Shown here: in pieces, positions 1 to 36,355 of the stretch
How positions within the stretch are numbered: the first letter of the stretch is position 1
Layout: each line of letters begins with the position of its first letter
NCBI GenBank assembly: GCA_944350485.1
Contig: CALVPE010000025.1
Coordinates: 1 to 36,355, forward strand
Reading direction: 5' to 3'
DNA: 36,355 bases
Source of the DNA: an uncultured Bacilli bacterium
Lineage (GTDB): Bacteria; Bacillota_I; Bacilli_A; RF39; UBA660
Notes under the pieces: model-generated
Database searches by the model: none
The model's input: only the letters and a program-made list of their open reading frames with translations
Told to the model about the DNA's origin: nothing
Program-made: the position numbers and the translations under genes

Positions 1-1
1 T

Positions 2-1573
2 TGTATGTTAGTAAGTGATAGTTTAAGTGATGATGTTGAAACAGCTAAAGTAAATATTAAAAGTAAAGGTGAACCAAATTTAAATGATACAGCTCCAAGT
101 TATACTTATGTAGAAAAAGTAGAAAAAAGTGTTACTAATCCAGTTACTATTGATAATAAGAAAATTTATGTAGGAACAGAATACACATTTAATCAAACAA
201 CAGGACAATTTACAGTTATAACTAATGCTGGTAATGTTATTTTAAGTGATGATTATTTAAATTACTATACATGTGGAAGTACTATTTCTACATGTGATAC
301 AATTTATAAAATTTTAGAAACAAGTATTGAAGGAACAACATATAAAATAACTTTAGCCGATAGATATACTTATCAAATCGCAAGTACGATAAGAAGTGAA
401 GTAGGATTATATGAAACAGAAGATGATTATGGAACATCATATATATATCGAGGAGATGTAAAAAATAATAATGTCTACTTTGCTGGATATTATTGGAAGA
501 TAATAAGAACTAATGGAGATGGTTCAATTAGATTAATTTATAATGGAGAAACATCAAATGCAACTGGAAATCAAACAAGTATTAATAATACAGCTTATCA
601 ATATAATACAAGATTTCCCGATCCAACTTATGTAGGTTATATGTATGGAGAAGATTTTGAAGTTCAAACTAGTAGCGAAGCAACTTATAACGATATAAAT
701 GCTTTAAAAAAATATTATTTTGCTGATAACTATACTTTTGATGAAGAAACTAAAACATTTAAATTATCAGGAAATATTATTGAAAGCGGAAAAACATATA
801 GTGAAATGAATAGCTTAGGAGATAATGGATTTAAAAAATATCCATATAGTTGTCAAGGAACAACTAAAGATTCTACTTGCCAGTTTATATTAAAAATAAA
901 TAGTTATGTTAATGAAACTCGTGTTAAAGCCCAGTATATCGCTTATTCATCAACAAGTTTAGAAGCAACAAGAAAAGATACAACTAGTAGTAATATTAAA
1001 ACTCAATTAGATAATTGGTATCAAACTAATATTATTGGAAAAACTGATAGTCAAGGGAATTTAGTTACTAATTATATAGTTGATGGAACATTTTGTAATG
1101 ACAGAAGTTTTGCTAGTACTAATACCGGAAATGGCTTTAGTCTGGTACCAAATACTTTATATGCAGGTTATAAAAGATTATATAGTGATGAAAGTAAAAC
1201 AGCAACTTTAAAATGTGTTAATAATAATGATAAATTTTCTAAAACAGCAAGTCGAGGAAATGCCAAATTAACATATCCAGTAGCTTTAATAACAGCTGAT
1301 GAAGTAGCTTTAGCAGGAGGAAAACATGATATGAAAAATCAAGATTATTATTTAAGAACAAATGCTTATTATTTGACCATGTCTCCTTCGTACTTCTATT
1401 CCAGCCACGCTTTTGCTCTCGTGTTCCGCGTGTACCCCGCTGGCGAGCTTCATCCTTGGGCTAACGTCACTAACTCCTTCGGCGCCCGCGCAGTTATCAA
1501 TCTTCGATCTGATATTCTAATATCTCAAGGAGATGGAACTATAGAAAATCCGTATATTTTAACACTTGCTTAG
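2..1573 (+). CDS. Large surface protein, 5'-truncated, with putative diversified C-terminal lectin-like domain
   Basis: The frame is open to the window edge (codon at 2-4 before the first ATG at 5). No signal peptide or ribosome site is visible, so the true start probably lies upstream. Residues are numbered from the ATG at 5. A region around residues 138-180 (ETEDDYGTSYIYRG, then FAGYYWKIIRTNGDGSIRLIY) and the C-terminal block from about 430 (YPVALITADEVALAGG, MSPS, GARAVINLRSD, GDGTIENPY) match a large family of gut Firmicutes surface proteins. I recognise these by pattern only, and their C-terminus resembles a C-type-lectin/FGE-like fold. Cys pairs in the middle may form disulphides. Codons from residue 459 to about 501 are strongly GC-rich and end mostly in C or T, unlike the rest of the gene; see the variable-region entry. 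Function is presumably extracellular binding (inference). Family assignment is moderately sure, ligand unknown. Confidence 0.75.
   Translation, partial: CMLVSDSLSDDVETAKVNIKSKGEPNLNDTAPSYTYVEKVEKSVTNPVTIDNKKIYVGTEYTFNQTTGQFTVITNAGNVILSDDYLNYYTCGSTISTCDTIYKILETSIEGTTYKITLADRYTYQIASTIRSEVGLYETEDDYGTSYIYRGDVKNNNVYFAGYYWKIIRTNGDGSIRLIYNGETSNATGNQTSINNTAYQYNTRFPDPTYVGYMYGEDFEVQTSSEATYNDINALKKYYFADNYTFDEETKTFKLSGNIIESGKTYSEMNSLGDNGFKKYPYSCQGTTKDSTCQFILKINSYVNETRVKAQYIAYSSTSLEATRKDTTSSNIKTQLDNWYQTNIIGKTDSQGNLVTNYIVDGTFCNDRSFASTNTGNGFSLVPNTLYAGYKRLYSDESKTATLKCVNNNDKFSKTASRGNAKLTYPVALITADEVALAGGKHDMKNQDYYLRTNAYYLTMSPSYFYSSHAFALVFRVYPAGELHPWANVTNSFGARAVINLRSDILISQGDGTIENPYILTLA
1379..1505 (+). other. 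Candidate DGR variable region inside the surface-protein gene
   Basis: Counting 1381-1500 gives 68 G/C of 120 bases (57%) and only 16 A (13%), against A/T-dominated sequence directly on both sides. Almost every codon ends in C or T (TAC, TTC, TAT, TCC, AGC, CAC, CTC, CGC, CCC and so on). That is what random replacement of the adenines in AAC/AAT codons of a template repeat would give. Two AAC codons remain (1463, 1472). The patch encodes the aromatic-rich segment between MSPS and GARAVINLRSD near the C-terminus, the usual location of DGR variable regions in C-type-lectin-fold targets. No reverse transcriptase or template repeat is in this window, so the mechanism is inferred. Confidence 0.65.
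1511..1524. repeat. Small perfect dyad just 3' of the GC-rich patch
   Basis: GATATT and AATATC form a perfect inverted repeat with a 2-base centre (or a 5-bp stem with a 4-base loop). It sits about 20 bases after the GC-only run GGCGCCCGCGC at 1481-1491. DGR targets of the Bordetella-phage type have a GC-rich initiation site and then a short hairpin after the variable region. The stem here is AT-only and short, so the parallel is suggestive only. Confidence 0.35.
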
Positions 1574-1620
1574 ATAAATTAAAATATTATATTCAATGAT
1601 AATTAAATGTAATAATTAAT

Positions 1621-1655
1621 AAATGGTGATGAATAAAAAAACTCATCACCATTTT
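1621..1655. terminator. Bidirectional intrinsic terminator between surface gene and pyk
   Basis: A perfect 12-bp stem (1621-1632 with 1643-1654, core TGGTGATGA/TCATCACCA) has a 10-base A-rich loop, A residues on its left and T residues on its right. It lies between two convergent genes and can serve both. Confidence 0.85.
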
Positions 1656-1724
1656 ATGTTTAAATTATAAAATAAAAATAAAAAGAAAAAAGTCCAATAA
1701 GTAATATTGTTTAATCATAATTAA

Positions 1725-3143
1725 TTAAATAGTTTCAATTTTTATTAAATTAGTTTTAGGAATTTCAGTTGAATTAACATCTGTTTTGAAACCTGCTGTC
1801 ATGATTATATTATCACCTTTTTGTAAATCTAAAAATTTAAGTGCTTCTTCTCTTGAAGCCATAAATACTTCTTCAGTTACATTATATTTTTCAATAACAC
1901 GTGGATAAATTCCGTAATAAAGTATTAAACTTTCAGCAATACTTTTATCAGTTGTAAGTGTTAAAATAGGGCAATTTGGTTCTAAATTAGAAACTAAAGT
2001 TGCTGTTTTTCCAGTAATAGTCGGAATAACAATTAATTTAGCTTTTAAATCATTGGCTGTAATTACTACACTTTTAGCAATAGCTTCGGTTTGAATATCT
2101 TGGTTTTCTGTATTATAAATACTAATATTTTCATTAGAATTTTCAATATGTTCACAAATTTTTGCCATATAAGAAACAGCTTCAATTGGATGTAATCCTG
2201 TTGTTGTTTCGCCACTTAACATAACAGCATCAGCTCCATTATAAACAGCATTAGCAATATCAGTAACTTCTGCTCTTGTTGGACGAATATTTTTTTTCAT
2301 ACTTTCAAGCATTTCAGTTGCAACGACACAAATTTTACCTTTCTTACGACATAAAGTAGCAATTTTTCTTTGACAAACCGGTAAATCTTCCATCGGAATT
2401 TCAACACCTAAATCACCACGAGCTACCATAATTCCATCTGCAACTTCAATAATACTTTCTAAATTATCAATTCCTGTTTGCGATTCTATTTTAGCAATTA
2501 TTTTCATATCAAGACGATTTTCTCTTTCTAAAATTTTTTTAACTTCTAAAACTTCTTCTTTCGTTGAAACAAAAGAACAAGCTAAAAAATTACCTTGATT
2601 TCTGCAAGCATAGATAATATCTTCATAATCTTCCTTTGAAATAAAAGGAATATCTAATTTAACTCCTGGAACAGCTAAACTTTTTTTACTTTCTAAAATA
2701 CCACCTGTAATAATTTTACAATTTACATAACTGTTATTTTTTTCAATTACTTCAATTTTCATTAAACCATTTTCAAGTAAAATAATGTTACCAACTTCTA
2801 AAGAGTCAATTGCCTGTTGATGATTAACACTAAATCTTTCTTCATTACCAATAACATTTTCTTTAACTATTTTAATTGTCTTTCCAGCAATTAAATTAAT
2901 ACCACCATTTTGAACAATGCCATTTCTAAATTCTGGTCCTTTTGTATCATATAAAATACCAATTGTTTCTTTCGTTTTTTCTCTAACTTTATTAACAACT
3001 TTTAAAACATTTTCTCTTTCTTCGATAGTTGCATGTGAAAAATTAATTCTTGCTACATTGCAACCTGCTAAAACCATCTTGGTAAACACATCTTCATTAC
3101 AACTACTAGGTCCAATACTACAAATAATCTTTGTTTTTTTCAT
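1725..3143 (-). CDS. pyk: Pyruvate kinase
   Basis: Cytosolic glycolytic enzyme converting phosphoenolpyruvate and ADP to pyruvate and ATP. The 472-residue protein has the family's expected length without the extra C-terminal PEP-utiliser domain found in Bacillus. Visible hallmarks: N-terminal TKIICSIGPSS, substrate-site ARINFSH (residues 31-37), DTKGPEFR (66-73), the catalytic lysine segment IIAKIES (215-221), metal-binding RGDLGVE (242-248) and DAVMLSGETTTG (305-316). The C-terminal regulatory domain follows to residue 472. An AAGGAG ribosome site lies just upstream of the ATG, and an extended -10 promoter lies at 3175-3180. The gene is apparently monocistronic and ends at the shared terminator near 1640. 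With PFOR and PFL in the same window it forms the pyruvate node of fermentation. Confidence 0.97.
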   Translation of the reverse strand: MKKTKIICSIGPSSCNEDVFTKMVLAGCNVARINFSHATIEERENVLKVVNKVREKTKETIGILYDTKGPEFRNGIVQNGGINLIAGKTIKIVKENVIGNEERFSVNHQQAIDSLEVGNIILLENGLMKIEVIEKNNSYVNCKIITGGILESKKSLAVPGVKLDIPFISKEDYEDIIYACRNQGNFLACSFVSTKEEVLEVKKILERENRLDMKIIAKIESQTGIDNLESIIEVADGIMVARGDLGVEIPMEDLPVCQRKIATLCRKKGKICVVATEMLESMKKNIRPTRAEVTDIANAVYNGADAVMLSGETTTGLHPIEAVSYMAKICEHIENSNENISIYNTENQDIQTEAIAKSVVITANDLKAKLIVIPTITGKTATLVSNLEPNCPILTLTTDKSIAESLILYYGIYPRVIEKYNVTEEVFMASREEALKFLDLQKGDNIIMTAGFKTDVNSTEIPKTNLIKIETI

Positions 3144-3174
3144 AAATTTACTCCTTCAAATCAATTTTCAACTT

Positions 3175-3183
3175 AGTATAACA
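3175..3183 (-). promoter_or_regulatory. Extended -10 promoter of pyk
   Basis: On the minus strand TGTTATACT (TGn plus TATACT) lies about 30 bases before the pyk ATG. The -35 region at 17-bp spacing is poor (TTTAAA). Confidence 0.6.
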
Positions 3184-3211
3184 TAAATCTTTACCTTTTT
3201 AAAGTAAAATT

Positions 3212-3970
3212 TTATTCTTCTAATAAAATATCTAATAATACAATTTTAAAACCTAAATTATTAATTTTATTAATTAAAACACTTATTTCTTCAAGATTAT
3301 TAAAATTAATAATATTATAAGCTAAAATACTTCCATTTTTAATAATTTGATAAGTATGATAATAGTAATCATGATCAATAAAATTAGGATAAATGGTAAA
3401 TTTATTATAATACACACAAATATTTTTAAAATTAATTGTGGTTGTATAACAATAATTAGCTTTTAAATTAGAAGCAATATTATCTTCTAAAATAAGAATA
3501 TTATTTAAATTAAGATTTTCTTTAATAATTTCTTTTTCTAAAATTAAATTTAAATTATGAAAATATTCTTTTTCTTTTAATTTATTAAAGAGTTCTAGAT
3601 TATCAATTTTTAAAATAATACTTACTTCTTTTTTTGAACTATTTCCATTAATGATTAATTTATCTTGATTATTTTTTAAAGAAATATTTGGTTTTATTTT
3701 TTGATAAACTAATAAACTTTCTTGATAACTATTTATTTTTTTCATTCTTTGATAACTTTTATCAATATCTATTTTTAAGCCACTTATTCCTGGAATAATA
3801 GTATTATCTTTTATAATAGCGTCACTTGGTTCTTTAATTATTTGTTTAGTGTTTTTTATTTTAATCATTAAAGGATCTTTAGTTTTTAAATAATTTAACA
3901 CTTTATTTGTATAATAAAAACTAAAAGTTAATAAAGTTAAAGTTAAAATAATATTTATGATTTTTTTCAT
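3212..3970 (-). CDS. Membrane-anchored protein with probable degenerate NodB-like deacetylase domain
   Basis: 252 residues with an N-terminal hydrophobic anchor at about residues 4-20, the rest predicted outside the membrane. I recognise a pattern shared with divergent polysaccharide-deacetylase-like proteins of low-GC gut bacteria: a linker with PGISGLKIDIDKSYQRMKK, then a predicted beta-rich domain ending in NNLGFKIVLLDILLEE, like the final strand-helix of NodB folds. I see no clear catalytic Asp/His metal motif, so enzymatic activity is doubtful. It begins only about 25 bases after the T-tract of the rpmB terminator and lacks a good ribosome site before its ATG, so expression probably depends on readthrough. 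It could also be an unrelated anchored beta protein. The gene is real (long frame, anchor, intact); its function is unknown. Confidence 0.7.
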   Translation of the reverse strand: MKKIINIILTLTLLTFSFYYTNKVLNYLKTKDPLMIKIKNTKQIIKEPSDAIIKDNTIIPGISGLKIDIDKSYQRMKKINSYQESLLVYQKIKPNISLKNNQDKLIINGNSSKKEVSIILKIDNLELFNKLKEKEYFHNLNLILEKEIIKENLNLNNILILEDNIASNLKANYCYTTTINFKNICVYYNKFTIYPNFIDHDYYYHTYQIIKNGSILAYNIINFNNLEEISVLINKINNLGFKIVLLDILLEE

Positions 3971-3993
3971 CTTTTAATTTTATGAAAAAAAGT

Positions 3994-4030
3994 TAAAAAA
4001 AAGAAGATACTTACTTTGTTTTGGTATCTT
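3994..4030 (-). terminator. Intrinsic terminator overlapping the rpmB stop codon
   Basis: On the minus strand AAGATAC and GTATCTT form a 7-bp stem around a loop holding the last rpmB codons and its TAA, followed by a run of eight T. The stem starts inside the coding sequence, so a translating ribosome would cover it. Confidence 0.7.
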
Positions 4031-4199
4031 TGATATCTTTTTTATATTTTTTAGCTTCACGAGCTGTTACTTTTACTTTTGTACCATCTTCTAAGGTTAC
4101 ATTTTGTAAATTTAATTTTTGCATGTGTCTTGTTGCATTACACGCATGACTTCTACGATTTCCAAACATTGGCTTTTTAGAAGTAGCTTTATTTGCCAT
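4011..4199 (-). CDS. rpmB: 50S ribosomal protein L28
   Basis: A 62-residue basic protein of the large ribosomal subunit. MANKATSKKPMFGNRRSHAC, then the TRHMQKLNLQ and TLEDGTKVKVTAREAKKY segments are typical of bacterial L28, and the length is as expected. I chose the ATG at 4199 because a strong AAAAGGAGTGAT site precedes it; the frame stays open upstream to 4268, but that extension is outside the L28 family pattern and covers the promoter. Promoter boxes are at 4240-4268, and a terminator overlaps the stop codon. The gene is followed on the same strand by the membrane protein at 3212-3970. Confidence 0.96.
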   Translation of the reverse strand: MANKATSKKPMFGNRRSHACNATRHMQKLNLQNVTLEDGTKVKVTAREAKKYKKDIKDTKTK

Positions 4200-4239
4200 A
4201 CTATCACTCCTTTTTAAATTTAATAACTCACGCTTATTA

Positions 4240-4268
4240 ACTTTAACATAATATTTATGTAAAGTCAA
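4240..4268 (-). promoter_or_regulatory. rpmB promoter
   Basis: On the minus strand TTGACT (4263-4268), a 17-bp spacer, then TAAAGT (4240-4245) preceded by TG one base away (extended -10). It lies about 40 bases before the start codon. Confidence 0.6.
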
Positions 4269-4590
4269 ATAAAATAAGGCCTTTTTTAAAAAAATTTAAC
4301 TTTATTTTTTTGAAAATATAAATAGATTTTAAATTAAGTTTGCATAAAGTGTTAAAATAATTTTAAAAATGTAAAGTTGTGTCATTCAAGAGAATTCTTT
4401 TAAGAGAAAATTGTTTTAAAATAAAAAATATTTTAAAAAGGTCAATTAATTTGAAAACTATATTTTGATGATAAAGTTTTCTTTTATTTTATGATACAAT
4501 TATTTACAGAGGTTTGAAGAATTAGAAAATAATATATAAAAGATAGATTTATAATAATATGAATTTATTATAAAAATAATAGAAAAATAT
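4269..4590. other. AT-rich intergenic region, no gene seen
   Basis: Between the divergent rpmB and nucleotidase promoters. Short frames only. TGATACAAT at 4492-4500 looks like an extended -10 but has no -35 at the right distance. Nothing else is supported. Confidence 0.5.
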
Positions 4591-4619
4591 TTGGATAAAT
4601 TTATTAAAACCTGTATAAT
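4591..4619 (+). promoter_or_regulatory. Promoter of the nucleotidase-rsmE operon
   Basis: TTGGAT (4591-4596), 17-bp spacer, consensus TATAAT (4614-4619). The predicted transcript start near 4626 leaves a very short leader of about 15 bases containing GAGGT. Confidence 0.75.
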
Positions 4620-4640
4620 AAAATTGAGGTATTTGTGTTT

Positions 4641-5207
4641 ATGAAAATAGGAATTGATTTAGATGATACTTTAACAGATATTCAAGATGAATTATTAAAA
4701 GAAGCTTTAAAATATGATAAAACATTAGAAAATAAAGGAATAGTAAATCCTAATAAAGTTTTAATTACAGAAAAATTTGCATGGAGTAATTCTAATCGAA
4801 AATATTTTTTAAAGAATATCAGAAAGGAAGTTGTAGAACAAGCAAAATTAAGACCAGATACTCTCATTATCTTAAATGAATTAAAAAAACGAGGTTATGA
4901 AATTATAATTATTACGGCTCGTAGTAGTACTTATTATGAAGATCCATACGAGTTTACTTTAAAATACTTAATTAAAAACAAAATTCCTTTTGATAAATTA
5001 ATTGTTAATGGTAAAGATAAAGTTAAAGTTTGTAAGATGGAACAGATAAACTTTTTTATAGATAATAATTTAACTAATTGTTTAAACGTTTCTAAGCTTG
5101 GTGTTAAAGTTTTTTTTCTTAACATTGGTTTTTATAAAGACGTTTTTACTTCTAAAAATATTAAAATTATTTATTCCTTAAAAGAAATATTAAAATATAT
5201 AAAGTAG
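4641..5207 (+). CDS. HAD-superfamily 5'(3')-deoxyribonucleotidase-like protein
   Basis: 188-residue cytosolic HAD hydrolase, probably dephosphorylating nucleoside monophosphates (family knowledge; exact substrate not readable). Motif I is at the extreme N-terminus: D6-L-D8-D-T10 with the two catalytic aspartates. Motif II is T92 in IIIITARSS, the motif III lysine is around K126-K128, and motif IV is the acidic FIDNN at 139-143. The arrangement and length fit the NT5C type 5'-nucleotidase family. A GTG at 4635 is in frame, but ATG 4641 has better spacing from GAGGT (4626-4630) and places motif I as in the family. First gene of an operon with rsmE (7-base gap). Confidence 0.85.
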   Translation: MKIGIDLDDTLTDIQDELLKEALKYDKTLENKGIVNPNKVLITEKFAWSNSNRKYFLKNIRKEVVEQAKLRPDTLIILNELKKRGYEIIIITARSSTYYEDPYEFTLKYLIKNKIPFDKLIVNGKDKVKVCKMEQINFFIDNNLTNCLNVSKLGVKVFFLNIGFYKDVFTSKNIKIIYSLKEILKYIK

Positions 5208-5214
5208 GTGAATT

Positions 5215-5928
5215 ATGCAAAGATATTTTACTAATGATTTTGATAATCAAATTTTTAAATTAAATTTAGAAGATACTTACCATATAACAAAAGTTATGCG
5301 GATGAAACTAAATGATTTAATTGAAGTGGTTTATAATAATCGAGTTTATATTGCAAGTATAAATACATTACAACCAAATGTTTTAGCAAGTCTAAAAGAA
5401 GCAAAAAATACATATAATGAATTAAATATTAAGGTTACTATTTGTCAAAGTCTTGTTAAAGAAAATAAAATGGATTTAATTTTACAAAAAGGGGTTGAAC
5501 TTGGAGCATATGAATTTATTCCGCTAATAACTAGAAATAGTATTGTTAAAGTAGATAAAGATTTTAATAAAAAAATTATTAGATGGCAAAGAATTGTTAA
5601 AGAAGCGAGTGAGCAATCAAAAAGAAATATTATTCCAGAAGTTAAAAATATTTTAACAATCAAAGAATTAATTAAATTAGATTATGATTTAAAAATACTT
5701 TGTACTGTCAATGAATTGTCAAGAAGTTTAAAAAATATTTTGCAAAATAATAAAAAATGTGGTACTATGATTATAGTAGTAGGTCCTGAAGGCGGATTTA
5801 AAAAAGAAGAAGAAGAACTATTAACTCAACATGGTTATTTAAGTACAACTCTTTTAGATTTTGTTTTAAGAACTGAGACAGCAGCAATTGTAGCACTTAG
5901 TATGATAAATTATGAATTTAAGAGGTGA
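5215..5928 (+). CDS. rsmE: 16S rRNA (uracil1498-N3)-methyltransferase RsmE
   Basis: 237-residue SPOUT-class methyltransferase that modifies U1498 of 16S rRNA with S-adenosylmethionine. The N-terminal PUA-like RNA-binding part includes HITKVMRMK (23-31). The C-terminal trefoil-knot SAM site is shown by VVGPEGGFKKEEEELL (188-203) and LRTETAAIVALSMINYE (218-234), both diagnostic. Length is normal (about 240). AGGTGA lies before the ATG, and the gene follows the nucleotidase at 7 bases. It ends with TGA, which helps show that TGA is a stop in this organism. Its last bases carry the ribosome site of the next gene. Confidence 0.96.
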   Translation: MQRYFTNDFDNQIFKLNLEDTYHITKVMRMKLNDLIEVVYNNRVYIASINTLQPNVLASLKEAKNTYNELNIKVTICQSLVKENKMDLILQKGVELGAYEFIPLITRNSIVKVDKDFNKKIIRWQRIVKEASEQSKRNIIPEVKNILTIKELIKLDYDLKILCTVNELSRSLKNILQNNKKCGTMIIVVGPEGGFKKEEEELLTQHGYLSTTLLDFVLRTETAAIVALSMINYEFKR

Positions 5929-5935
5929 ATTTTTA

Positions 5936-6772
5936 ATGGATAATTTGCTTAGTTTATTTACTTATAAAGAATTATTAATAATGGGAAGTGTTGTTGGTTT
6001 TTTAATATTTTTAATTATAGTATTGGTAATTTGGGATTTAATTAGTCGAAAACAGGAAAATGTTTTAGAAGATGTGAAAGAGGATTACCAAAAGCTAGAA
6101 GTAGAAATTAGCAATTTTGAGGAAAATGTTAACGAAAAAATAGAAATTCAAACTAATCCCGTTCCAGGTGATTTAGAATTATTAATTGAAGAGGAAAAAA
6201 CTATAGAAACTTCAAAGGTTATAGATCAATTAACTGAAATTGAACCTTTAATAATGGAAATTGATGTTCCTTCTATTGTTAAAATTGAAAAAGAAGAAGA
6301 AAAAGAATTGAATAGCCAAGAAAAGGCTCAAATTGAACTTTTAAAAATTGAAGATGAACTTGAACATCAACCTAGTTTAGAAGATACAATTACAAATTTA
6401 GAAACAATTGAAGAAGAAAATGCCATTATTAGTTATCAAGAATTATTAGAAAATACAGGGGAACTTACTAATATTTTAGAAGATGATGGTGATGAACCAA
6501 TCACGATTGATGAAGTCTTTAAATTATTTAACGAAGAAAATAATGAAGGTTTAATTGTCAATGAAGCTTTAAACAATTTACCAATTGAAGAAGCTTATCA
6601 AGGAGATTTTACAAGTACTCCTTATTTATCACCAATAAATGGTCTTGAAAATGAAAATTTAGCGGAAATTCAATTAGAAAATACAGCTAATTTAGAAAAA
6701 CTTGATAAAGAAATTAGGAAAACTAATCAATTTTTAAATATTTTAAATGAGTTAAAGAAAAATCTTGAATGA
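5936..6772 (+). CDS. Acidic single-pass membrane protein of unknown function
   Basis: 278 residues. The ATG at 5936 is chosen because AGAGGTGA (5921-5928) precedes it; an in-frame ATG at 5912 lies inside rsmE without a site. A single membrane segment spans about residues 14-35, followed by a long, very Glu-rich cytoplasmic-type tail with coiled-coil-like stretches (EEEKEL, EDELE, EEENAI, and at the end LEKLDKEIRKTNQFLNILNELKKNLE). The architecture resembles membrane-tethered scaffold proteins of the division machinery, but no specific family is recognised. Third gene of the nucleotidase-rsmE operon, closed by a terminator overlapping its TGA stop. Confidence 0.75.
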   Translation: MDNLLSLFTYKELLIMGSVVGFLIFLIIVLVIWDLISRKQENVLEDVKEDYQKLEVEISNFEENVNEKIEIQTNPVPGDLELLIEEEKTIETSKVIDQLTEIEPLIMEIDVPSIVKIEKEEEKELNSQEKAQIELLKIEDELEHQPSLEDTITNLETIEEENAIISYQELLENTGELTNILEDDGDEPITIDEVFKLFNEENNEGLIVNEALNNLPIEEAYQGDFTSTPYLSPINGLENENLAEIQLENTANLEKLDKEIRKTNQFLNILNELKKNLE

Positions 6773-6783
6773 TTTTTCTTTTA
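6754..6783 (+). terminator. Intrinsic terminator overlapping the stop codon
   Basis: AAGAAAAATC and GATTTTTCTT form a perfect 10-bp stem with a 6-base loop, running into further T. The TGA stop (6770-6772) lies in the hairpin. Confidence 0.75.
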
Positions 6784-6962
6784 ATATAAAATACACTAAA
6801 AATCATGATTTACTATGCTAAAAATAGTTTCACTTTAAAAATTAACACTATACTAGGTTTACTTTTATAATTTTAATTTTCTTTATATTTATGATAGTAT
6901 CTTTTCATACGTTTATAGTTAAGTTTTACCTCAGAAAAAATTAATTGAATTTGAAATTCTTG
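6784..6962. other. AT-rich intergenic stretch, nothing recognised
   Basis: Between the terminator at 6754-6783 and the consensus promoter at 6963. No frame with a ribosome site and no convincing RNA fold seen. Confidence 0.4.
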
Positions 6963-6990
6963 TTGACAAACAAAAGTTTTAAAGTATAAT
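6963..6990 (+). promoter_or_regulatory. Consensus sigma-A promoter of the mtaB operon
   Basis: TTGACA (6963-6968), 16-bp spacer, TATAAT (6985-6990): perfect -35 and -10 boxes. The transcript would start near 6997, leaving about 200 bases of leader. Confidence 0.85.
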
Positions 6991-6993
6991 GAA

Positions 6994-7010
6994 ATTATAA
7001 GTCTTATAAT
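6994..7010. promoter_or_regulatory. Perfect dyad at the transcription start, possible operator
   Basis: ATTATAA-GTC-TTATAAT, a 7-bp perfect inverted repeat directly after the -10 box and across the expected start site. It could be a repressor operator or a 5' RNA hairpin; both are inference. Confidence 0.4.
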
Positions 7011-7037
7011 TGTTATGAAGTTTTTCAAGGTCTAAAC

Positions 7038-7073
7038 ATGAAATATAAAATATATAAATTTGGAATATACTAG
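7038..7073 (+). other. Possible leader mini-ORF (11 codons)
   Basis: ATG-led frame encoding MKYKIYKFGIY then TAG, with AAGG about 8 bases upstream, inside the leader of the next gene. Three Tyr and one Phe in 11 residues would suit an attenuator peptide, but no anti-terminator/terminator pair is obvious downstream. Could be chance. Confidence 0.25.
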
Positions 7074-7194
7074 TTCAAAAAACAGGAAATATCAATTAAT
7101 AAAACATTTGTGGTAGAGTAGGTTTATTTGCAGTTATTTTTTTAGTAAATGCAAAGAATTGGTTTATTTATAATATAATTAATAGGGAGGTTTT

Positions 7195-7557
7195 ATGTGT
7201 TATACTTATGATGAAATATTAGCAAGTGCTTATTATGTTTTTAGAGATGATTTAAAAATACCAATTATTTGTACTTCACTTGAAATATTAACAAAATATT
7301 ATGGTATAAAATTTAGTCGAACAAACTTACAGATTGTTAAATTAAAAAATATTATTATTTTTGAAAATGAAACTTATAAATTAAACAGTTCAAATAGCAT
7401 TGATGATATAATAGATTATGTTGTCCCTTGTTTGGTAATATTTTTTGAAACTTTAAAAAGACAACAAAACAGTAGTTATGATACTTTGAAAAATGAAAAT
7501 TTAGATGTTCCAGAAACCATGATAAGATCGGCAAAGAGTTTTGGTCAAAAAAAATAG
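7195..7557 (+). CDS. Small unknown cytosolic protein
   Basis: 120 residues beginning MCYTYDEILASAYYVFRDD, with no signal peptide and no membrane segment, mixed alpha/beta character, and a polar C-terminus (KNENLDVPETMIRSAKSFGQKK). No family recognised. The ribosome site GGGAGG (7185-7190) is strong and the start is clear. It follows a perfect consensus promoter and an unusually long leader, and lies 15 bases before mtaB, so it is the first gene of the mtaB-dCMP deaminase operon. No function is proposed. Confidence 0.75.
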   Translation: MCYTYDEILASAYYVFRDDLKIPIICTSLEILTKYYGIKFSRTNLQIVKLKNIIIFENETYKLNSSNSIDDIIDYVVPCLVIFFETLKRQQNSSYDTLKNENLDVPETMIRSAKSFGQKK

Positions 7558-7572
7558 AATAATAGAAATGAT

Positions 7573-8868
7573 GTGAAGTTAATTGTGAAAGTTAAAATAG
7601 TTACCTTAGGTTGTAAAGTAAATATCTATGAAAGTGAATATATTTTATCTTGTTTTAAAGATAAAGGTTATGAAATAACTAATGCTAAAGCTGATATTTA
7701 TATTGTTAATACTTGTAGTGTTACAAATACAAGTGATAGTAAAAGTCGAAAAATAATTAATCGGTTAATTAGAGAAAATCCCGGTAGTGTTGTTGTTGTT
7801 GTTATGGGTTGTATGATCGAAGCTAATCATGATTTTAATCTTCCAGGTATTAGTATTTTAATTGGCAATAAAGATAAAGCTAGAGTAGTGGAATTAGTTG
7901 AAGAATATTTAAGTAATAAAAAACAAATAGTAAAGGTATATAAAGATTTTGATAAAGAATTTGAAGATATGTTTATTACTAATATGGCAAGCCATACCAG
8001 AGCTTTTGTAAAGATTCAAGATGGGTGCGAGAATTTTTGTTCTTATTGCATAATTCCTTATACAAGAGGAAGACAAAGAAGTAAAAAAGAGGCTTTAGTT
8101 TTAGATGAAATAACAAATTTAGTTGAAAATGGTTATAAAGAAGTTGTTTTAACTGGAATTCATACTGGTCATTACGGAAGTGATTTAAAAACAAGCTTTC
8201 CTGAATTGTTGAAAAAAATTGTTCTAATTCCAAATCTTAAAAGACTAAGAATATCTTCAATTGAAATAACTGAGCTAAATGAAGAATTTTTAAAAGTTTT
8301 TCAAACTAATCCCATAATTGTTTCTCATTTACATGTTCCTTTACAGTCAGGTTCAGATATTGTTCTACAAGCTATGAACCGTAAATACTTGACAGATTAT
8401 TTCTTAAAAAAAGTTGAAACTTTAAGACAAATAAGACCTGATATTAGTATTACAACGGATATCATTGTTGGTTTTCCAGGAGAAACTGAAGAATTATTTA
8501 AAGAAACTTTAGAATTTGTTAAGAAAATTAAATTTACCAAAGTTCATGTTTTTCCATATTCCAGAAGAAAAGGAACTAAAGCTGATTTAATGGAAAATCA
8601 AGTTCCAGAAAATATAAAAAAAGAACGAGTAAAAATATTAATTGATCTAAGTAATCAATTAGAACAAGAATATTTAGATAGTTATCTTGGTAAAACGGTT
8701 GAAGTTTTAATTGAAGAAAGTCAAGATTTTTCAACTGGTCATACCGGTAATTATTTAAAAGTTATAATTGATAAACATTTAGCAAGTAATAATTTTTATA
8801 AAGTAAAAATATTAGAAAGAGAGGGTTTGACTTTAAAAGGTCAGTTAGAAGACAATGAAGGAAATTAA
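7573..8868 (+). CDS. mtaB: tRNA t6A37 methylthiotransferase MtaB
   Basis: Radical-SAM enzyme that adds a methylthio group to t6A37 of tRNAs reading ANN codons. The N-terminal UPF0004 domain supplies three cluster cysteines: C14 in TLGCKVN, C48 in VNTCSV and C80 in VMGCM. The radical-SAM CxxxCxxC is C152-C156-C159 in CENFCSYC, followed by IPYTRGRQRS, and the C-terminal part fits a TRAM domain. The TLGCKVN start and GCENFCSYCIIPYTRGRQRS are typical of MtaB rather than MiaB or RimO. Length (about 430) is normal. The start is uncertain: GTG at 7573 or GTG at 7585 (just before KVKIVTLGCK), neither with a strong ribosome site. It overlaps the next gene by 14 bases. Confidence 0.93.
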   Translation: MKLIVKVKIVTLGCKVNIYESEYILSCFKDKGYEITNAKADIYIVNTCSVTNTSDSKSRKIINRLIRENPGSVVVVVMGCMIEANHDFNLPGISILIGNKDKARVVELVEEYLSNKKQIVKVYKDFDKEFEDMFITNMASHTRAFVKIQDGCENFCSYCIIPYTRGRQRSKKEALVLDEITNLVENGYKEVVLTGIHTGHYGSDLKTSFPELLKKIVLIPNLKRLRISSIEITELNEEFLKVFQTNPIIVSHLHVPLQSGSDIVLQAMNRKYLTDYFLKKVETLRQIRPDISITTDIIVGFPGETEELFKETLEFVKKIKFTKVHVFPYSRRKGTKADLMENQVPENIKKERVKILIDLSNQLEQEYLDSYLGKTVEVLIEESQDFSTGHTGNYLKVIIDKHLASNNFYKVKILEREGLTLKGQLEDNEGN

Positions 8869-9385
8869 TAAACAGAGAAAAGATTATTTAAGTTGGAATG
8901 AATACTTTATGGCTATTGCTAAATTATCAGCCATGCGTAGTAAAGATCCATCAACGCAAGTTGGAGCTTGTATTGTTAGTGGTGATAATCGAATTTTATC
9001 AATTGGTTATAATGGAGCACCTAATGGTTTTTTAGATAGTAATTTTCCATGGGAAAGAAATGGTGATATGTTAAACACAAAATATGCTTTTGTTTGCCAT
9101 GGTGAAATGAATGCTATTTTAAATTATCGTGGTTCTAGAAAAGAATTAGAAGGAGCTAAAATCTATGTTGATTTATTTCCATGTAATGAGTGTGCTAAAT
9201 TAATTATTCAAGCAGGTATTAAAGAAGTTATTTATTTATCTGATAAGTTCAAAGACAAAGATGGATCTTTAAAAGAAACTGACGCTGTTAAAGCTAGTAA
9301 ATTAATGTTTGATAATTGTGGTGTTAAATATTATCAAGTTGATATTGAAAATCAGGAAATCACGATTAAACTTGAAAAAAAATAA
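8855..9385 (+). CDS. dCMP deaminase (ComEB-like cytidine/deoxycytidylate deaminase)
   Basis: 176-residue zinc hydrolase converting dCMP to dUMP for thymidylate synthesis. DPSTQVGACIV (31-41) and GYNGAPNGF (51-59) are typical of the family. The zinc/catalytic motifs are H82-G-E84 in CHGEMNAIL and PCNEC (109-113). The family usually shows HAE; here the middle residue is Gly, while His, Glu and both Cys are intact, so activity is expected. The ATG overlaps the end of mtaB by 14 bases, indicating translational coupling. The gene ends just before the promoter at 9372-9400, whose -35 lies in its last codons. Confidence 0.92.
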   Translation: MKEINKQRKDYLSWNEYFMAIAKLSAMRSKDPSTQVGACIVSGDNRILSIGYNGAPNGFLDSNFPWERNGDMLNTKYAFVCHGEMNAILNYRGSRKELEGAKIYVDLFPCNECAKLIIQAGIKEVIYLSDKFKDKDGSLKETDAVKASKLMFDNCGVKYYQVDIENQEITIKLEKK

Positions 9386-9400
9386 AAAATATGATATAAT
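9372..9400 (+). promoter_or_regulatory. Promoter of the gene at 9428
   Basis: TTGAAA (9372-9377), 17-bp spacer, TATAAT (9395-9400) with TG one base before (extended -10). It overlaps the 3' end of the deaminase gene. Confidence 0.8.
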
Positions 9401-9427
9401 AGCCACCAAATTTTGGGGGTTATTTTT

Positions 9428-9880
9428 ATGTCAATTAAAATAAGAAATTATTATCTAACAAGAATTATTTATACAATTTTATTTTTGATTTTTACAACTT
9501 TTTATTGGTATTTTAATTTAAAAGATATTAATTATCAAACTGCAAATAATTTAAATAATATAAAAACAATTAGCTTTAATAATTTAAAACAAGTATCAGA
9601 TTCATTAGCCAAAGATTTAACTCCATTAAAAGTTAATATTAAAAACGAAGAAGAAAGAAGAGAAATAAAAATTTTTATTGTACCAACAACTACTAAAATC
9701 AGTAATAATTACATTAAATACCAAATAAATGATGAAGATATTCATTCTTTAAATCTGGATGGTATGATTTATTTAGATAATTTAAATCCAAATGAAGAAA
9801 GAAATTTAACTTTAAAACTTTGGATAAGTGAAAATTATCAAGGTTATGTAAAATATTCAGGTAATATTGTTATTATTTAA
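9428..9880 (+). CDS. Membrane-anchored extracellular beta-type protein, unknown
   Basis: 150 residues from ATG 9428, chosen because GGGGGT (9415-9420) stands 7 bases before it; an in-frame TTG lies at 9413. A basic N-terminus (SIKIRNYYLTR) and a membrane segment at about 11-29 give a signal anchor. The remainder looks like one extracellular beta-sandwich, ending NLTLKLWISENYQGYVKYSGNIVII. That kind of ending is common in small anchored proteins of related bacteria, but I cannot name the family. It has its own promoter and a strong terminator, so it is a single-gene unit. No catalytic motif seen. Confidence 0.7.
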   Translation: MSIKIRNYYLTRIIYTILFLIFTTFYWYFNLKDINYQTANNLNNIKTISFNNLKQVSDSLAKDLTPLKVNIKNEEERREIKIFIVPTTTKISNNYIKYQINDEDIHSLNLDGMIYLDNLNPNEERNLTLKLWISENYQGYVKYSGNIVII

Positions 9881-9913
9881 AAAAATATTCTTTAAAGGAA
9901 TAATAATACTTTC

Positions 9914-9949
9914 AAAATATTAATAGATTAGTTATTAATATTTTTTTTT
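9914..9949 (+). terminator. Intrinsic terminator
   Basis: AAAATATTAATA pairs perfectly with TATTAATATTTT (12 bp, 7-base loop), continued by T up to 9949. It ends the 9428 gene before the priA promoter. Confidence 0.75.
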
Positions 9950-9968
9950 ATTAAAGTTTTTATTTTTC

Positions 9969-9997
9969 TTGAGGTTATCTTTATAATTTAGTATAAT
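9969..9997 (+). promoter_or_regulatory. priA promoter
   Basis: TTGAGG (9969-9974), 17-bp spacer, TATAAT (9992-9997), about 30 bases before the priA ATG. Confidence 0.75.
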
Positions 9998-10027
9998 CAA
10001 CTTAAGTATTAAAGGAAGTGATAAGAC

Positions 10028-12184
10028 ATGATAATAGAAGTTTTAGTTGAATTACAAGCAAGGGCAGTTGATAAATATTTTACTTATAAAGTTCCAAAAG
10101 AATTAGAAAAGAAGATTCAAGTAGGCGTTAGGGTTTTAGTACCATTTGCTTCTTTTAAATTAATTGGTTTTGTAACCAAAATAGTTGCTAATTATAACAG
10201 AGAATACGAATTAAAAGAAATATTTGAAGTAATTGATGAAGATGTTATTTTAAATCAAGAATTGTTAGATTTAGGTATTTATATTTCGAAAACTAGAATA
10301 GCTACTTTAATATCTTGTTATCAAGCTATGTTACCAAATGGATATAAAGCTAAAAGTAAAAAGACAGTTTCTTCTAAATTTGAAACTTATGTTAACGTTT
10401 GTTTTCAAAAATTAAAAGAATTTAAATTAACAGATAAACAACAAGAAATAGTTAATTATTTACTTAAAAATAAAAATGTAACTTATCATTATTTAAAAAC
10501 CATTAATACTAGTGTTGATACTTTATTAAAAAAAGAAATTTTAAAAAAAGAAAGGCTTGAAGTCTATCGTTTAAAACAAGATTTTCAGTTAAAAGAAAAA
10601 TATCCTTTAACACCTGATCAGAAAAGAGTTGTTAATAGTGTCAATTTAAACAATTATCAAACTTATTTATTATATGGAGTAACAGGTTCAGGTAAAACTG
10701 AAGTTTATATGGAATTAATTGAGAAGGTTTTAAAAATTAATAAAACAGCGATTGTTTTAATTCCTGAAATTAGTTTAACTCCGCAAACTGTTAGACGTTT
10801 TTTGGAGCGTTTTGGAAATATCATTGCCGTTTTTCATTCCGGATTAACAGATGGAGAGAAATATGATGAATATCGAAAAATAAAAAAAGATCATATTAAA
10901 ATTGTAATTGGAGCCAGAAGTGCCATTTTCGCTCCTCTTGAAAATTTAGGAATTATTATTGTTGATGAAGAGCATTCAAGTTCTTATAAACAGGATAATA
11001 TGCCAAGATATGATGCTATTAATATTAGTAATTGGCGAGGTAGGTATCATGACTGTCCGGTTGTTTTAGGATCGGCAACTCCCACATTAGAAAGTTTTGC
11101 CAGGGCTTTAAAAGGTGTTTATAAATTATTAAGATTAGATAAAAGAGTAAATAATCAAGGTCTACCAAATACTTATATAATTGATATGTTTAAAACTAAG
11201 AAAAAAAGTAAATTCTTTTCAGAAATCCTATATTTAAAAATGCAAGAAGTTTTAGAAAAAGGTGAACAAATAATTTTATTTTTAAATAAACGTGGTTATG
11301 CAACAACTATAAGTTGTAAGTCTTGTGGAAAAACTTTTATGTGTCCAAATTGTGATATTACTTTAACTTACCATAAATCAAGCGGCATGCTAAGATGTCA
11401 TTATTGTGGTTATGCTGAAGCTAAACCAAATAACTGTTTAAATTGCCAAGAAGAATTAACAATTTCTGGAATGGGAACTGAACAAGTTGAAGAAGAATTA
11501 AATCTTTTATTTAAAGACTATAAGACTATTCGTATGGACTTTGATACGACTAGTAAAAAGGGAAGTCATGAAAAAATAATAAATGATTTTAAAGATAATA
11601 AATATCAAATTTTAATTGGAACACAAATGATTGCTAAAGGACTTGATTTTTCCAATGTAACTTTAGTAGGGGTTATTAATGCTGATACAAGCTTAAATAT
11701 TCCTGATTTTAGAAGTAGTGAAAATACTTTTGCTTTATTAAATCAAGTTTCGGGAAGAGCCGGTCGTGGTAATAAAAAAGGTAATGTTTATATTCAAACT
11801 TTTAATCCTAATCACTATGCTATTACTTATGCTAAAGATAATGATTATTTAGGTTTCTTTAATCAAGAAATGAAAAACAGGAAATTATTAAAATATCCAC
11901 CTTATTATTATTTAGTTTTAATAGTTTTAAAAAATAAAGATTATCAAACTCTTAGTTTAGAAAGTAAAAAAATAAAAGAATTTTTAAATAATAATTTAAA
12001 TCTTGATATTTTAGGTCCAAGTCTTGCTAATCCTTTTAAAGTTAATCAAGTATATAGAATGAATATTTTAATAAAATATAAAGAATTAAATAATTTATAT
12101 GAAGTTTTGAATAAATTAATAGATCATTATAAAACTAATAATAATTTAAAAATAGATATTGATTTTGATCCTAAAAGTTTTTAA
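10028..12184 (+). CDS. priA: Primosomal protein N' (replication restart helicase PriA)
   Basis: 718-residue superfamily-2 DNA helicase that recognises stalled forks and starts primosome reassembly. The N-terminal 3'-DNA-binding domain begins MIIEVLVELQARAVDKYFTY. Walker A is GVTGSGKT (217-224), Walker B/motif II is DEEH (313-316), and GSATPTLES (348-356) is motif III. Eight zinc-binding cysteines at 430, 433, 439, 442, 457, 460, 470 and 473 interrupt the helicase core, as is characteristic of PriA. GTQMIAKGLDF and QVSGRAGR supply motifs V and VI. Length is normal. AAGGAAGTGAT precedes the ATG. Confidence 0.97.
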   Translation: MIIEVLVELQARAVDKYFTYKVPKELEKKIQVGVRVLVPFASFKLIGFVTKIVANYNREYELKEIFEVIDEDVILNQELLDLGIYISKTRIATLISCYQAMLPNGYKAKSKKTVSSKFETYVNVCFQKLKEFKLTDKQQEIVNYLLKNKNVTYHYLKTINTSVDTLLKKEILKKERLEVYRLKQDFQLKEKYPLTPDQKRVVNSVNLNNYQTYLLYGVTGSGKTEVYMELIEKVLKINKTAIVLIPEISLTPQTVRRFLERFGNIIAVFHSGLTDGEKYDEYRKIKKDHIKIVIGARSAIFAPLENLGIIIVDEEHSSSYKQDNMPRYDAINISNWRGRYHDCPVVLGSATPTLESFARALKGVYKLLRLDKRVNNQGLPNTYIIDMFKTKKKSKFFSEILYLKMQEVLEKGEQIILFLNKRGYATTISCKSCGKTFMCPNCDITLTYHKSSGMLRCHYCGYAEAKPNNCLNCQEELTISGMGTEQVEEELNLLFKDYKTIRMDFDTTSKKGSHEKIINDFKDNKYQILIGTQMIAKGLDFSNVTLVGVINADTSLNIPDFRSSENTFALLNQVSGRAGRGNKKGNVYIQTFNPNHYAITYAKDNDYLGFFNQEMKNRKLLKYPPYYYLVLIVLKNKDYQTLSLESKKIKEFLNNNLNLDILGPSLANPFKVNQVYRMNILIKYKELNNLYEVLNKLIDHYKTNNNLKIDIDFDPKSF

Positions 12185-12210
12185 AAAAATAATTTAATTT
12201 GTGATTTTTA

Positions 12211-12219
12211 TGTTATACT
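12211..12219 (+). promoter_or_regulatory. Extended -10 promoter of pflB
   Basis: TGTTATACT (TGn plus TATACT at 12214-12219) lies 26 bases before the pflB ATG; the -35 region is weak. No terminator is seen after priA, so readthrough is also possible. Confidence 0.5.
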
Positions 12220-12244
12220 AATAATTGATGATAGAGGTGTAAAG

Positions 12245-14485
12245 ATGAATTTAGAAAATAATAATTTAAAAAATATGAATTTTAAAGAAGGATATTATCA
12301 AGATAATGTTGATGTTCATGATTTTATTCAAAAAAACATTACTCCTTATGATGGAGATGAGAGTTTTTTAACTGGAATTAGTTCTAAAACAAAAAAAATT
12401 TTAGATAAATGTACTAATTTATTAAAAGAAGAATTAGTTAAAAAAGTTTTAGATATTGATACCGAGCATGTTTCCGGCATTAATAATTTTGATCCTGGTT
12501 ATATTGATAAGGATAATGAAATTATTGTAGGACTTCAAACTGATAAGCCATTAAAAAGAATTATGAATCCTTTTGGTGGAATGAGGATGCTTAAAAATAG
12601 TTTAAATACTTATGGTTATAAAATGAATTCTGATATTGAAAAGTATTTTTCAATGTTTACGAAATCACATAATGATGGGGTTTATGATGCTTATAATAAA
12701 GAGATTAAACTTGCTAAGCACGTTGGGTTAATTACAGGATTACCGGATGCTTATGGAAGAGGTCGAATTATTGGAGATTATAGGAGAATTGCTTTATACG
12801 GAATTGATTATTTAATTTTAAAAAAGCAAGAAGATTTAGAAAATATTAAGGTTGAACTTGATGAAAGTATTAGGTTAAGAGAAGAAGTAAGTCGTCAAAT
12901 TAAAGCTTTAGAACAAATTAAAGAAATGGGTAAAAGTTATGGCTTTGATTTAGGAAGACCGGCCAAAAATAGTTTTGAAGCTGTTCAATGGTTATATTTT
13001 GGTTATCTAGCAGCTGTTAAAGAAAATAATGGGGCAGCTGAAAGTTTAGGAAGAGTAGATGCTTTCTTAGATATTTATTTTGAAAGGGATTTAAAATTAG
13101 GCTTAATAACTGAAAGTGAAATTCAAGAATTAATTGATCAATTTGTTATAAAACTTCGTTTAGTAAGACATTTAAGAACTCCAGAATATGATGAATTATT
13201 TTCGGGAGATCCAACTTGGGTTACTTGCTCAATTGGAGGAGTTAATAAAAAAGGTAAATCTATGGTTACAAAAACAAGCTTTCGATTACTTCATACTTTA
13301 ACAAATTTAGAACCATCTCCAGAACCAAATATGACAGTTCTATGGAGTGAAAATTTACCTTTAAACTTTAAAAAATATGCTAGTAAAATGAGTATTAAAA
13401 CTGATGCTATTCAATATGAAAATGACGATTTAATGCGACCAATTTATGGGGATGATTATGCTATTGCTTGTTGTGTTTCAGCGATGCGAGTTGGTCTTGA
13501 TATGCAGTTTTTTGGAGCAAGATGTAATTTAGCTAAAGCTCTTTTATATAGTATAAACGCTGGAATTGATGAAAGAGAAGGAGTTAAAGTTTTAGATGGT
13601 ATCAAAGTTTTAGATGGTGAGTATTTAAATTATGAAGAAGTAAAGAAAAATTTTGAAAAAGTCTTAGCTAAAACTGCTGAAATTTATGTTGATAGTATGA
13701 ATATTATTCATTATATGCACGATAAATATGCTTATGAAGCTAGTCAGATGGCTTTACATAATACTAACGTTAATCGTTTAATGGCTTACGGAGTAGCTGG
13801 ACTTTCTGTTGTTGCTGATAGCTTGTCTGCTATTAAATATGCCAAAGTTAAACCAATTCGAAATGAAAATGGAGTAGCAGTTGATTTTGAAATAGTAGGT
13901 GATTATCCAAAATACGGAAATGATGATGATAGAGTTGATTTTATAGCTAGAGATGTTTTAAAAAAGTTTTATCATGAATTAAGTAAACACAAAACATACC
14001 GAAATGCTTTTCCGACTTTATCCGTTTTAACTATTACTTCAAATGTTGTTTACGGTCATAAAACAGGAACAACTCCTGATGGTAGATTAGCAGGAACTCC
14101 ATTTGCGCCTGGTGCTAATCCAATGCACGGACGGGATAAAAGTGGAGCTTTGGCAAGTTTAAATAGTGTTGCCAAACTCGATTATAAAAATTGTTGTCGT
14201 GATGGTATAAGTAATACTTTCTCCATTGTTCCAAAAGCTTTAGGAAAGAATTTAGATATACAAATTGAAAATTTAGTTAGTATTTTAGATGGCTATTTTA
14301 AACAAGGTGCTCATCACTTAAATGTTAATGTTTTAACTAGAGAAACTTTAATTGATGCTAAGAATAATCCAGATAAATATCCTTTACTAACTATTCGTGT
14401 TTCTGGTTATTCAGTTCGTTTTAATCGTTTAACTGATGAACAAAAAGATGAAGTAATAAAAAGAACTTTTCATGAGGCTATTTAA
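12245..14485 (+). CDS. pflB: Formate C-acetyltransferase (pyruvate formate-lyase)
   Basis: 746-residue glycyl-radical enzyme cleaving pyruvate with CoA into acetyl-CoA and formate, an oxygen-sensitive cytosolic reaction. The adjacent catalytic cysteines are C409-C410 in IACCVSAM, and the radical glycine is G721 in [12 protein letters not shown] near the C-terminus, where the family has it. Other matches include [31 protein letters not shown] and [12 protein letters not shown], supporting true PFL rather than a glycerol or choline lyase. Length is close to the usual 740-760. GAGGTG precedes the ATG. Its TAA overlaps the ATG of the activating enzyme by one base (TAATG), so both are co-translated. 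Acts alongside PFOR (16508-19924) at the pyruvate branch point. Confidence 0.97.
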
Positions 14486-15186
14486 TGAAAGGAAGTATTT
14501 CCTCAATCGAAACCATGTCAAGTGTTGATGGACCGGGAATTAGATGTGTCGTTTTTATGACTGGTTGCAGGAAAAGATGTTTGTATTGTCATAACCCAGA
14601 AATGTTTCAAAAGGGAGAATTAAATTACACTGTTGATGAGTTAGTTAACAAATTACTTCGTTATAAAAATTACTTTGGCAAAAAAGGTGGGATTACTTTT
14701 TCAGGAGGTGAACCTCTTTTACAAACTGATTTCTTGATTCCAGTTTTAAAAAAATTAAAAAAAGAAAATATTCAAATTGCTTTTGATACAGCCGGAGATT
14801 ATGTTGGTAATGTTGAAGAATTATTAAAATATACTGACTTAGTAATTTTAGATATTAAAGATACAAGAGAAAAAGAATATGAATATTTAACTAAAGTTAA
14901 AATAGAAAAAGTTGAAGAATTTATCAAAATATTAAATAAAAGTCAAGTTAAAGTATCTTTAAGACAAGTAATAATTCCTAATTTTAATGATAATTTAGAT
15001 TATTTAAAAAGTTTAAAACAATATATTAAAAAAATTAATAATGTTGTTGATATAACTTTTTTACCATATCACAGATTAGGAAGAGAAAAATATCTTAAAT
15101 TAGGTATTCCTTATCCAATGGAAGATACTCTAGATATGGATAAAGAAAAATGTGATAAACTTTATCAAGAATTTTTAAAACTTTAA
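14485..15186 (+). CDS. pflA: Pyruvate formate-lyase activating enzyme
   Basis: 233-residue radical-SAM enzyme that abstracts hydrogen from the PFL glycine to make the radical. The cluster motif CxxxCxxC is C28-C32-C35 in TGCRKRCLYCHNPEM, preceded by SSVDGPGIR. GGITFSGGEPLLQ (68-80) is the SAM-binding GGE motif, and FLPYHRLGREKY near the C-terminus is typical. Length is as expected. Coupled to pflB by a TAATG overlap and closed by the terminator at 15251-15279. Confidence 0.96.
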   Translation: MKGSISSIETMSSVDGPGIRCVVFMTGCRKRCLYCHNPEMFQKGELNYTVDELVNKLLRYKNYFGKKGGITFSGGEPLLQTDFLIPVLKKLKKENIQIAFDTAGDYVGNVEELLKYTDLVILDIKDTREKEYEYLTKVKIEKVEEFIKILNKSQVKVSLRQVIIPNFNDNLDYLKSLKQYIKKINNVVDITFLPYHRLGREKYLKLGIPYPMEDTLDMDKEKCDKLYQEFLKL

Positions 15187-15250
15187 AATAGTTTATAAGT
15201 TAAAATAGAAATTAAAAAGTTAAATTTATGATCTAATAATATAAAATTCT

Positions 15251-15279
15251 TAATTAGCTTTATTTAGCTAATTTTTTTT
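15251..15279 (+). terminator. Intrinsic terminator of pflB-pflA
   Basis: AATTAGCT (15252-15259) pairs with AGCTAATT (15266-15273) around a 6-base loop, with T to 15279. Confidence 0.85.
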
Positions 15280-15607
15280 AGAAAAATTTTCATTTCTTAA
15301 ATAATTTATAAAAAAAGAAACTAATTTTAAAAAGCATGTTTAAAATATATTAGAATAAAATTTATAAATATGTTTTTTGTTTTAAATTTTAAATAGTAGG
15401 TTATGTTATATATTAAAACTGATTAAAAAAATATTTTAAATTATGTTTAAATAAAATAATAGTTAATATAAAATATCTATAATTATGTCATCATTAAAAA
15501 AATAATTTAATTTATAGTAAATTTAATTTTGATTTTTATTTATCAGTCATAAATTTTAACACAACCAAATAGTAATAAAATACATTTTTTAAACTAAACC
15601 AAAGTTA
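15280..15607. other. Extremely AT-rich intergenic stretch, no feature seen
   Basis: About 330 bases of almost pure A/T without a credible frame, ribosome site or stable fold, between the pflA terminator and the next promoter. Confidence 0.5.
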
Positions 15608-15636
15608 TTGACTAATAAATTTTTGATTGTTATAAT
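15608..15636 (+). promoter_or_regulatory. Strong promoter of the gene at 15689
   Basis: TTGACT (15608-15613), 17-bp spacer, TATAAT (15631-15636) with TG one base upstream (extended -10). Confidence 0.85.
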
Positions 15637-15688
15637 ACAGGTCAACAAAGAAAAAATAGATTAAAAAAAATATAAAGTAGGTAATAAT

Positions 15689-16441
15689 ATGAAATTTAGT
15701 CTTTCGATAGTTTTAGATTATGAAGGTTTAATGAAACAAGATTTAATAACTTTTGACAGTTTAGAAAAATTAGATTTATATACTTCTGTTTTTAAAAATG
15801 TTAAAGAATTAAGAAAAGTATATGAAGAAAAATTAGATTATTATTTAAATCAAAATAAAAATTATTTGAATAACAAAAAGCAAAATAGAGGAAGAATATG
15901 TATTACTTGTTATGATAAACAAAATAATATAAGATTTTTTCCTATAATTTATAGTGAAAATAAAGATTTATTAAATTTTTCTAAAGTATTATCAATAATT
16001 AAAGCTAGTTTAGAAGATGATCATGTACTTTTAGAAATAAATAAACGTAAAAAGTATTTATTATCGATGTATGAGATTGATTTATTAAGATTATATTTTA
16101 GTACGAAAGATAAGAAATTTAAAAATTTGTTTAAAAAGACTTTTTATCTTCGAATTTTAGGTTGTGAGAATAAATATTTATACATTAGAAGTTTAATAAA
16201 TGTTTGTAATGTTTTTGAAAGTTATCATAAGGAAAAAGGGAATATAGAAAGTGAAAATATAGAACGTGATTTAGAGCCTTCTAAGAGCGATTTTTCTCTT
16301 GATGAGGATACAGATATGTATTTAATGAAGTTGGTAGAATCTGAAGATTATGAACAAATATTTAATTATTTTGGGATAGCTGATTTAGAATCTAAAAGTG
16401 GTAATTTAATTCCAATTGGTATTAAAAAAATTAAAAAATAA
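15689..16441 (+). CDS. Unknown cytosolic protein
   Basis: 250 residues, no membrane segment or signal. It begins MKFSLSIVLDYEGLMKQDLITFDSL. A basic, Lys/Tyr-rich middle (KELRKVYEEKLDYYLNQ, KKQNRGRICITCYD) is followed by an acidic Ser/Glu linker (about 190-215) and a short C-terminal segment (LVESEDYEQIFNYFG). No family recognised and no catalytic motif visible. Ribosome site AGTAGGT lies before the ATG. It has its own strong promoter and a terminator over its stop codon, so it is a single-gene unit between pfl and PFOR. Codon use matches its neighbours. No function is proposed. Confidence 0.75.
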   Translation: MKFSLSIVLDYEGLMKQDLITFDSLEKLDLYTSVFKNVKELRKVYEEKLDYYLNQNKNYLNNKKQNRGRICITCYDKQNNIRFFPIIYSENKDLLNFSKVLSIIKASLEDDHVLLEINKRKKYLLSMYEIDLLRLYFSTKDKKFKNLFKKTFYLRILGCENKYLYIRSLINVCNVFESYHKEKGNIESENIERDLEPSKSDFSLDEDTDMYLMKLVESEDYEQIFNYFGIADLESKSGNLIPIGIKKIKK

Positions 16442-16465
16442 TATGGTTTTCATGTTATTTTTTTT
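16437..16465 (+). terminator. Intrinsic terminator overlapping the stop codon
   Basis: AATAATATG pairs with CATGTTATT (9 bp including one G-T pair, 5-base loop), followed by T up to 16465. The TAA stop (16439-16441) is in the left arm. Confidence 0.7.
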
Positions 16466-16472
16466 GTTCTTG

Positions 16473-16481
16473 TGATATAAT
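16473..16481 (+). promoter_or_regulatory. Extended -10 promoter of the PFOR gene
   Basis: TGATATAAT (TGn plus consensus TATAAT at 16476-16481) 26 bases before the start codon. The -35 is not conserved. Confidence 0.65.
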
Positions 16482-16507
16482 TTAATAGTTAGTTTTAGGA
16501 GGTAAAG

Positions 16508-19500
16508 ATGTATAAAATAATGGATGGTAATGAAGCATGTAGTTATGTTTCCTATAAATTTACAGAGGTAGCAGGAATTTATCCTATTACTCCAAGTAGT
16601 CCGATGGCTGAATTTGTTGATAAAGATAGTTCCTTAAAGGAAAATTTTTTTGGAAGTCATGTTAAAGTTATTGAAATGCAAAGTGAAGCCGGGGCCATTG
16701 GTTTTGTTCATGGTAGTTTACTTAGTGGTGTTTTAACAACAACATATACAGCTAGTCAAGGATTACTTTTAATGATACCAAATATGTATAAAATAGCAGG
16801 TGAAGGTTTACCAATGGTTATGCATGTTGCAGCTCGTAGTTTAGCAACGCATGCTTTATCAATTATGGGAGATCATCAAGATGTTTATGCAACTAGACAA
16901 ACAGGTTTTGCTATTTTAGCTAATAGTTCTCCTCAGGAAGTAATGGATTTAACAAGTGTTGCTCATTTATCAGCAATTAAAGGTCATGTTCCATTTTTAA
17001 ACTTCTTTGATGGTTTTAGAACTAGTCATGAACTTCAAAAAGTAGAATTAATTGATTTAGATAAAGTTTCAAAGTTAATTGATAAAAAAGAATTAAATAA
17101 ATTTCGAAATAATGGTCTTAATATCGATAAACCTAATAGTTTTGGAACTTGTCAAATGGATGATGTTTATTTTCAGTATGCTGAAGCTAAAAATAAGTTT
17201 TATGATGTCTTACCAGATATTGTTAATAATTATATGGAAAATATTAATGAAATAACAGGACGAAATTATAAACCTTTTAATTATTATGGAAGTCCGACTG
17301 CAAAAAATATTATTGTTGCCATGGGTAGTGTTTGTGAAACAATTAAAGAAACAGTTGATTATTTAAATAGCCAAGGACTTGATTATGGTGTAATTGAAGT
17401 TCATTTATATCGTCCTTTTTCTAGTAAATATTTCTTAAAAATATTGCCTCAAAGTGTTAAAAAAATAGCTGTTTTAGATAGAACTAAAGAAAATGGTAGT
17501 AATGCTCCATTATATTTAGATGTTTCAGCTCTTGTTAAAGAAAATAAATTAGATATTGAAGTTTTTGGAGGTCGTTATGGTTTATCTGGAAAAGATACCA
17601 ATCCAAGTCATATAAAAACAGTTTATGACTATTTAAACAATGGTAAAATATTTAATAACTTCACGATCGGTATTGTTGATGATGTTACAAAATTAAGTCT
17701 AAAAACAACTAAATTTAATGTTCCTAGTAAAAATTATGAAATGTTAATTTATGGTTTCGGATCTGATGGTATGGTTTCAGCAAGTAAAGATATTATTAAA
17801 ATAACTGGAACTGGTAGTAATGCTTTTGTTCAAGGTTACTTTGAATATGATAGTAAAAAATCAGGTGGAGTTACAATTGCTCATTTAAGATTTGGACGAG
17901 ATGTTATAAGATCTACTTATTATGTTAATATGGCTAATACTTTAGTTTTAACAAAAGATACTTATTTACATAAATTTGATATATTGAGTAAAATTAAAGA
18001 AAATGGAACTTTTATTTTAAATACTGAAAGATCAAAAGAAGAAATAATTAATTTTTTATCAAATAAAGATAAGGATTTACTAAGAAAAAGAAAAATTAAA
18101 TTTTATATTATTAATGCTTCAAAAATAGCTAGTGAGGTAGGTTTACCTGGTAAAATTAGCGCTATTATGGAAGTTTTGATTTTTAAATTATGTCATATCA
18201 TTGATTTTCAATATGCAAATTCGGAAATTAAAGTTAGTCTAGAAAAAAAATTTAAAAACAAAGGTAATAATATTCTCGAAAAAAATTTAGAAGCAATAAG
18301 TCATGTTGAAGATTATGAAGAAGTTATTATTGAAAAAAGTGATATTGGTCAAATAGAAATAGAAAAAGATGAAATGACTATTTTTGAAGTTTTAGAAAAA
18401 AGATTAGGAAGTAAAATTCCTGTTTCCTCTTTTCTTGACAATTATAATGGTATGACTCCTCCAATTTCTAGTAATTTAGAAAGACGTTATACTTCTAATA
18501 TTGCTCCTAATTATTTAAAAGAAAATTGTATTAGTTGTAATATGTGTTCTTTTGTTTGTCCTCATGCTGTAATTAGACCTTATTTATTAACGGATGAAGA
18601 ATATGAAAAAGCTCCTGAATATGTTAGAGAAAGATGTATTGAAACTTCTATTAAAAATAAAATTTATAAATACACCATAGCTATTAATATTGCTAATTGT
18701 ACAGGATGTGGTTTATGTTATAATACCTGTCCTGGTAAAAAAGGAATTAAATCTTTAGAAATGGTTGAGACTAAAGAATTATTAAAACAAAAAGAACAAA
18801 GAAGGTTTGAATATTTAGAAAGTAATATTACTAGTAAAGATGTTTTAGATAAATTTACTATTAAAGGTAGTCAATTTGTTAAACCAAAATTTATGTATCC
18901 AGGCGCTTGTGCTGGTTGTGGGGAAACGGCTTATTTAAAATTAATGACTCAGTTATTTGGTGATAACTTAGTTGTTGCAAATGCAACAGGTTGTTCATCG
19001 ATTTATTCTGCTTCTTATCCTTCTATGGCTTATAATGTACCTTGGGCAAACTCTTTATTTGAAGATAATGCGGAATTTGGTCTTGGGATGTGTGTAGCTG
19101 ATTTAACTATGAAAAAAAATCTTCAAGAAGTTTTAAAAGAAAAGATTAAGAGTGCTTTTGATGAAGAAATAGAAATTTTTGATAATTATTTAGCCAATCC
19201 TCAGGAATATGATAAATATTTATATGAATATGTTCTTAAAACTAAAGATAAAGACTTATTACCATATAAAAACTTTATTAAGGAGAAAACCTTCTTTATT
19301 GTTGGAGGCGATGGTTGGGCTTATGATATTGGTTTTTCAGGAATTGATCATGTTCTTGCCAATAACTATAATGTTAATATTTTAGTTTTGGATACAGAGG
19401 TTTATTCAAATACTGGTGGTCAATCTAGTAAAGCTAGTCAAATTGGTTCGGTTTCCAAATTTGCAAGTAGTGGTAAAACAAGCAATAAGAAAGATCTAAC

Positions 19501-19924
19501 CAAAATTGCTTTAACTTATAAAAATGCTTATGTTGCAACGGTTAGTCTGGGAGCTAACATGAATCAAACAATTAAAGCTTTTAAAGAAGCTGTTTTACAC
19601 GATGGACCAAGTATTATTATTGCTTATGCTCCATGTATAGCCCATGGTATTTTAAAAGGTATGGCAAATACGATTGAAGAGGAAAAGTTAGCAACTGAAA
19701 GCGGTTATTTTCCATTATTTAGACGTAAACCGGGTCATGAATTGGAATTAGATAGTAAAGCTGATTTTAATAAATATTATGAATTTATAGCCGGTGAGGA
19801 TCGCTATCGAACTTTAAAAAAGATAAATCCTGATATGTATAAAGAATTACTAGAAGAAAATATGGAAAACGCTAAAGAGAGATTTAATTATTTAGAAAAA
19901 TTAGAAGATGATAAAGATAAATAA
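16508..19924 (+). CDS. nifJ: Pyruvate:ferredoxin (flavodoxin) oxidoreductase
   Basis: Single-chain PFOR of 1138 residues, oxidatively decarboxylating pyruvate to acetyl-CoA and CO2 with reduction of ferredoxin or flavodoxin in the cytosol. Domain I starts MDGNEACSYVSYKFTEVAGIYPITPSSPMAE. A ferredoxin domain carries two [4Fe-4S] sets: C674, C677, C680, C684 and C731, C734, C737, C741. C801 and C804 in PGACAGCGE help hold the third cluster. Thiamine-diphosphate binding is shown by GGDGWAYDIGFSG (from G933) and N968-T-G-G-Q-S. AGGAGGT gives a strong ribosome site. The length is slightly below the common 1170-1200. No clear T-tract terminator follows it. Confidence 0.97.
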   Translation: MYKIMDGNEACSYVSYKFTEVAGIYPITPSSPMAEFVDKDSSLKENFFGSHVKVIEMQSEAGAIGFVHGSLLSGVLTTTYTASQGLLLMIPNMYKIAGEGLPMVMHVAARSLATHALSIMGDHQDVYATRQTGFAILANSSPQEVMDLTSVAHLSAIKGHVPFLNFFDGFRTSHELQKVELIDLDKVSKLIDKKELNKFRNNGLNIDKPNSFGTCQMDDVYFQYAEAKNKFYDVLPDIVNNYMENINEITGRNYKPFNYYGSPTAKNIIVAMGSVCETIKETVDYLNSQGLDYGVIEVHLYRPFSSKYFLKILPQSVKKIAVLDRTKENGSNAPLYLDVSALVKENKLDIEVFGGRYGLSGKDTNPSHIKTVYDYLNNGKIFNNFTIGIVDDVTKLSLKTTKFNVPSKNYEMLIYGFGSDGMVSASKDIIKITGTGSNAFVQGYFEYDSKKSGGVTIAHLRFGRDVIRSTYYVNMANTLVLTKDTYLHKFDILSKIKENGTFILNTERSKEEIINFLSNKDKDLLRKRKIKFYIINASKIASEVGLPGKISAIMEVLIFKLCHIIDFQYANSEIKVSLEKKFKNKGNNILEKNLEAISHVEDYEEVIIEKSDIGQIEIEKDEMTIFEVLEKRLGSKIPVSSFLDNYNGMTPPISSNLERRYTSNIAPNYLKENCISCNMCSFVCPHAVIRPYLLTDEEYEKAPEYVRERCIETSIKNKIYKYTIAINIANCTGCGLCYNTCPGKKGIKSLEMVETKELLKQKEQRRFEYLESNITSKDVLDKFTIKGSQFVKPKFMYPGACAGCGETAYLKLMTQLFGDNLVVANATGCSSIYSASYPSMAYNVPWANSLFEDNAEFGLGMCVADLTMKKNLQEVLKEKIKSAFDEEIEIFDNYLANPQEYDKYLYEYVLKTKDKDLLPYKNFIKEKTFFIVGGDGWAYDIGFSGIDHVLANNYNVNILVLDTEVYSNTGGQSSKASQIGSVSKFASSGKTSNKKDLTKIALTYKNAYVATVSLGANMNQTIKAFKEAVLHDGPSIIIAYAPCIAHGILKGMANTIEEEKLATESGYFPLFRRKPGHELELDSKADFNKYYEFIAGEDRYRTLKKINPDMYKELLEENMENAKERFNYLEKLEDDKDK

Positions 19925-20040
19925 TAATAAAAATATTACAAAAAGAATTAAATAAAGTTAATCTATATTATTTAGAGAAGATTAGTAATTAATATTTAAG
20001 ATGATTCATATTATATTAAGATAATATTACAATTAAAAAA

Positions 20041-20054
20041 GGTTATGATAACTT
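20041..20054. promoter_or_regulatory. Small palindrome upstream of the adhesin promoter
   Basis: GTTATGATAAC, an odd-centred palindrome, ends a few bases before the -35 box of the adhesin promoter. It could bind a regulator; chance is possible in such AT-rich sequence. Confidence 0.25.
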
Positions 20055-20058
20055 ATGC

Positions 20059-20087
20059 TTGATTTTTTTTGATTTTTGCAGTATAAT
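20059..20087 (+). promoter_or_regulatory. Promoter of the adhesin-sortase locus
   Basis: TTGATT (20059-20064), 17-bp spacer, TATAAT (20082-20087). GAGGGGG precedes the ATG at 20121. Confidence 0.8.
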
Positions 20088-20120
20088 ATGAGACATAACA
20101 ATTATTGAGGGGGACTATTT

Positions 20121-21689
20121 ATGAGAAAAAAGAATTTTAAAAAAATATTTTTAAGTATTTTGATGTTTTTAGGTTTATCATTTAGTATAAACATATTAAA
20201 CGTTAATGCTAGTACAGCACCAAAAACAGTTAAAACAAAATCGAAATCTAATATTTATTATTATTCAGGAAGTAAAGGAACTGACTATATTAGTGGCTAT
20301 AACTTTTATCGTAAAGAGTTAAGAGACGGAACTCTTGCTTATTGTATTAGTAATATTAATACTAAAGTACCTGCTGGTATGACTTTAACTTCTAAAGGAG
20401 CTATTGATGATGCAGGTTTAGATTATATTATAAAAAATGGTTATCCAAATAAATCTTTTACTGGTGATGGTAAAAAAGATTATTATATTACACAGTCAGC
20501 AATTTGGAAGTATTTTGATGAAACTAAAGGAAGTAAAAATTGGAAAAATACAACTTTTAATAGCTCTTCTACTGGTATGAAAAAATATGTATATGATTTA
20601 GTTCAAAAAGCTAAAACTATTGATAATATTGATTTTCCAAAACCTAGTATATCACTTGGATCTTTAAACGATGAAATGAATTTAAAAGATAATTATTATG
20701 TATCTGATCCAATTAAAGTAACATTAATAAATAGTGTAGGGACTTATACTGTAAGTTTAACTAATGCTCCAAGTGGAACAATTATTAAAAATAAAAATGG
20801 CGAGCAAAAAAATACTTTTAACAATAATGAAGAGTTTGTTGTTTATGTTCCCGCCTCTTCAAAAGATGAAAAAGGGTCTGTGAAAGTAAATATTGCTACT
20901 CAAGGTGTTACTTATAGAGTTTATCGTTATACAACGGACAAAAAGGGATATCAAGATATAGCACCTACTAAAATTTATGAAGAATATACTGATAAGGTCA
21001 ATAAAGAAGTAACTTTTACATATGAAAATATTGTAACAAAAGTTAAAATTAGTAAACAAGATATAGCGAGCAAAAAAGAATTACCAGGAGCAACTTTAGT
21101 TATTAAAGATAAAAATGGAAAGATAGTTGATACTTGGGTTTCAAGCAATGAACCACATTATATTGAAGGTTTAGCAGTTGGGACTTATACATTAAGTGAA
21201 ACAATTGCTCCAAATGGTTATGTGTTAAGTACTGAAACAATTGAATTTACTGTTAAAGCTGATGGAACTGTTACAAATGTTACCATGTATAATGCAAAAA
21301 AAGAAGGAACAAAAGTTAAAATTAGTAAACAAGATATAACAAGTAAAAAAGAATTGCCAGGAGCAACTTTGGTTATAAAAGATAAAAATGGCAAGATAAT
21401 TGATACTTGGGTTTCAAGCAATGAGCCACATTATATTGAAGGTTTAGCAGTTGGAACTTATACATTAAGTGAAACAATTGCTCCAAATGGTTATGTGTTA
21501 AGTACAGAAACAATCGAATTTACTGTTAAAGACGATGGAAAAGTAGTAAATGTAGTTATGTATAATCATCCTTATACAGATGTTCCGATTACTGATTTAA
21601 ATATTAATCAAACAATAATGGTTATCGCTTCATTTGTTATGGCTTTAGGATTAGGAATTGTGGTATATTATGCAAAATTCTCAAAATAA
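20121..21689 (+). CDS. Cell-wall-anchored thioester (TQXA) adhesin with two SpaA-type repeats
   Basis: 522-residue surface protein. A signal peptide covers residues 1-30 (KKIFLSILMFLGLSFS, cleavage near NVNA/ST). An N-terminal thioester domain shows C75 in AYCISN and Q125 in ITQSAIW, the residues that form the Cys-Gln thioester used for covalent host attachment in Gram-positive adhesins (family knowledge). After a beta-rich linker come two near-identical prealbumin-like/SpaA domains, with Lys in VKISKQD and Glu in LSETIAPNGY as the expected isopeptide partners. The C-terminus has VPITD (488-492), a membrane segment (about 498-517) and a short basic tail, i.e. an atypical sortase signal in place of LPxTG. 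The sortase gene overlaps its end, so this is probably that enzyme's substrate. Confidence 0.92.
   Translation: MRKKNFKKIFLSILMFLGLSFSINILNVNASTAPKTVKTKSKSNIYYYSGSKGTDYISGYNFYRKELRDGTLAYCISNINTKVPAGMTLTSKGAIDDAGLDYIIKNGYPNKSFTGDGKKDYYITQSAIWKYFDETKGSKNWKNTTFNSSSTGMKKYVYDLVQKAKTIDNIDFPKPSISLGSLNDEMNLKDNYYVSDPIKVTLINSVGTYTVSLTNAPSGTIIKNKNGEQKNTFNNNEEFVVYVPASSKDEKGSVKVNIATQGVTYRVYRYTTDKKGYQDIAPTKIYEEYTDKVNKEVTFTYENIVTKVKISKQDIASKKELPGATLVIKDKNGKIVDTWVSSNEPHYIEGLAVGTYTLSETIAPNGYVLSTETIEFTVKADGTVTNVTMYNAKKEGTKVKISKQDITSKKELPGATLVIKDKNGKIIDTWVSSNEPHYIEGLAVGTYTLSETIAPNGYVLSTETIEFTVKDDGKVVNVVMYNHPYTDVPITDLNINQTIMVIASFVMALGLGIVVYYAKFSK
21036..21308 (+). repeat. SpaA repeat unit 1 (273 bp)
   Basis: First of two tandem in-frame copies, each starting ACAAAAGTTAAAATTAG. 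The unit is 91 codons; most differences between copies are single bases. Encodes one prealbumin-like stalk domain. Confidence 0.85.
21309..21566 (+). repeat. SpaA repeat unit 2
   Basis: Second copy, offset exactly 273 bases from the first, diverging after the shared VMYN/TMYN codons where the sorting region begins. Such repeats can change number by recombination. Confidence 0.85.
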
Positions 21690-22329
21690 AATAATTGTTC
21701 TAGGAGTATTATTTTTCTTTGGTGGATTTATGGTTTTAACTAGCAATTATTTTAGTGCTAAAATTGATAATGCGTATTCTTATATGAACAATTTGTTACT
21801 TAAAAATACTAGTGAACAAGAAATTGTAGAAATTCCAGAAGAAGTAGATAACATCGAAGAATCTACTTCTTCTTTAAACCAAAATAATGAAAGCAGTAAA
21901 GAAGATCATGTTGATCCTTATTTAGAATATTATACAGGTAATATTGAAATTCCAAAGATAAATTTAAATAAAGGTTTTACTTCTTTAAATTCACCATATA
22001 ATACTGTTAATAAGAATGTTGAAATTGTTAAAGGATCTGATTATCCAACGAAAGAAAAAGGGAACTTTATTTTAGCTGCTCATTCTGGAAATAGTTACTT
22101 AGCATATTTTAAAAATCTTTATAAATTAAAGTTAGGCGATATTGCTTATATTAATTATGAAGGACATAAATATACATATAAAATAGTTAATATTTATGAA
22201 CAAGAAAAAACGGGAAAAGTAGTAATTTACCGTGATACTAATAAAACAACGCTTACACTTATTACATGTACAAAAAATAGCAAAACAAAACAAACAATAT
22301 ATATTTTAGAACTTGTAGAAATTATTTAA
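21670..22329 (+). CDS. Sortase (transpeptidase), class uncertain
   Basis: 219 residues from ATG 21670; an in-frame TTG at 21658 is also possible. The gene overlaps the adhesin by 20 bases. N-terminal membrane anchor at about 8-26, a low-complexity acidic linker (50-82), then the sortase barrel: IEIPKINLN (92-100), catalytic H138 in LAAHSGN, and catalytic C200 in LTLITCTK. The usual catalytic arginine a few residues after the Cys is not visible: the segment is TKNSKTKQTIYILEL with only Lys. Either Lys takes over or the family uses another residue. It is expected to attach the neighbouring adhesin to peptidoglycan outside the membrane (from context). Confidence 0.9.
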   Translation: MQNSQNKIIVLGVLFFFGGFMVLTSNYFSAKIDNAYSYMNNLLLKNTSEQEIVEIPEEVDNIEESTSSLNQNNESSKEDHVDPYLEYYTGNIEIPKINLNKGFTSLNSPYNTVNKNVEIVKGSDYPTKEKGNFILAAHSGNSYLAYFKNLYKLKLGDIAYINYEGHKYTYKIVNIYEQEKTGKVVIYRDTNKTTLTLITCTKNSKTKQTIYILELVEII

Positions 22330-22346
22330 AAAAAGGGGGGATAATA

Positions 22347-23591
22347 ATGATACAAGCTAATATTTTAGAACAATTTATTGTTTTATATAAAGTTTTAATT
22401 AATAATAAAAACTTATTAAACATTATAATTGTTGCCCTTGTTTCATTATTATTTTTAATATTAGCTAATACTTTTAAAAATAAAAAAATAACGAAAACAA
22501 TTTATATTTTCATATATCTTGGTATATTTAGCTATTTAATATATTCTTATTATAATGAAATTTTAAATTTATTAGATTACTTAATTGATAATATTGTTTT
22601 ACTACTATTTTTTCCTAATTTAGCGGTTTATATTCTAGTTTTAGTTTTAATTAATTTGCTAGTTGTTAAATCAAGTTTTGCTATTAAAGAAAAAAAATTG
22701 AATAAAATTCTTAATACCATTTTTTTTATATTTTTTAATATTATTTTTTACTTGATAGTTAATATTATAATCGATAATAATATTAATGTTTATGAACAAT
22801 TAAGCATTTATACTAATAATAATTTATTAAATTTAATTGGACTTAGTATGAAACTATTCTTAATTTGGATAGGATTATTAATATTAATTAAGATAATTGA
22901 TAAGATTAATATCTATACTTTAAATAGAAAACAAATTAATAATAATTTAGTATTAGAATTACCATCTAATTCAAAAGAATTACAAATTCTTGATACAAAA
23001 GAAATGAAAACTAATACTAATGAAATATTAGAAATAAATCCCATTATAGAAGTTAAAAAAGAGTATAATGTTTATAACGATTATATTGATATTGAACCAA
23101 TTAAAAAATATAAAGATAATTTAGTTAATGTTTTTAATTCTTCTAATATTGATTTGAAAGATAAAAGTATTTATAAAGAAGATATTTCTATTGAATTAGA
23201 AAATAATTTAAATGATTTAACAATAAGTAAGCAAATTCCAACTTTAGATGAATTATTAACCAATACTAAATCTAAATATCAAAGTATTAAAACCAAAACT
23301 TTTGTTGAAAATAATAATGCTAAAAAAATTGAAATTGATTTAGGTTCATATGATTATATTTTTGAAAAAATCCCTTTAAAAAATAATTATGAAAAAGATA
23401 TGAACAATGTTTTTGGCATTAATAATAATTATTTGCAATCAATTATTTTTGATATTGAAAAATTAAAAAATAATCAAACTGATAAAAATAAAATAAAAGA
23501 AGTTTATGATAAAATAAAAATAAATGAAGATAATTTAAGTTTAAATGATTATAATTATTTAATTAATCGTTTATTAGAAATAAAAAAATAA
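22347..23591 (+). CDS. Polytopic membrane protein with long hydrophilic C-terminal domain
   Basis: 414 residues. About five or six membrane helices lie in the first 185 residues (for example LLNIIIVALVSLLFLILA, IVLLLFFPNLAVYILVLVL and a later LFLIWIGLLILIKII). They are followed by about 225 hydrophilic Asn/Lys/Glu-rich residues, probably cytoplasmic, containing short repeating acidic helices and ending LNDYNYLINRLLEIKK. GGGGGG lies before the ATG, 17 bases after the sortase stop, so it belongs to the adhesin-sortase operon. No family recognised. It may assist surface-protein export or sense the envelope; that is context inference only. Confidence 0.75.
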   Translation: MIQANILEQFIVLYKVLINNKNLLNIIIVALVSLLFLILANTFKNKKITKTIYIFIYLGIFSYLIYSYYNEILNLLDYLIDNIVLLLFFPNLAVYILVLVLINLLVVKSSFAIKEKKLNKILNTIFFIFFNIIFYLIVNIIIDNNINVYEQLSIYTNNNLLNLIGLSMKLFLIWIGLLILIKIIDKINIYTLNRKQINNNLVLELPSNSKELQILDTKEMKTNTNEILEINPIIEVKKEYNVYNDYIDIEPIKKYKDNLVNVFNSSNIDLKDKSIYKEDISIELENNLNDLTISKQIPTLDELLTNTKSKYQSIKTKTFVENNNAKKIEIDLGSYDYIFEKIPLKNNYEKDMNNVFGINNNYLQSIIFDIEKLKNNQTDKNKIKEVYDKIKINEDNLSLNDYNYLINRLLEIKK

Positions 23592-23622
23592 ATAAGAAGA
23601 CTAAATTGTTTTTCTTATTTTA
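23588..23622. terminator. Bidirectional terminator between convergent genes
   Basis: AAATAAGAA (23590-23598) pairs with TTCTTATTT (23612-23620) around a 13-base loop, with A before and T after. It overlaps the stop codons of both flanking genes. Confidence 0.7.
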
Positions 23623-24113
23623 TTTTTAACCACGAAAATAAAATCAATGATAAAGATTATTAAAATAATTATACTAGCAGAAGTAGGAATTGTTGAAATG
23701 ATATTTTTATTAAAATAATTATGGAGACAAGTAATTATAAATAAAGATAATAATCCCCAATAAAGAGCATTGTCTAGGCAGATATATTTACCAAAATGAT
23801 ATTTATGATTGTGATAATTCCATTTATCAATTTTTAAGAAATAATTAATAATATGTCCACCTATAAATTCTATTAAAGTTGTAATGATTGTAAAGATTAG
23901 ATAAAAGATTATGATTTTTAAAATATTAGTTTTTAGAAGTGGATTTAAAAAATTATAAATTAATACACATGGTAATACACCAAATCCATAAACTAAAGTA
24001 TAAGGACCATAGAAAATACTACTATGACTATTAACATTAGCAAATTTATAAACAACACTTTCTAAAACAAAGCCTAAAAAAGAGTAAAATATAATTAATT
24101 TAAAATAGTACAT
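23601..24113 (-). CDS. CmpB-type (PF06541-like) putative ABC-transporter membrane protein
   Basis: 170-residue integral membrane protein with four to five helices. Motifs of the 'ABC-transporter type IV / CmpB' family are visible: FLGFVLE near the N-terminus, YGPYTLVYGFG, EFIGGHIINYFLKIDKWNY and GKYICLDNALYWGLL. The family is widespread in Firmicutes and has no firm biochemical function. The ATG at 24113 is chosen because AGGGTGAT precedes it; a GTG at 24122 overlaps that site. Transcribed divergently from glmS, with shared regulatory sequence between them. Confidence 0.85.
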   Translation of the reverse strand: MYYFKLIIFYSFLGFVLESVVYKFANVNSHSSIFYGPYTLVYGFGVLPCVLIYNFLNPLLKTNILKIIIFYLIFTIITTLIEFIGGHIINYFLKIDKWNYHNHKYHFGKYICLDNALYWGLLSLFIITCLHNYFNKNIISTIPTSASIIILIIFIIDFIFVVKNKIRKTI

Positions 24114-24136
24114 TTTTATCACCCTGTTAAATTTAT

Positions 24137-24184
24137 GTCAAATTAAAAAAAATATTTGTCAAATTAATTTTATTGGTATAAAAT
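24137..24184 (+). promoter_or_regulatory. glmS promoter region with paired direct repeats
   Basis: TTGTCA (24156-24161) and, 17 bases on, TAAAAT (24179-24184; TATAAA at 24177 also possible) form a sigma-A-like promoter. GTCAAATTAA occurs twice, about 21 bases (two helical turns) apart (from 24138 and 24159), one copy overlapping the -35 box. Confidence 0.5.
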
Positions 24185-24219
24185 ATATATATAAAATTGT
24201 TATCATATGGAGGTATTGA

Positions 24220-24352
24220 TAATAATTAGCGCCAGATCCTTAAGGGATGACGAGGTTTAATGTTATCGAAAATTCGGCGGATGCATTAACGGGGAGAACT
24301 CGAAAGATATATTACAAAACATAAAATTAAGATTATAACAAAGAATATATCA
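24220..24352 (+). ncRNA. glmS ribozyme (glucosamine-6-phosphate riboswitch)
   Basis: Conserved blocks of the self-cleaving glmS ribozyme are present in order: AGCGCCAGA, GACGAGG, GGCGGATGC and GGGGAGAACTCG. Cleavage is expected between A24238 and G24239. TTAATG (near 24258) and CATTAA (near 24285) pair in the core, and GATATATT (24306-24313) pairs with AATATATC (24344-24351) as the 3' helix. Directly upstream of glmS, so glucosamine-6-phosphate would trigger mRNA cleavage and reduce GlmS synthesis (established for the family). Confidence 0.97.
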
Positions 24353-24370
24353 TCTAGAAGGAGATTATTT

Positions 24371-26152
24371 ATGTGTGGAATTATGGGATATAATGGTCGT
24401 GAAAATGCCATTCCTATCGTTATAAAGGGGTTAAAAAATTTAGAATATCGAGGCTATGATTCTAGTGGTATAGCTTATTTTAAAGATAAAATGATTAAAA
24501 TTATAAAAGAAAAAGGGAGAATAATTGAACTTGAAAAATTATTGACTTCTGATAAAACTAATGTTTGTATAGGTCATACTAGATGGGCAACGCATGGAAA
24601 ACCTAGCCAGGTTAATTCGCATCCTCATATAGTAGGAGGTGTTACTTTAGTTCATAACGGAATAATTGAAAATTATCATACTTTAAAAGAAGACTTAATG
24701 CAAAAAGGTTATAGTTTTAAAAGTGAAACCGATACTGAAGTTGCAGCTGCCTTAATAGATAGTTTATTATCTGAAAGTAAAAATAAAATTGAACTTTTAG
24801 AAAAAACTCGAAAAATTTTAAAAGGTAGTTATGCATTTTTAATTTTATTTGCCGATGAAAAGGAGACAATGTATGCTCTTCGTGAAGGTAGTCCTTTAAT
24901 CGTTGCAACTAACGAAACAGGTAATTTTGTAGCATCTGATATTCCGGCTATTTTAGAATATACTAAAAATTATTATTTACTAGATAAAGAAATTGCTGTT
25001 ATTCAAAAAAATGATGTTAAATTTTATCTAAATAATCAAGAAGTAAAAAAAGAATTATTAACTTTTAATCATGATTTAGTCAGTGCTAAAAAGGATGGAT
25101 ATCAACATTTCATGTTAAAAGAAATTCATGAAGAACCAGTTTTAGTTAAGAATTTTCTTGATTATTACTTAAATAATTTTGATTTAATTCCAGATATTAG
25201 TAAATATAATCGTATCTATATAGTAGCTTGTGGATCAGCTTATCATGCTGGTTTAATTGGATCTTATTTAATTGAAAAATATGGTGATTTAGAAGTTATT
25301 GTGGAAGTTGCTAGTGAATTTCGCTATCGGAAAACTTTTTTAGACAAAAATTCTTTAGTAATTTTAATATCTCAATCTGGTGAAACAGCTGATACTATTG
25401 CCTCTTTAAGAAAAGCTAAAGAATATCAAGCTAAGACTTTAGGAATAGTTAATGTGGTTGGTTCAACAATTGCTAGAGAAGTTGATCAAGTTATTTATAT
25501 TAATGCTGGTTGCGAAATAGCTGTTGCAACCACTAAAGCTTATACCTTACAAGTTTTAACTTTAAGTTTATTAGCTTATAAGATTGGTCTTATTAAGAAA
25601 ATTATTTCTTCTAAAGAAAAAGAAATAATTTTGAAAGATTATCAAGTTTTAGCTCAAGAAATTAAAAATTTAATTGAGTTTGATTATTTAAAATTTGCTA
25701 GAAAGATTAGTCAAGAAAAGGATGTTTTTTTTATTGGTAGATTGATAGATTATTATATTGCTTTAGAAGGATCTTTAAAATTAAAAGAAATTTCTTATAT
25801 TCATTCAGAAACCTATCCTGCTGGTGAACTTAAACATGGAACTATTTCTTTAATTGAAGAAAAGACACCGGTAATATCAATTTTAACAGATCAAACAATT
25901 TACGAAAAAACCATTAGCAATATTAAAGAAACAAAAGCAAGAGGAGCTTATAGTTTAGTCCTTAAACGAAAACAATTTTATCTTTCGAACGATATTTATG
26001 ATGACTTAATTGAAATACCTAATGCAACGGACTTAGTTTCCTGTATTTTAACCATTATACCTTTACAATTATTAGCTTATTATACAGCTTTAGAACTTGG
26101 TTATGATATTGATAAACCTCGAAATCTTGCTAAAAGTGTAACTGTTGAATAA
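24371..26152 (+). CDS. glmS: Glutamine--fructose-6-phosphate aminotransferase (isomerizing)
   Basis: 593-residue cytosolic enzyme making glucosamine-6-phosphate from fructose-6-phosphate and glutamine, the first step to UDP-GlcNAc and peptidoglycan. The class-II glutaminase domain starts MCGIMGYNGRENA with C2 as nucleophile and has RGYDSSGIA and TRWATHGKPSQVNSHPH. Two SIS sugar-isomerase domains follow, including VACGSAYHAG, LISQSGETADT and SETYPAGELKHGTISLIE, and the protein ends in the conserved LAKSVTVE. Normal length. AGAAGGAG lies before the ATG, and expression is under the upstream ribozyme. Closed by a 15-bp terminator hairpin. Confidence 0.98.
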   Translation: MCGIMGYNGRENAIPIVIKGLKNLEYRGYDSSGIAYFKDKMIKIIKEKGRIIELEKLLTSDKTNVCIGHTRWATHGKPSQVNSHPHIVGGVTLVHNGIIENYHTLKEDLMQKGYSFKSETDTEVAAALIDSLLSESKNKIELLEKTRKILKGSYAFLILFADEKETMYALREGSPLIVATNETGNFVASDIPAILEYTKNYYLLDKEIAVIQKNDVKFYLNNQEVKKELLTFNHDLVSAKKDGYQHFMLKEIHEEPVLVKNFLDYYLNNFDLIPDISKYNRIYIVACGSAYHAGLIGSYLIEKYGDLEVIVEVASEFRYRKTFLDKNSLVILISQSGETADTIASLRKAKEYQAKTLGIVNVVGSTIAREVDQVIYINAGCEIAVATTKAYTLQVLTLSLLAYKIGLIKKIISSKEKEIILKDYQVLAQEIKNLIEFDYLKFARKISQEKDVFFIGRLIDYYIALEGSLKLKEISYIHSETYPAGELKHGTISLIEEKTPVISILTDQTIYEKTISNIKETKARGAYSLVLKRKQFYLSNDIYDDLIEIPNATDLVSCILTIIPLQLLAYYTALELGYDIDKPRNLAKSVTVE

Positions 26153-26167
26153 AATTATTCTAAAATA

Positions 26168-26200
26168 AAAAAATTGGTATTAAAATAATATCAATTTTTT
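26168..26200. terminator. Bidirectional terminator after glmS
   Basis: 15-bp stem (26168-26182 with 26186-26200, one G-T pair) with an AAA loop; A-rich left flank and T-rich right arm. Between convergent genes. Confidence 0.85.
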
Positions 26201-26223
26201 AATAAAAATATTTTTTTTTATGC

Positions 26224-26529
26224 TCAAATTTTCTTTCTTTTGATAAAGATTCTAACAACATAAAACAAAAATATAGCCATTATAACAACATAAGTCCATA
26301 CTAAAATAGTATATAAATCATCTTTAGCATATTTTCCAATAATAGCAGGTATATTCTCTGGAAAATACTTAGTTATAAATGTTTTAATTTCTTTAACTGT
26401 ATTATATTTTATAAAGGTTAATATTCTTAAAAAAATATCACATATTGCAATAAAGAAAACAACATTAGAAAATCTTTTAAAGAAAATAATAACAATTACT
26501 AATAAAGCTAAAAATATTATAGCATCCAC
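26224..26529 (-). CDS. Small membrane protein, unknown
   Basis: 101 residues with three probable membrane segments: residues 3-17, 23-40 and about 72-94. The basic end FIKRKKI suggests a cytoplasmic C-terminus. AGGAAGTGA lies upstream of the ATG, and a well-formed promoter is at 26561-26589, so it is expressed alone. No family recognised and no polar catalytic residues stand out. Intact and separate from neighbours on both sides by terminator and divergent promoter. Confidence 0.7.
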   Translation of the reverse strand: MDAIIFLALLVIVIIFFKRFSNVVFFIAICDIFLRILTFIKYNTVKEIKTFITKYFPENIPAIIGKYAKDDLYTILVWTYVVIMAIFLFYVVRIFIKRKKI

Positions 26530-26560
26530 TTTTTCACTTCCTATCCTATATTCTATATTG

Positions 26561-26589
26561 ATTTTATCAAATTATAAAATATTTAGCAA
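26561..26589 (-). promoter_or_regulatory. Promoter of the small membrane protein
   Basis: Minus strand: TTGCTA (26584-26589), 17-bp spacer, TAAAAT (26561-26566) with TG one base upstream. Confidence 0.6.
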
Positions 26590-26654
26590 TTAAATTTCTT
26601 TAATTTTATTTAAAAAAATAGATTGTAAAGTTTAAAAAATCATTTTTAAAGGAC

Positions 26655-26683
26655 TTTACTTTAGAAAGACTATATTATATAAT
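26655..26683 (+). promoter_or_regulatory. Promoter of the VUT-family transporter
   Basis: TTTACT (26655-26660), 17-bp spacer, TATAAT (26678-26683). Confidence 0.55.
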
Positions 26684-26706
26684 TGAAATATAATAAGGAG
26701 GAATGC

Positions 26707-27588
26707 ATGAGTAAAGAATTTAAGAAAGCGTTTTTTACAAGCTTATTGGCAGTTTTGTTAGTTGTTTCAAATTTAATAGGATTAAAGTTAACAAATTTTT
26801 TAGATTTAACTATTTCGGTTAATTTTTTAACTTATCCTTTTACATTTTTATGTACTTTAATAATTTTCAATTTAAGTGGTAAGAAATCAGCTTTTCAAAG
26901 TGTGTTAATAGCAGCACTTATTCAAATTTTTATAACAATTAGCTATACTTTGGCTATTAGTTTAGGTAATCAATCAGTTATGCCAGATATGTCTTTATAT
27001 GTTAATGAGTTATTTAAAGTTAAAGAATTAAATATTTTAGCATCATTAGTAGCTTTTTTAGCATCACATTATGTTCTTATTTATATCTATGATAATTTCA
27101 AAAAATATGGTAAAGAGTTGTTTGGAATAGTTATTGGTTTATTAGCTGCTTTATTTTTAGATGCAACTATTTATACAATAGTTACTTTAAGTAGTTATGA
27201 TCTTATGTTTATTATTAATATGCTTTTAAGTAATATTATTGTTTCTATTATGATGTTAATTTGCATTACGATTTTATTCTATCTTTTAAAAGAAAAAGAA
27301 CAGGAAGCTGTAACTATTGAAAGTATGAATATAAAAGTAACACCTGAAAAAGATAATGACAAAGCTATTGAAGAATTGATAAGTGATAATAATTTAAAAA
27401 TTACAAAAAAAACTAATCAAACTGTTAAAAGTAAAACTAAAAATCGAAATAAAGTTTATCAAAATACTAAAAAAGCAACAACTAAAACTAATAAAAATAC
27501 TAAATCATCTAAAACAAAAAGTCTTGATCAAAAAAATAATCAAAGCAAAAAAAGTCAAACAACAGTCAATAAAATTAATAAAAAGTAA
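26707..27588 (+). CDS. VUT/YhhQ-family transporter (probable queuosine-precursor uptake) with basic tail
   Basis: 293 residues from ATG 26707, chosen for AAGGAGG at 26695-26701; an in-frame ATG at 26683 overlaps the -10 box. About six membrane helices in residues 8-197, starting SLLAVLLVVSNLIGLKLTNF and YPFTFLCTLIIF, as in the Vut_1 (YhhQ) family of 7-deazapurine precursor transporters. The charged positions typical of YhhQ are only partly kept, so the substrate is uncertain. After residue about 200 an unusual hydrophilic tail follows: first acidic, then about 65 residues rich in Lys, Thr, Asn and Ser, ending VNKINKK. That tail is not part of the family and may contact nucleic acid or membrane lipids (inference). 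Confidence 0.7.
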   Translation: MSKEFKKAFFTSLLAVLLVVSNLIGLKLTNFLDLTISVNFLTYPFTFLCTLIIFNLSGKKSAFQSVLIAALIQIFITISYTLAISLGNQSVMPDMSLYVNELFKVKELNILASLVAFLASHYVLIYIYDNFKKYGKELFGIVIGLLAALFLDATIYTIVTLSSYDLMFIINMLLSNIIVSIMMLICITILFYLLKEKEQEAVTIESMNIKVTPEKDNDKAIEELISDNNLKITKKTNQTVKSKTKNRNKVYQNTKKATTKTNKNTKSSKTKSLDQKNNQSKKSQTTVNKINKK

Positions 27589-27605
27589 AAAATATGTTAA
27601 AAGTG

Positions 27606-27634
27606 TTGATTTACGAAAAAAATTATGATAATTT
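27606..27634 (+). promoter_or_regulatory. HU promoter
   Basis: TTGATT (27606-27611), 17-bp spacer, TAATTT (27629-27634) with TG one base upstream. The leader is about 50 bases, ending in AAAGGAGG. Confidence 0.6.
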
Positions 27635-27688
27635 GTATATGTAAGCATGGTAAAAGTGCTTAGTATTCACTAATAAAGGAGGAACATA

Positions 27689-27961
27689 ATGAAAAAAGTT
27701 GAATTAGTAGAAACTGTTGCAACAAATGCAGGATTAACAAAAGCTGATGCTTTAAAAGCTATTGATGCTACATTTGATGCAATTACAGAAGTTTTGAAGA
27801 AAGGTGATAAAGTAACTTTCGTTGGATTTGGAACTTTTGCTGTTTCTGAAAGAAATGCTCGTACAGGACGTAATCCACAAACTGGTGCACCAGTTGAGAT
27901 TCCTGCCCGTAAAGCTGTTGTTTTTAAAGCAGGCAATCAATTAAAGAAAACTCTAAACTAA
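27689..27961 (+). CDS. hup: HU family DNA-binding protein
   Basis: 90-residue nucleoid protein that bends DNA as a dimer. MKKVELVETVATNAGLTKADALKAIDA forms the helical dimer part. GDKVTFVGFGTFAVSERNARTGRNPQTG is the beta-arm region with the conserved GFGTF and RNPQTG intercalating loop, followed by PARKAVVFKAGNQLK. Length is standard. AAAGGAGG and clear promoter boxes indicate high expression. Its codons are slightly less AT-biased than neighbours, usual for highly expressed genes. A 14-bp terminator overlaps its stop codon, followed after 22 bases by the CCA enzyme gene. Confidence 0.98.
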   Translation: MKKVELVETVATNAGLTKADALKAIDATFDAITEVLKKGDKVTFVGFGTFAVSERNARTGRNPQTGAPVEIPARKAVVFKAGNQLKKTLN

Positions 27962-28006
27962 AAAGTTTAAATAAGGCTAGAAAGTTTTAAACTTTTTAGT
28001 TTTTTA
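27958..28006 (+). terminator. HU terminator overlapping its stop codon
   Basis: CTAAAAAGTTTAAA pairs perfectly with TTTAAACTTTTTAG (14 bp, 14-base loop), then T to 28006. The TAA stop is in the left arm. No separate promoter is seen before cca. Confidence 0.85.
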
Positions 28007-28028
28007 ATAAATTTTAAGAGGTGAAATT

Positions 28029-29168
28029 ATGAAAAAAATGAAAGAAACAGCTTTAGATCTTTTAAATATTATTGAAAATTCCGGTTATAAAGCTTATATT
28101 GTGGGTGGTTTTGTAAGAGATTACTTAATGGATATTAAATCAAGTGATATTGATATTACTACAAACGCAACTCCCAAAGATTTAACAAATTTATTTAAAA
28201 AATTAGAATTTTCAAAAAATATCAATGATGAAAATAGTTATGGGGCAGTTAGTATTTTTTATAAAAATATCTTATTTGAAGTAACAACTTTTCGAAAAGA
28301 ATTAGCTTATTTTGATAATCGTCATCCCTCTAAAATAATTTATGTTGATGATTTAGAAACAGATTTAAAAAGAAGAGATTTTACTATTAATACTATTTGT
28401 ATGAATAAAGAAGGTCAAATAATTGATTTATTAAATGGAAAATCTGATTTGAATAAAAAACTTATTAAAACTATTAATAATCCTTTTATAAGTTTTCAAG
28501 ATGATGCTTTAAGAATTTTAAGAGCTATTCGCTTTGCAACAACTTTAAATTTTAAATTAGATGAAGAAATTATTAAAGCTATTCAAGTATGTAAAAAGTA
28601 TTTAAAAAATATTTCTTATGAAAGAAAAAAAAGAGAACTTGATAAAATATTTGTTTCTTTAAATGCTGAGTTTGGTATTAAACTACTTCAAGAGTTAAAT
28701 TTAAGTGAAGTTTTAGAATTACCAAATCTTGAAAAAATTAAAGATTACTCTGATTTAATAGGAATTTGGTCGATTATAAACCCTAAACATTATAATTTTA
28801 CTAAAAATGAAAAAGAATTAATTAAAAAAGTTAATTTAGCTTTAGAATTAGATAATCTGAATCCTTTAGTTTTATATAAATATGGTCTATATGTTAATAC
28901 TTTAGCAGGTGTTAATAAAGGTTATACTAAAAAAGATATAGTTGAGGCTTTTCATAATTTACCAATTAAATCAAGAAGTGATATTAATATTAAACCAGAA
29001 GAAATTTGCAAGTTATTGAATGTGCAGCCATCATCTCTTTTAAAAACAATTTTAAATAAATTAGAAATCGAAATATTAAATGGTAATTTGCAAAATAGTA
29101 GTAGTTTTTTAGAAGAATACATTTTAAATAACTTTAAAAATTATGAAAAATATGTTATTATGAAATAG
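28029..29168 (+). CDS. cca: CCA tRNA nucleotidyltransferase (class II)
   Basis: 379-residue enzyme that builds or repairs the 3'-CCA end of tRNAs. The N-terminal nucleotidyltransferase head has IVGGFVRD (24-31) with the GG-R-D motif and the metal-binding D40-I-D42. Then follow the LKRRDFTINTI flexible-loop motif, the nucleotide-selecting neck (DDALRILRAIRFATTLNFKLDEE), and an all-alpha body and tail. Poly(A) polymerase is the alternative in this superfamily, but without a second homologue in view, CCA addition is the safer call. AAGAGGTG lies before the ATG. Preceded by the HU terminator with no obvious promoter of its own, so readthrough may set its level. The next gene follows at 15 bases. 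Confidence 0.93.
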   Translation: MKKMKETALDLLNIIENSGYKAYIVGGFVRDYLMDIKSSDIDITTNATPKDLTNLFKKLEFSKNINDENSYGAVSIFYKNILFEVTTFRKELAYFDNRHPSKIIYVDDLETDLKRRDFTINTICMNKEGQIIDLLNGKSDLNKKLIKTINNPFISFQDDALRILRAIRFATTLNFKLDEEIIKAIQVCKKYLKNISYERKKRELDKIFVSLNAEFGIKLLQELNLSEVLELPNLEKIKDYSDLIGIWSIINPKHYNFTKNEKELIKKVNLALELDNLNPLVLYKYGLYVNTLAGVNKGYTKKDIVEAFHNLPIKSRSDINIKPEEICKLLNVQPSSLLKTILNKLEIEILNGNLQNSSSFLEEYILNNFKNYEKYVIMK

Positions 29169-29183
29169 AAAATAGGAGGTTAG

Positions 29184-29639
29184 ATGAAAAAATTACTTTG
29201 CTATTTAGGAATACTAGGATTAGTTTTTTTGCTTTTTTTACCACCTGCTTTAAGAATTTTTATGAATGATCAAGATGAAAAAGATGAAGAAATTATTAAA
29301 AGTGCAATTTTAATGTGTCAAAATAACGGTTATGTAACAAGCACCTATTATGAAAATAATAAAATTAATATGATTATTTTGAGAAAAGTATTACTAAGTT
29401 CGGAAGAAAGTGAAACAAAAAATGAAGTTGAATCAATTTCAGATTTAGATAATTTACTCGATACCTTAAAAGATCAATCAACTTTAACTTATAAAGAATT
29501 AGAAAATGCTAAAGTGTTGCAAATTGATTTTAGTATTTATGATCATAAAGATTTGGATTTACATTTAATTAATAATCCAATCGAGGCTCAAAAAGCTTAT
29601 TATGAAAGTCAAGGTTTAATTTGCAATATTCAAGAATAA
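29184..29639 (+). CDS. Anchored or secreted small protein, unknown
   Basis: 151 residues. The N-terminal hydrophobic stretch (residues 4-26, LLCYLGILGLVFLLFLPPALRIF) is a signal anchor; the remainder is acidic, with two Cys (residues 45 and 147) that could form a disulphide outside. No family recognised. AATAGGAGG gives a strong ribosome site 15 bases after cca, so it is in the same operon. Its stop codon touches the stop codon of the opposite-strand gerKB; the only terminator seen for this strand lies inside that gene (29678-29718). Confidence 0.7.
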   Translation: MKKLLCYLGILGLVFLLFLPPALRIFMNDQDEKDEEIIKSAILMCQNNGYVTSTYYENNKINMIILRKVLLSSEESETKNEVESISDLDNLLDTLKDQSTLTYKELENAKVLQIDFSIYDHKDLDLHLINNPIEAQKAYYESQGLICNIQE

Positions 29640-30497
29640 TTAAAAAATTAAAACACTAGTTATAAAAATAAAAATTGAAAGAATAAGAAAAACTAATCTT
29701 GGAACCTTATTCTTTTTTAATGTCTTTATCTCTCTTTTTAACTCATAATACATTAAAAGAAATAAATAATAAAAACAAAATAAATAATTAAAAGCAAAAA
29801 TAATTTCAATTCTATCAATAAAATTGATTAAATTAATCTTTTTATAAATAATTAAATAAGGATACTTATAAATATCTACTAAAGTTTTGCTTAAAATTCC
29901 AACTACAAAGAAATAAAAACTTAAATTAAGAAAATTACTAATCATTAAATCTTGAAAAGAAAATTTAGCTTTACTTGGTAGATAAAGAAGACTATATAAA
30001 TAAAACATTAAAAAAGTATAATAAAAGGTTTCAAAAACTAAATTATTACTTTTAAAAATACCTAAATTAAAATTATTAAAATCTAAATAAAAACTAGTTA
30101 AAATAAGCCCAATTATAAATATAAAAAGAAGAAAATAAGAAGATAATAAAATAACTTTAATAATGGTATGATAACCTTTAATAACTAAAAAATAAGAACT
30201 TATTAATAAAGCTAAACTTATTAAAATAGTTGAATAATTTCTTAGCATATTAAAGCTAATAAAAGAAGTTAATTTATTTAAGTAAATAATTAAAAAAAGA
30301 AAAGATAAAAGAAAAATTAAAAACTTACTAACTTTATTATTTAAAAAATTGATTTTTTCATTTAATTTAATAATTAAAAAGTTTAAAAAACTTCCCAAAA
30401 TAATTGCAAGAGGTGAAAAACTATTAAAATTTAAAAGAAAGATAGCCAAGCTTAAAATAAAATAAGTGATATTAACTTCAATTTTTTTAGTTTTCAT
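29640..30497 (-). CDS. gerKB: Spore germination permease, GerAB/GerKB family (short)
   Basis: 285-residue APC-superfamily membrane subunit of a germinant receptor in the spore inner membrane. About eight to nine hydrophobic helices are visible (for example ITYFILSLAIFLLNF, ILISLALLISSYFLV and FLILSIFIFITSVLI at the C-terminus). B subunits usually have about 360 residues and ten helices; this one appears to lack part of the N-terminal bundle. Identity rests on membrane topology and on its place after the clear A and C subunits. GAGGT lies before the ATG, and it overlaps gerKC by 11 bases. Order A-C-B matches the Bacillus gerK operon. Divergent, so germinant unknown. Confidence 0.85.
   Translation of the reverse strand: MKTKKIEVNITYFILSLAIFLLNFNSFSPLAIILGSFLNFLIIKLNEKINFLNNKVSKFLIFLLSFLFLIIYLNKLTSFISFNMLRNYSTILISLALLISSYFLVIKGYHTIIKVILLSSYFLLFIFIIGLILTSFYLDFNNFNLGIFKSNNLVFETFYYTFLMFYLYSLLYLPSKAKFSFQDLMISNFLNLSFYFFVVGILSKTLVDIYKYPYLIIYKKINLINFIDRIEIIFAFNYLFCFYYLFLLMYYELKREIKTLKKNKVPRLVFLILSIFIFITSVLIF
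29678..29718 (+). terminator. Plus-strand terminator embedded in gerKB
   Basis: AAAGAATAAG (29678-29687) pairs perfectly with CTTATTCTTT (29706-29715) around an 18-base loop, followed by T. It would end the cca operon transcript inside the opposite-strand gerKB coding region. Confidence 0.65.
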
Positions 30498-31386
30498 AAT
30501 TACCTCGCAAAGTATTTTTAATTATTATTTTTTGATTACTTAATTTACCTAAATTATCTTTTAAGAAATTAGTAAAATGTTGATTAATTTCTTTTTTGTT
30601 TAAATTACAATCATTAGTTATAATATTAATTTCATTAGTAATAATTAATTCTTTTCTAAAAGTATAAGCATTAGCTTTTAAAACTTTTAAAGAAATAAAT
30701 TTATTTGGTTCACATAAAAAATCATAATGATAAGTTTGAATATTATTTTCTAAATAGTTATAAAATAAAGGTTCTTGATTATTTAAATCTTGATAGTGAT
30801 TGTTTTTAAATAATTTAACATTTTTAACTTTAAGAGCATTATCGTAAATAATATTAGTTAAATAAAGAGGTTTATTTTCATAATAATTTTTAATTAAATC
30901 ATACATTGTTGTATAAGTAACTAAACTAGTTTCTTGGTAATTTATTTTAACTAGATTATTTATTTCTTGAAATTTAGCTTGTTCAAAAATAGTTTTTAAA
31001 TCATTTGCAAAACAGACTAAAAAATCTTCTCTTGTATCTTGATTATTGACAAAGAATTTAATAATATTTTCAAATTCCTTAGTTTTAATAGTTTCATTTA
31101 CTAATAAAAGATTTAAATGGGATAAATAAATTTTTTTATTTAAAGAAAGACGCAGATTATTAAAAGCATCTTTAAGATTTTCACCTTCTGATTGAATTAC
31201 TTTTATTTGTGGCTCTTTTGTTTCTTGATTTAAAGAGTTAATTAAAGAAATATAGATATGATAATTATCATTTATTTTTTCAATTCCAATTGCATTGATA
31301 ATAGATAGATCATTTAGTTCAAGATAAGATTTACAACCGGTTATTAAAAAGATTAGTAGTAATAAAAGATAAATAATTTTTTTCAT
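30487..31386 (-). CDS. gerKC: Spore germination lipoprotein, GerAC/GerKC family
   Basis: 299-residue lipoprotein subunit of the germinant receptor. A type-II signal peptide ends in the lipobox LITGC (Cys at residue 18). LELNDLSIINAIGIEK, YHIYISLIN and HLNLLLVNETI match the Ger(x)C N-terminal domain, and the terminal part fits the second domain (FTNFLKDNLGKL). The family usually has 370-400 residues; this copy is shorter, mainly in the middle. The start overlaps the gerKA stop as ATGA, indicating translational coupling; its end overlaps gerKB by 11 bases. Confidence 0.92.
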   Translation of the reverse strand: MKKIIYLLLLLIFLITGCKSYLELNDLSIINAIGIEKINDNYHIYISLINSLNQETKEPQIKVIQSEGENLKDAFNNLRLSLNKKIYLSHLNLLLVNETIKTKEFENIIKFFVNNQDTREDFLVCFANDLKTIFEQAKFQEINNLVKINYQETSLVTYTTMYDLIKNYYENKPLYLTNIIYDNALKVKNVKLFKNNHYQDLNNQEPLFYNYLENNIQTYHYDFLCEPNKFISLKVLKANAYTFRKELIITNEINIITNDCNLNKKEINQHFTNFLKDNLGKLSNQKIIIKNTLRGNYEN

Positions 31387-32825
31387 TTTTCCCTCACTTT
31401 GTTAAAACTTAATAAAGGATTACGTTTTTTTGTTTTTGAATTCATTTTAATAAAACTATCTTTTAATTCATAAGTGTTAAGAGGAGCTAAAGGATATAAA
31501 TAGTCAATTCCTTGGCTTTTTAAAGAGGCTAGGTTAGTGAGCATTAAAATAGCTCCTAAAAAAATTCCAAAACTTCCCATAAAACTAGCTAAAATAATTA
31601 ATAAGAAACGATACCATCTAATAGAGTTTACTGCTTCAATTGAGGGCATGATAAGACCACTAATAGCTGAAATAGCAACAACAATAATCATAATGGGTGA
31701 GACAATTCCAGCAGAAACAGCTGCATCTCCTAAAACTAAGCCTCCTAAAATAGAAACAGAACTTCCCATGGAAGATGGTATTTTAACATCACTTTCTCTT
31801 AAAATTTCAAAAGCAATAATCATTAAAATAACTTCAATAAAAGCAGGAAAAGGAACTAATAATCTTTGATTTTGAAAGCTTAATAATAAATTAATAGGAA
31901 TTGCTTCTGGATTATGAGTAGTAACACTTATATAAATACTTGGCAAAAAACAAGCAATTAAAAAAGCAATCAATCGAATAATTCTGATAAAAGTAATATT
32001 AATTGGTAACTGATAATAATCATCACTAGCATGAAAATAATCAATAAAAAAAGTTGGTAAAATTAAAACATCAGGACTATTGTCGGTTAAAAGAATAATT
32101 TTTCCTTCTAATAAAGACTGACTTGCTAAATCAGGTCTTTCAGTTGTTTTAATATTTGGAAATAAGCTTGGTTTAGGATTTAAATATTTTTTTAAATAAC
32201 CGCTATCAATAATACCATCAATATTTATTTTAGTAAGCTTTTGACAAATTTCTTTAACTAAGTTTGATTTTACAACCCCTTTTAAAAACAAAACTCCAAC
32301 TTTAGTCTTTGTATATTTTCCTAAATAAAAACTTTGAACGTGTAACTTAGTACTTTTAATCCGTCTTCTAATTAAACCAAGATTAGTATTATAATGCTCA
32401 ATGAAAGCATCTTTAGAACCAATAACAGTTTTTTCATAATCAGAAGTAGAAACACCCCTTGTTAAATTATTCCTTGTTTCAATACTTAAAAAATCTTTAT
32501 TATTAATAATTAAAATAGTAAAACCATTTAATAAATAAGTTTTCATCTCTTCATACGAATTAATTTTTTTAATACTATTAGCAGGTAAAAAATTATATAA
32601 ATAATCATACAAATCAAAACTATTCAAATTATCTAAAAAACTAATTTTTTTTAAAATAAAATCATTAATACTGCTACTACTTGTAATAGTTTCAATATTA
32701 ATTAAATCAATTTGATTATCATTTATTTTAATTGTTTTATAAACATAATCATCGGAATTATTAGTATCATTTTTAAGTCTTACAACATAATTATTTAACT
32801 TTCCTTTTTCTAAATTATTATTCAT
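31383..32825 (-). CDS. gerKA: Spore germination receptor subunit A, GerAA/GerKA family
   Basis: 480-residue membrane subunit. The soluble N-terminal part carries the conserved ESYNTNLGLIRRRIK-like segment (here EHYNTNLGLIRRRIKSTKL), GVVKSNLVKEI and SLFPNIKTTERPD. The membrane part includes FLPSIYISVTTHNPEAIP, PFPAFIEVILMIIAFEILRE and SSMGSSVSILGGLVLGDAAV, all diagnostic of GerA. The C-terminal tail with PLAPLNTYELKDSFIK is also typical. Length is normal, so the core subunit is complete even though its partners are short. AGGGAT lies before the ATG. First gene of the A-C-B operon; a possible forespore promoter lies at 32852-32876. Confidence 0.96.
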   Translation of the reverse strand: MNNNLEKGKLNNYVVRLKNDTNNSDDYVYKTIKINDNQIDLINIETITSSSSINDFILKKISFLDNLNSFDLYDYLYNFLPANSIKKINSYEEMKTYLLNGFTILIINNKDFLSIETRNNLTRGVSTSDYEKTVIGSKDAFIEHYNTNLGLIRRRIKSTKLHVQSFYLGKYTKTKVGVLFLKGVVKSNLVKEICQKLTKINIDGIIDSGYLKKYLNPKPSLFPNIKTTERPDLASQSLLEGKIILLTDNSPDVLILPTFFIDYFHASDDYYQLPINITFIRIIRLIAFLIACFLPSIYISVTTHNPEAIPINLLLSFQNQRLLVPFPAFIEVILMIIAFEILRESDVKIPSSMGSSVSILGGLVLGDAAVSAGIVSPIMIIVVAISAISGLIMPSIEAVNSIRWYRFLLIILASFMGSFGIFLGAILMLTNLASLKSQGIDYLYPLAPLNTYELKDSFIKMNSKTKKRNPLLSFNKVREK

Positions 32826-32851
32826 ATTATCCCTAATTTCTAATATTATTA

Positions 32852-32876
32852 TTTCACTTTTTTTAAAGATATATAC
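32852..32876 (-). promoter_or_regulatory. Possible sigma-G/sigma-F-type promoter of the gerK operon
   Basis: Minus strand GTATA (32872-32876), an 18-bp spacer, then AATAATA, one mismatch from the forespore -10 pattern CATnnTA. No good vegetative promoter is seen. Very AT-rich context makes chance matches likely. Confidence 0.35.
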
Positions 32877-32880
32877 TAAG

Positions 32881-33047
32881 ACTTGGTTAGTAATTTCAAA
32901 AATTTTTTTAATTTTTTGTTCTTTTTTGTTTAAAAATAAAGAAAATTACAAAATACTAAAAAAATGCCTTTGCAAATCCATATGAGATAAGAAATTAATT
33001 TTTTTTTAAAATTTTTCAAAATACAAAAAAAATGATTATATTATATA
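32881..33047. other. AT-rich intergenic stretch between gerKA and the hairpin element
   Basis: Homopolymer-rich A/T sequence; a weak -35/-10 pair (TTTTCA near 33013, TATATT near 33037) could start a short transcript at the hairpin element. No frame. Confidence 0.35.
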
Positions 33048-33109
33048 TGAGGGACAAAAATATGAAATAAAATAGCATATTTTACTACCAACCATGTCCC
33101 TCACTTTTT
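33048..33109 (+). ncRNA. Structured hairpin element, possible small RNA or terminator-like element
   Basis: TGAGGGACA (33048-33056) pairs perfectly with TGTCCCTCA (33095-33103). Inside it AAAATATG (33057-33064) pairs with CATATTTT (33076-33083), stacking directly on the outer stem and leaving an 11-base bulge ACTACCAACCA on the 3' side. Five T follow (33105-33109). This is the only GC-rich stem in the divergent region. It may be a small RNA ending in its own terminator, or a remnant of a mobile repeat; I do not recognise the family. Confidence 0.45.
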
Positions 33110-33114
33110 AAATA

Positions 33115-33123
33115 TGATATACT
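33115..33123 (+). promoter_or_regulatory. Extended -10 promoter of the RlmD-like gene
   Basis: TGATATACT (TGn plus TATACT at 33118-33123), 20 bases before the start codon. The -35 position falls in the right arm of the hairpin element. Confidence 0.6.
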
Positions 33124-33143
33124 AAATATTAGTTGAGGTATTT

Positions 33144-34322
33144 ATGAAAATTAAAATAATTGATTTAGATGATTTAGGAAATGGTTTAACAAAAATAGAT
33201 AATAAAGTTTGTTTTGTTAAAAGAGGTTTAGTAGGAGAAGTATTAGATATTGATTTAAGGAAGGAAAAGAAAAGTTATTGTGATGCTAATATAAAAAAAA
33301 TAATTGAAGCAAGTTCTAACCGAGTAGTTCCTCTTTGCAAATATTATGATCAATGTGGAGGTTGTAATTTTTTACATACTAGCTTTGAAATTGAAAGAAA
33401 GTTTAAAGAAGATAAAAGTTATCGGTTTTTAAAAGCTTGTCATGGCTTTTATAAGACAAAAGAATTAAGATACCGAAATAAAGTAACTTTTCATGTTTTA
33501 AATGGAGAAATAGGTTATTATGAAGAAAAAACAAATTCTTTGGTTAAAATAGATTATTGTTATTTATTAGAAGATAAGATTAATCAAGTTTTAAAAATTT
33601 TTTTAGAAAACAAAGATTCTTATTTTAATGGTCAAATTGTAATTAGAGTAAATTATTTAGAAGAAACTTTAGTTATTATTGATGGCTTTTATCGAAAAAT
33701 TATGAAAATTAAAGAAAGTAGTTTAGTTGATAATTTAATTAATAACGATCAAGTTTTAAAAGGAAAAAGTTATTTTTTAGAAAATATTTTAGGTTATCAA
33801 TTTAAAGTAAGTTATAAATCTTTTTTTCAAGTAAATAGGTTAGGTTTGGAAGCTATTTTTAAGATTTTAAAAGAATTTTTAGAAGATAAAAATATTAACA
33901 TAGCTTTAGATCTTTATAGTGGGACAAGTGTTTTAGGAGTATTAACTTCTAAGTATGCTAAATTGGTTTTAAGTGTTGAAGTCAATAAGTTAGCAACTAA
34001 TGATGCTAAAGAAAATAGAAGACTAAATAAGATTAATAATTTAAAAGTTATTAATGGTAAAGTTGAGGATTATATTGATAGTTTTAAAAATATTGATTTA
34101 GTTATTGTTGATCCTGCGAGACGTGGTCTTGATAAGAAAACAATTGATTATTTAAAGATTATAAAAGCCAAATATTTAATTTATATAGCTTGTTCAATGG
34201 ATTCTTTAAAAAGAGATTTAGTCTTTTTAGAAGATATTTATCAAAATAAAAAAATTTATTTAGTGGATATGTTTCCAAGAACTAATAAAGTTGAATGTGT
34301 TTGTTTACTAAACTTGCGTTAA
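33144..34322 (+). CDS. 23S rRNA / tRNA uracil-C5 methyltransferase (RlmD/RumA/TrmA family)
   Basis: 392-residue SAM-dependent methyltransferase making 5-methyluridine in RNA. N-terminal TRAM-like domain (IKIIDLDDLGNGLTKID), then an iron-sulphur cysteine set CKYYDQCGGC with a further Cys in DYCYLL. The Rossmann SAM motif is ALDLYSGTSVLGV, substrate-site VIVDPARRGLDKKTID follows, the catalytic Cys is in IACSMDSLKRDL, and the end is FPRTNKVECVCLLNLR. Somewhat shorter than the common 450 residues. GAGGT lies before the ATG. The family has several specificities (U747, U1939, tRNA U54), not separable here. Its last ten codons recur at 36106, and the 3' end of this gene type is a known integration site for mobile elements in Firmicutes. 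Confidence 0.92.
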   Translation: MKIKIIDLDDLGNGLTKIDNKVCFVKRGLVGEVLDIDLRKEKKSYCDANIKKIIEASSNRVVPLCKYYDQCGGCNFLHTSFEIERKFKEDKSYRFLKACHGFYKTKELRYRNKVTFHVLNGEIGYYEEKTNSLVKIDYCYLLEDKINQVLKIFLENKDSYFNGQIVIRVNYLEETLVIIDGFYRKIMKIKESSLVDNLINNDQVLKGKSYFLENILGYQFKVSYKSFFQVNRLGLEAIFKILKEFLEDKNINIALDLYSGTSVLGVLTSKYAKLVLSVEVNKLATNDAKENRRLNKINNLKVINGKVEDYIDSFKNIDLVIVDPARRGLDKKTIDYLKIIKAKYLIYIACSMDSLKRDLVFLEDIYQNKKIYLVDMFPRTNKVECVCLLNLR

Positions 34323-34538
34323 ATCCTTATAAAATAAGGGATAATCAATACATAGGGTATTAAAAAAGTCAAAAAAATAGAAAATAATAGCAGATTTTTA
34401 AGAAAAAAACACGAAAAAATATGATAGGGTGTTTTAGTAGTATATGTTTCCACATACAAGGTTTAGTGGTATTGGTTGACTAATACAATCATATAATTTA
34501 AAGTATAATTTTATTTAATGGATAATGGAGTTATCGTT
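34290..34538 (+). repeat. Long direct repeat, copy 1 (methyltransferase 3' tip plus leader)
   Basis: Starts with the codons for VECVCLLNLR at the end of the methyltransferase gene and continues about 215 bases into non-coding DNA. Contains a CCTTAT-AAA-ATAAGG hairpin after the stop codon, a small ATAC/GTAT stem, a perfectly conserved 89-base core (34415-34503), and ends in GATAATGGAGTTATCGTT. Matches 36106-36355 at an offset of 1816-1817 bases. Confidence 0.9.
34415..34503 (+). other. 89-base conserved non-coding core, copy 1
   Basis: Identical base for base to 36232-36320. Holds the stems GTATATGT-TTCC-ACATAC and GTATT-(8 bases)-AATAC, an internal near-repeat (GTTTTAGTAGTATATG against GGTTTAGTGGTATTGG), TTGACT (34476-34481) and TATAAT (34492-34497). 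The last two are only 10 bases apart, too close for a normal promoter pair. It could be a promoter/leader, a structured RNA or a recombination site. Confidence 0.7.
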
Positions 34539-34941
34539 ACTCAAAAGAGAAAAATAAAGATAGTCGATTATGAATTAAAAATAATTATAAAAGTTTTAGA
34601 AGTATATTCTTCGTTTGCACCGAGGTGTTGAAAGATAGTAAAGAACACTTCAAAATATCACTGTCAAAGTTAGAAGATTTATTTACAACGAAGAAGATAT
34701 AATTGATACTAATTAGAAAAATCATTTGCTTATAAAATGGATTGGATTCAATGAAATGTTAGGGAAAAACTATTGCTTTTGAAACTTCCCACAACTTGGA
34801 GGTAAGTTAAATGAAAGTGCTTCAATTACTAGTAAAAAAACGAACATAGTTTAACTCAAGTGAGAATATTTATAAGAATAACTGAATTGATATTGAAATT
34901 GTTAGAATTAGTTGATATAAAAATTGGATTTAAAAATATGA
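34539..34941. other. Non-coding or decayed sequence between repeat copy 1 and the orphan gene
   Basis: Only short broken frames: one ending APRC at 34631 and, in another frame, a coding-like stretch KDSKEHFKISLSKLEDLF that stops at about 34700. A 12-codon frame at 34811-34849 (MKVLQLLVKKRT) has a strong TTGGAGGT site upstream. It may hold remains of an earlier gene; no homology can be named. Confidence 0.35.
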
Positions 34942-34947
34942 TATAAT
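34942..34947 (+). promoter_or_regulatory. -10 box of the orphan gene
   Basis: TATAAT with TG one base upstream (ATGATATAATG), about 44 bases before ATG 34991. No -35 at standard spacing. Confidence 0.55.
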
Positions 34948-34990
34948 GTTATTAAATAATGATGTGTTGATATCTAGGAGGATTAATAAT

Positions 34991-35950
34991 ATGTTTAATA
35001 CAAATTATATAAAAACAATTATTACAAAGTTTTTAAAGGCATCTGATAAAACTTTGAGACAAAATATGCAATTACAACAATTATATGACTCAAATGATTA
35101 TTATGAAATGCTTATGCTATTACAAGAATATAATTTATCTCAAACGATGCCTTTTTTAGCATGTGGTATGAGTTGCTATTTTAACAATCAAGTTAATGAA
35201 AATGGATTGTCAAACTTAAAACTTTCTGATCAAGATATTGAAGACGCAAAATTTATTGCTTCATGTTTTGGAAAATTAATAAACTATTCTGATAATAATT
35301 TATCAACTTTATATACAACACTTTTAGGGACAACTGAATTTAATTATGGTATGCAAACTTTTCCAGCAGGAATTTTTGAAGATGTTTTTCAATGTTCTCC
35401 AGATCATAGTTTACCAATTCCACCTATTGTTGGTGAAAGTGAATCAGATTATTATTGTAGAGTTTTAGATTATCAAATTTCTCAATTTGGTAACTTCCCA
35501 TTAGAAAAAAGAAATGAAGCATTAAATAGAGCAAAAAGATTATCAAATAATTTCTGTAAAGGTAAAAATAGAATTTACTTAATACCATTTGAAAATGTAT
35601 TAAGTAATAAGGCAAGTTTTGGTGATGTTAAGGGATTAAGAGATGGAAAACTGAGTGGTGAAGAGCTGAAGTTAAAATTAGATAAATTGTATAGTTTTGA
35701 ACAATTACTACAAGCATTTGATGTTTCCATTAATAATGGAATTAATTTTTATGTTGATCCTAATATGACAAGTGAATATGGAATTGCAATATATGGAAAT
35801 ATTGCTAGTAAAGGTACATCTTTTTTTGAAATTGATCGAATATATAATATAGTTCAAAGAAAAGCTAGAAATATGGGATATATTGATGGTGATATCATAC
35901 CTAATGATTTAGATTTAAGTATACAGGAAAATAACAGACTAAAAAAATAA
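34991..35950 (+). CDS. Orphan cytosolic protein between the long repeats
   Basis: 319 residues from ATG 34991, chosen for AGGAGG at 34976-34981; an in-frame ATG at 34946 precedes that site. Mostly helical and polar, no signal peptide or membrane helix. It has six cysteines in all. A central segment TFPAGIFEDVFQCSPDHSLPIPPIVGESESDYYCRVLDYQ has Pro-rich character, and the C-terminal half ends GYIDGDIIPNDLDLSIQENNRLKK. No family recognised. It is the only complete gene between two copies of a long direct repeat anchored at the 3' tip of the methyltransferase gene, so it is probably cargo of an integrated element or cassette. Confidence 0.75.
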   Translation: MFNTNYIKTIITKFLKASDKTLRQNMQLQQLYDSNDYYEMLMLLQEYNLSQTMPFLACGMSCYFNNQVNENGLSNLKLSDQDIEDAKFIASCFGKLINYSDNNLSTLYTTLLGTTEFNYGMQTFPAGIFEDVFQCSPDHSLPIPPIVGESESDYYCRVLDYQISQFGNFPLEKRNEALNRAKRLSNNFCKGKNRIYLIPFENVLSNKASFGDVKGLRDGKLSGEELKLKLDKLYSFEQLLQAFDVSINNGINFYVDPNMTSEYGIAIYGNIASKGTSFFEIDRIYNIVQRKARNMGYIDGDIIPNDLDLSIQENNRLKK

Positions 35951-36105
35951 GCCTAATGTCAATTAAGAATATTAGAATTAGAGTAGAAGTAGAAAAGTAA
36001 ACTATACATAACACACATTATACTATATTACAATGTATATTATGAAGTAGACAGTTACACCAATACATATCAAAACCAACTAGTAATAATATACAAACAA
36101 GGCAT
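35951..36105. other. Intergenic sequence after the orphan gene
   Basis: No clear terminator. A 14-codon frame (MSIKNIRIRVEVEK, 35956-36000) lacks a ribosome site. Richer in CA/AC steps than the rest of the window. Ends where repeat copy 2 begins. Confidence 0.35.
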
Positions 36106-36138
36106 GTGGAGTGTGTGTGCTTACTTAACTTGTGTTAA
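36106..36138 (+). pseudogene. Remnant of the 3' tip of an RlmD/RumA-type gene
   Basis: In frame the bases encode VECVCLLNLC and TAA (36136-36138), preceded by codons for TRH; RT-x-HVECV is the family's usual ending. The identical position in the intact gene reads NKVECVCLLNLR. Similarity begins at this point and not upstream, as expected for an attachment-site remnant rather than a whole-gene copy. Confidence 0.75.
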
Positions 36139-36355
36139 ACCCTATAAAATAAGGGAAAATCAACTATACAAATGGTATAAAAAAAGTCAAAAAAATGGTT
36201 GAAATAGCAAAATTTTATAAAAAAATACCACAAAAATATGATAGGGTGTTTTAGTAGTATATGTTTCCACATACAAGGTTTAGTGGTATTGGTTGACTAA
36301 TACAATCATATAATTTAAAGCATAATCTTATTTAACAGATGATGGAGGTATCATT
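36106..36355 (+). repeat. Long direct repeat, copy 2 (runs to the window end)
   Basis: Same order as copy 1: gene tip, CCCTAT/ATAAGGG hairpin (the stem is kept although bases differ), ATAC/GTAT stem, the 89-base identical core (36232-36320) and a tail ending GATGATGGAGGTATCATT. That tail carries a perfect GGAGGT ribosome site 6 bases from the window edge, suggesting that another gene starts immediately outside. Confidence 0.9.

Follow-up and report, generated by a model that had tools for sequence, protein, structure and literature searches.

The window, by which we mean the whole 36,355-nucleotide stretch analysed here, is contig C25 of G000, the 1.15 Mb assembly of an uncultured Bacilli bacterium (75 contigs, 92% complete). 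It opens in a 523-aa ORF whose 3' end carries, in frame, a GC-rich patch (Table 1). Positions 1381-1500 have a GC fraction of 0.567 and an A fraction of 0.133 by composition count, while 120-base stretches of the window average 0.238 GC (sd 0.063). The maximum for a stretch of this length is 0.583, at 1374; the richest stretch outside the patch reaches 0.458, and 100 windows simulated with a first-order Markov model peaked at 0.433. GC3 is 0.625 in the patch as compared to 0.076 in the remainder of the gene, and 34 of the 40 patch codons end in C or T, as compared to 55% elsewhere. These counts confirm an earlier note on this DNA, which had described the patch as GC-rich (57%) and poor in adenine (13%) within an AT-rich gene, and in frame with codons ending almost only in C or T.

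Table 1. Coordinates of the features discussed, in the window unless a genome or contig is named.
Feature	Position	Strand	Basis or content
Putative DGR target (variable protein) gene	2-1573	+	ORF; 5' end cut by contig start; homologues 60-78% identical
C-terminal C-type-lectin-like domain (predicted), 384 aa	419-1570	+	AlphaFold model, VIA-align matches
Putative variable region (VR)	1382-1492	+	Gapless, codon-for-codon alignment to the G002 template repeat (TR)
3' constant segment, VINLRSDILISQGD	1493-1538	+	1499-1538 identical in both VR genes (window, C63), both flanks differing
Second VR copy	G000 C63:197-307		Counterpart of window VR 1382-1492
DGR-type reverse transcriptase (RT), sole RT in the G000 assembly	C19:52284-53258	-	IGSICSQ (IGSxxSQ) and YMDD motifs; RVT_1 above cut-off
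G002 TR	C6:43928-44036		Translation TPSNFNAANANANVYNVNPTGELNQWNNVTNSNGVRA
Dispersed intergenic template-RNA loci	L131-L170 (G014, G003); e.g. L131:1131-1367, L153:247-482	+ (L131), - (L153)	Promoter-like leader, VR-like core, conserved structured 3' RNA

Searches of Pfam, NCBIfam, PADLOC and PHROGs with the window protein (P0001) returned no family match. A structure model of all 523 residues had a pLDDT of 54 and its matches were meaningless, and the last 384 residues were used instead; with 42 homologues, AlphaFold modelled this domain at pLDDT 87 and pTM 0.86. VIA-align matched the model to part of a Thomasclavelia IgA peptidase (Z 13.3), a Bacteroides fimbrial protein (Z 7.0), Lcl (5.8), many C-type lectins (4-5) and Mtd 1yu1 (4.0), where values below 8 are suggestive and not proof. 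The VR lies in the final strands (residues 322-360), and this position and the repeated C-type lectin matches fit the scaffold of a diversity-generating retroelement (DGR) target. The model supports, at moderate Z, the claim that the patch lies in a lectin-like C-terminal domain, and the VR stands close to the gene's end at 1573. A full-length homologue in G002, a sister species of the same genus, has 856 aa and an N-terminal hydrophobic segment, by analogy with which the window protein may be displayed at the surface. The constant segment that follows the VR, also found in the G000 paralogues on C57, C14, C4 and C37, is a candidate 3' homing (IMH-type) sequence.

A second variable region and the template repeat of a sister species

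We found a second copy of the patch, 88% identical, in a paralogous gene on another contig of G000 (C63:185-330). The two VRs differ in 15 of 111 columns, nearly all at codon positions 1 or 2, and 11 of the 13 codons changed across the patch are nonsynonymous. Not one of the 40 bases at 1499-1538 differs, as compared to 15/172 upstream and 9/20 downstream. When the non-A columns of the VR are taken together with these 40 bases, 2/119 differ against the 15/172 upstream (Fisher p 0.011), the low divergence expected if one template overwrote both genes. From their sequences, the window and C63 genes both look overwritten from copies of one template. The repeat of about 120 bases that the earlier note predicted is present in the genome as a second VR; no template copy was found in the assembly. 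Five further paralogues in G000 (C34, C57, C37, C14 and C4) keep the frame and flanks, with a middle that is AT-rich where aligned. Those on C57, C37, C4 and C14 (L010, L013, L012 and L011) have an AT-rich VR stretch and are possibly old VRs that are no longer overwritten.

An intact cassette of target, TR, MutS domain I-like (MSL) gene, Avd and RT is present on contig C6 of G002. Its Avd matches Pfam bAvd above cut-off, and its third gene matches PF01624 MutS_I at 2.3e-7. Between the G002 TR and four VRs, one adjacent and three remote (two on C24, one on C9), 62 of 69 mismatches are at a template A (29% expected, p 3e-26), giving at least three remote genes rewritten by this TR. The target genes linked to it are ∼62-68% identical to the window gene, and a TR inferred from the window and C63 VRs has the G002 TR as its best match outside G000 (E 5e-14). 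Of the 15 columns at which the window and C63 VRs differ, 13 coincide with adenines of the G002 TR (13/32 A columns versus 2/79 others, Fisher p 8e-7), a test that is indirect for the window VR because the template is that of another species. Adenine-directed replacement, as proposed in the earlier note, is supported by these differences and by the mismatches within G002. Other members of the genus have TR/VR pairs too, as in G005, where 22/22 mismatches are at A. A degenerate second TR/VR-like copy (L068:3463-3640, minus strand) lies between the RT and ffh on G002 C6 and could permit excision of the cassette by recombination.

Reverse transcriptases and templates in G000 and its relatives

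We use class I for the type of the window, C63 and G002 C6, and class II for the type of C19 and G002 C19 (our own labels). The only RT in the G000 assembly, on C19, has as its best PDB sequence match 8ub7 ('Reverse transcriptase', 328 aa). Directly upstream is a 109-aa Avd-like ORF that matches NCBIfam DivGenRetAVD at 1.6e-5, below the curated cut-off, and the PHROG 'Avd protein of DGR' at 2.1e-6. The 113-aa ORF preceding it is a distant homologue of the G002 MSL gene, and family searches with this ORF returned no match. The C19 RT is 68-70% identical to the RTs of G010, G009 and G015 and to a decayed RT in G002 C19, and 44% identical to the class I RT of G002 C6. Sequence and synteny assign the C19 RT, together with its RNA flank, to class II; the window VR falls in class I. 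The earlier note had placed both RT and template outside the window; a DGR RT does lie elsewhere in the genome, of class II, contrary to the refuting case of no such RT that the note had named, and the template is missing from the assembly.

Contig C19 ends ∼35 bases downstream of the class II TR position in G002 C19 and G010, which would put the class II TR of G000 immediately beyond the contig end. Class II VRs were found in G000 on C69, C60, C5 and C9, and C69 probably abuts C19 across an assembly gap. Another target family, in which each protein has two VR-like segments (WLITPYSSSNV...GVRPSINL), occurs in G010 (L078:5654-7561, minus strand), where it adjoins the class II TR, and at the end of C69 in G000 (L087).

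For the window VR, no TR was found in the G000 assembly by DNA search with the VR itself or with a TR reconstructed from both VRs, by search with the G002 TR plus RNA, or by search with RNA model R1, and no class I RT was found there. An exact pattern search of viral_contigs gave no match. On C63 the target is followed by a 286-base spacer with no cassette and then by ffh, whereas at the orthologous G002 locus the class I cassette stands between target and ffh. Among the 14 genomes read on the upstream side of ffh, only G000 and G002 have DGR parts beside it, and other genus members have unrelated genes there. Taken together with the lack of a class I TR and RT in the assembly, this contrast indicates that the G000 lineage lost or relocated the cassette, that G002 acquired it, or that it falls within the 8% of the genome lacking from the assembly.

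Two other sister species, G003 and G014, have 25 and 22 matches, respectively, to an RNA model of template-RNA 3' ends. We read 37 of these loci, all of which lie outside ORFs of at least 100 aa and have cores of 107, 110 or 113 nt that are stop-free in the VR frame. The template RNA contains helices with compensatory changes, and Rfam gave no match to these loci at gathering cut-offs. Target-domain matches number 45 in G003 and 39 in G014, some of them the template cores themselves. Most of the dispersed loci have no adjacent RT, and the two genomes contain few RTs. The cores diverge far more than their flanks and not chiefly at adenines, which holds for close cores as well; a one-to-one pairing of TR and VR with A-only mismatches was not found in either genome, the best pair having 12 non-A mismatches.

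Origin of the patch and relation to known systems

The best explanation is that the patch is the VR of a remotely placed DGR target (probability about 0.92). That the target is remote, or trans-acting, as the earlier note proposed, is supported by the second VR on C63 and by the three remote VRs of the G002 TR. A GC-rich TR, rich in AAC and AAT codons, would be transcribed and copied by a DGR RT with Avd into cDNA carrying random bases opposite adenines, and the cDNA would take the place of the corresponding sequence at the target gene's 3' end. The outcome would be a GC-rich, A-poor, in-frame stretch that alters a C-type-lectin-like surface domain at its tip. We infer from the sequence comparisons that the window VR arose by such mutagenic retrohoming and that a cassette of class I, resembling the one in G002, would be its writer; in the G000 lineage this cassette may be unassembled, moved or recently lost.

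A sharp GC shift in an AT-rich genome could also come from ordinary horizontal transfer of a GC-rich domain or from a chimeric contig, with no DGR involved. We regard this as highly improbable, given the second copy with the same boundaries on C63, the homologous TR/VR sets in G002 and the clustering of differences at adenine columns; the A-column test already contradicts it. Within the DGR reading, the class I cassette (TR, MSL, Avd and RT) may have been lost altogether, leaving the window and C63 VRs as frozen past products. The full cassette that G002 keeps at the target-ffh locus, the restriction of DGR parts beside ffh to these two genomes, the absence of a class I RT and TR from the assembly and the resemblance of the paralogues on C57, C37, C4 and C14 to old VRs drifted to AT-rich codons all favour such a loss. 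Absence is weak evidence in an assembly of this completeness, broken into contigs at DGR repeats, and the two VRs remain GC-rich and identical at non-A positions, so any loss would be recent. We give this possibility somewhat less than even odds.

The class II RT of C19 might instead write the window VR from a second, unassembled template, one RT thereby serving two templates. No other RT was found in the assembly, and the gap past the end of C19, which would hold the class II TR, may hold more. In the relative L067 (CAMVAF010000046.1, 1-3250), a window-family target with a GC-rich VR has as its neighbour the decayed remnant of a class II-type Avd/RT, an adjacency that would fit such sharing. 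In G002, though, the class I TR is accompanied by an intact RT, Avd and MSL of its own, and the identity of only 44% between the two RT classes also speaks against it; we consider it unlikely. It is more doubtful still that templates are uncoupled from the RT, with a free-standing template-RNA locus serving the window VR in trans, a picture suggested by G003 and G014.

The system resembles the DGR of Bordetella phage BPP-1 (Mtd/TR/Avd/bRT) in the Avd beside the RT in G000, in the TR-VR adenine mismatches, seen in the sister genome G002, and in a VR at the C-terminus of a protein of C-type-lectin fold; Mtd is in the fold list, and 8ub7 is the best PDB match of the C19 RT. It differs from BPP-1 in its cellular genome, its several remote targets, the lack of a TR found in G000 and the MSL gene of the G002 cassette. 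In cyanobacterial DGRs, C-type-lectin targets whose VR is close to the gene's 3' end lie away from the RT (PMC7517822), as in the window, but the protein family and phylum are different here and the template of the window VR is missing from the assembly. MSL (PF01624) and HRDC are recorded as DGR accessory proteins (PMC10053308); the third cassette gene of G002 is of this MSL type, and its distant homologue on C19 differs in having no family match of its own.

That targets can be remote and that one TR can serve several VRs is already known (PMC7517822, PMC6642488). The window adds a putative target family, C-type-lectin-like and lacking a Pfam match, from a lineage whose genomes are small. 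Roux et al. (2021) stated that their own approach would not detect remote targets (PMC8144416). Remote DGR targets on contigs that lack both RT and template are missed by contig-based surveys, yet a GC-rich patch noticed by eye can point to one. The apparent pair of a cassette-minus locus in G000 and a cassette-plus locus in G002 could serve to study how long VRs persist after their writer is gone.
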